From Acidimicrobiia bacterium (GTDB taxonomy: Bacteria; Actinomycetota; Acidimicrobiia; Spongiisociales; ZC4RG35): DNA of 64,000 nucleotides. The position numbers and the translations under genes were made by a program. Numbering within the stretch: the stretch's first letter is position 1; every line of letters starts with the position of its first letter. This document shows positions 1-64,000 of the stretch, piece after piece. The notes under the pieces are model-generated. The model saw nothing but the letters and a program-made list of their open reading frames with translations, was not told where the DNA came from and did no database searches. The stretch covers positions 1-64,000 of the forward strand of contig JANQRA010000011.1 in the NCBI GenBank assembly GCA_028284765.1. Reading direction: 5' to 3'.

Positions 1-1169
1 GAGAAGAGACCAAGGCCTGGGCCGACGAACCTGAGATTGCGAGTCTTGTCATTCCACCGATACCCGAGGGCGTCGAGGGAGACGACCAGCTAGCTGAACA
101 CGCTCCACGCGCGCAGTTGATGAAGGTTGTTGAGGAATTTGAGGGGAAAGCTTCCGACTTGATAGATGAGTTCGCTCGTTCGCTGGCTGAGGTACTTGAA
201 CGGGGTCAGTCCGATTTCGACTCCCTTTCTGCAGAGAGTCAGGCAAGGCTGAAGGAGTCTGGGTTCGAGCAAGGCTCAGAACTCGAGACCGAGCTCAAAA
301 AGGTGCGTGATCGAATTCACGAGCTAGAGGATCTCGACGGCCGAAGGCAGAAAACGGAAACGGAGCTGGACTCCCTGCTAGTCGAATTGAGGGCACAAAT
401 CGAAGAAGCTTCAAGGTTGCGGTCGAAGATCACAGATCTCCGGAAGGAAGCCTGTCGCAGGGTCAACAGCTCGATGAGAACCTTCTTCGCAGTAGTCACC
501 GGCGGCAGTGCAGGCGATCTCGATGATCTAATCGACGACCTGAAGACGGGCACGTACATGCGCCCAGAGGCCAGGGAGGCACTGAGAGAGGAATTAGATC
601 GTCCTGGGTTGCTAGAACACGCCGTCCGCTTCATACAAGGACGTACGACAACGGAACCAGCCTCCGATCAGGAACGGCTTGCGGAGCACGCTGTTGAACG
701 TGAGAGGTTGACAGACCTGGCAAAGCTTGCCGTTACTTGGCAGGATGACGGCCTCGATCTACGTCGGAAGAACCTTCCGGGCGCCGACCCGACTGCGTTT
801 CACGAACTGACGGAAGGTCTCCGTGCCCTGGCGATTAAGGAGATCTCGTTTGCGGATTCTGCGCTACCCGTGATTAGTGACCAACCGGAAGACGCAGTGC
901 CTACCAAGGCTGTGTTTGAGAGCCTTGTCCCAACGTTGCGAGCGCAGAGGTCGGGTAGGCAGTTCGTAGTAGTGAGCCACGATGCAAACATCGTGGTCGC
1001 AAGCGACATGGAGAACATCACCGCTCTACAGGGTGAGGAAGACGGGTCGCCCTACACGGCGAATCTCTTTGACCCACAGATTCGCAGCCTCGCTATGGAG
1101 CACCTCGAGGGAGGTGCTGACGCCTTCGATCGCCGCGCCCTTCTTTACGGCCGACAGGTCGGCGTCTAG
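1..1169 (+). CDS. C-terminal part of a coiled-coil SMC/TrlF-like ATPase (5' truncated)
   Basis: The frame is open from the left edge (codons in phase from base 3), so the gene begins outside the window; a TTG at 117 is only an internal codon. About 390 residues are visible. The first 150 are rich in Glu, Lys and Arg and look coiled-coil. Near the end, DQPED is followed by a long helix and then RQFVVVSHDANIVV. This matches the Walker B/D-loop and H-loop end of SMC/RecN-like ATPases, best the TrlF-type AAA-like family. The usual DQPEDxLD reads DQPEDAVP here, so the D-loop is degenerate. Function (DNA repair or defence ATPase) is inferred from the family. The family match is fairly secure; activity is not. 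Confidence 0.72.
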   Translation, partial: EETKAWADEPEIASLVIPPIPEGVEGDDQLAEHAPRAQLMKVVEEFEGKASDLIDEFARSLAEVLERGQSDFDSLSAESQARLKESGFEQGSELETELKKVRDRIHELEDLDGRRQKTETELDSLLVELRAQIEEASRLRSKITDLRKEACRRVNSSMRTFFAVVTGGSAGDLDDLIDDLKTGTYMRPEAREALREELDRPGLLEHAVRFIQGRTTTEPASDQERLAEHAVERERLTDLAKLAVTWQDDGLDLRRKNLPGADPTAFHELTEGLRALAIKEISFADSALPVISDQPEDAVPTKAVFESLVPTLRAQRSGRQFVVVSHDANIVVASDMENITALQGEEDGSPYTANLFDPQIRSLAMEHLEGGADAFDRRALLYGRQVGV

Positions 1170-1216
1170 TGCGGTGGACAGTCCGTACATTTCCCCCTGA
1201 CGAGCGAGATACATTC

Positions 1217-2212
1217 TTATGTGTCGAACATCAGCAAGTCTCGATCACTCGGCACGGTGTGGAACACCGACAGGAGGCCGGCGGCGGCGATGATTTTCCT
1301 TGTTTTTTCTCTCGACCAGCCCTCGGTGAATCCCGGGCGTAACACGAAGTTCTCCGACGTCTCCAGTATCAGGCGCGAGAGTTCATGAGCGTGGTCCTCT
1401 TTAGGAGGGAACGCCTTGGCCAACTCGTTTACCACGAACTGTCGATCGTCTGGGACATAAGAGACGATGGCGACCGACCGGGTTGGGCTGACCGGCACCA
1501 CGCTCAACGCTGCGCGAGCAACGTCGCCGTCGGGTCGGATCGCAAGATCAAGGGAGTAGAGCGATGACACCGCAATCGTGGCTGACGTCGTCTTGATCTC
1601 GAGAACGCGGCTTTCAATACTTTCGAAATCGTGTTCCTGCAGCGTTGTGTCGAAGTACCGCCTCCGATAGTCAGCAAACCGCTTGCCTACGTCGGCAAAG
1701 TAGTGGATGGAGGGTTCTGCGGATAGCTTCGGGAGTGCATTGGCCCTCTTCATTAGATCCTCCGTCCGACGGAGGACGTAGTGCTCCCTGATCACAGCCC
1801 GGTAGGCGAGAAGGAATCGATGTTCTGGGTTCTCAGGGTCGAGTGGTTGAGTATCAAGCGGCCGGAATATCTGAGCATCATGCTCGGCGCATAGCCCGGC
1901 GAAGGTCGACGCTCGCCTGCGGCCGACGCGCCTCAGCTCTAGCCGTGGAGGCTGGCCCCTGGGTGCCACCTCAGCGACATGTCCATCTTCGGCGAGCAGA
2001 CCCATGAGCCTCTCAGAGTTTTGAATTGAATGTGCGCGAATCGCATCGCGTTCGCAGTTACCAGAGGCATCGAGGCACGTCTTCAGGCTATTGGACATCA
2101 ACAGCTGGTAGGTACGCCGTGGGTGGACCTCAGCGCCGGGCGAACCGTGGCAGCGCTTGAACTTCTTACCGCTTCCGCATGGGCACGGCTCATTTCGTCC
2201 AACCTTGGCCAC
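1217..2212 (-). CDS. SEC-C motif protein with a possible HNH/treble-clef core
   Basis: About 331 residues starting from GTG at 2212; an upstream in-frame start at 2341 would add 43 low-complexity residues. The N-terminus carries a textbook SEC-C zinc motif (GRNEPCPCGSGKKFKRCHG, residues about 5-23). Next comes a Cys/His pattern: two Cys before AHSIQNS, then GHV and FAGLCAEHDAQIF. This recurs in a bacterial family I know only as SEC-C domain-containing protein. The spacing resembles a treble-clef or HNH-like zinc site, which is inference. The last 150 residues are not recognised. It lies convergent to the truncated ATPase, 47 bases apart, so the two need not be functionally linked. Confidence 0.7.
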   Translation of the reverse strand: MAKVGRNEPCPCGSGKKFKRCHGSPGAEVHPRRTYQLLMSNSLKTCLDASGNCERDAIRAHSIQNSERLMGLLAEDGHVAEVAPRGQPPRLELRRVGRRRASTFAGLCAEHDAQIFRPLDTQPLDPENPEHRFLLAYRAVIREHYVLRRTEDLMKRANALPKLSAEPSIHYFADVGKRFADYRRRYFDTTLQEHDFESIESRVLEIKTTSATIAVSSLYSLDLAIRPDGDVARAALSVVPVSPTRSVAIVSYVPDDRQFVVNELAKAFPPKEDHAHELSRLILETSENFVLRPGFTEGWSREKTRKIIAAAGLLSVFHTVPSDRDLLMFDT

Positions 2213-2420
2213 GCCAACGAACGTAACGCGGGGCGAGGACAGATTGTCGTCTGCTCGTCGCTCTGGTGCGTTTGACCTCCGTTTGACGCTTAAGGCCTGA
2301 CCCGGACAGAAAACCAACAACGACAGGCCTCTTCTCGCCAACCGCGCCTATTCCGGGGTTAGGTGGACACAAGTCACCGTCCCGCTGATCGCAATCGAGC
2401 TGCGTCAGTCAGGAGTCCGA

Positions 2421-2613
2421 AGCCGGTTGGTGTGATCATCAACGACTTCGAGTGTCACCACCTTTCAGAAGCAACGGCCCTGGTCACGTACCGATCTGTC
2501 GGAGGCGGGGAGTAGAGGTCAGGCGATCTTCTCTCTGGGTCAAGAGGGATGAGCGCTGGCAGCTCCGCTGTCACCAAGGAACACGAGTCCCCACGTGGGG
2601 CCTGATCAGCTAG
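2421..2613 (+). pseudogene. DUF4440 (SnoaL-like) remnant, frameshifted
   Basis: Two adjacent pieces in different frames add up to the C-terminal half of a DUF4440 protein. From 2429 one frame reads INDFECHHLSEATALVTYRS and stops at TAG 2513-2515. From about 2516 another frame reads RRSSLWVKRDERWQLRCHQG and stops at TAG 2611-2613. The pattern (x)LVTYR...SSLWVxRxxxWQLxxHQGT is the family signature, so the order and content are right but the frame is broken between about 2505 and 2518. I see no intact N-terminal half or start codon upstream. Its 3' end overlaps the end of the marR-like gene by a few bases. Confidence 0.6.
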
Positions 2614-3079
2614 TCGAGTCGGTCTCTGCTGCGGATCGAGCGGCGGATTCCACCTTCTGCAGCAGCTCGATCAGCGCGAATTTCTCGTCTCGGCTGAGGG
2701 TCGCCGTCACATCCTCCAGGACCGAGGAAAGCAGCGGAGCCAAGCGATCGGCCATCTTGTCGCCCTCTTTGGTGAGCACAATCCGCTGCGCTCGGCGGTC
2801 GTCAGGGTCAGGTTGGCGTTCTACAAGCTCTTGCTTCTCAGCGCGATCGAGCAATCTCGACACTCGGGCGGGGTTCGCCATCAGCTGGCTGGCGATGTCG
2901 ACTCCCCTCAGATATCCCCCTGGAGCGGTGGCTAAACGAACCAGAAGGTCGGCGAGGTCGGCCTCGAGCCCAAGCGGTTCGACAGCCCGCTTCTCAATGG
3001 CCGCGGATATCGCAATGTCGGCGCGCAGCATGGCCGCGGTGGGGGCCAGGAGTTCTGGGTCGAAGTTGCTGTCGCTCAT
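2606..3079 (-). CDS. MarR-family transcriptional regulator
   Basis: 157 residues, typical MarR length. The winged helix spans about residues 40-115: LLVRLATAPGGYLRGVDIAS, then a recognition helix ANPARVSRLLDRAEKQELVE and the wing DPDDRRAQRIVLTKEG, with the conserved D-x-R-D/R-R pattern. Flanking helices form the usual dimerisation domain. It is divergently transcribed from a small protein and an MFS exporter, the classic layout of a MarR repressor controlling an efflux operon and itself from the shared 66-base region. The inducer is unknown. It starts at ATG 3079. Confidence 0.9.
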   Translation of the reverse strand: MSDSNFDPELLAPTAAMLRADIAISAAIEKRAVEPLGLEADLADLLVRLATAPGGYLRGVDIASQLMANPARVSRLLDRAEKQELVERQPDPDDRRAQRIVLTKEGDKMADRLAPLLSSVLEDVTATLSRDEKFALIELLQKVESAARSAAETDSTS

Positions 3080-3094
3080 GTCTTGGGAATAAAG

Positions 3095-3131
3095 TTGCGC
3101 ATGTAACTATTGAACACGCAAGTAATATAGT
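3095..3131. promoter_or_regulatory. Candidate MarR operator between divergent genes
   Basis: The intergenic region is AT-rich. It holds the direct repeats CGCATGTAA (3098-3106) and CGCAAGTAA (3117-3125), 19 bases apart or about two helical turns, and an inverted TTGCG...CGCAA pair over the same interval. TATAGT at 3126-3131 could be a -10 for the rightward operon. Position and symmetry suit a MarR dimer site; no consensus for this protein is known. Confidence 0.45.
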
Positions 3132-3145
3132 CGAGAGGTCCCTAG

Positions 3146-3532
3146 ATGGAAGTCAAACAAGACAACTCAAACAAAACGATCCTTGCCCGAGGATGTGACG
3201 CCAATCTCGGCGTCCAGTTCGCCAAAGCAGCTTCGCCAGCTCTAGGTAATCCGACATACGTCCCCACCACGACGGATGACGAATTCCTGAGGCTCCTGCG
3301 TGAGGAGAAGTGGTCTGTGATCTACTTCGCGCCAGGCGCCTGCCGCTTCAGCGCTGCTGGAGTTGCTATCCCCGGTGCCAGCACTGAGACAGAAGGATGG
3401 ACCCTCGACGACTACCGGCCTCTTATCGAGGAGCTTCAGGGTGCTGACGTGGCTGTCGTCGAATCCCTGTACGAGGAAGAGAGCTTCGGGCTGCTCGCTT
3501 CGGCGCTCAACGGCGCTCGCGCCACCAGATGA
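3146..3532 (+). CDS. Small protein of unknown function upstream of an MFS exporter
   Basis: 128 residues, ATG at 3146 soon after the divergent promoter region. The first 35 residues are polar. A compact part follows (PTTTDDEFLRLLREEKWSVI, YFAPGACRFSAAG, GWTLDDYRPLIEEL) that looks like a folded alpha/beta protein with a conserved-looking aromatic-Pro-Gly-Ala-Cys segment. I recognise no named domain. Its 3' end overlaps the apparent beginning of the MFS gene in another frame, suggesting translational coupling. Being the first gene opposite the MarR regulator, it probably takes part in the same stress or export response. Confidence 0.55.
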   Translation: MEVKQDNSNKTILARGCDANLGVQFAKAASPALGNPTYVPTTTDDEFLRLLREEKWSVIYFAPGACRFSAAGVAIPGASTETEGWTLDDYRPLIEELQGADVAVVESLYEEESFGLLASALNGARATR

Positions 3533-5105
3533 CCCATCAAGCGTTGGTGTCTGGTCACCGCTGAGGCATCGCCTCTTCGCACTGATCCTCGTCGTCAACC
3601 TGTTCGCAAGTCTGGCGTCGTTCATGAACGGTCTTGCGGCGTCGTGGGCTTTGACCGACATCACCGATTCGCCAGCTGTGGTGGCAAGTCTGCAGTTCGC
3701 AACCGCTTTGCCCGCTTTCCTGCTCGCTCTCGTTGCCGGTGCGTTGTCCGACATCGCCAGACGAAAGAGCCTCGTCCTGATCGGGTTGGGCGGTTCCGCG
3801 GTGACCTCTGGCTTGTTCACTCTGTTGTCAGCAACTGAAGCGGAGACCACGACGTCCATCCTCACCCTCACTGTGACTCTCGGTGTGTTCACTGCCCTCG
3901 CCGCACCCGCCTGGATCGCATTGATCCCAGGCCTCGTGCCCAAGGAAGAGCTACCCGGCGCCATGTCGCTCAGCTCGGCGTCAGTGACCTTGGCGATGGC
4001 TGGCGGTCCTGCGATAGCGGGGTTCCTCATCGCCGCGGCATCGCCGACAGCGGTGTTCGTTGTCAACGTCGTGGTCTTCGTAGGCGGCATGTTTGCCTTG
4101 CGCTGGTGGCAGCCCGAACCACGCACCGGCCTTCCCCCCGAGCACCTCAGATCCGCCATGAGAGTGGGTGTCCAGTACCTGCGCTATGACACGCCTCTCA
4201 AGGTGACAATCGGCAAGGTCGTACCCCTTGCCTTCGCGGCCATGGTCATTCCTGCATTGCTTCCGGTCATTTCCAGGTTTCAACTAGGAGTCGGGCCTGC
4301 CGGATTCGGCGTGTTGGCTGCATCCAGCGGGCTCGGCGCAATCTTGGGCCTGCTAGTCCTGCCCTGGATCCGAAGCCGGATCGGACCGGACGGAGTGGTA
4401 TTGGCTGCTGCGCTAATCCAGGCTGGTGCGATCGCTTTGCTCGCCGGCGTCGAGAGTGTTCCATTGGCGTTTGGTCTGCTGACAGTGGTTGGGATTGGCA
4501 CCCTCGCCATCATCTCCACAGTGATGACTGCGCTCCAGGTCGTCCTTCCTGGCTGGGTGCGGGGGCGGGGAGTGGCGGTTTACCTGCTCGCGCTTCAGGG
4601 ATCACTCGCCTTTGGCGCTATCGCCTGGGGGTTTGTGGCCCAGCAGACCGAAGTCTCGACGGCTCTTCTACTAGCGGCCGCGGTTCTCGCCTTCTCTGCA
4701 CTTGCCGTGACACGCCTGCGGCTCAACCAATACCAAGATCATGAGTCTGATGGGGTTTCGCTTATGGACCCGGCCGCCCCGGTTACGTCGGTCCACGACA
4801 CCGACGGGCCGATACTCCTCACTGCAACCTGGCTGATAGGCGAGGGGGAGAAGGAAGATTTCCTCCAATTGATGGTCCGGGTTCGACGAGCGTTGCGCCG
4901 CCAAGGGGCGCTGGATTTCCACCTCGTCGAAGATGTGGAGAATCCCGGAACAATTGTCGAGTCATTCTCGGTCGCCACCTGGTCGGAATATCTCAGACTG
5001 CCGTCTCGGAGCACAGCTGCCGACAGTCATATCTACGAAGCGCTGCAGGAGTTCGTTGGGGGCGAGATGCCGCCGCTCACTGTCGCCAGAGAGCTCAAGT
5101 TCTGA
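3441..5105 (+). CDS. MFS exporter (MFS_3 type) with C-terminal alpha/beta-barrel domain
   Basis: About 554 residues counted from GTG 3441. Recognisable MFS sequence begins at WSPLRHRLFALILVVNLFA (about base 3564). Ten to twelve hydrophobic segments run to about residue 425, with an MFS loop 2-3 motif (GALSDIARRKSLVL). The last 110 residues form a soluble dimeric alpha/beta-barrel-like domain (ILLTATWLIGEGEKEDFLQL, ALDFHLVEDVENPG), as in the MFS_3/EntS-like family. No ATG lies just upstream of the conserved start; the nearest standard in-frame codon is GTG 3441, inside the preceding gene, and a further start at 3363 is less likely. Drug or siderophore export is inferred. Confidence 0.82.
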   Translation: MLTWLSSNPCTRKRASGCSLRRSTALAPPDDPSSVGVWSPLRHRLFALILVVNLFASLASFMNGLAASWALTDITDSPAVVASLQFATALPAFLLALVAGALSDIARRKSLVLIGLGGSAVTSGLFTLLSATEAETTTSILTLTVTLGVFTALAAPAWIALIPGLVPKEELPGAMSLSSASVTLAMAGGPAIAGFLIAAASPTAVFVVNVVVFVGGMFALRWWQPEPRTGLPPEHLRSAMRVGVQYLRYDTPLKVTIGKVVPLAFAAMVIPALLPVISRFQLGVGPAGFGVLAASSGLGAILGLLVLPWIRSRIGPDGVVLAAALIQAGAIALLAGVESVPLAFGLLTVVGIGTLAIISTVMTALQVVLPGWVRGRGVAVYLLALQGSLAFGAIAWGFVAQQTEVSTALLLAAAVLAFSALAVTRLRLNQYQDHESDGVSLMDPAAPVTSVHDTDGPILLTATWLIGEGEKEDFLQLMVRVRRALRRQGALDFHLVEDVENPGTIVESFSVATWSEYLRLPSRSTAADSHIYEALQEFVGGEMPPLTVARELKF

Positions 5106-5206
5106 GGAACGCTGACCGACCGTTGGCCAACATCAGCCGCGCCGAGCGATCATGCGTACCGTGTGCCCATGAACAGACGACGCCAAGGTCATGACAGCGA
5201 GGGTGT

Positions 5207-6016
5207 GTGCCTAAGACTCTCGTGACCGGTGCCACGGCGGGAATAGGCCTCGAGACGGCCCGAGCGCTCGCAGGTCTAGGCCATGACGTCTGGGTGCATG
5301 GGCGGTCCTCAGCCAGCGCATCAGAGGCTGTTGCCACTCTGCAAGAAGACAATCAGGCGGCCGTGCTGGTCCCGGTGGCGGCCGATCTTTCATCCCTCGA
5401 CGAGGTCCGTTCCCTCGGCGAGTCACTGCAGGATGTGGCTCTCGATCGAATCGTGCACAACGCAGGTGTTGTGATGCCGGAGCCAACCACGACGATCGAC
5501 GGGTTTGAGACCACCTGGGCGGTGAACCATCTGGCTCCGTTCCTTCTCACTTCGCTTCTGATCGAAAGCATGCTTCAACTCCCCGAGGCCCGGGTCATCA
5601 CCGTTTCTTCGATTGGGCACCGGGCGGGACGTATCCACTTTGACGACGTCAATCTCCGAGGTCGATATGACCACATCACTGCCTACTGCCAGACGAAGCT
5701 CGCCAACGTGCTGTTCACCGAGGAGCTCGCCCGACGAACAGCTGGCACGAACATCGTGGCCCACGCTCTGGACCCGGGTGTGGTCCGGACCAAACTCCTC
5801 GACCGCACCGGATTCGGAAACCAACCCGCCCGTACCCCTGCAGACGGAGCGAGGACCAGCGTGTTCCTGGCCACTGATCCCGGTGTTGCTCGTACGAGCG
5901 GTGGCTACTACGTCAATGAGAGGCAAGCTTCAGCAACTGGGACCGACCCTGAAGTCGCCCGCCGACTGTGGGAGCTATCTGAGTGTCAGGCCGGCGCGCC
6001 GATGCCCAGCGTGTAG
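5207..6016 (+). CDS. Short-chain dehydrogenase/reductase (retinol dehydrogenase-like)
   Basis: 269 residues from GTG 5207, with GAGGG just upstream. The Rossmann motif TGATAGIG is at residues 7-14 and a D-L-S acidic pair near residue 60. HNAG replaces the common NNAG. Catalytic Ser lies in VITVSSIGHR and the Tyr-Lys pair in AYCQTKLAN. Length and the LDPGVVRT segment resemble the retinol dehydrogenase/WWOX-like SDRs. Substrate is unknown. It stands alone and ends at a long hairpin. Confidence 0.88.
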   Translation: MPKTLVTGATAGIGLETARALAGLGHDVWVHGRSSASASEAVATLQEDNQAAVLVPVAADLSSLDEVRSLGESLQDVALDRIVHNAGVVMPEPTTTIDGFETTWAVNHLAPFLLTSLLIESMLQLPEARVITVSSIGHRAGRIHFDDVNLRGRYDHITAYCQTKLANVLFTEELARRTAGTNIVAHALDPGVVRTKLLDRTGFGNQPARTPADGARTSVFLATDPGVARTSGGYYVNERQASATGTDPEVARRLWELSECQAGAPMPSV

Positions 6017-6018
6017 CC

Positions 6019-6083
6019 GCCGACATCGAGAAACGGGGCCGCAAGATGCGACCCCGTCTCGATAGTTGCTACCTGATGTCGGC
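6019..6083. terminator. Long two-tier hairpin between convergent genes
   Basis: An outer stem GCCGACATC (6019-6027) pairs with GATGTCGGC (6075-6083). An inner imperfect stem of TCGAGA plus ACGGGG-C-CGC pairs with GCGACCCCGT plus CTCGA (about 6026-6062). It fills the gap between the SDR stop and the nuclease stop, so it probably acts as a bidirectional terminator. No U tract is obvious. Confidence 0.6.
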
Positions 6084-9000
6084 TACCACCAGCGTCCCGG
6101 TCTCCTGAATTCGGGTTCGGCGGTTTCTGTCGCAGAGTTGCCCGCCTCGTCCGTGCCCGTGACTGTCAACTCGAAGCTGTTGGCCTTCATCCACAGCACA
6201 CCGTGCTTGGACCTGTGCCACTCACGCCCCGGACCCTTGAGCAAGATCACGAGCTGTCCATCTTGAACGCTCACACCGTTGATGTCACCCACGCATTCGG
6301 GGTCAGGATCGACGATGTCTTCGCACGAGTAGTCCACCTTGAAGATGCCGAAGCTGCGGGTCGAGAAGATCCGCTTGAAGTCCGCATCGACGTCCGGAGG
6401 CGTCTGGTCCAGATCGAGGCCGATGATCACCGGGTCGTGATCTGATGCCCTGAACTCATCCGGGTTGTACAGGTCGGGCTGGTTGAAGTTGTTGTAGTCC
6501 AAACCTGATGGCTCGTCCGCATTCACATGCCAGAAGTCCGCTCCTGTCACCTGACTCGTCAATGAAGAGCTCGTCAGGCCGTGGTCGAGATAACCCGACT
6601 GGCTGAAGAAGTTGAACGAGTACGCACCATCGGCGTACCCGGTTCCGACGTAGGCCTCGATCAGGTCTGTATAGCCACCAGCTTCGATAGCCGTGATCGG
6701 GTCTTCCTGTGCGTAGGCGTTCAAGTCACCCATGATGATGACGTCGGTGTCGCCACTCCCGGTCGGATCACTCGCAAGGAAGTCGACCATCGCCTCAGCA
6801 GCCAGAGTTCTGGTGCCGTTGCAGTTGCCTTGGCCGTCGCCGAGGTTGGGGTCTCCAACGTCGTCACATGGCGAACCCTTCGACTTGAGGTGGTTGACGG
6901 CGACTGTGAAGAGCTCGCCCGTTGAGTTCTCCATGAACGTCTGGACGAGCATCGCCCGATTCTTGTCATCGTTGAACCTCGAATCGACACTTGAGTCGAG
7001 CACAGCGAACGGTCCATACGGTGTCACCGAAGCCGGCTGGTACAGCAATGCCACTCGTATGGCATCGCTCCCCAGCGGTCCGGTCGACACGAAGTCGTAG
7101 GTCCCGGGTGCAGTTGCATCGTTCAAGCCGGAAACCAGGTCTGCGGTCGGCACCTCAGTCGGATGGTTTTCGATCTCCATCAGACCAACAACGTCGGCGT
7201 CCATCTGAGCGATAGCACTTACGAGCTTGGCCCTCTGCTGCGCTAGCTCTTCGGCTGTATCAGCTCCGCGGCAGTTCTGATTCTCAAGGGGTCCACAAAT
7301 GCTCCCGTCGCCATCGAGCGTCGTGAAGTAGTTGAGCACGTTGTAAGCGGCGACCGTGAGACGCCCACCAACATCCGGCACCCCAGTCGGACGTGTGTTG
7401 ACCCGGGTGAAGTCGACCTGCTCGGTCGGATGGATCTCGTAGTTGCCGAACCCGAAGCTCACGACTCCGGTCAGGCCAGCCACCGTGTCACCGGTGCGGA
7501 GCGTGTTGCCGGGTCCAAGATACGGTGGGAACGGAAGCGGGTTCTGGACACTGCTTCCGTCGTCCAGCTGGATGCGACTCCGGTTATTCAAATCCTGGAG
7601 CGCGTTCGCCGCAGTTCCTGGAGCCACGACATTGGTCGGGTTCTCCAACGGTCCGTTCACCGAGAGATCCACCTCACCGAAGCGAGCCCAGGTGAAGTTG
7701 CCGCTGGCGTGCAGCAGCTGTGAGAACTCAACTTCCATACCCTCAACGGCTTCCCAAGCACTCAGATCAGCGACAGGGAGAGTCGGTGCTGGCACCGGAC
7801 CCGTAGTTCCCGTGGCCGGGCAGATCGAAACCGACGCCACGCTGCCGATGCGGGTGAGCCCGAAGCTCTCTTCGACGATTCCGCTGACTCGGACCGTGTC
7901 TCCGGCTGAGACCTGCTCAGCTCCACCGTTGGACACGAAGATGCCTTCCGACGTGTTCGGGTCAGCGTCGAAGTCGTCGGTCTCTTCCTGCACGAAGAAG
8001 CCGCCGAGTCCATCTGAACCTTCGAAGTCACCGGTGACGATGCCCTCGATCACATGCGGATTGCCAACTTCAGGGCTCGACGATCCGCTGCCCTGGATCA
8101 CGTGAATCGGAGTCTCCGGGTCACCACATAGGCCACCTGGAGGAATGATTGGACAGTCGTTGGCGGCTCCTGGCGTGCCCAGGTCGCCGTCGCCGTACGA
8201 GGTGGACGCTGTACACCAGTTCTCCCCGTTGTTGTTGTCGTTGCCGGGGTCGTTCAGTGACATCGATGCCCCGGTCGGGTCCGGGAAGGCTGGGCCGCCG
8301 TCCCATGCGACACTGTCGACCTCGGTCGCCGTGCCCGTGGTCAGGATGAGTTCGTCATCACTGTTGCCCAAGGCGAAGGACGACGGGTATTCATAGTCAA
8401 CTGTCACTCCGCCGTTGGTGCTGGAGTCCGCGTTGTTGCCGAGGATCAGGAAGCCACCGGATGGCACGAGTAGCGGGCCACCGTTGTTGATCACGTGGGA
8501 GTTCGTCCCCAGATCGGAGATGGTCCATCCGTTGATGTCGATGTCCTCAGTCGTGGTGTTGGCCAGCTCGAACCATTCACCATTGCTGTCGAAGACCGCA
8601 TTGGGGTTTTGCATGATCTCGTTGATCACCACGTCCCCAGGTCCTACGTCGGGCGGTGGGACACAATCATTTACCGCGCCCGGTGTGCCCAGGTCTCCAG
8701 CGCCGTATGGGGTAGAAGCCGTGCACCAACTTGCCCCGACGTTGTTGTCACTTCCGGGGGCGTCAAGTGCCATCGATGCGCCAGTGGGGTCGGGGAATGC
8801 CGGACCGCCGTCCCATTCGACCCGGTCGATCTCAGTGGTGTCGGGTTTGGTCAGGACGAGTTCGTCGCCGCCATTGGCCAGGAAGAAGCTCGAGTATTGG
8901 TAGTCGACGGTCACTCCGCCGTTCGTTCCGGAGTCGCTGTTGTTGCCAAGCACGACGTAGCCGCCCGCCGGTATCACCAGTGGACCGCCGTTGTTGATCA

Positions 9001-9778
9001 CATGGGAGTCCGAGTCGTTGTCGGAGATGGTCCATCCGTCGATGTCGATGTCAAAGGTGGTGGTGTTTGCGAGCTCGAACCATTCGCCAGCCGAATCGCC
9101 GACAGCGTTGGGGTTCTGCATGATCTCGTTGATCACCACGTCCCCGGGGCCCACCTCTGGCGGTGGAGGACAGTCGTTTGCTGCACCCGGTGTGCCCAGG
9201 TCACCAGCACCGTACGGGGTGGAAGCGGTGCACCAGTTTCCCCCGACGTTGTTGTCGTTGCCGGGGTCGTCCAGTGACATCGATGCCCCGGTCGGGTCGG
9301 GGAAGGCAGGTCCGCCGTCCCATTCGACCCGGTCGATCTCGTTGGCGCTGCCGTCGGTCAGGACGAGTTCGTCGCCGCCATTGGCCAGGAAGAAGTTCGA
9401 CCCGTAGTTGTAATCGACCGTCACTCCGCCGTTTGTTCCAGAGTCAGTGTTGTTGCCGAGAACGACGTAACCGCCTGCCGGCACCAGAAGTGGGCCGCCG
9501 TTGGCGATCACATGGGAATCGGAGTCGTTGTCGGAGATGGTCCATCCATTGATATCGATGTCCGCAGTGGTGGTGTTGACCAGCTCGAACCATTCGCCAG
9601 CCGAATCGCCGACCGCGTTGGGGTTCTGCATGATCTCATTGATCACCACATCACCCGGACTCTCCGATCTCGCTACCTGCGGGAAGAGGGGGAGTAGGGC
9701 GGCGACCATGCCGATCACAGAGAGGACTGCAATCAGGCGGTTCCGGCTCAGCTGACCAGAAGTTGACGAGGCTTGCAC
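6083..9778 (-). CDS. Secreted ExeM/NucH-like nuclease with three lamin-tail domains
   Basis: About 1231 residues. I chose GTG 9778 because AAGGAG lies five bases upstream; GTG 9823 would add 15 residues. A signal peptide (LIAVLSVIGMVAALLPLFPQ) is followed by three near-identical lamin-tail domains (about 42-202, 212-372, 381-542), each starting GDVVINEIMQNPNAV and ending GAGDLGTPGAxND or a close variant. An OB-fold-like segment follows (about 550-660). An endonuclease/exonuclease/phosphatase domain then spans about 805-1125, with YNVLNYF, EIENH, NHLKSKG, GDLNAYAQED and SDHDPV. The last 100 residues look like a Big/HYR-type beta domain. The family degrades extracellular DNA or phosphodiesters; the catalytic residues look complete. 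Confidence 0.9.
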   Translation of the reverse strand: MQASSTSGQLSRNRLIAVLSVIGMVAALLPLFPQVARSESPGDVVINEIMQNPNAVGDSAGEWFELVNTTTADIDINGWTISDNDSDSHVIANGGPLLVPAGGYVVLGNNTDSGTNGGVTVDYNYGSNFFLANGGDELVLTDGSANEIDRVEWDGGPAFPDPTGASMSLDDPGNDNNVGGNWCTASTPYGAGDLGTPGAANDCPPPPEVGPGDVVINEIMQNPNAVGDSAGEWFELANTTTFDIDIDGWTISDNDSDSHVINNGGPLVIPAGGYVVLGNNSDSGTNGGVTVDYQYSSFFLANGGDELVLTKPDTTEIDRVEWDGGPAFPDPTGASMALDAPGSDNNVGASWCTASTPYGAGDLGTPGAVNDCVPPPDVGPGDVVINEIMQNPNAVFDSNGEWFELANTTTEDIDINGWTISDLGTNSHVINNGGPLLVPSGGFLILGNNADSSTNGGVTVDYEYPSSFALGNSDDELILTTGTATEVDSVAWDGGPAFPDPTGASMSLNDPGNDNNNGENWCTASTSYGDGDLGTPGAANDCPIIPPGGLCGDPETPIHVIQGSGSSSPEVGNPHVIEGIVTGDFEGSDGLGGFFVQEETDDFDADPNTSEGIFVSNGGAEQVSAGDTVRVSGIVEESFGLTRIGSVASVSICPATGTTGPVPAPTLPVADLSAWEAVEGMEVEFSQLLHASGNFTWARFGEVDLSVNGPLENPTNVVAPGTAANALQDLNNRSRIQLDDGSSVQNPLPFPPYLGPGNTLRTGDTVAGLTGVVSFGFGNYEIHPTEQVDFTRVNTRPTGVPDVGGRLTVAAYNVLNYFTTLDGDGSICGPLENQNCRGADTAEELAQQRAKLVSAIAQMDADVVGLMEIENHPTEVPTADLVSGLNDATAPGTYDFVSTGPLGSDAIRVALLYQPASVTPYGPFAVLDSSVDSRFNDDKNRAMLVQTFMENSTGELFTVAVNHLKSKGSPCDDVGDPNLGDGQGNCNGTRTLAAEAMVDFLASDPTGSGDTDVIIMGDLNAYAQEDPITAIEAGGYTDLIEAYVGTGYADGAYSFNFFSQSGYLDHGLTSSSLTSQVTGADFWHVNADEPSGLDYNNFNQPDLYNPDEFRASDHDPVIIGLDLDQTPPDVDADFKRIFSTRSFGIFKVDYSCEDIVDPDPECVGDINGVSVQDGQLVILLKGPGREWHRSKHGVLWMKANSFELTVTGTDEAGNSATETAEPEFRRPGRWW
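8153..9655 (-). repeat. Three tandem ~508-bp direct repeats encoding lamin-tail domains
   Basis: Units begin near 9655, 9145 and 8638 (reading leftwards on the minus strand) and repeat every 507-510 bases. The encoded units share long identical runs such as DVVINEIMQNPNAV and WDGGPAFPDPTGAS. The third unit (8153-8638) has diverged most. Such similarity at DNA level points to recent duplication and is a likely place for unit-number changes or assembly collapse. Confidence 0.9.
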
Positions 9779-9912
9779 GGGGGCTCCTTGGAGGTCTTGG
9801 CGGCTCGGATCGACCCTAGCCACTCAGAGTGGTGGCGCGCCCAGCGAAGTCGCGGCAGCGCCCCTTCGGTCTTTGATAGGTTCCGGAACACATCAAACAG
9901 ATCGGGTGGGTT

Positions 9913-10812
9913 GTGTTCCGTAAGAGGCTTCTACTTTTTGCAGTTCTTTCTGCCTTGACACTGGTTGTTTCAGCGTGTGGCGGAGGAAGCGGTGACGAAC
10001 CGGGCCTCGGCGAGGTGTTTGACGGGATCGGGGACGCGGCTGGCGAGAACGACAACGACGGTGGCGGGGGAATCCCAGGCGCTGGCGAGGCAGGTGCGGT
10101 GACCGTCACTGCCGACCCATCTGTCGCCCGGGTTGAAGTGGACGGCCAGACAATCGAGTTCACAGTGCCCGGCTCGGTCCACCACTCTTGCTACATCGAC
10201 GAAGATCGGGTGTCCATCAACTATCAGCAGACCGAATCGGGGGACCTGCTGATCCAGGGTCAGAACCTGGGAGATGGCTGGCTGCTCAACCTGACCGTCG
10301 TACCTCTCGATTCGAACATCCAGTATGGAGCCTCGCTACCCGGGAATGGGAATCTCGGAATCGACGGCGAAGCGCTGAGCTACGAGGGCCCGGTTGACAA
10401 GGTCGAGGATCGGGACATCGCTAATGCCAGCCAGGTCGACGTAGAGCTGGCGGTCAACTGTGAAGCACCCGGCGACGGGATACAAGTAGCCCTCGGTGGG
10501 ACCGAATACGACGTTCGGTTCAGCGGCAGTGTCATCTGCGAATTCGGCGACGAAGCGATCGACGTCAGCTTGGGTGACGCTCGCGCATTCGGGGGTGCCC
10601 AAGATGCCGAGCTCCAGTTCAACGTCATCAAGACCGAAGACGGCTGGTTTGGAGTTGCGTCCGTTCGCACGGCCGACAGCTCGAGCTACCGGTCAGAGGT
10701 CACAGCCGAAGCTACGCAGCCAACTATCGACGGGATGACGATCAGCTACGAGGGTGTGTTCTCCTCAGACGCCGGAGACGTCGATGGTTCGATGAGCTTC
10801 ACCTGTCCATAG
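9913..10812 (+). CDS. Lipoprotein of unknown function
   Basis: 299 residues from GTG 9913. The signal peptide MFRKRLLLFAVLSALTLVV ends in the lipobox VSAC, followed by a Gly-rich linker (to about residue 55) holding GGGG and many Asp and Glu. The rest is predicted beta-rich, with two related halves: VEVDGQTIEFTVPGSVHHSC and the later GTEYDVRFSGSVICEF each precede similar segments ending in AEATQPTID/MTISYEG-like text. No named domain is recognised. It is directly followed, without a gap, by the amine oxidase gene, so the two are probably cotranscribed. Confidence 0.75.
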   Translation: MFRKRLLLFAVLSALTLVVSACGGGSGDEPGLGEVFDGIGDAAGENDNDGGGGIPGAGEAGAVTVTADPSVARVEVDGQTIEFTVPGSVHHSCYIDEDRVSINYQQTESGDLLIQGQNLGDGWLLNLTVVPLDSNIQYGASLPGNGNLGIDGEALSYEGPVDKVEDRDIANASQVDVELAVNCEAPGDGIQVALGGTEYDVRFSGSVICEFGDEAIDVSLGDARAFGGAQDAELQFNVIKTEDGWFGVASVRTADSSSYRSEVTAEATQPTIDGMTISYEGVFSSDAGDVDGSMSFTCP

Positions 10813-12081
10813 GTGGCTGAATCGACTTCACGGGGGACTCCGGCGGCTTCTGAGTTGCCGGGCAATAGAGTCCCGTCAGTGAGTCAATCCGGATTCGGCA
10901 ACAGCAAACATCAAATCGTCCCGTCTCTGACCCGTCGACAGTTTGTGTTCTCGGGAGCGGCGGCAGTAGCCGTTCTGCTCACCGGGTGTCTGCCTCGCTC
11001 TGCTTCGTTCACTGGGAAGGTGATCGTCGTTGGAGCCGGGCCAGCGGGCATGACCTCAGCCCACCTTCTTCGTCAGCAAGGCATCGAAGTCGAAGTGCTG
11101 GAGGCAGGCTCGACCCACGGCGGCCGGATCAAACACAACCTCGACTTCGCCGATTTCCCCATCTCCCTCGGCGCCGAGTGGGTACACGTCGATGGGTCGA
11201 TTCTCGATGACATCGTCAACGACTCTTCCGTCGACATCACAACCGAGCTGGTGAGCTACGAGGACAGCGACGAGATTGCGTTCATCGAGAACGGGGAGAC
11301 CAGTTTTGGTCCTCTGGTTCCGACGATCTTCGATGTCGACACCAAGTTTCGAGGCTCGAGCTGGTTGGACTTCTACAACACCTATGTGGTCCCGGGGATC
11401 AGCGACCTCATTCGCTACGACACCCAAATCGTGCAAGTCGATCACTCTGGAGGGGAAGTCGTCCTCACCGACGCTGATGGGAGCACCTACTCGGCAGACC
11501 GCGTGATCATCACCGTGCCGTTGCGCATCCTTCAGCGAGGGGACATCGTGTTCAGTCCAGGCTTCGAGGACGATCGTCTGGAGGCCATCGACGCCGCAAC
11601 CGTTTGGAGTGGTTTGAAGGCGTTCTTCGAGTTCGACCGTGAGTTCTACCCGGCAGCGATTGGTTTCTCAGACAGCGACACAGACAACGGGCAGAGACTC
11701 TTCTACGACGCTGCGTACGGCCAACGAACTGACCAGAACATCCTTGGTGTTTTCTCGGTGGGCGCCCAAGCAGAGACGTATCAAGCCATGAACGACGATG
11801 AGCTCGTGGCCAGCGTTTTGGCCGATCTGGATGGCGGTTTCGGTGGCGCAGCTTCATCTTCCTACGTGAGGCATTTGGTCCAGAACTGGAATGAGGAACC
11901 ATTCGCCGGAGCGGCCTATCTCGAGGATGGGGCCGACTTCCGCATCTCGAGGGAGTTATCCCGGCCGTTGGGCGACAGGGTGTTCTTCGCCGGCGACTCC
12001 TACACGTCTTTTGCAGACTGGAGCTCAGTCCACGCCGCAGCCCGATCTGCAGCTGACGCGGTCAGCTCGGTCTTGCGTTAG
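10813..12081 (+). CDS. Tat-exported flavin amine oxidase lipoprotein
   Basis: 422 residues from GTG 10813, immediately after the previous stop; GTG 10879 is an alternative giving a shorter N-region. A twin-arginine signal (TRRQFVFSGAAAVAVLLTGC) combines Tat motif and lipobox. The FAD-binding motif GAGPAGMTSAHLL and the downstream EAGSTHGGRI follow. The C-terminal FAD motif is VFFAGDSYTSF...SVHAAARSAADAV. This is the flavin monoamine/polyamine oxidase family, oxidising amines to aldehydes with hydrogen peroxide release, here probably at the outer face of the membrane. Substrate is unknown. Confidence 0.88.
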   Translation: MAESTSRGTPAASELPGNRVPSVSQSGFGNSKHQIVPSLTRRQFVFSGAAAVAVLLTGCLPRSASFTGKVIVVGAGPAGMTSAHLLRQQGIEVEVLEAGSTHGGRIKHNLDFADFPISLGAEWVHVDGSILDDIVNDSSVDITTELVSYEDSDEIAFIENGETSFGPLVPTIFDVDTKFRGSSWLDFYNTYVVPGISDLIRYDTQIVQVDHSGGEVVLTDADGSTYSADRVIITVPLRILQRGDIVFSPGFEDDRLEAIDAATVWSGLKAFFEFDREFYPAAIGFSDSDTDNGQRLFYDAAYGQRTDQNILGVFSVGAQAETYQAMNDDELVASVLADLDGGFGGAASSSYVRHLVQNWNEEPFAGAAYLEDGADFRISRELSRPLGDRVFFAGDSYTSFADWSSVHAAARSAADAVSSVLR

Positions 12082-12097
12082 GTGGTGACAGCCCGAT

Positions 12098-12547
12098 TTA
12101 GCCGCCGGTGATGAGCTCCCCACCAACGGTTGCGTCGCGGATCTTCTCACACCGGGACAGATCGTCTGCGCAGCTGATGATCCAGTTCGCGCCGACGACG
12201 AGAGCTTGATTTGTCTCCTGAAGTGCGGAGGCCCCTGCACTTACGTCGGCCGGATCGAAGATGTAGAGGCCAATGACACTTGAACAGTCTGCTTGAGCAG
12301 TAGCGCCTTCGACGGTCGGCGGTTCGTAGACCTTGATGGGCGCATTGCAGGTGTAGAAGGTGGATTCGACGTCGAGCTGCATTTGTCGCACCGTCTGATA
12401 GGTGCCATCCGCAGTCGGATCGGTAGGGGGCGGGGCAGGGGCCCGAGTAGTTACAGGGCTCGAGTCGCCCTCGCTCGATCCATCTCCACCGCCACCACAG
12501 GCAACGGCCAACAGCGCTACTAGGAGGATTCCCGCCATCAATCTCAT
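12098..12547 (-). CDS. Small lipoprotein of unknown function
   Basis: 149 residues. The signal peptide MRLMAGILLVALLAVAC carries the lipobox LAVAC, followed by GGGGDGSSEGDSS and a Thr/Pro linker to about residue 45. The folded part has Cys residues at STFYTCNAP, ADCSSV, ISCADDLSRC that could form two disulfides. The segment SALQETNQALVVGANWIISC resembles a small secreted ligand-binding or inhibitor domain, but I recognise none. It is convergent with the amine oxidase (16 bases apart). Confidence 0.75.
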   Translation of the reverse strand: MRLMAGILLVALLAVACGGGGDGSSEGDSSPVTTRAPAPPPTDPTADGTYQTVRQMQLDVESTFYTCNAPIKVYEPPTVEGATAQADCSSVIGLYIFDPADVSAGASALQETNQALVVGANWIISCADDLSRCEKIRDATVGGELITGG

Positions 12548-12602
12548 AGTGAGACTCTATCCGGTGAGCCTCATCGGAGGCTGTCGATCTTGAGGGAGTG
12601 GT

Positions 12603-12804
12603 TCAGATCAGGTCGGGATCCCGGTCGTAGAAGTGGTCTTCCTTTGAGTAGGTGTCGAAGTTCGCACAGATCGGGCACTTGTACGTGCGGTCTTCGATAG
12701 TGGCACCTTCAAATGCGATTGGTGGCAGGTTGACCTTGGAGGGGAACAAGGCCCCGCAGTCGGTACACCTGAGAAAGAGTTGGTTTTCTGGGTTGGGGAT
12801 GCAT
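12603..12804 (-). CDS. Small zinc-ribbon protein with an apparent frameshift after the start
   Basis: The minus strand encodes ENQLFLRCTDCGALFPSKV, a central segment, then TYKCPICANFDTYSKEDHFY and ends DRDPDLI. The two CxxC pairs make a clear zinc ribbon of about 66 residues, yet this frame has no ATG, GTG or TTG before its upstream stop. An ATG at 12804-12802 sits one frame off, separated by CAT and a run of four C (12795-12798 on the plus strand). Removing one C gives a perfect gene starting M-H-P-N-P-E-N-Q. So either the assembly has an indel, the gene is newly broken, or expression uses a frameshift or a rare start. Too short for most gene callers. Confidence 0.7.
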
Positions 12805-12871
12805 CTGACCCTACGCGACCAAATCGAAGGTCGGTTCGCGTAGGGTTAGCAGTGCCGAACTGGAGAGTGGC

Positions 12872-14320
12872 TTGAGACCAAGACTCGTCACGATCGTGAT
12901 CGGACTTGCCGCCGCCCTCGCCGCCTGTGGCGGGGGAGGTGACGAGCCCACTGAGCCCTCGGCGACCGACGCACCGACCACCTCCGTCGTCTCAGCAGAG
13001 GCACCAGATGGACAGGCCGTCGGCCCCGACGGCGGCAACATCGCGTCGCCCGATGGCCTGCTGCATCTCGACATTCCGCCCGGGGCCTTGCCGGTGGAAA
13101 CGGCAATCTCGATTTCCGTCATGGCTGACCATGGCTTGGACCCGGCCTTCATCTCAGGCCAGGTCTACGAGCTCCAGCCAGAAGGACTGCTCTTCGAAGC
13201 ACCTGTGACGGTCACGAGGACCCTCTCATCGAACGACGCCGGAGCTGGGGAAGATGAGATCCCGTTCGTGTTTGCATTCCATGGAGCGATCAACGACCTC
13301 GAAGCGCTGACCACCCACACCACGCGAGATGGTGATTCTTTGGTTGTCGAATACGAGATCTCCCATTTCAGTGTCGACTTCGTGGTCTCGAGCGTCCAAG
13401 TCCTCGGGGATGAGGTCCGCTTCGTCATGTGGCCTGCAGCGTTCCAGACCTTTGTCGGGAACTCGGAGAAGACGTACTGGAACTTCGGCGGCACCGGAAC
13501 TGTGGAAACCCAGGAGTATCTGGATGGGGTGGCGCCAACGTCAGCTGGTGCCGTCGCCAGCCATGTTCTAGATGGCGCCACCAACGCTCTTGCGACCTGC
13601 GGTCCGACCGAAGGCACAGGCACCTATTCGCTGAGCGTTTCCTCGAAAGCTTGGGAGGCCACAGGGGTGTCTCTGTTCATGGAGCAGATGCTCGGGTCAC
13701 CGGAGGGCGAACCGTGGTCCACAACCGCCACCGGCAATGCAACGTGCACTGATCTGGACACCTCGATTCTCGATCTGGTCCTCGGCCCCGCTGACGGAAG
13801 CGTCTCTTTCCGGCCGTCTCCAGGCACGTCGGGACCAGAGTTCACGGCTGACTTCACGATGGAGACCCAATTCACAGATAGCGAGCACTTGATTGAGCGT
13901 CTTCAGAAGCCGGCTCAGCTGACACGGGGCAAGGCCGATCCGGTGTCGGGCAGCTACGTCACCACGTCCACGACGCCTTCGTATTTGGAGGTGTACTTCG
14001 GGACGATCTGCCCTCTCGCTGACGGTACGTACTGGGACTATGGGTTCAGTCTCGGCTTGGATCCTTCCCTCGAGGCCCAACTGACTGAGTTCTTCAGCTC
14101 GATCGACGGGACGAAGATCGAATACGGGTCCGACTCCGACCCAACAGAACTCGTTTTGCAACCGGGGTGGAGCATCAATGTGCCGTCAGGCGGTTGTGAA
14201 GGTCTCGACGAGGCTTCCGCCTTCGAACGCGCCGAGGCGATCAGGGACCAGGCTGACCTCAGCGTTTTCGGGCTAACGCCCCAGTGGGACTTTGTTTTTG
14301 CCGGGACGTTTGGCAGTTGA
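12872..14320 (+). CDS. Lipoprotein with ZU5-like domain
   Basis: 482 residues from TTG 12872. The signal peptide (LVTIVIGLAAALAAC) ends in the lipobox LAAC. A Thr/Pro/Ala linker follows to about residue 50. Residues about 50-115 read VGPDGGNIASPDGLLHLDIP-PGAL, the typical start of a ZU5-like beta domain, as found in bacterial surface proteins. The remaining 350 residues are beta-rich with several Cys (CGPTEG, NATCTDLD, TICPLADG, GGCEGL) and are not recognised. It is divergent from the zinc ribbon. The 174 bases after it (14321-14494) hold nothing I can name. Confidence 0.78.
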   Translation: MRPRLVTIVIGLAAALAACGGGGDEPTEPSATDAPTTSVVSAEAPDGQAVGPDGGNIASPDGLLHLDIPPGALPVETAISISVMADHGLDPAFISGQVYELQPEGLLFEAPVTVTRTLSSNDAGAGEDEIPFVFAFHGAINDLEALTTHTTRDGDSLVVEYEISHFSVDFVVSSVQVLGDEVRFVMWPAAFQTFVGNSEKTYWNFGGTGTVETQEYLDGVAPTSAGAVASHVLDGATNALATCGPTEGTGTYSLSVSSKAWEATGVSLFMEQMLGSPEGEPWSTTATGNATCTDLDTSILDLVLGPADGSVSFRPSPGTSGPEFTADFTMETQFTDSEHLIERLQKPAQLTRGKADPVSGSYVTTSTTPSYLEVYFGTICPLADGTYWDYGFSLGLDPSLEAQLTEFFSSIDGTKIEYGSDSDPTELVLQPGWSINVPSGGCEGLDEASAFERAEAIRDQADLSVFGLTPQWDFVFAGTFGS

Positions 14321-14494
14321 TCGCATCCCACAAAAGAAAATGGACCCGACCCCTCCTGTGGTGGAGGCGTCTAGGCCCAACTCTCGTTCCCGTGTTTAGC
14401 GTCGCCAGGAACACCACGACGTTGATGCCATTATAGGTGATCCGGCGACCCTATAGGAATACGTTTCGCGAACTCGGGGTGAATTCTCTTGATT

Positions 14495-15010
14495 TCAGAA
14501 GGTGTCCCGGTGCACCACGTCTTCAAAATCGCGCCGATTCAATTCCTCAACGGGGCTCAGAGGGCCGTCCGCCGGATATCCCATGGCGATCAGCCACGCG
14601 CAGACTCGATTCTCGGGAAATCCCAACAGCGACCGGGCCAGGTCTTGGTCTTCGACAGCGGCATGGGCGGTACCGATCCCCAGGTCAGCAGCTGTGATCA
14701 TCAGTTGCATCGTCATCTGTCCGAGGTCGTATTGGATCATCGACCGTTCCAGGTCGTCGCCTCCCGGCGGTGCAATCACGGCGATGGTGGCCTGTGACCC
14801 GGCGACGTGACCCGCTCCTGCCCAGACTTTGCTCAGTGCCTCCAATTGGGAGCGATCGGTAACCACAACCAAGTCCCACCATTGGGCATTACGAGCAGAT
14901 GGAGCTCTCCTCGCCGCTTCAAGCACCTGGTTGAGGTCGGAACTCGGGATGGGTTCGGTGCTGTATTGGCGTACGTTCTTGCGTGACTTGATGGCAGTCC
15001 AGGTCTCCAT
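14495..15010 (-). CDS. Nitroreductase-family flavoprotein
   Basis: 171 residues. The N-terminal IKSRKNVRQYSTEPIPSSDL and RRAPSARNAQWWDLVVV match the nitroreductase FMN-binding start (R-S-x-R, then APSA-N-QPW). QMTMQLMITAADLGIGTAHA is the central helix, and NRVCAWLIAMGYPADGPLSP the usual end. These enzymes use NAD(P)H to reduce nitroaromatics, quinones or related flavin substrates as FMN-bound dimers. At 171 residues it is a short member. It is divergent from the YdeI-like gene, 22 bases away. Confidence 0.87.
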   Translation of the reverse strand: METWTAIKSRKNVRQYSTEPIPSSDLNQVLEAARRAPSARNAQWWDLVVVTDRSQLEALSKVWAGAGHVAGSQATIAVIAPPGGDDLERSMIQYDLGQMTMQLMITAADLGIGTAHAAVEDQDLARSLLGFPENRVCAWLIAMGYPADGPLSPVEELNRRDFEDVVHRDTF

Positions 15011-15032
15011 CCGGTCACCCTAGGCTCCCACG

Positions 15033-15647
15033 GTGGCCGCCTATCCACCGACTGCGTCGGATCATCCCGATACCTGGAAGTTCGACTTCCCGATCTATCA
15101 CGCTGAGACCAGGGCAGCCTTCCGTTCGTGGCTGATCGAGAACCACGAATCGGCACGCGGCTTGTGGCTCTGCTCGTGGCGAACCCCAACCGGTCGCCCG
15201 AGATGTCCATACCCCGACGCCGTGGAAGAGGCGATCTGCTTCGGGTGGATCGATTCCACTACATACACCCTCGACGAAGAGCGAGGCCTCCAGCTGTTCA
15301 CCCCGCGCAAACCAAGAAGCAGTTGGACCCGACTCAACAGACAGCGTGTCGACGAGATGGAGGCTGCTGGGCTCATGACCGAAGCAGGTCGAAGGAGCGT
15401 CGGAGTGGCGAAAGAGAACGGATTCTGGACCATCTACGACCCGGTGGAAGATCTCATCGAGCCCGACGTGTTGACAGAGGCTCTGGACATGAACTCCAAA
15501 GCTCGCGCCACTTGGGACGAGTTCCCCCCTAGTGCAAAGAAGCAGATGCTCTGGTGGGTCGTCAGCGCCGCCAGACCCGAGACCCGTGATCGTCGAGTTG
15601 CCGAAATCGTGGCCAAGGCTCAGAAGGGCGAGCGAGCTCTCGGATAA
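15033..15647 (+). CDS. YdeI/OmpD-associated family protein
   Basis: 204 residues from GTG 15033. The core SWLIENHESARGLWL, AVEEAICFGWIDSTTY and FTPRKPRSSWTRLNRQRV is the YdeI/OmpD-associated signature. The C-terminal helical part (WDEFPPSAKKQMLWWVVSAA) and the basic end KAQKGERALG fit the second domain of the family. The family has been linked to stress and antimicrobial-peptide tolerance in enterobacteria; a role here is unknown. The PPOX gene follows 13 bases downstream on the same strand. Confidence 0.88.
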   Translation: MAAYPPTASDHPDTWKFDFPIYHAETRAAFRSWLIENHESARGLWLCSWRTPTGRPRCPYPDAVEEAICFGWIDSTTYTLDEERGLQLFTPRKPRSSWTRLNRQRVDEMEAAGLMTEAGRRSVGVAKENGFWTIYDPVEDLIEPDVLTEALDMNSKARATWDEFPPSAKKQMLWWVVSAARPETRDRRVAEIVAKAQKGERALG

Positions 15648-15660
15648 TTAGGTTGGCCCA

Positions 15661-16086
15661 ATGCACGACATGAGTACCGAGGACGCCTGGACCTTTCTTT
15701 CGGAAGGAACCAGGACGGGGAAGCTCGCCACGACCAGGCCCGACGGTCGACCTCATGTCGCACCCATCTGGTTCGTGGTCGAGGACGGTGCTCTTCTCTT
15801 CAACACCTGGCACACCAGCGTCAAGGCCCGCAACCTTGCAGCGGATTCGAGGGCCTCGCTCGTGGTCGATCTCCAGGAACCGCCCTATGCGTACGTGATG
15901 GTCGAAGGGGACGTTGAGATCTCCGACGATCTCAACGAGGTCAGACGTGTGGCCACCGTCATCGGCGGCCGGTACATGGGCGAAGACAAGGCTGAAGCCT
16001 ATGGAGCCCGCAACGGGGTCGAAGGGGAGTTGGTCGTCAAGCTCAGCGTTAGGAAGATGATCGCCAAGGACGATGTCGCCGGTTAG
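15661..16086 (+). CDS. PPOX-fold, probably F420-dependent, oxidoreductase
   Basis: 141 residues; ATG 15661, with ATG 15670 as an alternative. The split-barrel FMN/F420-binding fold is clear from GKLATTRPDGRPHVAPIWFV, TWHTSVKARNLAADSRASLV and YVMVEGDVEIS. The KxxNL segment is typical of the F420-using branch common in actinobacteria. Family members reduce F420-dependent substrates such as biliverdin or act on unknown small molecules. It lies 6 bases before the DUF2652 gene, so they are likely cotranscribed. Confidence 0.85.
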   Translation: MHDMSTEDAWTFLSEGTRTGKLATTRPDGRPHVAPIWFVVEDGALLFNTWHTSVKARNLAADSRASLVVDLQEPPYAYVMVEGDVEISDDLNEVRRVATVIGGRYMGEDKAEAYGARNGVEGELVVKLSVRKMIAKDDVAG

Positions 16087-16092
16087 GCCCAC

Positions 16093-17202
16093 ATGAACGG
16101 ACATCTGGTCATCGCTGACATCTCGGGTTATACGAGGTTCCTCACAGAGAGCGAACTGGAGCACGCCAATGGCATTCTCGAAGATCTCCTAAACGCTGTG
16201 ATCGCCGCGGTCAACGCTCCGCTGACGATGTCGTCGGTCGAGGGTGACGCGGTCCTCCTGTACGGGTCGATGCCGGGGGGGACGATCGGGCAGTCCGTGG
16301 TCGATTCGGTCGAACATCTCTACGTGGCGTTTCGGTCGGCGCTCGAGACAATGGTTCTCAACACCACCTGCCAGTGCAACGCCTGTGTCAACATCAAAGG
16401 GCTGGGTCTCAAGATCGTTATGCACTGTGGAGAGTTCGCCGTCTCAACGCTTGGTGGGAGGGAAAGCCTCACCGGCCCAGATGTCATCCTTGCTCATCGT
16501 CTGCTCAAGAACTCGGTCGTCGAGGCCACTGGCATCACCGACTACCTGCTTGTGACGCAAGCTTGTGTCTCGGACCTCGGGATCGAGTCGATGGTCGAGG
16601 GGTGGCAACGCCACTCCGAGGAGTACGACCATGTTGGCAAGGTCGGCAGCTACGTCAGCAATCTGGAAGACATCTGGGAGTTCACCCGCCGCCAGACCGA
16701 GGTGAAAGTCGTCGAAGGGGATGCGTGGTTCGCGGTGCAGAGTCACACCTCAGCTCCTGTCGGTGTGGTGTGGGACTTCATGCTCGACCCTGTCAAACGC
16801 ACGGAGTGGCTCGGCGCCAATTCGAGTGAGGTCAAAGGCACGGAAGGTGGGCGTCTGGGACCTGGGACCGAGTACCACTGCGCTCACGGCCCCAACAACG
16901 ACATATCCATCATCGCGATTGTCGACATGAGGACCCACGACTACATGACCCAAACTGTCTCGTTCGCTCCCGGTGCCGCGTTCAACTGGACAGATTACGT
17001 GGTGCCCAGCGGGCAAGGCTCAAGGGTGGTGTCGGTCGGCGGGTATCCGTTTGACGCAGAAAGCGGCGAGGCGTTGTCAGAGGAAGAGAGGCAGGCTTTC
17101 GGCGAGAGGGCCTTGGATCTGTATCAGGCCCAGGTCGACCGACTCACGTCGATGGCCTCACAGGCAGTCGGCCAGCCTGCGGACGAGTCGAACCTGGACT
17201 AG
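16093..17202 (+). CDS. DUF2652 cyclase-like domain fused to an SRPBCC domain
   Basis: 369 residues. The first 195 form DUF2652: ADISGYTRFL at residues 7-16 and SSVEGDAVLLYG near 50 match the two metal-binding Asp positions of class III nucleotide cyclases. GPDVILAHRLLKNSVV resembles the cyclase GxxVNxAxRL segment. The Lys that normally precedes the second Asp is Ser, so purine selection may differ or be lost. CQCNACVNIKG is a family-typical Cys cluster. Residues about 215-350 form an SRPBCC/START-like ligand-binding domain (WFAVQSHTSAPVGVVWDFML, TEYHCAHG). Enzymatic activity is unproven; it may be a ligand-gated sensor. Confidence 0.8.
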   Translation: MNGHLVIADISGYTRFLTESELEHANGILEDLLNAVIAAVNAPLTMSSVEGDAVLLYGSMPGGTIGQSVVDSVEHLYVAFRSALETMVLNTTCQCNACVNIKGLGLKIVMHCGEFAVSTLGGRESLTGPDVILAHRLLKNSVVEATGITDYLLVTQACVSDLGIESMVEGWQRHSEEYDHVGKVGSYVSNLEDIWEFTRRQTEVKVVEGDAWFAVQSHTSAPVGVVWDFMLDPVKRTEWLGANSSEVKGTEGGRLGPGTEYHCAHGPNNDISIIAIVDMRTHDYMTQTVSFAPGAAFNWTDYVVPSGQGSRVVSVGGYPFDAESGEALSEEERQAFGERALDLYQAQVDRLTSMASQAVGQPADESNLD

Positions 17203-17394
17203 GGGTGGACGCTCGCTAGTCTTCTGACCTGCCACATCGGGTGGAGGCCAGCGCATCCGCGCTTCCCCGGTGACCCATGGCACTTTTCTCAACCGGTTGG
17301 ACCGCCTCTTCGGCCGACGCCTGACTGCTCCGTGCGATATACGGCTCAGTCGCGTGACCGCACACAACGACCATCGGGTCACCGGAGTACAACC

Positions 17395-18816
17395 ATGTCC
17401 AACACATTCGCCAGCCTTGGGTTGCCCCCTGAGATCCAAAAGGACCTCGCCGGACGCGGCATCCGTGAGCCCTTCCCTGTTCAGGCCGCCACGATCCCCG
17501 ATGTCCTTGCCGGACGCGACGTCAATGGCAAGGCGCCAACCGGTTCTGGAAAAACGGTTGCCTTTGGGACTCCGGTCCTCGCCCGTGTTTCCAAGGCCAA
17601 GCCAAACCGGCCACGTGCGTTGATTCTGGCCCCAACACGTGAACTCGCGGAGCAGATCCATCACGAGTTGTCGCCAGTCGCCAAGGCAGTGGGCCGAACG
17701 GTGGCTGCCGTCTACGGAGGAGTGGGCTACGGCCCCCAGGTGAAAGCCCTGCGTCAAGGAGTAGACCTTCTAGTGGCGACTCCGGGTCGACTTGAAGACC
17801 TGATCGAGAAGCGAATCGTGGATCTAGGTGAGGTGGCCACAGTTGTGGTGGACGAAGCCGACCGAATGGCCGACATGGGATTTCTCCCCGCCGTGCGCCG
17901 AATTCTCGACCAGACCTCGAAGGATCGGCAGACCCTCTTCTTCTCCGCCACGCTGGATCGAGATGTCGCCCGTTTGAGCGAGGAGTATCAGTCCGATCCC
18001 GTCACACACCAAGCTCAAGCGGTTGATTCGAAGATGCCCGATGCAACCCACCATTTCTGGCTCGTCGAGCACCGGGATCGGATCAGCTACACCGCCGAGA
18101 TCGTCGAACGATCCGACAAGACAATCGTCTTCACCCGTACGCGTCATGGGGCTGACCGGTTGGCGAAGCAGCTCAAGAAGCACGGCGTGACCGCGGTCGC
18201 CATGCACGGTGGGCGTAATCAGAATCAACGCACGCGGGCTCTTAGGTCGTTCTCCACGGGAAGGGCTCAGGCTCTCGTGGCCACTGATGTCGCTGCCCGT
18301 GGCATCCACGTCGATGATGTCTCAACGGTCGTCCACTACGACGTCGCTGGAGACCACAAAGACTATGTCCATAGGTCGGGGCGCACCGGTCGCGCGGGAG
18401 CGACGGGAACAGTTGTAAGCCTGGTGACGCCACAACAGCGCAGAGAGGTCACTCGTATGCAGCGGAAGCTGTCCCTACCGACAGACATCGGCCGACCGGA
18501 GGTAGGCGCCCTAACAGCACCTTCGTCGCGTCGACCAACGCCTCGTACCGATCGGTCGAAAACCACAGACCAAACGATCACACTGTTTGTCGGAAACCTG
18601 CCCTGGAGCACCACTGGCGACGATCTGGATCGGGTATTCAGTCGCTTCGGCCGGGTGGTCGACACCTCGGTTGCAATGAAACGAGGCCGTTCCAAGGGCT
18701 ATGGCTTCGTCGAGATCCCAGCGGCCATTGCACCCGAAGTCATGCACTCCGCACGAGGGATGTCACTGAAGGGGCGGCGCCTGAAGGTTCGAGAGTCGGT
18801 CCCTGCAAAGGCCTAG
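17395..18816 (+). CDS. DEAD-box RNA helicase with C-terminal RRM
   Basis: 473 residues from ATG 17395; an earlier in-frame start at 17332 adds an unlikely 21 residues. Helicase motifs appear in order: Q motif (FPVQAATIPDVLAGRD), APTGSGKT, PTRELAEQ, TPGR, VDEAD, FSATL, ATDVAARGI, HRSGRTGRAG. After a short basic linker, residues about 395-470 make an RNA-recognition motif with RNP2 (LFVGNL) and RNP1 (KGYGFVEI). ATP-dependent RNA remodelling in ribosome assembly or cold adaptation is the family role. The 192 bases upstream hold no gene and may include a long leader. Confidence 0.93.
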   Translation: MSNTFASLGLPPEIQKDLAGRGIREPFPVQAATIPDVLAGRDVNGKAPTGSGKTVAFGTPVLARVSKAKPNRPRALILAPTRELAEQIHHELSPVAKAVGRTVAAVYGGVGYGPQVKALRQGVDLLVATPGRLEDLIEKRIVDLGEVATVVVDEADRMADMGFLPAVRRILDQTSKDRQTLFFSATLDRDVARLSEEYQSDPVTHQAQAVDSKMPDATHHFWLVEHRDRISYTAEIVERSDKTIVFTRTRHGADRLAKQLKKHGVTAVAMHGGRNQNQRTRALRSFSTGRAQALVATDVAARGIHVDDVSTVVHYDVAGDHKDYVHRSGRTGRAGATGTVVSLVTPQQRREVTRMQRKLSLPTDIGRPEVGALTAPSSRRPTPRTDRSKTTDQTITLFVGNLPWSTTGDDLDRVFSRFGRVVDTSVAMKRGRSKGYGFVEIPAAIAPEVMHSARGMSLKGRRLKVRESVPAKA

Positions 18817-18840
18817 AGGGGGCGCCACCTGTGCTTGGAA

Positions 18841-20415
18841 TCAGCGTGAGAGCAGATCGCAGGCGTCATCAGCCAGACCCTGCCCGGCTTCGCTGAACAG
18901 GTTCCTCGCGATATCCACGCCGGCCTCCTGTAGTTCGGCTACCTGGTCCTCGTATTGGGCAGCCGCTGCGATCTTGACCTCTGGAAGGTAACCCTTAACC
19001 CATTCGGTCGCCCGGAGGTTGGCCTCGTGGTCACTCATGGCTAGAACCACCAGACCGACGTCAGGTTTGAGGCTCATTCGCTCCCAGAATTCGGAGTCCA
19101 TGGCATCACCCCTGATGACATGTCGGCCCAGAGTCTGATGGGCTTCCACTATCGGCTCTTGCCGGTCGACACCCATCACAACTTGCCCTTCGCGAATCAC
19201 CAACTCGTCGTAGGCGCCGGTCCCGACCCGACCCATGCCAAACACCAGAATGCTCGACGCACCGGAATCGATCACCGCGTCCTCGTCGCGGATGTTCTGC
19301 CGTTCGAGGGGTTCGAGGCGCCCTGACAGTTTCCGATAGAGGCGGTATCGGCGGGCGTTGGTGGGCGCAGCGGCTGCGAACGAGGCCGCTACGGCGATCG
19401 CGATCACCGCCGCCCATTCGTCGTCCAACAAGCCTTCGTTGATCGCTGCGACGACGACGATCAGTCCGAATTCGGAAAACGTGGTGAGGGTGATCGCCGA
19501 GTGCCATGCCGTCCGAGCACGCAGACCGAATCGCGGGATCAGTGTCATGAATCCGAGGCCCTTGATCGGGAGGAAAAGGAGGGCGACGATCGCGACAACG
19601 AGGGCGGCGGGGCTTGGGATTCCTCCCAATCCGATCGACAGAAAGAATCCAATGAGTAGCAGGTCTTTGTAGCCGAGAAGCCGGTCGGCCAATTCAACGG
19701 CTCGGGGATGGCTGGCCAGACTCAGCCCTATGACCAGGGCACCCAGATCGGCCTTGATCCCAACGAGTTCGAACGAAGCGGCACCTACACCAACTGCGAG
19801 CACGAACCCCAAGAGGACAAGAAGCTCGCCGTGTCCGCTTTGGCTGAGTAGCCAGCCCCAGACTGGTCGCAGCAAGACCACTCCAACGACAACAGGAATG
19901 GCCCACAGCGAGGGGAGTTCTCCAGTGCTGAACACCAAGAAGGCGACTGCGAACAGATCCTGGACGATCAAAATACCGATAGCGATCTGGCCGGCGAGCG
20001 ATGAGGACTCGTTGCGGTCCTCGAGGGCCTTCACCGCGTAGACGGTGCTGGAGAATGAGAAGGCGAATCCCAGAAGTGCCGCCTCGGTCAAGCCAAGCTC
20101 GGACAGAAGCGGAAGCCCGGCCGCAGCACCAACCAAGAGCACCCCGGTGATCAATGCGGTCGTCATGACCATCGCTATCGAGGCGCCGCCGTACACCTCC
20201 GGCCGAGCGAGGGTGCGGATCTTGAGTTTCAGCCCGATGCTGAACAGAAGCAGCAGGACTCCGATGTCAGCAACGAACTGGATGTTGTCAGTGGTTTCGT
20301 AGGCGAACTCGTGCAGGATGAAGCCAGCGGCGAGGTAGCCAACCAACGGAGGCAGGCCAACTGCCGACGCGGCGAAGCCAAGAGCGAATGCGGCTAGGAG
20401 AAGAGTGACGTCCAC
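18841..20415 (-). CDS. CPA2-family cation/proton antiporter with TrkA-N domain (KefB/YbaL-like)
   Basis: 524 residues. About twelve hydrophobic segments cover residues 1-350, including GFAASAVGLPPLVGYLAAGF, LLLLFSIGLKLKIRTL and GFAFSFSSTVYAVKALEDRN. A cytosolic TrkA-N/RCK NAD-binding domain follows, starting SSILVFGMGRVGTGAYDEL (about residue 400) with VMGVDR and VIRGDAMD. This architecture exports K+ or Na+ in exchange for protons, gated by nucleotide binding. It has no KefC-type glutathione-binding evidence I can see. It is convergent with the helicase, 24 bases apart. Confidence 0.9.
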   Translation of the reverse strand: MDVTLLLAAFALGFAASAVGLPPLVGYLAAGFILHEFAYETTDNIQFVADIGVLLLLFSIGLKLKIRTLARPEVYGGASIAMVMTTALITGVLLVGAAAGLPLLSELGLTEAALLGFAFSFSSTVYAVKALEDRNESSSLAGQIAIGILIVQDLFAVAFLVFSTGELPSLWAIPVVVGVVLLRPVWGWLLSQSGHGELLVLLGFVLAVGVGAASFELVGIKADLGALVIGLSLASHPRAVELADRLLGYKDLLLIGFFLSIGLGGIPSPAALVVAIVALLFLPIKGLGFMTLIPRFGLRARTAWHSAITLTTFSEFGLIVVVAAINEGLLDDEWAAVIAIAVAASFAAAAPTNARRYRLYRKLSGRLEPLERQNIRDEDAVIDSGASSILVFGMGRVGTGAYDELVIREGQVVMGVDRQEPIVEAHQTLGRHVIRGDAMDSEFWERMSLKPDVGLVVLAMSDHEANLRATEWVKGYLPEVKIAAAAQYEDQVAELQEAGVDIARNLFSEAGQGLADDACDLLSR

Positions 20416-20476
20416 TGGCTGATCCTCATGTCAGACAGCGACCCTAACCCTGCCTGCGGTTGAGTTGAGCGAGCCG

Positions 20477-21700
20477 TCAGACAGTGAACCCCCACTCACC
20501 GTTGCTGATAATTGGCTCCTCGGAGCCGTCCTCGGATACTCCGAACACGCTGACTTCGGGCGACCCAAGGACGAAGTCGACGTGGACGTTGCTGCGATTG
20601 AGGCCGGCCTCCAGCTTCTGCTCTTGGTCCAGTTGGTCCGCGCCTTCGTAACACATGGGGTAGGACTGGCCGAGTGCGATATGGCACGCATCGTTCTCGT
20701 CGTAGAGCACGTTGTTCCAAACCAGGCCCTCAGCCGCCACCGCACCGGACTGGGGGACCATGGCGGCTTCGCCGAATCGGACTGAGCCTTCATCTGTCTC
20801 GAGGATCTTGTCGAGGACGTTCTGGCCCCTCCCGGCGACGGCCTTGACCACCTTGCCTTCGGACATCTCGAAGGAGAAGTCGTCGATGAGATCACCGAAG
20901 TATGTGAGTGGTTTGGTGGCCTTGACGGTTCCTTCGGCCTTCATCCGATGTGGTGAGGTGAACACCTCCTCAGTCGGGATGTTGGGGACGAACGGCCGAC
21001 CTTTGGGAGTGTGCACGCGGCCACCCTCCCATGTGCCGTTGTCCGTCATGCCGAGGTGGAGGTCGGTTCCGGGGCCTTCGTAGCGAAGCCCCTTGAATTC
21101 GCGTTCGTTGAGGTACTTCTTCCGCCGGACGAGATCGTCGAGATGGACATTCCACGCGGCGACCGGGTCGTCTTGGTTGACACGACACGCTCGGAAGATG
21201 GCCTGCCACATCTTCTCCTCGGCATCTTCGGAGTCGAAGACGGTCTCGTTCCAGGCCGGTACCGGGGCCGCGATGATCGACCAGGGAATCTGCAGAGAGC
21301 CTCTCGCTTCGGCTTGGGGCCTCACGAACTCGCTGTTGACTCTCTGGAAGTTCTGGATCCTCCCCGCATCGACACCGGCTAGTGCCGCAGGGTCCTCTGC
21401 ATAGACGTAGAGAAAGGACGCTCCAGCTTCGTATCCACTCATCAGGAACTGGCTCGTGCCTGCGATGGCCGATGCTGCCGCCTCGGTCCCATGGCTGAAA
21501 CGAGCCCGCTTCACCTGGTCGTCACCCCAGATCACATCAACACTCTCCGCACCGGCTTCATACGCTGTTTCAACGATGAGTCGGACAAACTCGGGCAACT
21601 GGACGGGAGCTGAGAGGATCAGGCGGTCGCCGGCCTCAAACCCGAGTCCGATCTTCAGTGCGACGTCGGCGTAGTTGCGGAGGGATTCCTCAGTTGGCAT
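20477..21700 (-). CDS. M29-family metallo-aminopeptidase
   Basis: 407 residues from ATG 21700. The M29 hallmarks are present: GPGTDLHLGM, NIPTEEVFTSPHRMKAEG, a GEAAMVP segment, YDENDACHIALGQSYP and NRSNVHVDFVLGSPEVSVFG. These supply the Glu, His, Tyr and Asp residues that hold two divalent metals in AmpS/AmpT/PepS. It removes N-terminal residues from peptides in the cytoplasm. The start codon falls inside a short inverted repeat (21699-21720). Confidence 0.93.
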   Translation of the reverse strand: MPTEESLRNYADVALKIGLGFEAGDRLILSAPVQLPEFVRLIVETAYEAGAESVDVIWGDDQVKRARFSHGTEAAASAIAGTSQFLMSGYEAGASFLYVYAEDPAALAGVDAGRIQNFQRVNSEFVRPQAEARGSLQIPWSIIAAPVPAWNETVFDSEDAEEKMWQAIFRACRVNQDDPVAAWNVHLDDLVRRKKYLNEREFKGLRYEGPGTDLHLGMTDNGTWEGGRVHTPKGRPFVPNIPTEEVFTSPHRMKAEGTVKATKPLTYFGDLIDDFSFEMSEGKVVKAVAGRGQNVLDKILETDEGSVRFGEAAMVPQSGAVAAEGLVWNNVLYDENDACHIALGQSYPMCYEGADQLDQEQKLEAGLNRSNVHVDFVLGSPEVSVFGVSEDGSEEPIISNGEWGFTV

Positions 21701-21739
21701 GCCGGGAACCTAACCGGCATCGCCTCGACCACGCTCAAG

Positions 21740-22222
21740 TCAGCGTGGTTCGAGGATGACGATCTGAGTTTCCCGGCCTCGTCCGGCCGCGTAGTTGTCC
21801 ATGTCCGAACCCCACGTACCGTCGGCAGCGATCTTCCACAGACGTGAGCGTTCTTCGGGTGACGCCAGACGAGCCCGGACGTCTTTGACGTCTCCGCCTG
21901 GCAGATCAACCGAAGCGTTTGGCTGTTCTTGGAGGTTGAGCCACCACAGCGGCTCGGGCTCGGCCCAGCCATTCATCGGGATGACGATGAGGTCGTCCCC
22001 ATCCTCGAAGTAGGCGAGGATGACCGGTCGCTCTTGGCCGCTCTTTCGTCCGATTGTCCGCAGTCGGATCATTCCATAGAGGTCCTCCGTGGGTGGGCGC
22101 AACCCCTTGCGACCTTTGGTGATGTTGTAGAGACCTCTGTGGGCGCGCCACGCTCCCTTCACTGCCCAGCGGGGGAGGGGGACCTTCTTTGGCTTGATGG
22201 TCTGTGCGGTTTCCTGGCTCAC
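21740..22222 (-). CDS. Deazaflavin(F420)-dependent nitroreductase-family protein
   Basis: 160 residues from GTG 22222, with GGAGAG just upstream. A start at 22285 would lie within the promoter/operator and is rejected. The DDN-type split barrel is seen in LYGMIRLRTIGRKSGQERPV, ILAYFEDGDDLIVIPMNGWA, PLWWLNLQEQPNASVDLPGG and SPEERSRLWKIA. The family binds F420H2 and reduces quinones or nitroimidazoles near the membrane; the basic N-terminus (IKPKKVPLPRWAVKGAWRAH) could bind membrane. It is preceded by a strong-looking regulated promoter. Confidence 0.88.
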   Translation of the reverse strand: MSQETAQTIKPKKVPLPRWAVKGAWRAHRGLYNITKGRKGLRPPTEDLYGMIRLRTIGRKSGQERPVILAYFEDGDDLIVIPMNGWAEPEPLWWLNLQEQPNASVDLPGGDVKDVRARLASPEERSRLWKIAADGTWGSDMDNYAAGRGRETQIVILEPR

Positions 22223-22236
22223 GTTCTCTCCGTTCG

Positions 22237-22285
22237 TACGTTGTAAGTTAGAGTTACCATACAACGTATGGTGAACGGCCGTCAA
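22237..22285 (-). promoter_or_regulatory. Promoter with nested palindromic operator upstream of the DDN-type gene
   Basis: On the plus strand, ACCATAC-AAC-GTATGGT (22256-22272) is a perfect 7+3+7 inverted repeat. TACGTTGTA (22237-22245) and TACAACGTA (22260-22268) form a second perfect pair 14 bases apart. On the minus strand a -35-like TTGACG (about 22280-22285) and TATGGT (22256-22261) are separated by 18 bases. The operator therefore overlaps the -10 region, as for TetR-type repressors. No regulator gene lies next to it. Confidence 0.65.
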
Positions 22286-22298
22286 CCATCAAATTGGC

Positions 22299-23036
22299 CT
22301 ACATCACCTGGGTCAATCCACCGTCAACCACAAGCACGGTCCCGGTTGTATATCTGTTGGTTGCGAGCCCAGCCACGGCTTCGGCGATCTCCTCAGGTGT
22401 TCCCGAACGACCGGCGGGCGCGGTCCTTGCTACTTGCTGATGCATCTCGTCCCATTCCGATGTCCATGGAGTTGTGATCAGACCCGGTGCAACTGCATTG
22501 AATCGCACCGGCCCGAAGGACTTCGCCATGAGCAGGGTCATGTGGTTGAGGGCCGCTTTGCTCATCGAATACGCAATCGATGAACCGATGGGGCGCACGC
22601 CTGCGATCGAAGTCACGTTGACGACGTTGCCGTCATCGGCGTGTTGGAGATGGGGGAGGGCAAGCTTGGTCAGCTCCCACGTGCCATAGACATTCACCTC
22701 GAACGTCTTCCTGAAGATCTCTTCGGTCAGTCCGTCGATATCTGAGTGGTCGACAAAGGAAGTCCAGCCGGCGTTGTTGACGAGAACGTCGATGCAACCG
22801 AACTCAGAGACCGTCGCATCGACCAGCTTTCGGCGATCCTCTCGCTCGCTGATGTCCGCTTGGACGTATATCGATTCCGTCTCCAGCGACTCGGCGACTT
22901 CCGTCCCCGCCTCGACAGAACTCGACGAGTTGACCACAACCCGGGCGCCCATGCTCGAGAGCTGTCTCGCGGTGGCACTTCCAATACCGCTAGACGACCC
23001 AGTCACGACGGCAACCCGACCATCAAGTGTTTTCAT
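22299..23036 (-). CDS. Short-chain dehydrogenase (FabG-like fold)
   Basis: 245 residues. Classical SDR features: TGSSSGIG at 12-19, NNAG near 88, Ser in NVTSIAGVRP, Tyr-Lys in AYSMSKAALNH, PGLITTPW, and the C-terminal TGTVLVVDGGLTQVM typical of the 3-oxoacyl-ACP reductase-like branch. It reduces or oxidises a carbonyl/hydroxyl with NAD(P)(H); substrate unknown. It is divergent from the M20 peptidase, with only 23 bases between their likely starts, so both must share promoter elements. Confidence 0.9.
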   Translation of the reverse strand: MKTLDGRVAVVTGSSSGIGSATARQLSSMGARVVVNSSSSVEAGTEVAESLETESIYVQADISEREDRRKLVDATVSEFGCIDVLVNNAGWTSFVDHSDIDGLTEEIFRKTFEVNVYGTWELTKLALPHLQHADDGNVVNVTSIAGVRPIGSSIAYSMSKAALNHMTLLMAKSFGPVRFNAVAPGLITTPWTSEWDEMHQQVARTAPAGRSGTPEEIAEAVAGLATNRYTTGTVLVVDGGLTQVM

Positions 23037-23059
23037 GGCTCCAACCCTATTGTCGATAC

Positions 23060-24232
23060 GTGGCCGGCCACATCGTCAAGAGGGACATCCTCGAAGCCCC
23101 TGAGCTCAGTTCCGAGCATCTCGCCCAGCTCACTTCCCAGTTCGTCGCCGTGCCCTCAGTCAACGGTGAGCATCCCGAAGGAGACCTGGCCCGGGTTGTT
23201 GCTCAAGAACTCGACGCTGCTGGGTTCGAAACCTCGCTGGTTGGCAGCGACGATCGGCTGAGTCTCGGCGCTCGAAGTGGTGAGGAGCCGTCCGTCCTCC
23301 TCAACGGACACCTCGACACGGTTCCGGTCGAGGATCGTGAAGAGTGGCGCTTTGACCCCTTCGAGGGTGTCATCGCCGATGGGGCCGTGCACGGCAGAGG
23401 GGCCTGTGACATGAAGGGCGGTCTTGCCATCCAAGTGGCAGTGGCGCAATGGCTGGCTTCCGTGGGTCGCGCCGATGGTCTCGTTCTCCACTTTGCGATG
23501 GGAGAAGAGCGAGGAGAGCCCGGGACTGAAGACCTACTCGAGGCCGGTTTTGTAGCACCCATCGGAGTTGTCCTCGAACCCACCGAAATGCGCCTCGGGA
23601 TTGCTCAACGAGGGATGTTCACTCTTCGCCTGACCATCGAGGGCCGAGCAGGCCACGCTTCCCGGCCTGAGCTGACCGACAACCCGCTTGATCGGCTCGG
23701 CCCGATTCTCAAAGTTCTCAGGCACCTCGAAGCCAACCCCAAACACTCGCACGAAGTCCTGGGCACCCCACGTTGGACCCCGACAATGATCAACGCCGGT
23801 GTGATACCGAGCATGGTGCCGGGTTCATGCACCTTGTTTGTCGATCGGCGGATGGTCCCTGGTGAGACCTTCGAAGGCGTCGAGGAAGAGCTGAGGTCGG
23901 CGATCAGCGACGCTTCGATCGAAGGTGTCGAGATCGATGTGGCGTTGTCTGAGGGTCTCTACGAGCCGGCTGAAATCCCTGCGGATGGACGAGTCGTCAC
24001 CGACTTCATGGAGGCCATGGCCCTGCACGGTGAACGTGTCGACCTCTTCGGGACACCGTATTCGAGTGATATCCGGCATCTCATCAACGGAGCAGGCGTC
24101 GAAGCCGTGACTTATGGCCCGGGACGTGCACAGGACATGCATGCTCGAGACGAGCACATCCAGATCGACGAGCTGGTTCGTGCGGCTCGAGTGTTGGCCA
24201 GCTTCGCCCTGGCCTGCGGCGACTCGGACTAA
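23060..24232 (+). CDS. M20-family deacylase/peptidase (ArgE/DapE-like)
   Basis: 390 residues from GTG 23060, which avoids overlap with the divergent SDR; an upstream start at 23027 is unlikely. Metal and catalytic motifs: LNGHLDTVP (His, Asp), HGRGACDMKGG, the catalytic GEERGEPG, VLEPTEM and, at the end, DMHARDEHI. The dimerisation/lid domain (RAGHASRPE onward) is in place. The ArgE/DapE group hydrolyses N-acyl amino acids or succinyl-diaminopimelate; the exact substrate is not clear, and this copy lies outside any lysine or arginine cluster. Confidence 0.9.
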   Translation: MAGHIVKRDILEAPELSSEHLAQLTSQFVAVPSVNGEHPEGDLARVVAQELDAAGFETSLVGSDDRLSLGARSGEEPSVLLNGHLDTVPVEDREEWRFDPFEGVIADGAVHGRGACDMKGGLAIQVAVAQWLASVGRADGLVLHFAMGEERGEPGTEDLLEAGFVAPIGVVLEPTEMRLGIAQRGMFTLRLTIEGRAGHASRPELTDNPLDRLGPILKVLRHLEANPKHSHEVLGTPRWTPTMINAGVIPSMVPGSCTLFVDRRMVPGETFEGVEEELRSAISDASIEGVEIDVALSEGLYEPAEIPADGRVVTDFMEAMALHGERVDLFGTPYSSDIRHLINGAGVEAVTYGPGRAQDMHARDEHIQIDELVRAARVLASFALACGDSD

Positions 24233-24852
24233 ACCGGAGCCTGATCCTGGTTTGCGGTCAGCACACTCAACCACTCCGGGTACGAAGCACAGTCGGCAGT
24301 CTCAAACCTCAACGAGTCCGGAATGGGAGTTTCGGCGAGGAACCTGGCAACCGTCTGATCGAAGGCGGTACCTCGCTCCGCCGGGTCGCCAAAAGTCTCA
24401 ATACACAAAGACCACGCCTTGGAAGAGCCGAAGTCCAAATCAGCCAGCTCGGCGTCTCCGCCTACCCGAGGGTCGAGCTGAAAGACGAATCGTCGGGTAT
24501 GGAGCTTCTTCCTGATGGGGAGGGGGTCGTCAATGGTCTCGCTCGAGGTGGCAATCGGCTCACTGATCTTCACCCAGTCTTCTGCAGTTCCGTTGAGGCT
24601 GGTTCCGAGATCCGGATCTTCGAGCGACTCAAGTCGAAACTTCGTGTCAAAGGACGTGCCATTGCGTCTCTTTCTGCCCACACCATTGAGAGCCGATCGA
24701 AGGTCGTACCAGTCCGTTCGGAGCTCGGCAGTGGTGTCCGCTGTGGAGAACCAGGAGAGGACAGCGTCGGGAAGAGGCCCGTCGAAGAACCATCTCACCT
24801 CGCGTGTCACCAGCACGGCAAGGTCGACCGAGTGCCCGCTCCCAGGGTTCAT
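24229..24852 (-). CDS. Hypothetical protein, possibly CYTH-like
   Basis: 207 residues. The opening LAVLVTREVRWFFDGPLPDA is followed by LRTDWYDLRSALNGVGRKRR, FDTKFRLESL and AEDWVKISEP. The alternation of charged residues in strands (E-x-R, R-x-D, K-x-R, E) resembles the tunnel of CYTH/triphosphate tunnel enzymes, and I recall similar proteins opening with an E-R-W-F-F segment. I regard this as a weak fold guess. Its stop overlaps the M20 stop by 4 bases (tail to tail). Confidence 0.6.
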   Translation of the reverse strand: MNPGSGHSVDLAVLVTREVRWFFDGPLPDAVLSWFSTADTTAELRTDWYDLRSALNGVGRKRRNGTSFDTKFRLESLEDPDLGTSLNGTAEDWVKISEPIATSSETIDDPLPIRKKLHTRRFVFQLDPRVGGDAELADLDFGSSKAWSLCIETFGDPAERGTAFDQTVARFLAETPIPDSLRFETADCASYPEWLSVLTANQDQAPV

Positions 24853-24896
24853 GTGGACCTAAGTCTGCCACCGATTCTGGGTTTATGAAGGGGCGA

Positions 24897-26051
24897 TCAG
24901 TCGATCGGCCGTATGCAGAGACCGCTAGGCAGCTTAGGTTCGAACCAAGTTGATTTGGGTGGCATGGTCTGTCCGGCATCGGCAACCCTGATCACGTCTT
25001 CGGCTTCCAGATGGAAGGGCAGAAACCACGCATCCGCACCGGCGCATGGTTGCTCGAGTCCAGCCACATCGGCGGTGAAACCCAAGCGCTCGTCGAGCCG
25101 TGGTTGGGTGATCCCAAAGACGGGGCCCAATATCAGGTCCTGGAGCAGGTTGATGTTGAGCGCAGCGTGATGATCGTCTGGTATCTGCTCTTCTCTGATT
25201 CTCACCAGGAAGTGCTGTTGTCCGATTGCGGCGCCGAACTCGAATCGGGAACGAGGTCGGGCATCGTTCGGGGAGACGGCTTCGATGTCAATTAGGGAAC
25301 CCAGCTTTGCGACTGCCGCTTCCTCATCGATTGCGGGGTCTGAAATGCACCTTGCAAACGCTCGCAGCCTCACTTCGTGTGATGGAAAGACGCCAGCGAG
25401 GATATGGGAGTCGGGTCGTTCTTCTTCAGCGGCGACCAGCGTCGCCGAGGCAAGCCGATGGTGACCATCGGTGATGTAGACGTCCGTGCTGATTGATTCG
25501 CACAGCCTCAGAGCGTTGTCACCAGTCACCACCCACAGCTCGTGGAGGTTTCCGTCAACAGTCGTGAACGTGGAGTCGGGATCACCAGTTGTGTGAGCCT
25601 CCAGCGCCAAAGAGAGATCGCCCTGGTCGGGAATCGTGGTGACAGCTGGGTTGCCAAAGACTCTCGTTGTTCGCATGTACTGAGCCATCTTTTGCTGGGA
25701 CTTGGCGATGGTCTTCTCATGTGGTTTCACATGCCCGGTGGCATACGCGGCGAGTGAAAGGTCGCCTAGCAGTCCGGTGGCCGTAAGACCGCCCGACGTC
25801 TGCCGGTAGACGATGACCGCTTCCTCCACCTTTTTCAGGACTTGTCGGACTTCACAATCGGCAAGCCATGCCATGGCCTGCTCCTTGCTGGTGCGTGCTT
25901 TGCGACCGGCGATAAATCTGAAACTCAGTGGGTCGCTCGAGGCCGCCGCCTTTTGCTCAGCGGAAATGGTGGCGCTCGGCGGACCCACAACTCGGGCGCC
26001 GTAGTTCGAATCCGGAATGGAGCCCGAGAAGGGTCGGAACAGAGCTGTCAC
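24897..26051 (-). CDS. DUF1015-family protein (SbnI-like)
   Basis: 384 residues from GTG 26051. The family signature is clear: early FRPFSGSIPD, central TGHVKPHEKTIAKSQQKM, the hallmark YITDGHHRLASATLV, and the late DAWFLPFHLEAEDVIRVADA with MPPKSTWFEPKLPSGL. DUF1015 proteins are ParB/sulfiredoxin-like, and SbnI from the group is an ADP/ATP-dependent free-serine kinase. Whether this one phosphorylates serine is unknown. It lies on its own, 45 bases upstream of the CYTH-like gene. Confidence 0.88.
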   Translation of the reverse strand: MTALFRPFSGSIPDSNYGARVVGPPSATISAEQKAAASSDPLSFRFIAGRKARTSKEQAMAWLADCEVRQVLKKVEEAVIVYRQTSGGLTATGLLGDLSLAAYATGHVKPHEKTIAKSQQKMAQYMRTTRVFGNPAVTTIPDQGDLSLALEAHTTGDPDSTFTTVDGNLHELWVVTGDNALRLCESISTDVYITDGHHRLASATLVAAEEERPDSHILAGVFPSHEVRLRAFARCISDPAIDEEAAVAKLGSLIDIEAVSPNDARPRSRFEFGAAIGQQHFLVRIREEQIPDDHHAALNINLLQDLILGPVFGITQPRLDERLGFTADVAGLEQPCAGADAWFLPFHLEAEDVIRVADAGQTMPPKSTWFEPKLPSGLCIRPID

Positions 26052-26259
26052 TGGGCGACATCATCGCATCCTCGGCGCTGCGACACAGGCCAAAGCGCTG
26101 TTGGGTCTGATAGTCTCGCCGCAGCGCGCATCAGGGCGCCTCTCGTCTGCGGCAAGGGCTGAGCCCACCTGGATCAAGGACAACCCACACCGTTGCTTTC
26201 TCCTGCCCGTCCAGCAGACCAGGCCCCAGGGGCGAATGCCCGAAGAAAGGAATGGTGCG

Positions 26260-26973
26260 ATGGTCAAGGACCTTCCAGCACAACCAAACATCTCCCAACT
26301 CCGCCGTCAGGCGAGAGATCTTCAGAAGTATGTCCGATCAGGCGAAGCCGACTCGATCGAAAGGGTGAGGACTTCGCATCCGAATCCACCCAAATCGTTC
26401 GCTGACTTCGGGTTGAGGGAGGCCCAGCTGACCATGGCCCGTGAGTATGGGTTCAAGAGCTGGCACGACCTCGCAACCAAGGTTGGCGAGATGATGGTGG
26501 ATGTTCGAGACCTGGATCGTTGGTTCGGGATAGAGCTCAACAACGAGGTTTGGACTCGAATCGACGCTGCCTCTGTCACTCCGGAGAGTGCGGCGGAAGA
26601 TCGAGAGCATTTGCTGTATTCGGCCTATGCCTCTGCGCTCCATTGGCGAAACTCAGGAACCGTCGCCAACGTCGCCAGGGGAGAGCATCTGATCGCTCGC
26701 GCAGCAATCGTCTCCGGCGAGCCGGAGGTGAGCCTGCAGCACGCGAACCGCTGCTTGCAGTTGGTCGAAGCGAACCCCGAGGCCATGGAGGATTGGGACC
26801 GTGCCTTCGCGTTGGAAGCTCTCTCCAGGGCAAAAGCCGCCGCCGGAGACATGGATGGTGCAAGAGCCACACGCGCCCTGGCAGAAGAGGCCTGTGCAGC
26901 TGTCTCAGATCCGGAGGACCGTGCGATCGTCGAAGAGGAGCTGCAAAGGCCGCCGTGGTTCGGTCTGCTCTAG
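26260..26973 (+). CDS. Helical (TPR-like) protein with an ankyrin-associated N-terminal motif
   Basis: 237 residues from ATG 26260, preceded by AGAAAGG; the frame stays open upstream to 26017 but that part is Arg-rich non-coding-like text. The N-terminus NISQLRRQARDLQKYVRSGE ... FGLREAQLTMAREYGFKSWH is a motif often found at the start of bacterial ankyrin or VOC proteins. From about residue 100 it is all helical with paired repeats (YSAYASALHWRNSGTVANVA, AFALEALSRAKAAAGDMDGA) that look like TPRs. Its function is unknown; the 208 bases between it and DUF1015 hold no gene I can name. Confidence 0.75.
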   Translation: MVKDLPAQPNISQLRRQARDLQKYVRSGEADSIERVRTSHPNPPKSFADFGLREAQLTMAREYGFKSWHDLATKVGEMMVDVRDLDRWFGIELNNEVWTRIDAASVTPESAAEDREHLLYSAYASALHWRNSGTVANVARGEHLIARAAIVSGEPEVSLQHANRCLQLVEANPEAMEDWDRAFALEALSRAKAAAGDMDGARATRALAEEACAAVSDPEDRAIVEEELQRPPWFGLL

Positions 26974-26977
26974 CCAG

Positions 26978-28108
26978 CTAGACCGCGGACGACCAGTGGT
27001 GGGCTCGAGACAGGTCGGCCACCAGCACTGCAACGCAGACTCCGAGGACACCGAACACGACCCAACCTGGCTCGAGACCTCCGAGCAGCCCAACGATGAC
27101 CAGAAACGGGATACCGAGGAGCCGGTGCGATGCGGTCTCGCGCAACCGGGGGTCGGTGCCTGCTGCGAATTGGATGGCAGCCATTGCGGCTAATGCGGCG
27201 ATGGCTGCCCCAACCAGAAGCCACCGGGCTTCCGCTTCCATTCCGCCGTGGCCAACTTCCTCGATAGCCAACTCGAAAGAGATCCCAACCGCAGTCAGTG
27301 CTGCGGCCAGGAGAAAGTGGGTGTAGATCCAAACAGTTGGGCGCCAGGTCGTCCTGACTTCCTCGCTGCGACGAACGATTCGGCCGCCGGTGTTCTCGAA
27401 ATACAGCCACCACAGGGCAGTCGCGACACCGACTCCTAGGGCAGCAGTGGTTGTCGAGGCCACATCCCACTCGTGATGTTGAAGTCCGACCGCAACAGCC
27501 GCAATCGATTCGCCGAGCACCAGGATGGTGAACAGCCCGAATCGCTCGGGGAAGTGTGAAGTGTCTAGTGGGACCTTCGCCTGTTCTTTCCTCATTACCC
27601 ACGGGGTCATCAGATCGATCGTCAGGGCGACAGCCCACAAGACATATCTCGCAGGCTCGTCGAAGAACACTGAGCTGGTCCAGAAAACAGCCCCGAGGCC
27701 GAAGCCCATCAGATAACCGCGGACGAGAGTGCGTGTTTCGACAACGTGGCGGTAGACGCGGGCGTACATCGCCAAAAGTGCCAGACGCCCTGCGGCATAC
27801 GCCCCAGCAAATACGACGCTCGACTCGGAGGGTCCGTCTGCCAGTGAGGCTGCCATCACCACGACGGCGACCATCTGGGCTGCAGCCAGCAGGCGATAGA
27901 CGAGGTCGTCGGTGTCGTAGCGGTCGGCATAGAAGGTGTGGGACGCCCACATCCACCAAAGAAGAGCAAACCACCCAAGGAACGACGCCACACCCGACCA
28001 TGTGAAGTCGCTATGCAAACGCGCTCCAATTACTGCGACGACCACCACGAACGCAAGGTCGTAAAACAGTTCGAGCCAGGTGGCGCTCCTGCCCTCCTCG
28101 GTACTACT
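26978..28108 (-). CDS. LtrA-family membrane protein with unresolved start
   Basis: About 375 residues in roughly ten membrane segments. The family start ATWLELFYDLAFVVVVAVIG is encoded from about 28081 and is in frame with the rest, and HFPERFGLFTILVLGESI is the second LtrA signature. The first standard start codon in the frame is GTG 28048, which would cut off the conserved WLELFYD segment. Upstream to the stop of the preceding gene (TGA 28214-28216) there is no ATG, GTG or TTG; CTG 28159 is one possibility. I therefore place the N-terminus only approximately. The role of LtrA (low-temperature requirement in Listeria) is unclear. Confidence 0.82.
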   Translation of the reverse strand, partial: SSTEEGRSATWLELFYDLAFVVVVAVIGARLHSDFTWSGVASFLGWFALLWWMWASHTFYADRYDTDDLVYRLLAAAQMVAVVVMAASLADGPSESSVVFAGAYAAGRLALLAMYARVYRHVVETRTLVRGYLMGFGLGAVFWTSSVFFDEPARYVLWAVALTIDLMTPWVMRKEQAKVPLDTSHFPERFGLFTILVLGESIAAVAVGLQHHEWDVASTTTAALGVGVATALWWLYFENTGGRIVRRSEEVRTTWRPTVWIYTHFLLAAALTAVGISFELAIEEVGHGGMEAEARWLLVGAAIAALAAMAAIQFAAGTDPRLRETASHRLLGIPFLVIVGLLGGLEPGWVVFGVLGVCVAVLVADLSRAHHWSSAV

Positions 28109-28168
28109 TGTGCGGAGCTGGGGTGGAGCGAGTTTGACTATTCGATTGCGTTTCCGCAGCTGGATAAT

Positions 28169-28186
28169 CCCTCCTCGAGCGGAGGG
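28169..28186 (-). terminator. GC-rich hairpin between the DDN-type and LtrA genes
   Basis: CCCTCC (28169-28174) and GGAGGG (28181-28186) flank a six-base loop. On the minus strand the hairpin is followed by ATTATCC. It lies 28 bases after the upstream gene's stop and before the LtrA coding region, so it could be a terminator or an attenuator for LtrA. Confidence 0.45.
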
Positions 28187-28213
28187 GAGAGTACCCGTCG
28201 CGTTATGAAGGCG

Positions 28214-28591
28214 TCAGGCGAGGGTGAATTCGATCAGCGGGGCGTTTTCAACCCAGCGAGGGAGTATGTGTTCCGCCTTCGCTGGCTCATTTCCCCAACC
28301 CTCGACCAGGATCTTGTAGAGAACCTCCGACCTCTCGGCTTCGTCGGTGATCAGACGCGCCTCTGCATTGAGATCCTGAGGATCGGTTCCTTTCAGGTGA
28401 ACAATGAAGGTTGGGTTTGCATTGAGATTGGCTTGCCAGTCTCGCTTCCTTCCTGGTCGACCTGTGATGAAGTACCTGCCGTCGAGGTGGAGGAAGTTGA
28501 TTTCGATACGTCGGGCCATTCCACTCTTGGCCCCTGTGGTGGTGATGTCCACAACTCCGCTGTCGTTGATGGTCTCACTGAAATGACTCAT
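28214..28591 (-). CDS. Deazaflavin-dependent oxidoreductase (DDN-like), short
   Basis: 125 residues from ATG 28591. A longer frame reaching 28873 would run into the divergent glycosylase gene and lacks family sequence. Core motifs are VVDITTTGAKSGMARRIEIN, FLHLDGRYFITGRPGRKRDW, ANLNANPTFIVHLKG and AERSEVLYKILVEGWG, matching the nitroreductase-family deazaflavin-dependent fold. PRWVENAPLIEFTLA ends it. It probably binds F420 and reduces an unknown substrate. The 75 bases to the divergent glycosylase contain its promoter. Confidence 0.85.
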   Translation of the reverse strand: MSHFSETINDSGVVDITTTGAKSGMARRIEINFLHLDGRYFITGRPGRKRDWQANLNANPTFIVHLKGTDPQDLNAEARLITDEAERSEVLYKILVEGWGNEPAKAEHILPRWVENAPLIEFTLA

Positions 28592-28669
28592 GCCTGCGCA
28601 AACAGATCGGCGGTAGCACGCTATTCCCCGGCCGGCTGAGACAAGTCCCCTGCTGCCTAGCCTTGGTTG

Positions 28670-29443
28670 ATGCCTGAGGGTGACAGCGTTGCCGGACATG
28701 CCAAGGAGCTCGCAGCAGTTCTCGTAGGTGAGGAGATCGAAGCGGTCTATGGCACCAGCGGTTCGGTTAGAACGGCTTCCCGCCGTCTCCTCGGAGGGCG
28801 GGTCGTTGAAGTCCGCACACGGGGAAAGAACCTCCTGATCGATTTCGACCAAGGGTGGACAGTGTGGGTGCACCTGGGGATGACCGGGCGATGGCGGATC
28901 GGAAAGAGAATCGATCGGCCCCCGGGCGACGCCAAGCTCGCTTTGAGCACATCAACGAGTACTGCGGTCTGTCGCAAGGCGCCAACTGTGGAAGTCGACA
29001 GGACTCCAGCCATCGAGCGACGTCTTGATCAACTCGGACCAGACATACTCGATCAGAGCTTCGATAACGCTGAGATGCTGCGACGGGCCCGGCTCTTGGA
29101 AAACGGTCGATCTATCTCTGAAGTGATCCTCGATCAGCGTGTGGTCGCTGGCATCGGCAACGTCTACAAGTCCGAGGTCCTGTATCTCGAGAAGATCAAC
29201 CCGAGGAGACCCGCAGCCGAGGTCGACGACGAAGCTCTCAGGTCAATCGCACAACGTGCGATCCGGTTGATGACTCCCAATGTCGGCCGACGCCGCTCCA
29301 CCACCGGTGACCGTGGTCCGGGACGATCAACCTGGATCTATGGCCGGGGCGGCGAGGCATGTCGACGATGCGGCGCACGTGTGATGTCGGATCAGCACGG
29401 TGGCAGATACACGTACTGGTGCCCCGGCTGCCAACCAGCCTGA
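28670..29443 (+). CDS. Fpg/Nei-family DNA glycosylase/AP lyase
   Basis: 257 residues from ATG 28670, which gives the required N-terminus MPEGDSV with the catalytic Pro2 and Glu3; a TTG one codon earlier would block this. The beta-sandwich includes TRGKNLLIDFDQGWTVWVHL and GMTGRW. The H2TH element is ILDQRVVAGIGNVYKSEVLY. The C-terminal zinc finger CRRCGARV...YWCPGC is complete. It excises oxidised bases and cuts the strand by beta/delta elimination. Nei-like rather than MutM by its start sequence (MPEGD). Confidence 0.92.
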   Translation: MPEGDSVAGHAKELAAVLVGEEIEAVYGTSGSVRTASRRLLGGRVVEVRTRGKNLLIDFDQGWTVWVHLGMTGRWRIGKRIDRPPGDAKLALSTSTSTAVCRKAPTVEVDRTPAIERRLDQLGPDILDQSFDNAEMLRRARLLENGRSISEVILDQRVVAGIGNVYKSEVLYLEKINPRRPAAEVDDEALRSIAQRAIRLMTPNVGRRRSTTGDRGPGRSTWIYGRGGEACRRCGARVMSDQHGGRYTYWCPGCQPA

Positions 29444-29464
29444 CCGCAGCCATACTTGAGGCTG

Positions 29465-31663
29465 ATGGACTTCAGTCTCTATGACCACCCTTCTCCAGAC
29501 TTTGAGTCACAGCATGTTGAACTCATCATCAAACGGGTCTACGGCGTGGACGGGCAGGCAGAAGCCCTCCCCGGTGACCGGGATGCGAACTTCCTCATCC
29601 GGACGGACGACGCAAGGTATGCCTTGAAGGTTGGCAACCGTGGTGATCACCCAGAGTCATTGATCGCCCAGGCCGCTGCGACCAAGTGGGCCCAACGCAA
29701 CGGCCCGGATCTGCCGCTCGCAGGTGTGGTCAGGACTGCCAACGGTTTCGACACAGGACTCCATGAAGGCCATCGCCTGTTGCTCACCGAGTTTGTCGAG
29801 GGTTCGTCGATGAAGGAGAGCCCCTCGTCGCCGGGGTCGAGGAGGGAGGTCGCAGCGCTGGCGGGACGCCTGGTCAATGCTCTCTCCGGATTCGCGCATC
29901 CCTTCCTCGAGAGGTCCTTCCCTTGGAACCTCCTCCAGGTCGAGGAGCTACGGAGTCTCATCCCCGGACTCGGTTCCAACACCGATCGCGTCGTCGCCGC
30001 TCTTGACCGGTTCCAGTCACGAACCGATGAGCTCGGACGACTGCAGAAACAAGCGATCCACGCCGATCTGAATGCTGGCAACTTGGTGGTATCCGTTGAG
30101 GACCCCGAGCAGATCGTCGGGGTTTTCGACCTGGGCGACATCATGTATGCCCCAGCCATTGTGGAACTGGCAATCGCCGCCACTTATCAGGCGGCCTTCG
30201 CGTCACCGCGCCGAGTTCTCACAGAAATGGCTCCGGCGTTTCATCTTCTTCGACCCTTGACTCGAGAAGAGATCGAGCTGACGGTCGATCTGATGGCAGC
30301 TCGTTGCGCGCAATCACTCCTTATGTCCGCTCGCCAACGGGTCAAGAACCCTGAGAACGAGCGGTATCTGACCAGCGATCGCGAGCGCATCTCCGAGACC
30401 TTGGAATGGTTCACCGACGCCAACCGCGCGGCGGCTGTCGAGAGTGCGGTTGCCGCGTGTGGTCTCGACGGTGGCTCAGTCGCCGCCGATTCAGGTCGGG
30501 CAAGACGACAGCACATGTTCTCCGGATATCGCATGAGTTACACGACGGGAGTCCATGCCGAGTCAGCCAATGGTGTGTGGATCAATGAGGCCGACGGGAG
30601 CCGGCTGCTCGATTGCTACAACAACGTGCCTCACGTCGGCCATGGTCACCCGAGGGTTGTTGCAGCAGTTTCTGCCCAGATGCGGAGGCTCAACACCAAC
30701 ACTCGATACCTTGTCGACGGAGTGGGGGAGTACGCCGCGCGCCTGGCAAATCTGCTTCCCGACCCACTCTCCGTGGTGTTCTTCACCAACTCTGGAAGCG
30801 AAGCCAACGACCTGGCATACCGGTTGGCGTGTGTTTCTACCGGCAGGGAGGTAGTTCTGACCTCGGAGAATGCTTATCACGGTGCAACGACCATCGCGGC
30901 CTCTATGTCTCCCGAAGAACACTCGGATTCCCCACTCGAAGGACTGACCCGGAGAATCGATCTCCAGCCGTCGTTCCTTGCCGCAAGCCACGAGTCGGAC
31001 TTCGAGGATTCCATGTCCGGGGTCGCGATGGTGATCGTCGACACCATCTTCTCAACGGAAGGGATCCATGATGCTTCTCATGTGGTTCGTTCCCTGAGAC
31101 GCTCCACCCAACAATCCGGAGCGCTGCTCGTGGCCGATGAGGTGCAAGCCGGCTTCGGGCGGGTCGGCCGCCGTTTCTGGGGTTTCGGTGACGTGGTTCC
31201 CGATATCGTCACCCTCGGCAAACCCATTGCCAACGGCTACCCGATGGGGGCGGTAGCGACCACTCCGGAGATCGCCGAAGCATTCGCCGAGTCGTCCTCG
31301 TACTTCTCGACGTTTGCTGGCTCACCGGTGGCCACCGCAGCAGCGAGTGCTGTGTTGGATGTGATCGAAGACGAGGAGCTCGCCGCTCACTCTGAGGTGG
31401 TCGGAGAGAAGCTACGAAAGGCGATAGGCGAGATCGATAGCTCCTCAATTGTGAGTGTCCGAGGGGCAGGGTTGTTCGTTGGAGTGCAGCTTGCGGATGA
31501 CCGAACAGCGATGAGGGTCGTCGACGACATGAGGGATCGAGGCGTGCTGATCGGGCGAACCGGGCCAGCGGGGGACGTTCTCAAGCTTCGTCCGCCACTT
31601 GCCATTCAGGGGTTTCATGTAGAACGGGTGGTCGCCGAGTTAGCCGACGTGTTGAGGATGTGA
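29465..31663 (+). CDS. APH-fold kinase fused to a class III aminotransferase-fold phospho-lyase
   Basis: About 732 residues; I take ATG 29465 over TTG 29456. Residues 1-330 are an aminoglycoside-phosphotransferase fold: ALKVGNRG, LLLTEFVEGSSM, the catalytic HADLNAGNL (near 200) and VFDLGDIMYAP. Residues 350-732 are a class III PLP enzyme: FFTNSGSEANDLAYRLA, NAYHGAT, VADEVQAGFGRVG and the Lys in TLGKPIANGYP. The pairing matches eukaryotic hydroxylysine kinase (HYKK/AGPHD1) plus phosphohydroxylysine or phosphoethanolamine phospho-lyase (AGXT2L). Predicted role: phosphorylate an amino alcohol, then eliminate phosphate and ammonia. Substrate is inferred only. Confidence 0.85.
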   Translation: MDFSLYDHPSPDFESQHVELIIKRVYGVDGQAEALPGDRDANFLIRTDDARYALKVGNRGDHPESLIAQAAATKWAQRNGPDLPLAGVVRTANGFDTGLHEGHRLLLTEFVEGSSMKESPSSPGSRREVAALAGRLVNALSGFAHPFLERSFPWNLLQVEELRSLIPGLGSNTDRVVAALDRFQSRTDELGRLQKQAIHADLNAGNLVVSVEDPEQIVGVFDLGDIMYAPAIVELAIAATYQAAFASPRRVLTEMAPAFHLLRPLTREEIELTVDLMAARCAQSLLMSARQRVKNPENERYLTSDRERISETLEWFTDANRAAAVESAVAACGLDGGSVAADSGRARRQHMFSGYRMSYTTGVHAESANGVWINEADGSRLLDCYNNVPHVGHGHPRVVAAVSAQMRRLNTNTRYLVDGVGEYAARLANLLPDPLSVVFFTNSGSEANDLAYRLACVSTGREVVLTSENAYHGATTIAASMSPEEHSDSPLEGLTRRIDLQPSFLAASHESDFEDSMSGVAMVIVDTIFSTEGIHDASHVVRSLRRSTQQSGALLVADEVQAGFGRVGRRFWGFGDVVPDIVTLGKPIANGYPMGAVATTPEIAEAFAESSSYFSTFAGSPVATAAASAVLDVIEDEELAAHSEVVGEKLRKAIGEIDSSSIVSVRGAGLFVGVQLADDRTAMRVVDDMRDRGVLIGRTGPAGDVLKLRPPLAIQGFHVERVVAELADVLRM

Positions 31664-31709
31664 CCTTCGCCCCTTGTTCGCTTCCGGTCTCTGGGAGAAT
31701 GCTTGCTAT

Positions 31710-32198
31710 ATGAGCAGCGACGCACGACCACACGAACCCTCGGGCTGGCTTCACGAAGAGCATGTTGACGTTCCGGAGCCGACCCGGGACAACGTGGCTC
31801 GGAGGAGACGTGTCCTCTATGACGCCATGCGTGATCTCGAGGTTGCCGTCTCTCGACCAAGCTCGTCCCCTGGGTGGCGGCAGCATCTTCACGATGCAGT
31901 GACGCACATCCAAGGTGCCCTCGAGAACCATGTCCAAGAAGTTGCTGGAGATGGCGGGCTGTACGAAGAGATCCTCTTCCGCGAGCCACGGATGGCGTAT
32001 GCAGTCGATTCACTCAAGGCGGGGCTCGCCAAGCTGACCGAGTCATGCACCAAAGCGCTCAAGGCCATCGACACAGCCGACAGTGACGAGGTAAGAAAAC
32101 GGGTCAACTCAGTCCTCTTACGTCTGGCCCAACACCGCCAAAAGGGCGCTGAGCTGATCTACGACACGTATGCGGTTGATATCGCAACTGGTGACTGA
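31710..32198 (+). CDS. Helical protein of unknown function
   Basis: 162 residues from ATG 31710, 44 bases after the fusion enzyme. The first 30 residues are polar. The rest is predicted helical: RRRRVLYDAMRDLEVAVSRP, QHLHDAVTHIQGALENHVQE, SLKAGLAKLTESCTKALKAI and VNSVLLRLAQHRQKGAELIY. The four-helix pattern resembles a hemerythrin-like bundle, but most metal His and Glu positions are missing. I cannot name a family. It may be cotranscribed with the upstream enzyme. Confidence 0.65.
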   Translation: MSSDARPHEPSGWLHEEHVDVPEPTRDNVARRRRVLYDAMRDLEVAVSRPSSSPGWRQHLHDAVTHIQGALENHVQEVAGDGGLYEEILFREPRMAYAVDSLKAGLAKLTESCTKALKAIDTADSDEVRKRVNSVLLRLAQHRQKGAELIYDTYAVDIATGD

Positions 32199-32277
32199 CC
32201 CAGATAGCACTCTCCGTCTGGTGTCAATGGAGCGAGCCGCACCATGACCTAGATCGGGGCCAAGCTGCACCTACCGT

Positions 32278-33393
32278 GTGGTGGTGCAAGGTCCGGTCAG
32301 GGTCTACCTATCTCTCAAGCAACACGGCGACTCGGCGCTCATCGCTGCCACGGTCGTCTCTTCGCTGCTGTTTGCATCCACTCCGTTCCTGATACCCGCG
32401 ATCGTTGATGAGTTCGGGGTTCGTCTGGGGACGGCCGGGTTGCTGTCCACAGCACAGGTCGCGGCTTTCGCCCTGACGGTCTTCATCGCAGGGCGCACTC
32501 TCCGGACCAGCAGGCGCTACCTCACGCTGGCTGCGGTGCTTTCGATCATCGCCAACGTCGCCAGCCTGTTGCCCACTTCTTTCGGCGCACTCATCGCGGT
32601 GAGACTCGTGGCAGGTGCTGCGGCTGGCGTGATGATTTGGCTGTCGTGGGCCAAAGCAATGCGAACCACCGGGTCGATGCGCAACGTGGCGGCGACGGGG
32701 CCTCTGGCCGTCCTTCTAGGTACACCTATCATTGGCTGGCTCGTCTCCAACTATGGAATCGATGCCGTGTTCCTCCTGCTGGCCGCCGTATCGATTCCGG
32801 TACTTTTCCTCGACGCCGAATTCGCAGGGTTCCGGATGGATCGGTCACGGCTCAGCCCCTCTCGCTCCAACCTTCTGCTCATCCTGGCATTGGGGCTTGC
32901 GACGACGTTTGGCTCGGCCTTGTTCGTCTACGCGGCCGGCTTCGGTGCCGAGATCGGCATGTCGGGCCTCGCCGTATCACTTGCCTACTCGGGCAACGCT
33001 GCGGCCGGGTTCGTGGGTGCTCGACGACCGGATCGAGGATCGGGTTGGTTGTGGATCGTTGGCATCGCCGTTTCCGTCGTCGCAGTGGGGATCAGTGGGC
33101 AGCCGGTGCTGTTCTTCCTTGGCATGCTGGTGTGGGGCTTCTGCTTCTGGATGGCCACACCGGTGGTTCTCACGGCCATCAAGTCTTGGTCCAACGCTCC
33201 GGAGGAGCGGGTCGGCGATACCCAGTCTGCGATGGCATTCGGACGTGCGGTGGGCCCGGCTCTTGGAGGGATACTGATCGGGGACGGTCTATATGAGCGG
33301 GTGGCGATTGTCAGTTGCGCCGGTCTCTTGATGACTGCTCTCCTCGTGTGGAGTGTGGAGCGATACCGAAAGGATCGGCCTCCGCCGGTCTAA
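32278..33393 (+). CDS. MFS transporter
   Basis: 371 residues from GTG 32278. About eleven to twelve hydrophobic segments; LIAATVVSSLLFASTPFLIP and VDEFGVRLGTAGLLSTAQVA open the N-half, and NAPEERVGDTQSAMAFGRAVGPALGG is the C-half MFS loop. The protein is short for MFS, with a short central loop around residue 185 (FRMDRSRLSPSRSN). Substrate is unknown. It stands between the helical protein and pirin, all on the plus strand. Confidence 0.86.
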   Translation: MVVQGPVRVYLSLKQHGDSALIAATVVSSLLFASTPFLIPAIVDEFGVRLGTAGLLSTAQVAAFALTVFIAGRTLRTSRRYLTLAAVLSIIANVASLLPTSFGALIAVRLVAGAAAGVMIWLSWAKAMRTTGSMRNVAATGPLAVLLGTPIIGWLVSNYGIDAVFLLLAAVSIPVLFLDAEFAGFRMDRSRLSPSRSNLLLILALGLATTFGSALFVYAAGFGAEIGMSGLAVSLAYSGNAAAGFVGARRPDRGSGWLWIVGIAVSVVAVGISGQPVLFFLGMLVWGFCFWMATPVVLTAIKSWSNAPEERVGDTQSAMAFGRAVGPALGGILIGDGLYERVAIVSCAGLLMTALLVWSVERYRKDRPPPV

Positions 33394-33420
33394 GAAGAAA
33401 CCACCACTAGCTTCGATGCG

Positions 33421-34362
33421 ATGAGTGGTCCGGTTGAAGAGACGAGCGCAGGCTCTGAGCTCGGGATGAGCACAATCGAGGTGCGTGAGGGCCGGTCGGC
33501 AAATATCGGCCGATTGACTGTCATGCGCATCCTCCCGACCAAACGGCGGCGCACCATCGGACCCTGGTGCTTCGTTGATCTCATGAGTCCTGGGGACGTC
33601 GAGGAGCCGCCGGCTCTCGAGATTGGCCCTCACCCTCACATCGGCCTTTCCACGGTCACCTGGCTTCTCGAAGGCACTGCGCTCCATGGAGACTCGTTGG
33701 GAACCGAGCAGCTGATCAGGCCCGGTCAACTGAATCTGATGACCGCCGGAAATGGCATCGCACATGCCGAGCAAGGAGTCGACACCGATGTCAACGTCTC
33801 GGACCACGGTGTTATGGGAGTCCAGATGTGGCTAGCCCAGCCCGAGTCGACGAGACACGGGCAGTCGAGGTTTCAGCACCTAGCCGAGCTCCCTGAGGTC
33901 GAATACGAAAACGCTCAGGGGAAGCTATTGATCGGACTGAGCGGGGGAGAGGAGTCTGCGGCTGAAACCGACCATCCAACGGTCGGGCTGGACCTGACTG
34001 TGCTTCCGGGGGCCGTGGTCCCAACGGATCCACGATTCGAATATGGCGTGGTTCCGATTGATCGGCCCATCAAGGTCGACGAAGAGGTGGTCGAGCCCGG
34101 ATCGCTTGCCATCGTGCCTGTCGGTCGATCTGAGCTCACATTCGACACCCAAGGTCATGCCGGTCGTCTGATGCTTCTAGGTGGAGAGCCGCTCGGAGAC
34201 CGGGTGATGATGTGGTGGAACTTCGTCGCCCGTGACAAAGACGAGATCACGCGGGCCTGGAGAGACTGGGATGAGGGAAATGAAGAACGTTTCGGGCCGG
34301 TCCCGAGCGACCTGGAACGAATCGAGGCGCCACGCCCGCCGTGGCTGAAGGCCTCGAAGTAG
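33421..34362 (+). CDS. Pirin-family protein (cupin)
   Basis: 313 residues; ATG 33421 (ATG 33466-33471 region also possible). Pirin motifs: RRTIGPWCFVDLMSPG, PHPHIGLSTVTWLLEG (metal His), LNLMTAGNGIAHAEQ and MGVQMWLAQP. The C-terminal cupin has LMLLGGEPLGDRVMMWWNFV and ends RPPWL(K). Pirins bind Fe and some act as quercetinases or redox regulators. It ends 24 bases before a 46-bp palindrome. Confidence 0.92.
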   Translation: MSGPVEETSAGSELGMSTIEVREGRSANIGRLTVMRILPTKRRRTIGPWCFVDLMSPGDVEEPPALEIGPHPHIGLSTVTWLLEGTALHGDSLGTEQLIRPGQLNLMTAGNGIAHAEQGVDTDVNVSDHGVMGVQMWLAQPESTRHGQSRFQHLAELPEVEYENAQGKLLIGLSGGEESAAETDHPTVGLDLTVLPGAVVPTDPRFEYGVVPIDRPIKVDEEVVEPGSLAIVPVGRSELTFDTQGHAGRLMLLGGEPLGDRVMMWWNFVARDKDEITRAWRDWDEGNEERFGPVPSDLERIEAPRPPWLKASK

Positions 34363-34385
34363 GAGTACCGCCTCTCGAAATCGCG

Positions 34386-34431
34386 AACCCGGGGTTCATA
34401 TCGCCATATATGGCGATATGAACCCCGGGTT
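34386..34431. terminator. 46-bp perfect palindrome between convergent genes
   Basis: The sequence is symmetric about 34408.5 without a spacer: left arm 34386-34408 opens AACCCGGGGTTCATATCGCC and the right arm is its exact complement, ending GGGGTT-equivalent bases at 34431. All 23 pairs match. It fills the gap between pirin and the DUF58 operon end, and each side also has TC-rich flanks, so it likely ends both transcripts. Confidence 0.8.
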
Positions 34432-34440
34432 TCGGGGTCT

Positions 34441-34980
34441 TCACAGACTGGATTCTTCGGGTTCGGATTCTCGGAGCCGACGGGTTGCGACACCCAAGGC
34501 AACGGCTACACCCAGTAGTGCCAGTCCAATCACAAACACAGTCCTGCTTGGGGCGAGTGACGAAAGGCCGTAGATGGCGCCGGTGACCGCAAGCGAGAGA
34601 ACTACGACCCGCGTGGTCTCGTCGATCTTCCTGCCGTTGAAAGCGGACGTTCTCGCGATCCCGTCACGCCTTTCGATGGCGTCCCAGGCCAACTCGATCG
34701 CCACAAACAGCAGGATCCCGATCGCGGCGCTCCTAACCCACGCGATGTTCTCCGCGCCGGCGGTAGTGAACAAACCGGCGGCGAGGACAAATGCACCTCC
34801 AATCGCCACCAGACCCCGGGATCCAATCGCGAGAGCAAGAGCGAAGAAGATGGTCCCCGAGATCGCCAAGCGCCCAGGGGTCTGGGTCCTCTCCCATGAC
34901 GGCGCAGCGATGACCACGACAGCCATTGCGGCAACGGCAATCGACGCTATTGCTTGAATCCATCCCGGCCGGAGGGTCAT
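34441..34980 (-). CDS. Membrane protein at the end of the MoxR/DUF58 operon
   Basis: 179 residues with five or six hydrophobic segments (IASIAVAAMAVVVIAAPSW, LAISGTIFFALALAIGSRGL, VAIGGAFVLAAGLFTT, AAIGILLFVAIELAW, VVVLSLAVTGAIYGLSSL, VFVIGLALLGVAVALGVATR). It overlaps the DUF58 stop by 4 bases (ATGA), so it is translated with it. No named domain. Genes in this place in MoxR operons usually encode membrane partners of the DUF58 protein. Confidence 0.8.
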   Translation of the reverse strand: MTLRPGWIQAIASIAVAAMAVVVIAAPSWERTQTPGRLAISGTIFFALALAIGSRGLVAIGGAFVLAAGLFTTAGAENIAWVRSAAIGILLFVAIELAWDAIERRDGIARTSAFNGRKIDETTRVVVLSLAVTGAIYGLSSLAPSRTVFVIGLALLGVAVALGVATRRLRESEPEESSL

Positions 34981-36260
34981 CGTCGGCCACCTCGGACGAT
35001 GCGGCGTCGACGACCAAGCAGTTCTTTGAGTGTCAGGTCTAGGTGGTCGCCCCGCCGCCAGATCGAAACGGCAATCCCATGGTCGGCGAGCTGGTCTCTG
35101 ACGATCTGACGCTCAGCGTCCCAAACTCTCGCCACCAGCTGCCCGAGCGGATCGTCATTGCCAGGAGGACGGACTGGGTCGCACTCCACGACCGCCAAGT
35201 CGTGCCCGCTCCCGGCCACCAGGAGCAAAGCATCGATGAATCGTTGATCGAGGAGGGGAGTGAGGGCCACCACGAAACTCCTCGGTGGTAGCGCTCTGGT
35301 CATCAGGACTGCAAGGTCGCGTTCGGCGTTGTGACCATGGAGGCCAGTGCTCAGAAGGAAGTCGGACATCTTCTGGAGTTGGTGCTGGCCGGTGCCAGGG
35401 CTCACCCAACGGACGGTCCCGCCCAGCTCGACGAGTCCGACGCGATCGTTGACGCCCAGATGGCTCTCGGCGAGGGCGACCGCGCCTTCCACAGCAAGGC
35501 CAAAGACGGTGCGTACGTCATGACCCGACTCGATGAACGAATCGAGCATCAGGACCACGTCGGTTGCTCGGTCAGGATGGCGCTGCGATACCCAGATCTC
35601 GGGAGAGCGAGCAGAGGCTTTCCAGTTGATGTCCCGCAGCGAGTCTCCGCTAGTGAACGGGCGGATATCGGCGTATTCCACGCCCCGGCCGACGGCGTTC
35701 GAACCGTGTGCTCCCGTGACCCTTCTCACCAGCCATGGAGCGAGGAGGTTCCTCAACTGGTGCGAGGAGGGATGAACTCGGACGAGCTTGGGTTGGCCGG
35801 CGCTCGTCGACCAGCGGAACAGGCCATAGGGAGATGTGAACTCGACGGCCACCCGACCGACGTCGTGGGTTCCCCACTGCAGAGCGCGCAGAAGGTTATT
35901 GGACTCGTTGACTCCGTCGAACAGGACATCGTGCCGAGCGGCCTCAGGTATCAGATGGTCTCCAACCGATTCCGGCCAGAAACCATCACCGGGCGTCGGC
36001 GTGACCTTCGCTGATCCCTGAGTGCCTTCGATCGTCGTTTTCACTTCGATGATGTCTCCTACAAGGACCCGATCGGCATCTACGTCGATGTCTATCCGCG
36101 TCGGTCGATGCGACGTCCACGGCAATCCCATGACCAGCAGTACGGCCCAAGGCGCGGTGAGGATCAGCGCTTCCGGCTTGCCGGCCAACACCGCGACAAT
36201 CAACCCAACAACGGCGAATGCGAGGGCTGTCGCGAGGCGATCGGTCCCTCGCCGGTTCAT
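34977..36260 (-). CDS. DUF58-domain protein
   Basis: 427 residues from ATG 36260, overlapping the MoxR stop by 4 bases; the frame is open upstream but inside moxR. Two N-terminal membrane segments (ATALAFAVVGLIVAVLAG, LILTAPWAVLLVMGLPW) are followed by a beta domain, then the DUF58 signature EYADIRPFTSGDSLRDINWK near residue 210. A von Willebrand A-like part follows, with VVLMLDSF. DUF58 proteins partner with MoxR ATPases in cell-envelope and maturation functions. Confidence 0.92.
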   Translation of the reverse strand: MNRRGTDRLATALAFAVVGLIVAVLAGKPEALILTAPWAVLLVMGLPWTSHRPTRIDIDVDADRVLVGDIIEVKTTIEGTQGSAKVTPTPGDGFWPESVGDHLIPEAARHDVLFDGVNESNNLLRALQWGTHDVGRVAVEFTSPYGLFRWSTSAGQPKLVRVHPSSHQLRNLLAPWLVRRVTGAHGSNAVGRGVEYADIRPFTSGDSLRDINWKASARSPEIWVSQRHPDRATDVVLMLDSFIESGHDVRTVFGLAVEGAVALAESHLGVNDRVGLVELGGTVRWVSPGTGQHQLQKMSDFLLSTGLHGHNAERDLAVLMTRALPPRSFVVALTPLLDQRFIDALLLVAGSGHDLAVVECDPVRPPGNDDPLGQLVARVWDAERQIVRDQLADHGIAVSIWRRGDHLDLTLKELLGRRRRIVRGGRR

Positions 36261-37255
36261 TGTTCGGTCTGTGGGCCCGAAGGAAGTGTTGGTGGAGTGG
36301 GAACCGTTTCCAGACAGTCGAGCACTACCGAGTCGGCCTCGATGCCCCTGACCCACAACTCGGGTAACAAGACGATCCTGTGCGCAAGTGCGGGAACCGC
36401 GGCCTGTTTCACATCGTCGGGGGTCACATACGACCGACCGTCGAGGACGGCCAGCGATCGGGACAGCTTGACCAGGGCCTCGACGCCTCTCGGACTCGCA
36501 CCAGCGTGGACCCTCGGGCTGGAGCGCGTTGCGTGGACAAGGGCAACGCAATAGTCGATCACTGGCTCTGACACGACGACGTCCTCGAGTGATTCCTGCA
36601 TGGCGACCAGAGTCTCGGGCGTCGCCCTTTGGTTCAACGACACATCGTCGGTCCTGCGGTCGAGCCGCCGCTTGATGATCTCGGCGTCGTCTTCTGCAGT
36701 TGGGTACCCGAGCGACGTTCGGATCAGAAAGCGATCGATCTGGGCTTCGGGGAGTGGATAGGTTCCTTCGAATTCGATGGGGTTTTGGGTGGCCAGCACC
36801 AGGAATGGCCGTGGCAGTTGGTGGGACGTGCCATCGACCGTCACCTGGCGCTCCTGCATCGCTTCGAGCAAAGCAGCCTGAGTCTTTGGGGGAGCACGGT
36901 TGATCTCATCGCCGAGAACGAGATTGTTGAAGATCGGCCCAGGGCGAAACTCGAATGACTGATTCCGCTGGTCAAAAAGGAGGGATCCGGTCACGTCCGC
37001 CGGCATCAGATCTGGGGTGAATTGAATCCGACCCATTGAAAGCCCGGTCGCCTGTGCGATTGAACGGGCGACGAGGGTCTTGCCTAAGCCAGGCAGGTCT
37101 TCGAGCAAGACGTGGCCTGATGAGAGCATCGCCGCCAGGATCAGCTCGAGTTGGGAGCGTTTGCCAACGACCACGGTTTCCAGCTCTTCGAGCAACTCGT
37201 TTGCCAGTCCAGTTGTTTGCTCGATCGACATCGCGTCAGGTGTCACGCTGGTCAT
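36257..37255 (-). CDS. MoxR-family AAA+ ATPase
   Basis: 332 residues from ATG 37255, overlapping the upstream gene by 4 bases. Motifs: Walker A in LLEDLPGLGKTLVARSIA (about residue 55), TPDLMPADVTGS, the pre-sensor FEFRPGPIF, Walker B LVLGDEINRAPPKTQAALLE, sensor 1 VLATQNPIEFEGTYPLPEAQ, and the lid domain with GASPRGVEALVKLSR (sensor 2). A chaperone-like ATPase acting on metal or envelope protein assembly, almost always next to DUF58. Confidence 0.95.
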   Translation of the reverse strand: MTSVTPDAMSIEQTTGLANELLEELETVVVGKRSQLELILAAMLSSGHVLLEDLPGLGKTLVARSIAQATGLSMGRIQFTPDLMPADVTGSLLFDQRNQSFEFRPGPIFNNLVLGDEINRAPPKTQAALLEAMQERQVTVDGTSHQLPRPFLVLATQNPIEFEGTYPLPEAQIDRFLIRTSLGYPTAEDDAEIIKRRLDRRTDDVSLNQRATPETLVAMQESLEDVVVSEPVIDYCVALVHATRSSPRVHAGASPRGVEALVKLSRSLAVLDGRSYVTPDDVKQAAVPALAHRIVLLPELWVRGIEADSVVLDCLETVPTPPTLPSGPQTEQ

Positions 37256-37761
37256 CGGCTCAGTGCTCCTTCGCCAACCACGATGTCCAAGAACCTCTCG
37301 AGTTCCTCAGCTGTGGGGCTTCTCTCCTCGGTGATGTCCTCGATCATCCAAGCGAGATCGCCGAGAACTTCCCTGTACCTCTCACGTTCGAGACTCGGGT
37401 CGAGTCCGTGCCGGGTGGGCAGGTAGTGCGACGCAAGAGTTTCTAGGCGAGGCTGCAAAGATCGCTCGAAACTGCTGCCTCTTGCCAGCCCGCCGAGTAC
37501 GGCAGACCGAAGCGCCTTGAAGTCTTCCGCCTCTGGTGTTGTGACGGTTACCGAGGTCTTTCTCCATGCCGGGATGATGGGGTTGAGGTCGACCGACGCC
37601 GTCGTCAGCATCTGCCTCATTGTCTCGGCGACGATCACGACAGCTGCGGTGCCGATCCAGGCCGCTGCTGAGACATTGTCCTCTCCCGAGAGGATCACAC
37701 CAACGAAGAACCCGGCAATCAAGGCTCCGATGACCACCGTCACGAGTCTTCCGATGCTCAT
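37252..37761 (-). CDS. Membrane-anchored operon protein of unknown function
   Basis: 169 residues. Two hydrophobic segments start it (VTVVIGALIAGFFVGVILSG, ASAAWIGTAAVVIVAETMRQ region), followed by a soluble helical part (EDFKALRSAVLGGLARGSSF, ERYREVLGDLAWMIEDITEE) ending SPTAEELERFLDIVVGEG. It overlaps both neighbours by 4 bases. No family recognised; its place between DUF4129 and MoxR suggests a structural partner. Confidence 0.78.
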   Translation of the reverse strand: MSIGRLVTVVIGALIAGFFVGVILSGEDNVSAAAWIGTAAVVIVAETMRQMLTTASVDLNPIIPAWRKTSVTVTTPEAEDFKALRSAVLGGLARGSSFERSLQPRLETLASHYLPTRHGLDPSLERERYREVLGDLAWMIEDITEERSPTAEELERFLDIVVGEGALSR

Positions 37762-38615
37762 CCCCCGTGTGGCTCCATCGTGGGGAGGGAGTCTCTTGCT
37801 GTCGTCAGCATTTCCGCAGCCTCAGCGCGGTCCGTCTCGGTGATCTCGGCGTTGGAAAACCGGGCCCGCTGGTAGAGCTCACCCAACCGAACGCCGGGCG
37901 CCTCGAGGTAGGGCTGATCGACCAGCACTCTCGCCATATGCTCTCTTGGGGTCTCGGAAGGCATCCTCGGGTCGCCCAACTCGGTCAGAGCGTTCTCCAA
38001 CGATGCATAGGCGAGAAGAACCCCAGACCGGGGGTCGGTTTCCTCTTCGAGTTGGCGTTTCGCCTGACTTACTGCTGGAGCGAGTTGCCGACGAAGATCT
38101 CTGACTTCCGCACCAGTTTCCGCTTCCTCAACCGATCGTCGCAGGAGGTGGACCAGGCCGACTCCGATTATCAAGGAGACGAGGATCAGCCCGGCGATGT
38201 CAGTTCCGGTTAGGTTCGAGGGGTCGTTGGGAGCCTGATCGACGGGATCCTCGTCTGTTGCCGTTGCGGTTTCCTCGACGGCCGTGGGCTGTTCTTCGCT
38301 GTTTTCATCGGGGCCAAAGAAGACGACGCCGATGGTCACGATTGCCACGAGAATCAGGAGCGATCGGACCGTGCGCTGCTCGCCCGCAGTCCTCTCGGCC
38401 TTCTGCTCGCCTTTGCCCAAGATCACCAGGATCAGCCCTACGAGAGCGAGCACGCCGACTACGACTGCAAAGAGATAGCCGAGGTTGGGGATCTGTATCC
38501 ACTGGCCGTCAGCAGGGGGTGAGCCGGCGCTCACCACGCCGAGAAGAATCAGCGAGGCGACACCGAGAGTGACAGCCAGCCGGTTGGCGGTGAGCCATTC
38601 GAACAGTGGTCGCAT
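37758..38615 (-). CDS. DUF4129-type membrane protein
   Basis: 285 residues. Membrane segments near 10-30, 45-68, 85-102 and 140-160 enclose an acidic loop (EENSEEQPTAVEETATATDE-like, about 103-135). The C-terminal cytosolic part, with VLLAYASLENALTELGDPRM, TPREHMARVL, LGELYQRARFSNAEI and AAEMLTTARDSL, is the DUF4129 pattern. It is the first gene of the five-gene operon (DUF4129, membrane protein, moxR, DUF58, membrane protein). DUF4129 proteins commonly accompany MoxR/DUF58 and transglutaminase genes. Confidence 0.82.
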   Translation of the reverse strand: MRPLFEWLTANRLAVTLGVASLILLGVVSAGSPPADGQWIQIPNLGYLFAVVVGVLALVGLILVILGKGEQKAERTAGEQRTVRSLLILVAIVTIGVVFFGPDENSEEQPTAVEETATATDEDPVDQAPNDPSNLTGTDIAGLILVSLIIGVGLVHLLRRSVEEAETGAEVRDLRRQLAPAVSQAKRQLEEETDPRSGVLLAYASLENALTELGDPRMPSETPREHMARVLVDQPYLEAPGVRLGELYQRARFSNAEITETDRAEAAEMLTTARDSLPTMEPHGG

Positions 38616-38657
38616 CTGTGCAGAAACGGTAGCTCAGAGTTTCTCTTCGGGGAGGGG

Positions 38658-38699
38658 TTGACAATGAATGAACGTTCATGCATAATGAACGTTCATTCA
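38658..38699 (+). promoter_or_regulatory. Near-consensus promoter with two perfect TetR operators
   Basis: TTGACA at 38658-38663 and CATAAT at 38681-38686 are separated by 17 bases. The 12-base palindrome ATGAACGTTCAT occurs twice, at 38668-38679 (in the spacer) and 38685-38696 (on and after the -10). The whole block is also one larger inverted repeat with outer GAAT/ATTC. A TetR dimer pair bound here would block the polymerase of the following tetR-SDR operon. Confidence 0.88.
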
Positions 38700-38717
38700 G
38701 TTGATTGGAGGTAGACA

Positions 38718-39293
38718 TTGAGCCCGGAACTGGACCGACCCCGAGCAATTCGGTTGGCGCTGCGCCGCCTGGTTGCCGAGAGGGGTTTCCACGGGGCATC
38801 GATGTCTGCCGTTGCCAAAGAAGCCGGAGTGGCCACCGGGACCGCCTACGTGCACTACGACTCGAAGGATGAGCTCGTCGTGGACACATACCTCGAGTTG
38901 AAACGGGAGATGACGGAAGCCGTTCTGAGCGGTTTGGATCCCTCGCTGGAGCCATTGGAGAAGTGGCGCCACATGCTGACGGAGCTGTATCGGTTTCTGG
39001 AGTCGGACCCCACCAATGCTCGGTTCCTCACCCAGCTCGAAGAGTCTCCTTTCTACGAGGAGGCACATGCAAGGCACGCCGCAAGTGGCGACGCGCTCGC
39101 TGAAGCAGCAGCTGCTGACGAGTTCGCAGCGTTGCTGGTTGACCTCCCGAAAGAGGTCATCTACAGCCTTTCGCTAGGGGTGCCCGTGCGTCTGGTTGCT
39201 GCAGGCGCCCAACTGAAGGACGAGCAGCTCGATCAGCTCGTCGAATCAACCTGGCGAGCAGTCACTCGCCCAGAACATGGAGATCAAACATGA
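38718..39293 (+). CDS. TetR-family transcriptional regulator
   Basis: 191 residues from TTG 38718, with GGAGG upstream. The HTH spans 9-55: IRLALRRLVAERGFHGASMS, AVAKEAGVATGTAYVHYDSK, DELVVDTYL, ending in the typical Y-x-H-F/Y-x-S/N-K. The C-terminal ligand domain is helical (PLEKWRHMLTELYRFLESDP, NARFLTQLEESPFYEEAHAR). It overlaps the SDR start by 4 bases. It almost certainly autoregulates through the two palindromes just upstream; the inducer may be the SDR substrate or its product. Confidence 0.92.
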   Translation: MSPELDRPRAIRLALRRLVAERGFHGASMSAVAKEAGVATGTAYVHYDSKDELVVDTYLELKREMTEAVLSGLDPSLEPLEKWRHMLTELYRFLESDPTNARFLTQLEESPFYEEAHARHAASGDALAEAAAADEFAALLVDLPKEVIYSLSLGVPVRLVAAGAQLKDEQLDQLVESTWRAVTRPEHGDQT

Positions 39294-40177
39294 GTGAGAA
39301 TTGGACAACAAAGAACATCGCTGACCAGAAAGGTCGAGTCGTCGTCGTAACAGGCTCTTCGAGCGGTATCGGGGAAGAGACGGCTCGAGTGGCCGCCGAA
39401 AAGGGAGCGGATGTGGTCATCGCCGTTCGCAACACGCGTAAAGGCGAATCCGTTGCCGATGAGATCAGGGCTGGGATCCCAGAAGCCAACGTGACCGTGC
39501 TCGAACTGGACTTGGCCAGTCTCGATTCCGTCAGGGCCTTTGCTGATTCCTTCACGCAGAGCTTTGACCGCCTGGATGTCTTGATCAACAACGCCGGCGT
39601 GATGATGCCTCCGTACTCCAAAACCGAAGACGGATTTGAACTTCAGATGGGGACCAACCACTTAGGGCACTTCGCTCTGACTGGCCTGCTGCTCCCAATC
39701 TTGGAGAAGACCGACGGTTCGCGGGTGGTGAACGTCTCAAGCCTTGCTCACCGGATGGGAAACATCGATTTCAACGACATGGCCTGGGAAAGCAGGAGTT
39801 ACAGCGCTCAGCGGGCATACAGCGACAGCAAGATCGCCAATCTCTACTTCACCTACGAGTTGGCGGAGAAGACCAACGGCAACCCCATGGTGCTGGCAGC
39901 GCATCCCGGATACACGGCGACCGATCTGCAGCGGCATTCGAGTCTCTTCAGCTTCACCAATCGCTTTTTGGCGCAGGACACCGACATGGGTGCTCTCCCG
40001 ACTCTGCGGGCAGCCTTCGCCGAGGACGTCAGCAACGCCGAGTTCTACGGACCCGCCAAGTGGGGCAACTGGCGTGGCTATCCCGTTGCTCATGACTCCA
40101 ATGCGAAGTCCCACGACGCGGAGGTGGCGAAGAGGCTCTGGGTGGAGTCGGAGAAGCTGACCGGCGTCGCCTACTAG
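39290..40177 (+). CDS. Short-chain dehydrogenase (retinol dehydrogenase/WWOX-like)
   Basis: 295 residues from ATG 39290 (ATGA overlap with tetR). TGSSSGIG at 21-28, VLELDLASLDSV with the acidic pair, INNAGVMMPP near 100, Ser in VNVSSLAHRMG and AYSDSKIANLYF holding Tyr and Lys. AAHPGYTATDLQRH and the ending VAKRLWVESEKLTGVAY are typical of the subgroup. It converts an alcohol/ketone pair and is controlled by the TetR gene before it. Detoxification of a hydrophobic carbonyl is likely but not shown. Confidence 0.92.
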   Translation: MSENWTTKNIADQKGRVVVVTGSSSGIGEETARVAAEKGADVVIAVRNTRKGESVADEIRAGIPEANVTVLELDLASLDSVRAFADSFTQSFDRLDVLINNAGVMMPPYSKTEDGFELQMGTNHLGHFALTGLLLPILEKTDGSRVVNVSSLAHRMGNIDFNDMAWESRSYSAQRAYSDSKIANLYFTYELAEKTNGNPMVLAAHPGYTATDLQRHSSLFSFTNRFLAQDTDMGALPTLRAAFAEDVSNAEFYGPAKWGNWRGYPVAHDSNAKSHDAEVAKRLWVESEKLTGVAY

Positions 40178-40214
40178 CTAAACCAAGGCTGGCTGGGGCT
40201 AGCCTCGCTGTCCG

Positions 40215-40685
40215 ATGTTCGCCGGATATGAGGACACCGCCAGCTATGTCGACGCTGTGCGTCGCCACTATGACGATGGATGTTTCGCTTGCGGCCGCGA
40301 CAACCCCATGGGCCTTCACGTGGACGACTTCGACCTTGCGGATGGTGAAGTCACCGCAACGTTCACTCCCAGGGCTGAGTACCGAGGGACTGATGGGGTG
40401 CTGCACGGTGGAGTGACCGCCACGGCGCTCGACGAGATTCTGGTTTGGGCGGGAATACTGGTCGAGCGGGTCATGACCGTGACGGGCACGCTCGAGCTGA
40501 AGTATCGGAGGCCGGTGCCGCTTGATCAGACCATCGAAGTCGCAGCGAGGGTCGACGAGCGGCGCGGGCGCCGTGTGCAGATCTCGGGCCGACTATCTGT
40601 CGATGATCAGCCTTTGGTCACTGGGTCGGGGCTGTATGTCGTGATCGCTGAGATGAGCGAATTGCTCGCCGCCGACCATTCTTGA
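40215..40685 (+). CDS. PaaI-like hotdog thioesterase
   Basis: 156 residues. CFACGRDNPMGLHVDDF, then YRGTDGVLHGGVTATALDEI (catalytic HGG-x-x-x-x-x-x-D/E) and LELKYRRPVPLDQTIEVAAR are the hotdog thioesterase marks. It probably hydrolyses acyl-CoA; the CFACG opening is typical of an actinobacterial subgroup. It is 37 bases after the SDR and may share its transcript. Confidence 0.9.
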   Translation: MFAGYEDTASYVDAVRRHYDDGCFACGRDNPMGLHVDDFDLADGEVTATFTPRAEYRGTDGVLHGGVTATALDEILVWAGILVERVMTVTGTLELKYRRPVPLDQTIEVAARVDERRGRRVQISGRLSVDDQPLVTGSGLYVVIAEMSELLAADHS

Positions 40686-40712
40686 AGCCAGTTCGAGAGC
40701 TCCCGGCTGGAG

Positions 40713-41714
40713 TCAGGCGAGGTTGGCTATGGCGAAAAAGTCGACATCGTCCCACCATGAGTTTCCAGTGGTGAGCCTGCCCTTCCACTCATCCATTAGG
40801 TCGGCTTGCTCAGCCGTGAGGTTTTTGAGGTCCCACTTCGTGTGGACCATCGAGTAGATCATGAATGTCCGGCCCATGAGAAACAAGGGCAGAAGTTCGA
40901 TCCACGATTGGCCGAGCTTGTGCTCGGTCCGGTATCCCGACCAGTAGGCCCGCAAGAACTCGGAAGCCCACTTGGCTCTGTCTTCCCCCGTGGCCGGATG
41001 GCTCGATCCGTAGTAGATCGACGAGCTGATGTCTTCAACGAACCATGCGTACCCGCAGTCGTCGGAGTCGAACATGACTATCTCGCCGTCGTCGACGTGG
41101 AAATTCGCTTGGTAGAGGTCGGTGTGGATCAGCCCATAGACGGTGGGTTCGGTCGGGAGGGCTTCCCAGGTCGCCTTTTGCTCTTGCCAACTGGCCAAGA
41201 CTTCAGGTTGATCGGCGAAGTTCTCGTCGGCTGACTTGAAGTACGGCTCCTCCAGCAACGAGAACCGGTGCTCCATCCCATCGGGGAGCTCATAGCCGGC
41301 CGCGAGCCTGTGAGTCCGACCTTGGAGCGCACCCCACTTCTCCCACAAGTCTGGCTTCCAGTCGTCCTCGCCGGGGGGTTGTCCGGGTGCAAACTCGAAG
41401 GAGGATGCGAAGAAGGGAACATCACCGACCTCTTCGACGAAGAGTCCCGACAGCGACGGCAGGGCTCCGGCAATTGCAACCCCGTTGTCCCTGAGATAGT
41501 TGACCCAATGGAGCTCCGAATGGATCTGTCCGGCTGAACGGTGGATTGGGTGCGTGATGCGGAGAATGCGGCGCTCGCCACTCGGGTGATCGAAGCCGAA
41601 TACGTAGTTCTCGTGATCGCCAAGTAGCACCAGGCGGTCGGGGTCTGCGCCGAACCGTCTCGCTGCCTCAGCACGGATCGAGTCGGTGAAGGCTTCTTCT
41701 ATGAACGGTTCCAC
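40713..41714 (-). CDS. APH-fold phosphotransferase
   Basis: 333 residues. RLVLLGDHENYVFGFDHPSG and RRILRITHP open the kinase N-lobe; the catalytic loop reads YGLIHTDLYQANFHVDDGEI and the metal-binding segment MFDSDDCGYAWFVEDISSSI. This fits the choline/homoserine-kinase-like Stress/APH family (SrkA/YihE and HomoSer kinase II relatives). Substrate unknown. It heads a minus-strand group with DUF1295 and PlsC only in orientation: PlsC comes first (43274), then DUF1295, then this gene. Confidence 0.88.
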   Translation of the reverse strand: MEPFIEEAFTDSIRAEAARRFGADPDRLVLLGDHENYVFGFDHPSGERRILRITHPIHRSAGQIHSELHWVNYLRDNGVAIAGALPSLSGLFVEEVGDVPFFASSFEFAPGQPPGEDDWKPDLWEKWGALQGRTHRLAAGYELPDGMEHRFSLLEEPYFKSADENFADQPEVLASWQEQKATWEALPTEPTVYGLIHTDLYQANFHVDDGEIVMFDSDDCGYAWFVEDISSSIYYGSSHPATGEDRAKWASEFLRAYWSGYRTEHKLGQSWIELLPLFLMGRTFMIYSMVHTKWDLKNLTAEQADLMDEWKGRLTTGNSWWDDVDFFAIANLA

Positions 41715-41726
41715 TGGCTGCTCGAA

Positions 41727-42590
41727 TCACCCGGACGGGGGTCGAGGTATCAGGACCGGTGTCGACGCCTTGTAAGCCTGGTAATCGGGTTCATCGCCCC
41801 ATTTCTCGTCAGCTCGTTTCTCGAGCATCGGCAATCCGCTGATCCTCGTGAGTAGGAGGGTGACAAACACCGGGGATATAAGGACAACCCATTGCCAACC
41901 CGAGAGCACTGGGATGGCAAGGATCGCCATGCCTGTCCATAGAGTGATCTCGCCGAAGTAGTTCGGGTGTCTCGACCAGGCCCAGAGGCCACTTGAGATG
42001 AATCGACCTCTGTTTGCCGGGTCCTTCTTGAACTCCGACTTCTGTCGGTCGGCTACGACTTCGATGGCGAACCCTGCGAGCCAGATTCCGATTCCAATGA
42101 AGGCGATCCAACCGAGATCGACGCGTTCGCTACTGGTGATGATGGCGAGAGCCGCCGCCGCTGTCAGGAGAACCCAAAGACCCTGGATGGTCCATGCAGC
42201 CAGGAAACGGATAGGACTCACTTTGATCTCGTCGAATCGGCCGTCTTTCCCGTCCCGTCTGATCCGACGAAAGAGAAATGTGCCGAGCCTGAGCGCCCAA
42301 ACTATGACCATTGCGCCGGCGATCACGGCCCGGGAGTCAAGGTCTCCGCTCGCCAGTAGAGCTACGACGGTGACCGTTGTGTAGGTGACCGACCCGGTGA
42401 GGTCGTAGAACCGTTCGGTTTGGGCAATGCTCGACGGGATGAAGGCCAGCCAGTTGATGGCGAAGGCCAGGAACCCGCAAAGTGCGAACACCGGAATCGA
42501 ACCCAATTCTCGGCTCCCGTCGCTACCCGCCCACGCGACCAACGCTCCAACGGTGGTGGCTGCGATGATCCCAATCAATGATCTGGCCAT
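41727..42590 (-). CDS. DUF1295 membrane protein (steroid 5-alpha-reductase-like fold)
   Basis: 287 residues with seven or eight hydrophobic segments. The C-terminal pattern FISSGLWAWSRHPNYFGEIT and LTRISGLPMLEKRADEKWGD plus DEPDYQAYKASTPVLIP is the DUF1295 signature, related to steroid 5-alpha reductases and isoprenylcysteine methyltransferases. ADRQKSEFKKDPANRGRF precedes it. NADPH-dependent reduction of an enone lipid is the fold-level guess. It lies 9 bases after plsC and 12 bases before the kinase, so these three form one operon. Confidence 0.92.
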   Translation of the reverse strand: MARSLIGIIAATTVGALVAWAGSDGSRELGSIPVFALCGFLAFAINWLAFIPSSIAQTERFYDLTGSVTYTTVTVVALLASGDLDSRAVIAGAMVIVWALRLGTFLFRRIRRDGKDGRFDEIKVSPIRFLAAWTIQGLWVLLTAAAALAIITSSERVDLGWIAFIGIGIWLAGFAIEVVADRQKSEFKKDPANRGRFISSGLWAWSRHPNYFGEITLWTGMAILAIPVLSGWQWVVLISPVFVTLLLTRISGLPMLEKRADEKWGDEPDYQAYKASTPVLIPRPPSG

Positions 42591-42599
42591 TTGCGCACT

Positions 42600-43274
42600 C
42601 TATGACGAACGGGCGCCCGGATCGACGAAGTCATGAAAAGCTCTCCTCGGCCCGTCTGGTTCCAGAGCTGGATACCGCTCGACTTGGCTGCCTATCCAGG
42701 CTCCCCACTCGCTCATAGTTGTGTGGTCGTCGCTACTGACGTTGAGCTTCCTTCCGATGACCACTCTGATGGGAGATCTCTTGATGGCACCGTCGAGGTC
42801 AAAGGCTCGACCTGTGCCGAGGATGGCTGCGGGTACCAGCGGGACGCCCGCGTGTCTCGCCAACCAGGCAGCTCCGCGTTTGGCTGGGAGCACACCCCAA
42901 TGGGATACCCGGGTCGCCTCCGGGAAGACAGCGACCGGCTCGCCTTCTTGCAAAGCACGGAGCGCCATCTTCACCGTCCGGACCGGAACTGGCACGCGTG
43001 GCGTCGGGATGGCGCCGTAGCCTTCGATCAGCCAGTCGAGGAGGTTGTTGGCGCCGAACAGGTCGGACAGCGCCAAGAAACGCATCGGATGGCCAATCAC
43101 GGCCCCCAAGACAGGTGGGTCGAAATGCGAGTAGTGGTTCGCAGCGATCACGTAGGGAGGCTTGGGTAGCTCGGCCATTCGCTCGACATGCAACGAGAAG
43201 ACGGCTCTGCCGATGGTCCGCACCACCGGTGGCGAGATCTTCCACAGCATCCCCGATCGGGCTGGTTTTGTCAT
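42600..43274 (-). CDS. 1-acyl-glycerol-3-phosphate acyltransferase family (PlsC-like)
   Basis: 224 residues. Motif I is NHYSHFDPPVL (H-x4-D), motif II-like around GAIPTPRV, motif III FPEATRVSHWG (normally FPEGTR) and motif IV VPLVPAAILG. It acylates lysophosphatidic acid or a related glycolipid on the membrane. First gene of a minus-strand operon with DUF1295 and an APH-fold kinase, which together suggest lipid or lipid-head-group metabolism. It is divergent from the small GNAT. Confidence 0.92.
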   Translation of the reverse strand: MTKPARSGMLWKISPPVVRTIGRAVFSLHVERMAELPKPPYVIAANHYSHFDPPVLGAVIGHPMRFLALSDLFGANNLLDWLIEGYGAIPTPRVPVPVRTVKMALRALQEGEPVAVFPEATRVSHWGVLPAKRGAAWLARHAGVPLVPAAILGTGRAFDLDGAIKRSPIRVVIGRKLNVSSDDHTTMSEWGAWIGSQVERYPALEPDGPRRAFHDFVDPGARSS

Positions 43275-43324
43275 CGCGAGATCGCTGGAATGCGAGTGAC
43301 TGGGCTTGTCACTAGTTTCTGGTC

Positions 43325-43648
43325 ATGCTCGCCGTCGACGTCGTCAATGATCCAGAAAAAGGCAGATTCTCCGCCATTGTCGATGGCGTGATTGCGGGCT
43401 TCACCGAGTACCGAGTTCATTCCGGCGACCTCTACTTCTTCGTTCACACCGAAGTCGACGATGACTTCTCCGGTGCGGGTGTCGCAACCATGCTGATCGA
43501 GGGTGCGTTGAACGATGTGCGAGCCAAGGGTGGTCGGGTAGTGCCGCTCTGCCCGTTTGTGAGGGCTTTCATCGAGGGCCGGCCGGAGTACAACGACATG
43601 GTCGACAAATACGTGCTCGGTCGGGCTCGATCCAAGGACCACGACTAG
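43325..43648 (+). CDS. Small GNAT-like N-acetyltransferase (YjdJ/GTLF type)
   Basis: 107 residues. DPEKGRFSAIVDGVIAGFTE, FVHTEVDDDFSGAGVATMLI (acetyl-CoA site), EGALNDVRAKGGRVVPLCPF and AFIEGRPEYNDMV match the short GCN5-related family (PF14542-like, resembling human NATD1). Its stop TAG shares CTAG with the stop of the histidine kinase gene coming from the right. Role unknown. Confidence 0.92.
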   Translation: MLAVDVVNDPEKGRFSAIVDGVIAGFTEYRVHSGDLYFFVHTEVDDDFSGAGVATMLIEGALNDVRAKGGRVVPLCPFVRAFIEGRPEYNDMVDKYVLGRARSKDHD

Positions 43649-44991
43649 CCCGCTGGCAGGTCCACGGTGAAGGCCGTTCCTTCGTCACTCGTGTCCACGC
43701 GAATCTCGGCGCCGACCTTCTGAATGATGCTGTGGACGGTATGGAGGCCGAGACCCGTCCCTTCTCCGGGCTCCTTCGTGGTGAAGAACGGATCGAAGAT
43801 CTTTTCTGCGAGATCTGGAGGAATCCCCGGGCCCGTATCAGAGATGGTCACACTGACTCCGTCGTCGGTGGACCGTGCAGCAACGGTCAGGGTGCCAGCA
43901 CCGTCCATCGCTCCGGCCGCGTTGTCGATCAGATTGGTCCAAATCTGGTTGAGGTCTCGGCCCGGCGCCTCGACGTGCGGTAGGTCTTCCTGGATGTCGA
44001 TGACTGTCTCAATCCCACGGAGTCGGTGTTTCATCAGGGTGAGCGTGTCCTCCAGGCCTTTGCCTATGTCGACACTCTGAATCGGAGCCTGATCCACGAA
44101 GGAATACTCCTTGACGATTCGTACCAGCTCGGAGACACGTCCGGCTGCGATAGCGATTTCCTCCGCCAACTGACGTGCCTGCGACCTCAGGCCCGCCCAC
44201 CTCGCAAGACCGGGGCGTATCGCTGCCTCGGCGACGCTGAGTGAGGCCCGCAGTGCCTCGCTCGTCCATCCCTCCTCAACCATCGATGGTCCGTACTCCC
44301 AGCCATCGGTGATGCCCAGTTCCTCGAGATATGCGACCAGCCCGTCTTCGATCTCTGACCTGTCGAGTGGTGAGAGGTCGGCAGCACGTGCAGGCGGAAT
44401 CAGATCGACTCCGTCCGTCAGCGCGATAGTGAGAGCTGTCGCTTGGTCGAACAACTCCGAGGTAGTGCGCTCCAGGTTCTCGCTCGATCTCCCCACCGCC
44501 GCTGCCGGGTTGTTCAATTCGTGCATCAGCTGCGCGGCCATGCGCCCGAGCGCCGCCATGCGCTCTTCGTGTCGGAGTGCCGTCTCGTTTTCTCTCAATC
44601 GGGAGGTGACAGTTCGAAACATCCGCCGCACCACGGACGGCTGCTGGAGCAGGATTTCGAACGCGTCGGCAGGTATCTCGACCAGTGTCGACTTGCGTTC
44701 AACCTCGACTGAGGCCATTCGTGGGGCTTGGTCGAGCAGAGCAAGCTCACCCACCACATCGCCCGACTGGAGTCTGGCGAGTTCCAAAGCCCGTTCGCCG
44801 CTGCGTTTCACCACTCGGACCTCGCCGTCTACCACCACATACATCTCGCTCGAGCTTGAACCCTCCTGGATGACGGTGTCCCCTGGTTGAAACGACACGC
44901 TCTTGGATTTGGCTGCGACCGCTTCAAGGACGTCGCTGTCGAGATCGGCGAAGTAGGGGAGACCTCGCAGCACCCGAGCAACGTCCGTCAT
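43645..44991 (-). CDS. Histidine kinase with N-terminal cyclic-nucleotide-binding domain
   Basis: 448 residues, no membrane segment. Residues 10-125 are a cNMP-binding domain whose phosphate cassette [19 protein letters not shown] keeps the Glu (82) and Arg (91) that hold cAMP or cGMP. The H box is [16 protein letters not shown] with His157. An inserted helical region spans about 175-285. The catalytic part has LIDNAAGAM (N box), [20 protein letters not shown] and GTGLGLHTV. Its start overlaps the stop of the REC/flavoprotein gene by 4 bases, so it is the third gene of a coupled operon and the likely kinase for that receiver. Confidence 0.9.
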
Positions 44992-46640
44992 AGGTCGGCG
45001 AGGTGCTGGTGAACGAAGCGGATGGCTGTGGCCCCTTCTCCGGTTGCTCCGGCTACCCGACGAATCGAGCCATGTCTCACGTCACCTGCACCGAATATCC
45101 CCGGAACCGATGTTTCGAGCGGCAACGGGTCACGGCCCACGTTCCAGTTGTCCGGAGAATTCACGTCGTCTCCGGTCACCAGGAACCCCCGGTCGTCCAG
45201 TTCCACCGTGTCAGCGATCCAGTCCGTCTTTGGAGCCTGCCCGATGAGTATGAACAGGGCGGATGCTTCTTCGACGGTGACATCGCCCGTGTCCAGATTC
45301 GAGATGTGGATCTGATCGAGGCTGGAGTCACCTACGGCGGCTACCACCTGGGACCGAGGTCGAACCGTTACGGAGTCCGTAGCGTCGATATTGTCGATCA
45401 GGTACTGAGACATCGTGTCGCTGAGGTCTGATCGACGGATCAGGATTGTCACCTGGTCGCTGAACCTCGATAGGAAGAGAGCCGCCTGGCCTGCCGAGTT
45501 TCCACCCCCAACAACAAACATCGGTCGATCGGCGTGGGAGCCAGCTTCAAACGTCGATGCGCCGTAGTAGACCCCGGCACCCACCAACGAGTCCACGCCA
45601 TCGGCTTCGAGCTTCCGATATGACACTCCGCTCGCAACGACCAGTGCCTTGCATGCGACGTTCGACCCGTCAGCCATGTGCAAGACCTTGTAGGGGTCGT
45701 TGCGCTCGACGCTCTCGACCGTGGCGGGCACCACGATTTCGGCACCAAGTCGAGTGGCTTGTGAAGCCGCCCGGCGAGCAAGGTCGGCTCCGCCGATGCC
45801 TTTTGGGAAGCCCAAATAGTTCTCGATCAGCGAGGACTGCCCGGCCTGGCCGCCAGGTGCTTCGGATTCGATCAGAACGGTGCTCAGTCCTTCTGACGCC
45901 CCATAAACGGCTGCCGCCAACCCGGCAGGCCCACCACCGACGATGGCCACGTCGTATGTGGTGCCGGTGGCTTGGGAATGCAGACCCACTTCTTGAGCGA
46001 GCTCAGTCTCAGATGGTCGTTTGAGATGTCCACCGTCGGGAAAGCAGACCAGCGGTAGGTCGGCAATCTCGGCGGATGCTGCCCCCATGAGAGCTCGTCC
46101 GTCGTCTTCTTCAGGCGTCACGGAGCGGTATGGAACCTGGTTCCTGGCGAGGAATTGTCGGATCCCGAAGGCCTCTTTGGACCATTTCTGCGCGACGACC
46201 CTGATGCCCTTGAAGACCGGACGAAACCCCGCCTGCCAATCATCCAGCAAGTCGTCCAGAACGGGGAACAACAGTTCTTCCGGTGGAGACCAGGGCTTCA
46301 TGATGTAGTGGTCCAATCCCACATCGTTGATCGCACTGATCGCCGCTTCGGTGTCGGCATATGCAGTCAGCAAGGTCCTCTTCGCTGTTGGATATGCCGT
46401 CATGGAGTGTCGGAGAAGGTCGACCCCGGTCACTTGGGGCATGCGTTGGTCAGCGACGATCAGCGCTAGGTAGTCACCGCGAGCGGCAAGTTCGTCGATT
46501 GTTTCCTGAGCTTCTGCGCCGCCTGTGGCGCCGAGGATCCTGTAGTCACCCGAGTATCGGGCTCGAAGGTCGCGCTGGACTGCCCTCAATACCTCGGGTT
46601 CGTCGTCTACAGCCAGAATCGCCGGTTTGGTGTCGGTCAT
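44988..46640 (-). CDS. Receiver domain fused to a cysteine-less glutaredoxin/thioredoxin-reductase-like flavoprotein
   Basis: 550 residues from ATG 46640, coupled by ATGA to the zinc-finger gene. Residues 5-125 are a receiver: VDDEPEV (12-13), phosphoacceptor Asp64 in IVADQRMP and Lys115 in HYIMKPW. Residues 140-215 look like a glutaredoxin fold with its CxxC lost (KWSKEAFGIRQFLARNQVPY). Residues 229-550 are thioredoxin-reductase-like with FAD (VGGGPAG), NADPH (VVGGGNSAG) and C-terminal FGAGDVR motifs. At the place of TrxB CATC it reads GAST, so both redox cysteines are missing. It likely uses FAD/NADPH for sensing or a non-disulfide reaction, controlled by phosphorylation. Confidence 0.9.
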   Translation of the reverse strand: MTDTKPAILAVDDEPEVLRAVQRDLRARYSGDYRILGATGGAEAQETIDELAARGDYLALIVADQRMPQVTGVDLLRHSMTAYPTAKRTLLTAYADTEAAISAINDVGLDHYIMKPWSPPEELLFPVLDDLLDDWQAGFRPVFKGIRVVAQKWSKEAFGIRQFLARNQVPYRSVTPEEDDGRALMGAASAEIADLPLVCFPDGGHLKRPSETELAQEVGLHSQATGTTYDVAIVGGGPAGLAAAVYGASEGLSTVLIESEAPGGQAGQSSLIENYLGFPKGIGGADLARRAASQATRLGAEIVVPATVESVERNDPYKVLHMADGSNVACKALVVASGVSYRKLEADGVDSLVGAGVYYGASTFEAGSHADRPMFVVGGGNSAGQAALFLSRFSDQVTILIRRSDLSDTMSQYLIDNIDATDSVTVRPRSQVVAAVGDSSLDQIHISNLDTGDVTVEEASALFILIGQAPKTDWIADTVELDDRGFLVTGDDVNSPDNWNVGRDPLPLETSVPGIFGAGDVRHGSIRRVAGATGEGATAIRFVHQHLADL

Positions 46641-46906
46641 CGGCCCCATACTTCGTCGGCGAAACACCACTTCCACGTCTCACCAGGCTCAATCGATCTG
46701 ACTAGTGGGTGATCGGGGTGCCCCTGCCAGTGACCTCGTGCGTGCCGATTCTTGGAGCTGTCACAGCACCCAACCTGACCACAGAGGAGACACGATCGAA
46801 GATGAACCCAAGTGTCTCCAACGTCGAGGCACTGTCGGCAGCCAGAAGAAGTGGGCTCAGCCACTTCAGCAAGGGCCGCAAAATGGGAGCAGTTGGCGTC
46901 GTTCAT
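46637..46906 (-). CDS. UBP-type (ZnF-UBP) zinc-finger protein
   Basis: 89 residues from ATG 46906; the frame is open further but lacks family sequence and approaches the divergent gene. Zinc ligands are complete: CSHFAAL, GCRQC, SCLLCGQVGCC and the His cluster NRHARGHWQGHPDHP, with the ending ETWKWCFADEVWG. In eukaryotes this domain binds the free C-terminal Gly-Gly of ubiquitin; here its ligand is unknown. First gene of the operon with the REC/flavoprotein and the kinase. Confidence 0.9.
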   Translation of the reverse strand: MNDANCSHFAALAEVAEPTSSGCRQCLDVGDTWVHLRSCLLCGQVGCCDSSKNRHARGHWQGHPDHPLVRSIEPGETWKWCFADEVWGR

Positions 46907-46984
46907 GTCGGACGAAGTTATCAGGTCGACTCGTAGGGTCACGTTCCGTCTGTCGGTGTCGGTGGCGGCGGATAAGGTGCCTTC

Positions 46985-47806
46985 ATGACTGTTGATATCG
47001 GACGCTACGGCGTTTGGACCTGTGCATCGGAAGCGACACCCGCCTTCGCTCGCCTTGCTGAAGACCTGGGTTATACCGCCTTCTGGATCGGCGGGTCTCC
47101 ACCGGGTGATCTCGAGTTGATCGAACGAATCCTCGACAAGACTGACCGGATTGCTGTCGCCACCGGCATCGTCAATATGTGGAAAGACGATGCAACGGTG
47201 GTCGGAGAGTCGTATTTGCGCATCGCCGAACGCCACGCTGATCGCTTCTTACTAGGTGTCGGGGTGGGTCACCCCGAAGCAACGAGCGAGTATCAGAAGC
47301 CGATGGACAAGGTCCGGTCCTATCTCGCCACGCTCGACGAACGTGGAGTCCCCAAACACGGCATGATCCTTGCCGCTTTGGGGCCCCTCGCGTTGCGCGT
47401 CTCGGCGGAGCGCACCGCCGGAGCCCACCCCTACATCACAACTCCGAGACACACTCGGCTGGCCAGGGAGATCATTGGCGAGGGGGTGCTTCTAGCGCCT
47501 GAGCAGAAGATCATGCTCACCACAGATGTGGCGGAGGCAAGGGAGCGGATACGGTCAAACGCACGCCGATACCTCGGGCTCACCAACTACCACCGGAGTT
47601 TTCTCCGGGAGGGGTGGAGCGAGGAAGACCTGTCGGATGGGGGCTCTGACGAGTTGATTGATCTTCTTGGTCTTCACGGCACCGTCCATCAAGTGGCAGC
47701 GGGCTTACAGGCCCACTTCGATGCGGGTGCCGATCACGTCGGCATACAAGCCCTAGGGGATGATCCGGCCGACCAGCTTGCGACTCTCGCCGGTGTGATC
47801 AGCTAG
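46985..47806 (+). CDS. LLM-class F420-dependent oxidoreductase (TIGR03620-like)
   Basis: 273 residues. DIGRYGVWTCASEATPAFAR, AEDLGYTAFWIGGSPPGDL, RIAVATGIVNMWKDDATVV and RFLLGVGVGHPEATSEY make the luciferase-like TIM barrel with the F420 pocket, in the short form typical of actinobacterial TIGR03620 proteins. F420H2-dependent oxidation or reduction of an unknown substrate. It is followed 4 bases later by the DNA ligase gene and may be cotranscribed. Confidence 0.9.
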   Translation: MTVDIGRYGVWTCASEATPAFARLAEDLGYTAFWIGGSPPGDLELIERILDKTDRIAVATGIVNMWKDDATVVGESYLRIAERHADRFLLGVGVGHPEATSEYQKPMDKVRSYLATLDERGVPKHGMILAALGPLALRVSAERTAGAHPYITTPRHTRLAREIIGEGVLLAPEQKIMLTTDVAEARERIRSNARRYLGLTNYHRSFLREGWSEEDLSDGGSDELIDLLGLHGTVHQVAAGLQAHFDAGADHVGIQALGDDPADQLATLAGVIS

Positions 47807-47810
47807 CGCG

Positions 47811-49307
47811 GTGCTTCTCCACGAACTCGTCGAGACGAGCAACACCGTTTCGGCAACGAGTTCGAGGACGGAGAAGGTCGAGCTGCTCGCGATTCTTCTG
47901 AAGCGACTCGACCCGGGTGAAGCTCAGGTGGCGGTGTCCTATCTCTCGGGTCATCCGGTTCAGTCACCGCTTGGTGTCGGCTACTCCGCCGTGTATGCAG
48001 TCGAGGAATCGCCCGCCGAGGCTCCACGGCTCGAGGTCTCTGACGTCGATCGGGTTCTGGAAGACATTGCAAACACCTCCGGTCCTGGTTCGAAGGCCAA
48101 GAGGGCCGCTCGGCTCTCAGAGCTCTTCGCCGCAGCAACCGAGCCGGAGCAGGAGTTTCTGCGCGGGCTGATTCTCAGGAACTTGCGGCAAGGAGCGCTG
48201 GAAGGGGTCATGGCCGAAGCAGTTGCCCAGGCGATTGGTGTCCCGGCCCCAAGAGTCAGCCGTGCGGCAATGCTCGAGGGTGATCTCACTATCGCGGCAG
48301 CCAAGGCCCTTATCGAAGGGCCGGAGAGCTTGGCGGATGCTGGCTTGGAGTTGCTGACCCCGCTTCAGCCGATGCTTGCCAAGACAGCACAATCGGTAAC
48401 CGAAGCTCTGGACTCAGAGGTGCCGATGGTCGTTGAGCAGAAACTCGATGGGTTGCGGCTTCAGGTGCACAAAGATGGCGAGAAGGTTCGGGTGTTCTCT
48501 CGCAATCTTCGCGACGTTACGGCCGACATGAACGAAGTCGTTGCAGAGGCACTCGCGTTCGATGCCGACCAACTCATCCTCGATGGGGAGGGGCTGCTCG
48601 TCGATGACTCAGGCGTTCCGATGTCGTTCCAAGACTCGATGAGCAATCGGGTGCCGGGCCGGCCCGAAACGTTCGGCGGCTATTACTTCGACGTGCTCCA
48701 CCACAACGGCGAGGATCTGATCGATCTTCCGCTCGAGATCCGGCGTGCGCGACTCGAAGAGGTCGTCCCAAAACAGAGGAGAGTTGCCTCGATTGTCACC
48801 AACAATCCCGAAGAGGGGGAACGCTTCTTCTCCGACTCGGTTGCAAACGGCTTCGAAGGTGTCGTGGTCAAGGATCTGGAACAGCCCTACGCAGCCGGGC
48901 GACGGGGTAGTGGCTGGCGCAAGGTGAAGCCCACACACACGCTTGACCTGGTCATCCTTGCTGTGGAATGGGGTTCGGGTCGGCGACAGGGCTGGTTGTC
49001 GAACCTCCATCTCGGTGCGCGGGACGGTGATTCATTCGTGATGCTGGGCAAGACCTTCAAGGGTCTGACCGACGAGATGCTGGAGTGGCAGACAACCAAG
49101 TTCCTGGCTCTCGAGGCAAGTCGAGACGGACACGTCGTGTTTGTGAAACCCGAGGTTGTCTATGAAATCGCGTTTGACGGGGTGCAACGGAGCACCAGAT
49201 ACCCGGGAGGGGTCGCGCTGAGGTTCGCTCGGGTGAAGGGCTACCGAGAGGACAAGAGCGCCGCTGAAGCGGACACCCTTGAAGTGGTCCGCTCTTTTCT
49301 CAAGTGA
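47811..49307 (+). CDS. ligB: ATP-dependent DNA ligase (LigB type)
   Basis: 498 residues from GTG 47811. The N-terminal helical DNA-binding domain spans 1-180. Motif I is VEQKLDGLRLQVHK with the adenylated Lys; other motifs are RNLRDVTADM, LDGEGLL, FDVLHHNGEDL, GFEGVVVKDL (IV) and GWRKVKPTHTLDLVIL (V). The C-terminal OB-fold ends with motif VI-like RYPGGVALRFARVKGYREDK. It seals nicks with ATP. It matches mycobacterial LigB architecture rather than LigD or LigC. Confidence 0.92.
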   Translation: MLLHELVETSNTVSATSSRTEKVELLAILLKRLDPGEAQVAVSYLSGHPVQSPLGVGYSAVYAVEESPAEAPRLEVSDVDRVLEDIANTSGPGSKAKRAARLSELFAAATEPEQEFLRGLILRNLRQGALEGVMAEAVAQAIGVPAPRVSRAAMLEGDLTIAAAKALIEGPESLADAGLELLTPLQPMLAKTAQSVTEALDSEVPMVVEQKLDGLRLQVHKDGEKVRVFSRNLRDVTADMNEVVAEALAFDADQLILDGEGLLVDDSGVPMSFQDSMSNRVPGRPETFGGYYFDVLHHNGEDLIDLPLEIRRARLEEVVPKQRRVASIVTNNPEEGERFFSDSVANGFEGVVVKDLEQPYAAGRRGSGWRKVKPTHTLDLVILAVEWGSGRRQGWLSNLHLGARDGDSFVMLGKTFKGLTDEMLEWQTTKFLALEASRDGHVVFVKPEVVYEIAFDGVQRSTRYPGGVALRFARVKGYREDKSAAEADTLEVVRSFLK

Positions 49308-49313
49308 GCTCGA

Positions 49314-49712
49314 TCAGCGAGACTTTCCGTGCCTTGCCAGGAACTCGTCGACTTTCGCTGACTCGCCCGGGAGTTCGACGTTCACGATTTCAATGACTCC
49401 TCGGTCGGGGTCCACGGTGTAGATCTGGCGGGCATGGTGAACGAGGGTCTCGTCGCCGATCGTCAGAGCGTCCGTGTAGTCGACGGTGATTTGGTCACTT
49501 TCGATCTCTCCGATCTCGTGGTCGTATCCGACCGCATCGAATAGCTCGTGGGCCATGATCGAGGCCTGCTCATAGCTCTGGAGCACTGCGTCCGGGCCCC
49601 GGAGTACCTCACCCTTCACCTCATAGCGAACATCATCTGAGAGGGCGGTGCGCGCAGTGGTGTAGTCGTCGTTGTCCAACGCCAGCGCAAGTGTCTTGAT
49701 CAGGTCTCTCAT
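49314..49712 (-). CDS. SnoaL/NTF2-like protein
   Basis: 132 residues. The helical start (RDLIKTLALALDNDDYTTAR), ALSDDVRYEVKG and the strands YDHEIGEIESDQITVDYTDA and TLVHHARQIYTVDPDRG form an NTF2-like cone. Such proteins are isomerases, hydrolases or binding proteins; the pocket residues do not tell which. It is convergent to ligB with 6 bases between. Confidence 0.82.
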   Translation of the reverse strand: MRDLIKTLALALDNDDYTTARTALSDDVRYEVKGEVLRGPDAVLQSYEQASIMAHELFDAVGYDHEIGEIESDQITVDYTDALTIGDETLVHHARQIYTVDPDRGVIEIVNVELPGESAKVDEFLARHGKSR

Positions 49713-49735
49713 GGCCGGAGACCCTAGAAGGTCGC

Positions 49736-49993
49736 CTAGAGCTCTATCAGGTGATTTCCGATGGCGCTGGTGAATGCTTCGGAATCTGTGACATTGAGGA
49801 TCACCTCTTCACCCTCGGCTTCGATGCGGAATCCGCTCGAAGTGGGTGTAATCCGGATGTCGGCCAGCGACCAGTCAGCGAGTTTCTGGCCGCCAGTGGT
49901 GACGACCATGCGATCGGTCTTCAAGTCGATCTCTACACCGAGGGGGAATCCGGTCTGTCCAAGGACTCTCAATCGGCCATCGAACTCAGTCAT
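49736..49993 (-). CDS. Small actinobacterial protein of unknown function
   Basis: 85 residues from ATG 49993; a start at 50068 would extend into unlike sequence. The predicted strands GRLRVLGQTGFPLGVEIDLK, RMVVTTGGQKLADWSLADIR and GFRIEAEGEEVILNVTDSEA suggest a PH- or beta-barrel-like fold common in small actinobacterial proteins. Lies 23 bases upstream of the SnoaL-like gene on the same strand. Confidence 0.7.
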   Translation of the reverse strand: MTEFDGRLRVLGQTGFPLGVEIDLKTDRMVVTTGGQKLADWSLADIRITPTSSGFRIEAEGEEVILNVTDSEAFTSAIGNHLIEL

Positions 49994-50082
49994 GTCACTC
50001 CTGTCGTAACACCCAGCTCGACCCGCTGATCGGATCATACATGACCGCTCAACATGGCGATAGGCCACGTTCGGTGGTTGGT

Positions 50083-50355
50083 TTAGTTGAGGCTTGTCAT
50101 GCCTGCGATGAGACGGTCACGCACTTCGACACACTTCGCACAGACGGGAAGTCCTTCATAGTCACGGGTAGGTGTCCACACCTTGCCGCAAAGGGCCTTG
50201 ATGGGTTCTCCGGTCAGATAGCCCCTCATCTGGTCGTCTTTCATCACGATGTGGGCGATCGCGTCGTCGTCACCCTGATCCGTGGTCGGCTTGGCTCGCT
50301 CGGCAATGCTGGTGTCAGATTGGGACATCCGCCGGAAAGATAGGCGCTCCTTCAT
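50083..50355 (-). CDS. DUF3039 protein
   Basis: 90 residues from ATG 50355, coupled by ATGA to the dipeptidase stop; ATG 50328 is an alternative. The core IAHIVMKDDQMRGYLTGEPI followed by KALCGKVWTPTRD and GLPVCAKCVEV is the DUF3039 pattern, with Cys in CGK and the CxxC pair likely binding zinc. DUF3039 is widespread in Actinomycetota and of unknown function. Confidence 0.9.
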   Translation of the reverse strand: MKERLSFRRMSQSDTSIAERAKPTTDQGDDDAIAHIVMKDDQMRGYLTGEPIKALCGKVWTPTRDYEGLPVCAKCVEVRDRLIAGMTSLN

Positions 50356-51761
50356 CCGATTCCCTCGAAGTCGGTGGTGAGAAGGGTCTTCCAGAGCTCG
50401 ATTCCATATTGGATGTTGCCCACGCGGATGTTCTCGTCGGGTGAATGCTGGTTGTTGTCATGGTTTGCTATCGGGAGGACCGCCACGGGTGCGCCAAGAA
50501 TGTCCTCGAACAGATACAAAGGAACTGAGCCTCCGAAGGTGGGGAGGGCCACGACTTCTTCGCCAGACGCCCTGTGGCAGACGTCGAGAAGGACCGAGGC
50601 GAGCGCAGACTCCATGGGAATGCGGACCGCTCGATATCCGACCTCTCGCTCGAGCTTCGCCAGATGACGGTGGGTCCTTCTCTCGGACGGGGTGGGATCC
50701 CGATCGAGAACCGTGTAGCCCTGAGCCTCTAGGTGGGCTTGGACCCGATCGAGCATCACAACCGGGTCATCTCCGGCTGCGAGCCGGATGTCGACGGACG
50801 CCTTTGCTTCCGCCGGGATGACGTTGCGGGCATTGCTCCCGGCTGCCGCTGATTCGATGCCGCGGAGGTTGAAACTCGGGACCATGAGGCGTTCGGGGTA
50901 GCCAGCTTCCGAGTTCTCCGCGGCCCCGAATCCCAGGTCGGCAATGAGTTGATCTTCGATATCAGGCAAGGCATCCATTGCCAGTTGGTCGGCTTCTGAG
51001 ATTGGTTTGGTGTCGTCGTAGAAGCCCTCGATTGTGACGTTCCCGTCGGCGTCTTTGCAGGTGGCGAGAAGTCTGGCGAGATCGAGTGCTGGATTGGGTA
51101 CCCAGTTGCCATAGTGACCGGAGTGGAGTTCGTGTGACGGGCCGTACACGGTGAGGTGGAATCCGGTGAAGCCTCTGGCTCCAAATGAAACCTGGGGTTT
51201 GCGGGATTGGTGGACCGGACCATCGCACAGAAGCCAGGCGTCGGCGGCCAGACGATCCTGCAGGTGCTCCATGTAGCGACCGAGGTTGGGGCTACCCGAC
51301 TCTTCCTCACCTTCGAAGAGGAAGACGAGGTCGACTTTGCGGTGTGCGACGCTGGCAATGGCTTCCGGGATGACACAGAGCGGTGTCTTGTCGTCTGACG
51401 CTCCACGGGCATAGATCCGCCATTCGGGATCCACCTGCTCTCCCTCGTCGGGGAAGTCGAGAACGGTGTCGCCGCTCTTCAAGGTGGGCTCGAACGGGGG
51501 AGTGGTCCAGTTGGAAGGGTCAACAGGTTGTCCGTCGTAGTGGACGTAGACACCGAGTACTGCAGTCGGATTGGGGCATCTGAGCTCTCCGATGACGACG
51601 GGTGCTGCTCCCGGAAGTTCCACAATCTCCATGCTGGCGCCGACCGCCTCGAACCTTCGGACGATTTCCTCAGCGTTCAAGCGGAGGTCAGCTATCTCAC
51701 CTGTGACGTTGGGGATGGCCAGGAGGCTGGCGAAGTCTCTCAGCACTGCTGCATCGGTCAT
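50352..51761 (-). CDS. M20-family dipeptidase
   Basis: 469 residues from ATG 51761. Motifs: VLGVYVHYDGQPVDP (metal His-x-Asp), IYARGASDDKTPL (metal Asp), LFEGEEESGSPN (catalytic Glu), SGHYGNWVPNPALDL and the late HDNNQHSPDENIRV (metal His). The insert between 200 and 330 is the dimerisation lid. This is the carnosinase/PepV-like M20 branch, cutting dipeptides or related amides. It overlaps DUF3039 by 4 bases. Confidence 0.93.
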   Translation of the reverse strand: MTDAAVLRDFASLLAIPNVTGEIADLRLNAEEIVRRFEAVGASMEIVELPGAAPVVIGELRCPNPTAVLGVYVHYDGQPVDPSNWTTPPFEPTLKSGDTVLDFPDEGEQVDPEWRIYARGASDDKTPLCVIPEAIASVAHRKVDLVFLFEGEEESGSPNLGRYMEHLQDRLAADAWLLCDGPVHQSRKPQVSFGARGFTGFHLTVYGPSHELHSGHYGNWVPNPALDLARLLATCKDADGNVTIEGFYDDTKPISEADQLAMDALPDIEDQLIADLGFGAAENSEAGYPERLMVPSFNLRGIESAAAGSNARNVIPAEAKASVDIRLAAGDDPVVMLDRVQAHLEAQGYTVLDRDPTPSERRTHRHLAKLEREVGYRAVRIPMESALASVLLDVCHRASGEEVVALPTFGGSVPLYLFEDILGAPVAVLPIANHDNNQHSPDENIRVGNIQYGIELWKTLLTTDFEGIG

Positions 51762-51822
51762 GTTCCAACGGTAGATCGAGAACGAGACTCTCGGCTGTCG
51801 TTCGTCGAAATAGGCTCGTCCT

Positions 51823-52725
51823 GTGGAAGTGAGCAGCGCTGACCGAGTCGTCTATCCGGACGATGGCATCACCAAGGGTGAGGTGGTTGCGTACTTCGAG
51901 GCAGTCAGCGAAGCGATGTGGCCGTACCTGGAGGACCGTGCCCTGACCGTCGAGAGGTATCCCAAGGGTTTGGCTGCCAAAGGCTTCATGCAGAAGAACG
52001 CACCAAGTCATCTCGGAGCCGACGTCGTGGCGCGTCATGAGGTCCCGAGGGACGGCGGCGTCACCGAGTATCCCGTCCTGATGAATCGTCAGGGGGTGGC
52101 CGCCTTCGCCAACCTTGGCGTTCTCACGTTTCACGTTCCGCCTTCGACTGTGTCTCAACCGATGAACCCGGACTGGCTCATCTGGGACCTCGACCCTGAG
52201 CCGGGTTCCACCGCCCAGGTGAGGGAAGCTGCGTGGGCACTCAGGTCTGTCGTCGAGGTCTTCGGCATAGAGACCGGATTGATGACTTCAGGCTCCAACG
52301 GATATCACCTGAGAGCGCGGGCGGCCTCCGGTCTGGAAGCGGCGGACGCTTCTGTCGTGACCCGAGGAATCGCTGCTCTCGCTGCTCATGCTCATCCCGA
52401 CTTGATGACTCTCGAATTCAAGAAGGTCGAGCGCAAAGGCAGGGTCTTTGTCGACTGGCTCCGCAATGCCCCGTATTCGACATCGGTTGTGCCGTGGTCG
52501 CTCCGCGCTCGTAGTGGTGCTCCTGTTGCCACCCCAATCTCCTGGAACCAGTTGGACGACGTCGACCCGGACGGGATCCGTTTCACCGAGGCCCTCGATC
52601 TTCTGGATTCGGACCCCCTCTTGTCCGTTGACGACGTTGACTTTGGACCAATCGTCGACCAAGTCGGTGTCGCACTCATCGACGCCGGCATCGTCCTGGA
52701 ACCGTTCGACCGCTTCCGCTCGTGA
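51823..52725 (+). CDS. Stand-alone LigD-type polymerase (archaeo-eukaryotic primase fold)
   Basis: 300 residues from GTG 51823. Key motifs: DRVVYPDDGITKGEVVAYFE, LTVERYPKGLAAKGFMQKNA, WLIWDLDPEPG with the two metal Asp, TSGSNGYHLRARA, VFVDWLRNAPYSTSVVPWSL and PISWNQLDDVDPDGIRF. It belongs with the PolDom of LigD (primase-like), which fills ribo- and deoxyribonucleotides in gap repair and NHEJ. There is no ligase or phosphoesterase domain attached, and no ku gene in the window. The LigB gene lies 2.5 kb upstream on the same strand. Confidence 0.93.
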   Translation: MEVSSADRVVYPDDGITKGEVVAYFEAVSEAMWPYLEDRALTVERYPKGLAAKGFMQKNAPSHLGADVVARHEVPRDGGVTEYPVLMNRQGVAAFANLGVLTFHVPPSTVSQPMNPDWLIWDLDPEPGSTAQVREAAWALRSVVEVFGIETGLMTSGSNGYHLRARAASGLEAADASVVTRGIAALAAHAHPDLMTLEFKKVERKGRVFVDWLRNAPYSTSVVPWSLRARSGAPVATPISWNQLDDVDPDGIRFTEALDLLDSDPLLSVDDVDFGPIVDQVGVALIDAGIVLEPFDRFRS

Positions 52726-52732
52726 CTCTTGC

Positions 52733-52775
52733 GTGTGAGCAGATGAGCCGCCGTGGGCGGCTCATCTGCTCACAC
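52733..52775. terminator. Perfect 20-bp inverted repeat with a 3-base loop
   Basis: Left arm GTGTGAGCAGATGAGCCGCC (52733-52752), loop GTG, and the exact complementary right arm (52756-52775). It begins 7 bases after the LigD-polymerase stop. Stem GC content and position mark it as a terminator, although the bases that follow (ATGAACCC) are not T-rich. Confidence 0.8.
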
Positions 52776-52847
52776 ATGAACCCGAGGGAACCGAAACCGG
52801 TCCCTTGTGCATCAAAGACCCGAGACCGATAGCTGAGGAGCGAAGAA

Positions 52848-54851
52848 ATGCGTCGGACGAGGAGCCTTTTGATAGCGGGTGTGCTGACCGCACTCACCGC
52901 CAGCGCTTGCACTACAGGTGGGTCAGCGACGGACACAACACTGTCCACACTTCCTGGGGGAACTACACCCGAACCAAATGCGGTGAGGGCCTTCGGATCG
53001 CTCGTCGAGTTCGACGCTTGCGATTCGTTTCTCGACTACATGATCGAAAACGCGGTAGATCTCGTCGGTCCATATGGCCTGAATAGCGGGCAGTGGTGGC
53101 CGGGTTGGCGGTTCGGATTCGACGCGATAGCTGAGGACGGTGGAACCCTCGAGTCGTCACCTGCCGCGGGTGGTAGTGATGGAGCGCAGAACTTCAGCGG
53201 TACCAACGTCCAGGTCGAAGGTGTCGATGAGCCAGACATCGCCAAGACCGATGGCGAACGCATCGTTCTGATTGCAAATGGCGAACTGATTGTCGTCGAC
53301 GTCGTTGGCGAGAGCCCTCAAGTCGAAGGACGTATGAGCCTGGGTGGTCTCTCAGTCCAGAACCTGTTTCTCTCGGGAGACAAGGTGCTGATGTTCGGGT
53401 CTGCCTGGAGTCATCATCCGATCCCCTTTGCGGCCGAGAGTGCTGATGCCATAGGACCCGACGTCTGGAGCTCACCGACGATTCAGATTGTCGAAGTCGA
53501 CATCTCGGGAGACCCTGAGATCGTTAGAACTATGACCATCGACGGCTCATTCGTTTCGGGCCGCATGATCGACGACACGGTCAGGCTGGTCATGACGTCA
53601 TCGCCGGTGGGCTTCGAATGGTCATACCCAGAGGGTGCGGGGCTGCGAGCTGAGCGCAAAGCGGTCGAAGAGAACAAAGAGATCGTTCGGAACTCTGAGC
53701 CCGAGAACTGGATTCCATACTTCGTGGTGACCAACGCAGACGGATCGGTGACCTCCGAGGGAACCCTGTTCGACTGTGAGCGGGCGGCTCACCCCGAGGA
53801 GTTCTCTGGGCTGGACATGCTTTCGGTGGTGACGATTGATCTTGGGTCGGGGCTCGAAGTCGCGGACGCCACCGGTCTCGTTGCCACCGGCCACACCGTC
53901 TATGCGTCGGCCGAGAGCCTCTACGTGGCCACCCAGAACTGGCAGACGGTTCGCTGGCTTGCGGAGGGTGACGATGATGCGCCAGACGGTCCGGTGACTG
54001 AGATCCACAAGTTCGATATCTCCGATCCCGCGAGAACGAGCTACATCGCAAGCGGCTCAGTTGATGGCTACCTGCTCAATCAGTTCTCAATGGATGAGCA
54101 CAAGGGTGATCTCCGTGTCGCCTCGACGACCACACCGAACTGGTGGGGGAGCGGACCTGATTCCGAATCGCGGGTCACGATCCTCCGAGACTTTGGGGAC
54201 AACCTCGTTTCGGTCGGGTTGGTCGATGGGCTGGGGTTGACCGAACAGATCTACTCGGTCCGCTTCATGGGTGACGTTGGATATGTGGTCACATTCCGCC
54301 AGGTCGATCCCCTTTACACCATCGATCTCTCGGACCACTCCCAGCCGAAGATGGTTGGGGAGTTGAAGATCCCTGGCTACTCCGCCTACCTCCATCCTCT
54401 CGGCGAAGGACTCCTCATGGGTGTCGGCCAGGACGCAACCGACGAGGGTCAGATTCGCGGGACCCAAGTCTCGGTTTTCGATGTGACAGATCTCGAGAAC
54501 CCAACACGTGTCGACACTTACACCCTGTCGGAGGGATCGCAGTCCGAGATCGAATACAACCACCACGCTTTCCTGTACTGGGATGGTCTAGCGATGGTTC
54601 CGTTCCAGCAATGGTGGTGGGATGACAAGAGTGAAGGTATTCGGATGGGTGCGATAGGCCTGAGCGTCTCGGAGGATGGTGAGCTCTCTGAGGTAGGCAC
54701 TGTGTCCCACCCAGGAGCCGATGACTGGGACTATCAGGCTCAGATCCAACGAAGCATCGTGATCGGCGATTCGGTGTACACGATTGCGCCGGGCGGGATC
54801 ATGAAGTCGTCACTCGGGGACCTAGAAGAAGAGGCATTCCTCGACTTCTAG
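52848..54851 (+). CDS. Beta-propeller lipoprotein
   Basis: 667 residues from ATG 52848. The signal peptide (LLIAGVLTALTASAC) ends in the lipobox ASAC, with a Thr-rich linker to about residue 45. At 120-145, NFSGTNVQVEGVDEPDIAKT matches the start of the secreted C-terminal beta-propeller family (PF09826-like). Repeated strands follow, such as YVVTFRQVDPLYTIDLSDHS and GTQVSVFDVTDLENPTRVDT, and HHAFLYWDG near the end. No enzyme site is known for the family; it may bind a surface ligand. Confidence 0.9.
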   Translation: MRRTRSLLIAGVLTALTASACTTGGSATDTTLSTLPGGTTPEPNAVRAFGSLVEFDACDSFLDYMIENAVDLVGPYGLNSGQWWPGWRFGFDAIAEDGGTLESSPAAGGSDGAQNFSGTNVQVEGVDEPDIAKTDGERIVLIANGELIVVDVVGESPQVEGRMSLGGLSVQNLFLSGDKVLMFGSAWSHHPIPFAAESADAIGPDVWSSPTIQIVEVDISGDPEIVRTMTIDGSFVSGRMIDDTVRLVMTSSPVGFEWSYPEGAGLRAERKAVEENKEIVRNSEPENWIPYFVVTNADGSVTSEGTLFDCERAAHPEEFSGLDMLSVVTIDLGSGLEVADATGLVATGHTVYASAESLYVATQNWQTVRWLAEGDDDAPDGPVTEIHKFDISDPARTSYIASGSVDGYLLNQFSMDEHKGDLRVASTTTPNWWGSGPDSESRVTILRDFGDNLVSVGLVDGLGLTEQIYSVRFMGDVGYVVTFRQVDPLYTIDLSDHSQPKMVGELKIPGYSAYLHPLGEGLLMGVGQDATDEGQIRGTQVSVFDVTDLENPTRVDTYTLSEGSQSEIEYNHHAFLYWDGLAMVPFQQWWWDDKSEGIRMGAIGLSVSEDGELSEVGTVSHPGADDWDYQAQIQRSIVIGDSVYTIAPGGIMKSSLGDLEEEAFLDF

Positions 54852-55378
54852 GTGATGTTGGAAATGACGGTGGCTGTGGAGACGACGAGGTCTCCCGCCA
54901 CCGTCTCCCTCTTGATCGGCATGCCAGGGAGAGCTCTAGCGAACCAGAACCTGTGGGTGTCGTTGTTGCGTTCGACCGTGTAGAGAAGGCAGTCGTATGT
55001 GCCGAGAGGGGTGGTGATGGTCTCCTCCGTGATCTGAGTTGCCGGAGCCGGGAATGAGGCGTGGCCCTGGAGGTCTGTCCAAGCCAACCGATGAGACTGC
55101 TCTCCGACCACAAGGGTCGCACCTTCAGAGTCGCAGTCGGCGAAACGTGTCACTGACACAGATTCGCTGCCGTCTGCGACAGTCACGGTGGTCACAGTTC
55201 GTCCCTCTGGGCAGGCGGCACGGATTTCTTCAGCAGTGAACGGCGTGGGAGCGTCGCCGGCTCGCAGGATGTGAGGGTCGGTCAGATCAGAAACCTGAGA
55301 CCTTCGGCAGGTCGTCAGCTGTTGCGATGTTCTGCGTCTGGGCGAGGTTCGGGGCCATCCGGAATGAGATGTTTCCAC
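54848..55378 (-). CDS. Hypothetical protein, start uncertain
   Basis: Up to 176 residues. Coding-like sequence begins at SDLTDPHILRAGDAPTPFTA (about 55295); the only ATG in frame (55378) lies inside the preceding gene. The middle AEEIRAACPEGRTVTTVTVA and SHRLAWTDLQGHASFPAPAT, and the end TPLGTYDCLLYTVERNNDTH...FWFARALPGMPIKRETVAG, resemble small secreted or lipid-binding beta proteins (DUF3108-like ending), but no lipobox is seen. Its stop shares CTAG with the propeller gene's stop. Confidence 0.6.
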   Translation of the reverse strand: METSHSGWPRTSPRRRTSQQLTTCRRSQVSDLTDPHILRAGDAPTPFTAEEIRAACPEGRTVTTVTVADGSESVSVTRFADCDSEGATLVVGEQSHRLAWTDLQGHASFPAPATQITEETITTPLGTYDCLLYTVERNNDTHRFWFARALPGMPIKRETVAGDLVVSTATVISNIT

Positions 55379-55478
55379 ACGCTTCGCAGACTGTTCGTCT
55401 GACGCCTACAGACGAAACGATGAGGGTGTGCTTGTGCTCACACTCCTGTGAGAACAGGCTCTTCCAGAACTTCCGCAA
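55287..55478 (-). CDS. Small zinc-ribbon protein
   Basis: 63 residues from TTG 55478, with GGAGGA seven bases upstream. FSQECEHKHTLIVSSV and RRTVCEACGNISFRMAP give a C-x-H plus CxxC pair likely binding one zinc. Similar small actinobacterial proteins carry RRxVCExCGxxSF. Its 3' end overlaps the next gene downstream, whose start is therefore uncertain. Confidence 0.7.
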   Translation of the reverse strand: MRKFWKSLFSQECEHKHTLIVSSVGVRRTVCEACGNISFRMAPNLAQTQNIATADDLPKVSGF

Positions 55479-55544
55479 CGACCATCCTCCTGGCTAGGTG
55501 CGGACAGTCTGCCCAGTCGGCAGCCACATTCCGTGGCAATCCGG

Positions 55545-57404
55545 TCACTTCAAGTGGCGGTTGTGCCAATCGAGAATTGCTTCGAATCTCTCTTGCCGAT
55601 GCTTTGGCTTCCCGGAGCGTGACATCTCGTGGCCTTCCCCCGGGAATCGAAGCATCTCCGCGGTCGTCCCGTTTCGGAGCAGGCCCATGAAGTACTGCTC
55701 AGCCTGTTCGATTGGACACCGCCAGTCCTCTTCAGAGTGGATGACAAGTGTTGGTGTGGAAACGTTGTGGACCAGCGATAGAGGGCCCTTCTCCCACCAT
55801 GTGTCCCAGGCGTTGGGGTATTCGTTGTCGAGGTAGTTGTGTGGGAAAACACCACCGATGTCTGAGGTACCGGCAAACGACGTCCAACTGGTGAGGGCTC
55901 GTTCCACAACTGCCGAGCGCCATCGGTCTTCTTGGCCGATGATCCATCCGGTCATGAATCCGCCGTAAGAGCCTCCCATGACCCCCATCCGTTGTGCATC
56001 GAGACGCTCGTATCTGGCTAAGGCCGCCTCGACCACTGCCCTGATATCAGCCAGATCGACGACGCCCCAGCCCTCTCCGCGCACCGCGTCGAGATGGTCG
56101 AGCCCTTTCCCTGACGATCCACGTGGGTTGGTTGCGACCACGCCATACCCCGCAGCCGCATAGACCTGGAACTCGTCAAAGAAGCCAAACCCATACTGCG
56201 ATGCGGGCCCTCCGTGGATGTTGAGGAGAAGAGGTACCGAGTCGTCACCCACGGGGAGGAAGACCCAGACGTCCAGCTCGGTTCCCTCGGAGTCGATCGT
56301 GAAATGCTCGCCGTCGATCACATCGAATTCTGTGTTGAAAGTGGAGATGGGGTCGTCGTCGACGTACACCTCAGTCGGTCGGTAAGACTTCGATGTGGTG
56401 GAGATGACACGTCCCTCGTGGACGTCGAATCCAGTCACAACGCAGTCGCCCTCGATTAAAGGGGTCACCTCACCGTCGGGGGAAACCCGAATAAGGCCGA
56501 CCTTCCCGGAGTCCTCGAGGGCGACGACCGCATCCACTCCATCCCAGATGATCTGTGCCGGTCCAGCGGCAAGTGAGACCGATCCACGGTCGAGATGGCC
56601 GGTGAGGTTGGTGACCGATCCGTCGGCCTCAATGCGGTGCAGCTGGGAGTCGACGGGGTAGATCGGGTTGCAGTTTCCGAGATAGTGAAGTGCACCAGAC
56701 GGGGAGTATGAGGCTTTGCTGTGCCACCCGATATCACCGATCTGACGTTGTGAGCCCGACTCGAGCTCAACCTCCCAAAGCTCATTGCCCGATTCGAGCC
56801 CGTTGTGTTCCGCGGTATGAGTGAGGTAGGCGATCTTTGAAGCATCAGGCGACCAAGCGGGCTCAACTTCGTCGTTTCCGCCTTCGGTCAAGCAACGGGG
56901 GTCAGCGTCTCCGTCCGGATCGATCAGCCACACGTGTCGGCGTCGATCGTCGATCCAGCCCAATTGATCGAACCGGAAGGGCACAGTCGATATGCGCCGG
57001 GGTCGGCGTTTCCGCTCGTCATCGTCCAGTCCCTCCCATTCGCGTGTATAGGTGGTGGCTACGACCACGAGCTGATCCGACGCGGGCGACCACTCGACAG
57101 CCGAGACACCCAGCTCGAAATCGGTGACTTGCTTCGGTTCGTCGTCAGTGACGCGTTTGACGAACACCTGCTTCTTGTCGTTCTCGTCCATCCGAAGGAA
57201 AGCGAGGCCGCTCCCGTCAGGAGTCCAGCGCGGATTTGAGTCCCGCTGAGAGTCGTCGAATGGCTCTCCATCGACCCAAATCTGACTGTCGTAGCGGTCT
57301 TCTTCGAGGTTTGGTGTGGTCACGACATAGACGTGACTCGAGCCATCGGGCGAAAACGATGGGTCAGAAGGAAGGTGCAGTTCAGCCAGTTCGTTCGGAA
57401 GCAT
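55545..57404 (-). CDS. S9-family prolyl oligopeptidase/acylaminoacyl peptidase
   Basis: 619 residues from ATG 57404. The N-terminal beta-propeller has WD40-like TolB repeats (DPSFSPDGSSHVYVV, NPRWTPDGSGLAFLR, EPAWSPDASKIAYLT). The catalytic domain holds NIHGGPASQYGFGFFDEFQV, the nucleophile in GGSYGGFMTGWI, the Asp in VIHSEEDWRCPIEQAEQYF and the His in FPGEGHEMSRSGKPKH. It cleaves short peptides, probably in the cytoplasm since no signal peptide is present. Confidence 0.94.
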   Translation of the reverse strand: MLPNELAELHLPSDPSFSPDGSSHVYVVTTPNLEEDRYDSQIWVDGEPFDDSQRDSNPRWTPDGSGLAFLRMDENDKKQVFVKRVTDDEPKQVTDFELGVSAVEWSPASDQLVVVATTYTREWEGLDDDERKRRPRRISTVPFRFDQLGWIDDRRRHVWLIDPDGDADPRCLTEGGNDEVEPAWSPDASKIAYLTHTAEHNGLESGNELWEVELESGSQRQIGDIGWHSKASYSPSGALHYLGNCNPIYPVDSQLHRIEADGSVTNLTGHLDRGSVSLAAGPAQIIWDGVDAVVALEDSGKVGLIRVSPDGEVTPLIEGDCVVTGFDVHEGRVISTTSKSYRPTEVYVDDDPISTFNTEFDVIDGEHFTIDSEGTELDVWVFLPVGDDSVPLLLNIHGGPASQYGFGFFDEFQVYAAAGYGVVATNPRGSSGKGLDHLDAVRGEGWGVVDLADIRAVVEAALARYERLDAQRMGVMGGSYGGFMTGWIIGQEDRWRSAVVERALTSWTSFAGTSDIGGVFPHNYLDNEYPNAWDTWWEKGPLSLVHNVSTPTLVIHSEEDWRCPIEQAEQYFMGLLRNGTTAEMLRFPGEGHEMSRSGKPKHRQERFEAILDWHNRHLK

Positions 57405-57421
57405 TGCGCCAAGATAGGCGG

Positions 57422-58174
57422 ATGCAGAAGTTGGTCGATTGCAACGGGTGTACAGCTGAGGTGGAGATCGCTGGCGAGGGGCCCGACGTCGTGTTCGTAG
57501 GGACGGCCGTTCCAATGCCTTGGACCAGGGGATCGGCCGAAGCCCTGGCGAACATGGGCTACCGGGTCACCAACTTTGACTATGGGTCAGGCGCTGACGA
57601 CACGGTGTTTCGAACAGCGCTGCAACAGGTGGACGATGTGCTGAGTGTCATGGACGCTGTTGGGATTGACTCGGCGGTCTTGGTCGGGCTGAGTCGCGGG
57701 GCGATGACGGCATACGGCCTCGCAGCTGAACATGGAGATCGAGTGGATGGGGTCGTGTTGGCGTTCCCGGTGGCCGGCTTCGAAGACACCATGCTGATTG
57801 TCGATCCGGACCCCGTGCCTGAAGACAGCGAATCGCAAGAGGACTTCATGCGGCGCGCACTGCGCACGATGTTCTCGGATGAGTTCCTGGCTGCTGACTT
57901 CGGGCGGGCGGTGTCGCTGGTCACAATGCCTCCAGGGTCTGCGGCTCGGGTTGATCGTTTCGACGAGGATCCGTTCCCTGACGGTCTCGCGATCTCCGCG
58001 AGAACGCTCATCGTGGAGGGCGGCTCGGATCAGATCGTGAAACCGGAGCATCCGAAGCGATATCTGCAGGCCGTCGATGGAGCTGAATATGTGAAGGTCG
58101 AAAACGCGGAACATGGGTGGCTGATGGAACAGCCGGAAGAGTTCGCCCGGATCGTCGCCAGGTTTCTCTCCTAG
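57422..58174 (+). CDS. Alpha/beta-hydrolase
   Basis: 250 residues from ATG 57422; longer frames reaching left run into the S9 gene. The nucleophile elbow is AVLVGLSRGAMTAYG, and the late strands LIVEGGSDQIVKPEHPKRYL and VENAEHGWLMEQPEEFARIV carry the Asp and His. The oxyanion region near GTAVPMPWTRG replaces the usual HG. Esterase, hydrolase or peroxidase-like; substrate unknown. It starts 18 bases from the divergent S9 start. Confidence 0.9.
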   Translation: MQKLVDCNGCTAEVEIAGEGPDVVFVGTAVPMPWTRGSAEALANMGYRVTNFDYGSGADDTVFRTALQQVDDVLSVMDAVGIDSAVLVGLSRGAMTAYGLAAEHGDRVDGVVLAFPVAGFEDTMLIVDPDPVPEDSESQEDFMRRALRTMFSDEFLAADFGRAVSLVTMPPGSAARVDRFDEDPFPDGLAISARTLIVEGGSDQIVKPEHPKRYLQAVDGAEYVKVENAEHGWLMEQPEEFARIVARFLS

Positions 58175-58428
58175 TTGACCGGTGGGAGCAGGCCGGGTTT
58201 GCTGGCCAGGCGCGAGAGGCGAGTCACCGGATCGTTCTGCTTGCGGGGCTCTTTGAACGCGATGATGTCGCCAACATTGGCCTTGGAGACGAGATCGCGC
58301 CGCAAACGGAATGTAATTCTGTCTGACTCGGAGATCTCGACTGTCAGGAAACACCAGTCACTGTGTGGCGCCCCCTCAGGTGGCCGAAAGTCTTTACCTA
58401 TGACCAGGCCCGTTCGTTTTCTGGACAA
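58171..58428 (-). CDS. Small beta-rich protein of unknown function
   Basis: 85 residues from TTG 58428. SRKRTGLVIGKDFRPPEGAP, SDWCFLTVEISESDRITFRL and RRDLVSKANVGDIIAFKEPR look like a small OB- or SH3-like fold. Basic overall. Its stop shares CTAG with the stop of the alpha/beta-hydrolase gene. No family recognised. Confidence 0.6.
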   Translation of the reverse strand: MSRKRTGLVIGKDFRPPEGAPHSDWCFLTVEISESDRITFRLRRDLVSKANVGDIIAFKEPRKQNDPVTRLSRLASKPGLLPPVN

Positions 58429-58490
58429 GTCAGCTCCTCACCCCAGCCGCCGGACGTAATTCTAGAAGCCGGGTCAGTAGGTTGGAAGGG

Positions 58491-58913
58491 GTGAGCTCGT
58501 CAATTCAGATCGTGTTTGCCTGTGTCGACCCGGCGCGGATGACCGAGTTCTGGTCGGCTGCGCTTGGCTACATACTCCAGCCGCCCCCGGACGGATTCGA
58601 CACGTGGGACCAGTTCGCGGATGCGGTGGGCATCCCAGAGGACAAGCGCAACGACATCTCAGCCGCGGTAGACCCTGACGGCCTCGGGCCGAGGTTGCTG
58701 TTCGAACGTTGGGACGCGGGCGCCCCCAACCAACGCTTGCACATCGACGTGAACTCCGTTGGGGAAGTGGAGGATCGACCAGCCGCGCTCAATGCTGAGA
58801 GGGAGCGGCTCGAAGCTCTTGGGGCCACGTTCCATCGGGAAGCGTCGGGGATGGCCGGAGAGACTTGGATCGAGATGCACGACCCCGAAGGAAACTGGTT
58901 CTGCGTGCAGTGA
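58491..58913 (+). CDS. VOC-superfamily (glyoxalase-like) protein
   Basis: 140 residues from GTG 58491 (TTG 58482 is also possible). SIQIVFACVDPARMTEFWSA, ALGYILQPPPDG, QRLHIDVNSVGEVEDRPAAL and WIEMHDPEGNWFCVQ form the two beta-alpha-beta-beta-beta halves of the VOC fold; His in HIDV and Glu in EMHDPEGN are the usual metal ligands. A typical actinobacterial glyoxalase/bleomycin-resistance-like protein of unknown substrate. Confidence 0.9.
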   Translation: MSSSIQIVFACVDPARMTEFWSAALGYILQPPPDGFDTWDQFADAVGIPEDKRNDISAAVDPDGLGPRLLFERWDAGAPNQRLHIDVNSVGEVEDRPAALNAERERLEALGATFHREASGMAGETWIEMHDPEGNWFCVQ

Positions 58914-58916
58914 CCG

Positions 58917-58963
58917 TTCTGTGAGGATCTAGAGGTCGGTGAGACCACCAGATCCTCACAGAA
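58917..58963. terminator. 14-bp perfect inverted repeat with a nested stem
   Basis: Left arm TTCTGTGAGGATCT (58917-58930) and its complement (58950-58963) flank a 19-base loop that itself holds GGTC...GACC. Lies 4 bases after the VOC stop and 4 bases before the stop of the convergent ArsR-SRPBCC gene, so it likely terminates both. Confidence 0.75.
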
Positions 58964-58967
58964 TGGG

Positions 58968-59726
58968 CTAGGCGCCTGGGGAGGGGAGGGCTTCTCCGGT
59001 CTCCACCAGGCTCTTGAGGCCGGCGATGATGTACGGCAGGCCTTCGCTGAAGTCCGCGAGGTTCTTGGGTCCGATGTCATAGAGCTCGACCTTGAGCTCG
59101 ACCATGCCGCTCATCTCGCTCAAAGCCCACACTTCTCGGACCGGACCTTCTGCGGTCAGCTCCTCGTCCCACATTGCGTGGAACATGAATTCGATGCGCT
59201 TGGGCGGGTCGATTGAGATGATGTGCCCTTCTGAAGCGGCGCTTCCGTCGGGGTAGCTGTAGTTCATCGGTGCCCCGACCTCCCATTCCGATTCTACGGC
59301 AGTGCCGTAGAAGTACTGAACGGTCTTTTCAGGGTTGGTGATTGCGTCCCACACATCCTCGGCCGAGCCGCGGATGAAGGACTTGTAGACGTGGATCGGC
59401 TGATCCATGGCGGGTTCTCCCTTTTCCACGCGAGCCTTGACGCCGGCGATCGCTCCGACTCTTGGCTCGGCGATTCTGCTGATCCAGCGATCTTGGATCA
59501 GCCTGATAGGGACGGGGTTCAGGTAGTGGAACTTCTGGCGGCCCTGCTTGTGGGTTGTTACCAGATCCGCCTCTTCGAGAATCTTGAGATGGTTCATGAC
59601 GCCGTATCTCGTCATCTCGGGGAGGTAGCTGCACAACTCGCCGAGTGTCTGACCATCCCGCTCGAAAAGTTCATCGAGGAGACGGCGACGGCTTGGGTCG
59701 TTGATGGCTCTGAACACTTCGTCCAT
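58968..59726 (-). CDS. ArsR-type HTH fused to SRPBCC/AHSA1 domain
   Basis: 252 residues from ATG 59726; starts further upstream would begin inside the operator. Residues 1-85 are an ArsR winged helix: VFRAINDPSRRRLLDELFER, QTLGELCSYLPEMTRYGVMN, HLKILEEADLVTTHKQGRQK and HYLNPVPIRLIQDRWI. Residues 115-245 are an SRPBCC/AHSA1 domain: VYKSFIRGSAEDVWDAITNP, EWEVGAPMNYSYPDG, FMFHAMWDEELTAEGPVREV. A one-component regulator in which the SRPBCC cavity probably binds the inducer. The operator right at its promoter argues for autoregulation. Confidence 0.92.
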   Translation of the reverse strand: MDEVFRAINDPSRRRLLDELFERDGQTLGELCSYLPEMTRYGVMNHLKILEEADLVTTHKQGRQKFHYLNPVPIRLIQDRWISRIAEPRVGAIAGVKARVEKGEPAMDQPIHVYKSFIRGSAEDVWDAITNPEKTVQYFYGTAVESEWEVGAPMNYSYPDGSAASEGHIISIDPPKRIEFMFHAMWDEELTAEGPVREVWALSEMSGMVELKVELYDIGPKNLADFSEGLPYIIAGLKSLVETGEALPSPGA

Positions 59727-59733
59727 GACTGTC

Positions 59734-59763
59734 ACTATATGTGAGTAAACACTCACATGTCAA
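59734..59763 (-). promoter_or_regulatory. Leaderless promoter with ArsR operator in the spacer
   Basis: On the minus strand TTGACA (59758-59763) and TATAGT (59734-59739) are 18 bases apart, and the ATG lies 7 bases after the -10, so the transcript should start at or next to the start codon. ATGTGAGT (59739-59746) and ACTCACAT (59751-59758) form a perfect inverted repeat (4-base spacer) that fills the promoter spacer, ideal for repression by the gene's own ArsR domain. Confidence 0.85.
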
Positions 59764-59774
59764 CCACTTGTCTG

Positions 59775-59825
59775 CGAACCCTGGGTTGTGGACTTCGCTA
59801 TGCGCAGGTCACAACCCTGGGTTCG
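59775..59825 (-). terminator. 16-bp perfect inverted repeat after doxX-like gene
   Basis: Left arm CGAACCCTGGGTTGTG (59775-59790) and its complement (59810-59825) flank a 19-base loop, the same loop length as the hairpin at 58917-58963. It lies 8 bases after the stop of the DoxX-like gene and just before the ArsR-SRPBCC promoter, so it likely isolates the two. Confidence 0.75.
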
Positions 59826-59833
59826 TCGGTGGT

Positions 59834-60310
59834 TCAGTCGGTCTCGGAGACGAAACGGCCGCCTCGAACGGTTGCTCCGATGACGAAGCCGGCTGAGATC
59901 AGCACGGCGTTCTTGAAGATGTATTGACCTTCGAGAGTCAGGACAAACGGGAACTCGGTCCAGATCCGTTCCGGAAAGAGGATCAAAGGCGTCATCGTCC
60001 CCGCCATCTGTGCGAAGAGCAGGAGAAGCGTCAGCCGCAGATAGCGTGCGGTGACCAACCCGATCCCGATTGTTAGTTCCAGACAGGCCAGCCCCAGACG
60101 GGCCACGTCTTCGCTGAGCAAACCGAACGTCAGCTTCATCGTCGTGTCGGTTGCGATCTCGTCAGCTGGGCTCATCCCAGGAACGAGTTTCAGGGCTCCG
60201 AACCAGATGAAGATGAGCCCAATGCTCCAGCGGAGAAGAGTGACACCGTTGCGGGCCATCCAGGATGTGACTGCCCGATCGACCGCATCGAAGCGTTCTG
60301 TGAGAGTCAT
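59834..60310 (-). CDS. DoxX/YkgB-like membrane protein
   Basis: 158 residues with four membrane segments: VTLLRWSIGLIFIWFGALKL (23-42), LACLELTIGIGLVTARYLRL, LLLFAQMAGTMTPLILFPER and KNAVLISAGFVIGATVRGG. The pattern FxGxxKLxPG...SPA and FVLTLEGQYIFKNAVL resembles the YkgB/RclC branch of DoxX-like proteins, linked in enterobacteria to chlorine and redox stress. It is followed by a strong hairpin. Confidence 0.85.
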   Translation of the reverse strand: MTLTERFDAVDRAVTSWMARNGVTLLRWSIGLIFIWFGALKLVPGMSPADEIATDTTMKLTFGLLSEDVARLGLACLELTIGIGLVTARYLRLTLLLLFAQMAGTMTPLILFPERIWTEFPFVLTLEGQYIFKNAVLISAGFVIGATVRGGRFVSETD

Positions 60311-60349
60311 AGGGGGAGGCTACGACCGCCCCCCGCTTGGGCAACTCGG

Positions 60350-60757
60350 TTAGCCGCGTGCCTCCACGGCAGCGACCGACTTCGTGATCAGATCGGTCAA
60401 GGTCGCTTTGTCGACCTTCTCCAAGTCCTTGATATAGAGGCAGGACTTACCGGTCGAGTGAGGACCAAGATCCTCGAGCAGACCTTCGTAGTCGCTGAAC
60501 CCATCCATGATGTAGAGAGTCAACGACTGCTTCCTCGGAGAGAAGCCGACCTTCATCCATTCCCGGTCGTTGTCCTTGCCGTACCGATAGGCGCCAAACC
60601 CAACGATCGAGGTTCCCCACATCTCGGCTTTGTCGCCTGTGATCTCGGTCATGAGATCCTTGACGACGAAGGCGTCTCGTCGTCGAGTCTCGTTGTCAAC
60701 GGATTCGAGGAATGCGTCGACGTCGCCGTCATTCCGTTGCGTCTTGAGCTCAGCCAT
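60350..60757 (-). CDS. DUF1801 protein
   Basis: 135 residues. DVDAFLESVDNETRRRDAFV, EITGDKAEMWGTSIVGFGAY, YRYGKDNDREWMKVGFSPRK, LTLYIMDGFSDYEGLLEDLG and SCLYIKDLEKVDKATLTDLI are the DUF1801 (YdhG/YjbR-related) pattern. Function unknown; often found with small stress genes. Encoded 39 bases upstream of the DoxX-like gene. Confidence 0.92.
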   Translation of the reverse strand: MAELKTQRNDGDVDAFLESVDNETRRRDAFVVKDLMTEITGDKAEMWGTSIVGFGAYRYGKDNDREWMKVGFSPRKQSLTLYIMDGFSDYEGLLEDLGPHSTGKSCLYIKDLEKVDKATLTDLITKSVAAVEARG

Positions 60758-60776
60758 GGGCGAACACTAAGGCGAT

Positions 60777-61502
60777 TCAGCGCGTGAAGACGTGTGCCGT
60801 CCAAAGACGGCCCTCAGTGTCCCGGTAGGCGCCGACTCCGAAATCGGTGTACTCGCCCAACATGTTCGAGCGGTGTCCTGAGCTGGACGCCAGTGCGTCG
60901 AAGACGCCGCTGGCCGAGCCTCCGGTACCCACATTCTCAGCGGCGGCACTCCAAGGAGGCAGCAAAGAACCGATGTTGGAGTGGCTGAGGCTTCCGTCCT
61001 CGGCAAGTTTCTTGGCCCAGCTCCTGGCATAAGAGTCGAGTGAACCGTTTCTCGATAGCGCGGGTAGTCCGCTTGAAGTGCGGAGAGAGTTGACCGACGC
61101 TGCGAACTGCGATTCAGCCCCGCCATCGAACCCACCCGTCTGGGCGGGTGGTTGCGTCGTGGTTGTTGACGGGGGTGGCGGAGGACTGGTGGTCCCGGTG
61201 CTGGGTCGGGGCTGGGGTTGCGTGGCTGCTGCGGTGGTTGTGGAGGTGGCGACAGTTGTTGTTGTGGTTGAAGGCGGAGTGAGGAGTTCCTCGGTCAGAT
61301 CCTCTTCTGTTTCGTCGAGATCACCGCCAACTGACTCGGTCTGCACCAAAGCCTCGAAGTCGGCCTGGGTTGTCGTCGTTTCCGTGCCTGTCGTGATCAC
61401 GTGCAGCGTCGGGGGCTGACGGTCGGCGGTGACCAGCATCAACAACGCCCAGGCGAGGGCGAGGACAAGGGTGGATGCAGCAGCGACTCGGGTTCGGGTC
61501 AT
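60777..61502 (-). CDS. Secreted CAP (SCP/PR1) domain protein
   Basis: 241 residues from ATG 61502. A signal/anchor segment (VAAASTLVLALAWALLMLVT) is followed by a Thr/Pro-rich linker to about residue 110. The CAP domain has QFAASVNSLRTSSGLPALSR, LDSYARSWAKKLAEDGSLSH, ENVGTGG and SSGHRSNMLGEYTDFGVGAY ending WTAHVFTR. The His and Glu of the CAP cavity are present. CAP proteins act extracellularly in wall or lipid interactions; role here unknown. Confidence 0.9.
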   Translation of the reverse strand: MTRTRVAAASTLVLALAWALLMLVTADRQPPTLHVITTGTETTTTQADFEALVQTESVGGDLDETEEDLTEELLTPPSTTTTTVATSTTTAAATQPQPRPSTGTTSPPPPPSTTTTQPPAQTGGFDGGAESQFAASVNSLRTSSGLPALSRNGSLDSYARSWAKKLAEDGSLSHSNIGSLLPPWSAAAENVGTGGSASGVFDALASSSGHRSNMLGEYTDFGVGAYRDTEGRLWTAHVFTR

Positions 61503-61522
61503 GCGGAGACGTCGAGAGTACG

Positions 61523-62575
61523 TCAGTCCGGCTGCTTGCCCAAGTAGCCCTTCTCGTGGAGATCCATCGCCTGGTCGTGGATCGATGTGTCGATGTCCAT
61601 CCAATCCATGCCGAGTTCGTTCTCGATCTTGGACGTGTTGAGATCGAACTTGGCGCCAAGATTGGGCGAGACCGCTTCTCGGACTCCCTTGGGCTGGGTG
61701 AGCATCAGGCCTTTGACCACGAGGCTGCCGACAGGGTTGTCGAGACCGAGCTTCGGCAACTCGTAGTGCTCATCGAGCCCTGCGTCATTCATGACGTCGA
61801 TGTAACGACGGAAGGGAGGGGCTCCGGCCGAGGTGAGGTAGCGGCCGTGTGCTTCGGGTGTCTCCATGGCGAGGATGTGTGCTTTGGCGACGTCCCGCAC
61901 GTCAACGATCGGGAAAGACATGTCGATGATCGCCGGGGCTTGCCCGTTGGTCATCCCAATCATGAACTCGTGGGTCTGGTTCACGCGGTTGACGACCGAG
62001 GGGCCGATCACACCGACCGGGTTGATGACGACGAGGTCGAAGTGTCTGTTCTCTTCCTCCATGAAATCCCAGGCTGACCTTTCAGCCATCGTCTTGGAGT
62101 AGGCATATGGACCGTTCGTGAGGGATGACTCCTCATTCCAGTCGGCTTCGCTGTAGGGCTCGTCCCGCCCTCCGTTTGAGACAGCAGCGAATGAGGAGGT
62201 GAGCACGATTCTCTTGACCGAGGGAGTCTCAGCAGCGGAGTGGAGAACCGACATGGTGCCATTGACTGCCGGATCAACGAGGTCACGTTGCGGGTCGTCG
62301 ACCTGGAGGATGTACGGCGACGCCGTGTGGAGGACATATTCGACGTCGGTCATATGTGGGGTGAACGCCCCAGGCTCGTTGAGGTCGGCGGCCACCAGCT
62401 CGAGACGCTCTGATGCCCCGGGAAGAGAGGTCAGCTCGCCTTGCTCCACTGCCTTCTCGACGTTTCGAGTGGTTCCGCGAACTCGATAGCCCGCAGCAAG
62501 GAGTTGTTTGACGAGTTCAGCAGCTACGAATCCGGTCGCCCCGGTGACCAGGACAGGAGATTGGGAGATAGGCAT
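61523..62575 (-). CDS. NAD-dependent epimerase/dihydroflavonol-reductase-like SDR
   Basis: 350 residues from ATG 62575 (ATG 62587 also possible); the open frame goes on to the right but is Arg/Ser-rich. The extended-SDR start is SQSPVLVTGATGFVAAELVK; VLHTASPYILQ and VKRIVLTSSFAAV follow, with the Tyr-Lys pair in PYAYSKTMAERSAWDF. INPVGVIGPSV and FPIVDVRDVAKAHILAMETP are the usual substrate-domain segments. Reduces or oxidises a carbonyl on a small aromatic or lipid molecule; substrate unknown. Confidence 0.92.
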   Translation of the reverse strand: MPISQSPVLVTGATGFVAAELVKQLLAAGYRVRGTTRNVEKAVEQGELTSLPGASERLELVAADLNEPGAFTPHMTDVEYVLHTASPYILQVDDPQRDLVDPAVNGTMSVLHSAAETPSVKRIVLTSSFAAVSNGGRDEPYSEADWNEESSLTNGPYAYSKTMAERSAWDFMEEENRHFDLVVINPVGVIGPSVVNRVNQTHEFMIGMTNGQAPAIIDMSFPIVDVRDVAKAHILAMETPEAHGRYLTSAGAPPFRRYIDVMNDAGLDEHYELPKLGLDNPVGSLVVKGLMLTQPKGVREAVSPNLGAKFDLNTSKIENELGMDWMDIDTSIHDQAMDLHEKGYLGKQPD

Positions 62576-62609
62576 GGGCCTGAACATACGACATGTCGAG
62601 GGTATTGGA

Positions 62610-63440
62610 TCAACCGTCGAGCCTGGAGACGACCTCAGCGACTGGATACGCAAGTGACGTTGTCGTGTTCGGGACGGGTAAGAACTCCCAGGAACCGCCG
62701 GAGACTCGCCACCGTGCGGTCCAGTCGTATTCGACAGTGATGTCGTGCTCGGCCTTGTGTTCGTAGACGTGTGTGGCCGAGCCGTCGGGGTATCCGATGA
62801 GTACCTCATCGGTCGGGGGGTAGGTCGAGTCGGTCCCGTCGCCCCACCTGACGATGACCGCCGAGACGTCGATCTCGACATCGAGGCTGGTGGCACCTGA
62901 GCTGAGTGTGGCGTCGTGGTCAGCCGGGACCTCAACGCCGACGTAGGTCTCCATTCCGGTAACACCGTGACCCGGGGCCGGGCTGAGATCGGGTGCGGGT
63001 GGATCGTGGATGTAGGCCATGACGTACTCCCAAGCATCTGCCCTGGGGTCGGCCGCCGGCACAGGCTCGGAGGTGCAGCGGGGGAGCGTCGGGCCGATGG
63101 CGATGATGCCTCCCGGCACCCCTGGGTCGGTGTCGAATCCGATCTCGGCGCTGCCGTCACCGAACTGGACGAGGATCACGTAGTCGGTGGGTGCGGAGGT
63201 GTAGTACCAGCACTGACCGGTGAGGTCGGTCCCGAGGTTGGGGTAGAGAGTCGAAGGGACCGAGGAGTCGTCGGCGTATTCGACGACGTCGCCGCCGGCG
63301 ATCCGACAGACGGTGACCTGGGTTTCTACAAGACGGACTGGATCGAAAACCCGCTCTGTCCAACAGGCGGAGAATGTCTCAGCCGATGCCGATATCGGGA
63401 TTGCGGCGATGAGAACTACGAGCGCAGTGAGCTTTCGCAA
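62610..63440 (-). CDS. Secreted PKD-like protein of unknown function
   Basis: About 276 residues from TTG 63440 (GGGAGG four bases upstream; TTG 63452 also possible). The signal peptide LRKLTALVVLIAAIPISASA precedes a mature part with two PKD-like WGDG/FGDG turns: VQFGDGSAEIGF and VIVRWGDGTDSTYPPTDEV, the latter before SATHVYEHKAEHDITVEYDW. Several Cys (CWTERV, TVCRIAG, CWYYTSA, RCTSEP) may form disulfides. Probably extracellular. Confidence 0.8.
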   Translation of the reverse strand: MRKLTALVVLIAAIPISASAETFSACWTERVFDPVRLVETQVTVCRIAGGDVVEYADDSSVPSTLYPNLGTDLTGQCWYYTSAPTDYVILVQFGDGSAEIGFDTDPGVPGGIIAIGPTLPRCTSEPVPAADPRADAWEYVMAYIHDPPAPDLSPAPGHGVTGMETYVGVEVPADHDATLSSGATSLDVEIDVSAVIVRWGDGTDSTYPPTDEVLIGYPDGSATHVYEHKAEHDITVEYDWTARWRVSGGSWEFLPVPNTTTSLAYPVAEVVSRLDG

Positions 63441-63991
63441 TCCGCCTCCCAAAGGTCATCTTTGAATGCCCAGGTCGAGAGTCTCTTCCACCCGTCTTGA
63501 GTCCACCGCAAGACTTCGACGGCAGACGATTCGCCTTCTCTGAAGCTTGTTAGAACGAGCGTGGTCCAGACAGCCACGCATTCGACATCGGACCGGAGAA
63601 CCTCAGTCGCGCGAAACGAGATGTCCGCCGGCTTTGGCGCCGCCTGAAACTCGACGCCAAAACTCTCCTTGGCCGTTTCAACCGATTCGTCGAGGATCAC
63701 CACCTCCCGAATCCGTTCCTCGTCTTCGTTGTAGATCCCTTCGAACCAGCCAAACCACAGCTCTCGCAGGATCTCTTCCGCCTCCTCGACGGTCGTCACC
63801 ACTAGAGATTCGACAGTCGACGTCGTGGTCTCCGAGGCCCCCGTCGAGGTCGTCGAGGCCGGGTCCTCCGTTGTGGTCGTCGTCGTCACAGCTTGAGTGG
63901 GAGTCGGGTCGCCTTGGTCGGGATCGGGCCACAGAAAGAAGACCCCTAAGGCGAGGCCAGCGGCGACCAGGACGAGGATCGCGTACCTCAT
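63416..63991 (-). CDS. Membrane-anchored NTF2-like protein
   Basis: 191 residues from ATG 63991, near the right edge but complete. An N-terminal anchor (YAILVLVAAGLALGVFFLWP) and a Thr/Ser linker to about residue 65 lead to EEAEEILRELWFGWFEGIYN, IREVVILDESVETAKESFG and VECVAVWTTLVLTSFREGES, which look like an NTF2/SnoaL-type fold outside the cell. Its 3' end overlaps the start of the PKD-like gene, so the two are probably coupled. Confidence 0.75.
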   Translation of the reverse strand: MRYAILVLVAAGLALGVFFLWPDPDQGDPTPTQAVTTTTTTEDPASTTSTGASETTTSTVESLVVTTVEEAEEILRELWFGWFEGIYNEDEERIREVVILDESVETAKESFGVEFQAAPKPADISFRATEVLRSDVECVAVWTTLVLTSFREGESSAVEVLRWTQDGWKRLSTWAFKDDLWEADCESSLRS

Positions 63992-64000
63992 TCACCCGAA

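Follow-up and report, generated by a model that had tools for sequence, protein, structure and literature searches.

Response regulators in which a receiver (REC) domain is joined to a thioredoxin reductase (TrxR) have been listed as a "Mycobacterium-like combination" (PMC5847659) and as a TrxB class (PMC9953108). The flavoprotein considered here has the same domain pairing by name and is very likely a member of this class, although it is matched by name only. The passages on this class in the two censuses mention no CxxC loss, no glutaredoxin (Grx) domain and no kinase or zf-UBP partners. With the low-Mr NADPH-thioredoxin reductases (TrxB, TIGR01292), the flavoprotein shares the fold, the FAD site and the dinucleotide motif (Z 37 for L. 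lactis TrxR), but it lacks the CATC, keeps one conserved arginine of HRRxxxR and scores far below the family cut-off. The TrxR-type ferredoxin/flavodoxin-NADP+ reductases YumC and BcFNR also have a TrxR fold without a CxxC and perform direct NADPH–FAD chemistry (PMC8564101). However, the flavoprotein is less similar to them (Z 27–29) than to TrxR proper (Z 37), and it adds the REC and Grx domains. A group of Grx-TrxR fusions (L141, L142, L169–L171) has the same two-domain core and is the nearest outgroup in the tree, but in these proteins the CPDC and CATC are intact and no signalling domain was found. For the zinc finger, the nearest solved fold is the bacterial zf-UBP protein RPA1320 of Rhodopseudomonas palustris (2ida; 42% identity over 86 residues, Z 12.9), and HDAC6 gives Z 9.8. 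Full-text literature searches, in which subscription journals are thinly covered, returned no paper on the cassette, which is widespread and apparently undescribed so far.

The cassette lies in the window, i.e., the whole stretch of 64,000 nucleotides that was analysed, and has the following features:

46637..46906, minus strand: zf-UBP protein gene (89 aa; Pfam zf-UBP, 42.3 bits, 9e-11)
44988..46640, minus strand: response regulator/glutaredoxin-fold/TrxR-like flavoprotein gene (550 aa; Pfam)
46236..46625, minus strand: REC receiver domain, residues 6–135 (Pfam Response_reg)
45969..46223, minus strand: glutaredoxin/mycoredoxin-fold domain without CxxC, residues 140–224 (family profile)
44991..45959, minus strand: TrxR-like FAD/NAD(P) domain, residues 228–550 (Pyr_redox_2; TIGR01292, 220 bits; model against TrxR, Z 37)
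45543..45572, minus strand: VYYGASTFEA, the site of the TrxR CATC, now G360-A-S-T363 (alignment)
45399..45440, minus strand: IRRSDLSDTMSQYL, remnant of the NADPH 2'-phosphate motif (R402) and family-specific MSxYL (M410, Y413, L414)
43645..44991, minus strand: gene for a soluble histidine kinase with an N-terminal cNMP-binding-type domain (448 aa; Pfam)
44710..44751, minus strand: phosphate-binding cassette of the cNMP-binding domain (Glu and Arg present)
44506..44523, minus strand: H-box HELNNP with phospho-acceptor His157 (H in all aligned cassette kinases)

The three genes are joined by two ATGA overlaps, and both the coordinates and the junctions agree with the initial annotation, which had described the genes as coupled in this way. 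The ATG at 46640, overlapping the UBP stop, was used as the start of the flavoprotein, and the alignment to relatives begins at residue 1–2. A promoter scan found nothing. The view that the three genes form one conserved cassette is supported. Both Actinomycetota and Chloroflexota carry the full cassette; on plasmids of Deinococcus, cyanobacteria and Burkholderiales, the regulator and the kinase occur as a pair. In eight near relatives, a molybdenum-hydroxylase operon lies upstream and provides a lead to the target; such an operon is absent beside the cassette from this window and from other lineages.

The flavoprotein (Pfam Response_reg, 4e-12; Pyr_redox_2, 5e-35) has no CxxC anywhere. GAST stands where TrxR has CATC, and the only two cysteines (199 and 330) are not widely conserved. 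The glutaredoxin-fold domain is nearest, among PDB entries, to mycoredoxin-1, and the family profile matches the M. tuberculosis mycoredoxin 2lqo at 5.9e-9; at the CPDC position, it reads WSKEA (WSxxx in the family), with neither a CxxC nor a CxxS active site. The TrxR CxxC is missing from 98/98 sampled family members, and a search for a conserved cysteine column across the family found none, the two best columns being approximately one third Cys. The FAD motif GGGPAG (residues 235–240, GxGxxG) and the NAD(P) motif GGGNSA (378–383, GxGxxA/G) are present, and HRRxxxR reads IRRSDLS. Its first arginine, R402, is the only family-conserved one (97 of the 98 members); R403 is present here and is Gly in most relatives. 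Because a single arginine of this motif is conserved in the family, the use of NADPH rather than NADH is uncertain. The earlier statement that every CxxC is gone while the FAD and NADPH motifs remain thus holds for the CxxC and the glycine motifs but not for HRRxxxR, which is mostly lost.

The residues M410, Y413 and L414 of MSxYL are found in all 98 CxxC-less members and are absent from the CxxC-bearing relatives, and the flavoprotein core has 43 invariant columns among 55–61 sequences. Such strong conservation, together with a new motif, speaks against a decaying pseudoenzyme. With both sulfur-based active sites lost, the flavoprotein must act other than by reducing thioredoxin. As the Grx-TrxR relatives without a signalling domain retain both motifs, the TrxR CxxC loss is placed on one deep branch (support 100); the tree count gave two changes, one of which is interpreted as a shifted TrxB row in the alignment, this TrxB having CATC. 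A private accident or a sequencing error is rejected by this single, fully supported branch. The gene order and the CxxC loss both recur across relatives, and a same-order homologue with the TrxR CxxC, named earlier as a finding that would refute the proposal, was looked for, with none among the 98 members, so that this refutation fails. A template-free model of the flavoprotein resembles flavin-reducing TrxR structures (5mh4, Z 37.4, rmsd 1.6; 1f6m, Z 36.1, rmsd 2.1) and fits flavin-oxidizing ones only at ~7 A, but this conformation comes from one AlphaFold model and may be arbitrary. The flavin-reducing conformation puts NADPH on FAD (PMC8564101). Alignment rows from plasmid records were left out of the structure jobs.

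The receiver has the whole phosphorylation quintet of a response regulator (D12, D13, D64, T92 and K115), including the Asp64 and Lys115 noted earlier. Every receiver next to a kinase retains the quintet (62/62), compared with 4/24 of those lacking such a neighbour; this association amounts to approximately a single clade contrast, with 1–4 independent pairs in the tree. The kinase gene is adjacent to the regulator at most loci, across several phyla, and regulator and kinase distances are correlated (r 0.84, 54 loci). A cNMP-type domain stands upstream of the same Grx-TrxR module in two architectures, as a direct fusion (L007, L136, L137, L166 and L167) and as a separate kinase with a receiver. 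The kinase itself (Pfam cNMP_binding, 2e-20; HATPase_c, 3e-24) has the H, N, G1 and G2 boxes HELNNP, NLIDNA, DTGPGIP and GTGLGLH, while the HisKA model gives only 17.4 bits, below its cut-off. The most plausible interpretation is that the kinase transfers its phosphate to D64.

The main reading, to which a probability of approximately 0.5 is given, is that the flavoprotein, which has a TrxR fold and would use NADPH and FAD, is gated by kinase phosphorylation and donates electrons to an acceptor that is not a thiol. The cassette would be a two-component system with a redesigned thioredoxin reductase as its output in place of a transcription factor. The soluble kinase would integrate its signal through the cNMP-binding-type domain and the partner zf-UBP finger and would phosphorylate D64 of the receiver, and this may rearrange the attached TrxR-fold domain. 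That domain would bind FAD and NAD(P)H; since it has no disulfide relay, electrons would go from NADPH to FAD and directly on to the non-thiol acceptor, as in the TrxR-type ferredoxin/flavodoxin reductases. A wider form of this proposal, in which phosphorylation gates electron flow through a thiol-free Grx-TrxR descendant in a system of several phyla and the UBP finger is a kinase accessory, is more tentative and falls somewhat short of an even chance. If this is true, many genes named "thioredoxin-disulfide reductase" or "FAD-dependent oxidoreductase" are misnamed or under-described, and widespread response regulators that do not bind DNA gain a testable output, the control of a flavin by phosphorylation. 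Bacterial UBP-type fingers would gain a concrete partner, a histidine kinase, and the cell a metabolic redox output needing neither transcription nor thiols.

It is possible, though rather unlikely, that the TrxR-like part is a non-catalytic sensor, binding FAD and NAD(P)H as ligands and signalling the redox or nucleotide state to a partner, with phosphorylation tuning it. Both the missing thiol centres and the receiver fusion, which places the protein among signalling components, are consistent with this, and the direct fusions of a cNMP-type domain to the Grx-TrxR module resemble ligand-gated switches. Nevertheless, the highly conserved residues of the flavin and nucleotide sites and the newly fixed motif fit a retained reaction equally well or better. 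Of the initial proposal of a phosphorylation-gated NADPH/FAD "sensor or switch", the phosphorylation of D64 stands as the best reading; a sensor and an electron-transfer enzyme are inseparable by sequence alone.

A reading of the cassette in which a ubiquitin-like or proteasome-linked signal enters through the finger and the flavoprotein acts as the effector is improbable. The zf-UBP fold is real: the Pfam match and the fold comparison are joined by a structure model (pLDDT 93.9) and by likely metal ligands (C23, C26, C39, C42, C47, C48, H55, H59 and H66) that are invariant in relatives. The finger is also tied to the cassette, occurring in 46/58 genomes with the module and 14/188 others (a count that ignores phylogeny), and two lineages have it as part of the kinase itself, at the C-terminus in L106 and at the N-terminus in L156. 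Chance adjacency was rejected, as 21/82 UBP genes lie within 9 kb of the cassette, in addition to the two kinase fusions. The invariant W78 aligns with HDAC6 W1182. However, the profile alignment places a variable Ser/Asp/Asn/Ala column at HDAC6 R1155. In HDAC6, this arginine holds the carboxylate of ubiquitin's C-terminus, and its loss together with Y1184 weakens ubiquitin binding. As it has no equivalent here, the earlier label of a ubiquitin-binding type is kept for the fold and not for ubiquitin binding; the invariant R37 elsewhere in the finger could be a substitute. Many bacteria with such fingers are not known to carry out ubiquitin-like conjugation.

The idea that the flavoprotein is a thioredoxin reductase of the ordinary kind with an added receiver, drawing on cysteines elsewhere in the protein or in a partner, is rejected as highly improbable: some relatives are auto-annotated "thioredoxin-disulfide reductase" and TIGR01292 is the best family score, but that score (219.9 against 343.45 bits) falls short of the equivalog cut-off by 123 bits, the family has neither a CxxC nor a conserved Cys column, the partner kinase contains no cysteine, and the genome already encodes, elsewhere, a bona fide TrxB with CATC.

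In this kinase, the Glu and Arg of the cNMP phosphate-binding cassette and all kinase boxes are present, as had been reported, and class III cyclases are encoded in the same genome. The ligand in this lineage is probably cAMP or cGMP. The phosphate-binding cassette is intact in 22/57 loci of one sample and degenerate in Streptomyces, Nostoc, Deinococcus and others; because most homologous kinases have a degenerate cassette, the description "cyclic-nucleotide-sensing" is retained as a prediction for this lineage and not in general. A cyclase gene is near the cassette at 7/22 loci with an intact motif and 3/35 others (p 0.035, uncorrected), a link that is only suggestive. At loci L096 and L163, a cyclase gene lies directly beside the cassette.

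The cassette comprises three genes that overlap by ATGA at both junctions:

43645-46906, minus strand: in transcription order, a zf-UBP finger (89 aa), a REC-Grx-TrxR-like regulator (550 aa) and a cNBD-histidine kinase (448 aa)

All named domains are backed by Pfam except the glutaredoxin-like (Grx) domain of the regulator, for which there was no Pfam hit; when 43 family segments were made into a profile, its top match was the M. tuberculosis mycoredoxin 2lqo (E 5.9e-9), with glutaredoxins next. AlphaFold modelled the regulator at pLDDT 90.9 and the finger at 93.9. A small GNAT-like ORF, assigned by reading (43325-43648, plus strand), is convergent with the kinase, and the two share 4 bases at the kinase end. 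Near the Deinococcus aetherius cassette (L002) there is likewise a GNAT gene.

In TrxR, the FAD is neighboured by a CxxC. At this position, the window regulator has G360-A-S-T363. The first survey had 94 rows lacking the motif, and every REC- or cNBD-headed Chloroflexota member added afterwards lacks it as well. The first Cys of the motif is Gly in most family rows; around it the sequence reads GxxYG, and the family dinucleotide motif is NSAGQA. The Grx-fold motif is also lost (WSxxx in the window regulator), whereas relatives without signalling domains keep it, as CPDC (L141, L142, L169 and L171) or CTDC (L170). In these five fusions, CATC is intact as well, and they are likely self-contained NADPH-to-redoxin reductases. 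When a tree of the TrxR part was built with the CxxC columns left out, one branch (SH-aLRT 100) held 98/98 CxxC-less rows, and Grx-TrxR fusions with both motifs sat immediately outside it. The simplest history is a single loss of both thiol centres by such a fusion, linked to the gain of signalling domains. Since neither of the regulator's two cysteines is conserved and the kinase has none, thiol chemistry is very unlikely.

Among 55-61 family sequences, 43 columns are invariant, every one in the FAD/NAD(P) part. Adjoining the old 2'-phosphate site, MSxYL (M410, Y413 and L414 in 98/98; S411 in 96/98) is a new motif, fixed in the CxxC-less family and lacking in CxxC-bearing relatives. Because of this motif and the invariant columns, the TrxR-like part is judged to be more than mere decay. 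R402, the first Arg of HRRxxxR (as defined in PMC8564101), is present in 97/98 members, but the other motif arginines are not kept. From this pattern, FAD binding is likely, NAD(P)H binding is probable, and a preference for NADPH over NADH is uncertain.

The single template-free regulator model, made without a control, lies about 1.6-2.3 A from flavin-reducing (FR) TrxR structures (5mh4, 1f6m, 5vt3) and about 7 A from flavin-oxidizing (FO) ones (1trb, 2q7v, 5mjk), where 5mh4 and 5mjk are labelled so in the match table and 5vt3 and 2q7v were classed by reading the rmsd. The FR conformation puts NADPH at the FAD and the FO conformation puts the CxxC there; TrxR-type FNRs have no CxxC (PMC8564101). 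A CxxC-less protein has no need of the FO conformation. The regulator's output would be either electron transfer to an acceptor or conformational sensing. Fusion of REC to thioredoxin reductase is already recorded in censuses (PMC5847659; PMC9953108); the searchable open literature yielded no description of the cassette, of the joint loss of cysteines or of the link between UBP finger and kinase.

The receiver quintet D12/D13/D64/T92/K115 is intact in 62/62 regulators with a neighbouring kinase vs 4/24 without one, and orphan regulators have lost it in many different ways. This association strongly supports a predicted phospho-relay between kinase and receiver, but it is mainly clade vs clade and thus not an independent test. 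Distances among regulators track those among their kinases (r 0.84 over 54 loci; Mantel p < 0.0005), with a contribution from shared species history. Direct cNBD-Grx-TrxR fusions coexist with the kinase-plus-receiver form among the sampled relatives, as if the cNBD acted sometimes in cis and sometimes via phosphorelay. A clade of orphan REC-TrxR-like proteins with decayed quintets and no kinase (L114-L133) is possibly a set of pseudo-receivers. At L085, L086, L088 and L089, one regulator precedes a tandem array of three cNBD-type kinases, whose cNMP cassettes differ and are degenerate; these kinases are candidates for several inputs into one flavoprotein. In some of these genomes, zf-UBP lies ~7 kb off.

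The initial annotation made cyclic-nucleotide sensing a property of the kinase. This is a fair prediction in the window, because the 14-residue cNMP cassette is intact and class III cyclases are present in the genome, but it does not hold as a system-wide trait. The cNMP cassette is intact in 22/57 loci of one sample, mostly relatives of the window's order, and in several Chloroflexota; it is degenerate in kinases of Streptomyces, Tsukamurella, Nostoc, Deinococcus and others. At two relative loci (L096:402-3998 and L163:7025-9700), the cassette has class III cyclase-type genes as immediate same-strand neighbours, and the kinase cNMP cassette is intact.

The finger had been assigned to the ubiquitin-binding type. 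Its fold (RPA1320, Z 12.9; HDAC6, Z 9.8) and invariant pocket Trp agree, but the column of HDAC6 R1155, which with Y1184 grips the terminal glycine of ubiquitin (PMC10424181), holds Ser/Asp/Asn/Ala, and on these residues the finger should not at present be called ubiquitin-binding. A comparable function might fall to R37, which is invariant. zf-UBP occurs in 46/58 module-bearing vs 14/188 module-less genomes (246 actinobacterial; Fisher 3e-26, kinship ignored); five genomes with only weakest-kind matches were not counted as module-bearing, and the three of these checked carry CATC. Within 9 kb of a module lie 21/82 zf-UBP genes, and the finger is fused to the kinase C-terminus in L106 (Actinomycetota) and, intact, to its N-terminus in L156 (Chloroflexota sample). 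On account of this linkage and these fusions, the kinase appears to be its best functional partner. Two zf-UBP genes lie upstream of one regulator at L056 and L057.

Among the sampled relatives, roughly half gave a match at E <= 1e-60, the closest being 60-69% identical. At this level, a relative is present in 63/246 actinobacterial genomes and in 30/101 of the Chloroflexota sample, the CATC-bearing sort included. The regulator-kinase pair occurs on plasmids of Deinococcus, Nostoc, Caballeronia, Tsukamurella and Streptomyces, in the last two with the finger. In eight close relatives (L052-L056, L059-L061), a same-strand molybdenum hydroxylase operon (AYRGAGR type, glyceraldehyde/CO-dehydrogenase-like) lies upstream of zf-UBP or the regulator; there is none upstream of the window cassette, and several such large subunits are encoded elsewhere in the genome. 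Two further genes were assigned by reading only:

47811-49307, plus strand: putative ATP-dependent DNA ligase
51823-52725, plus strand: putative LigD-type polymerase-domain protein
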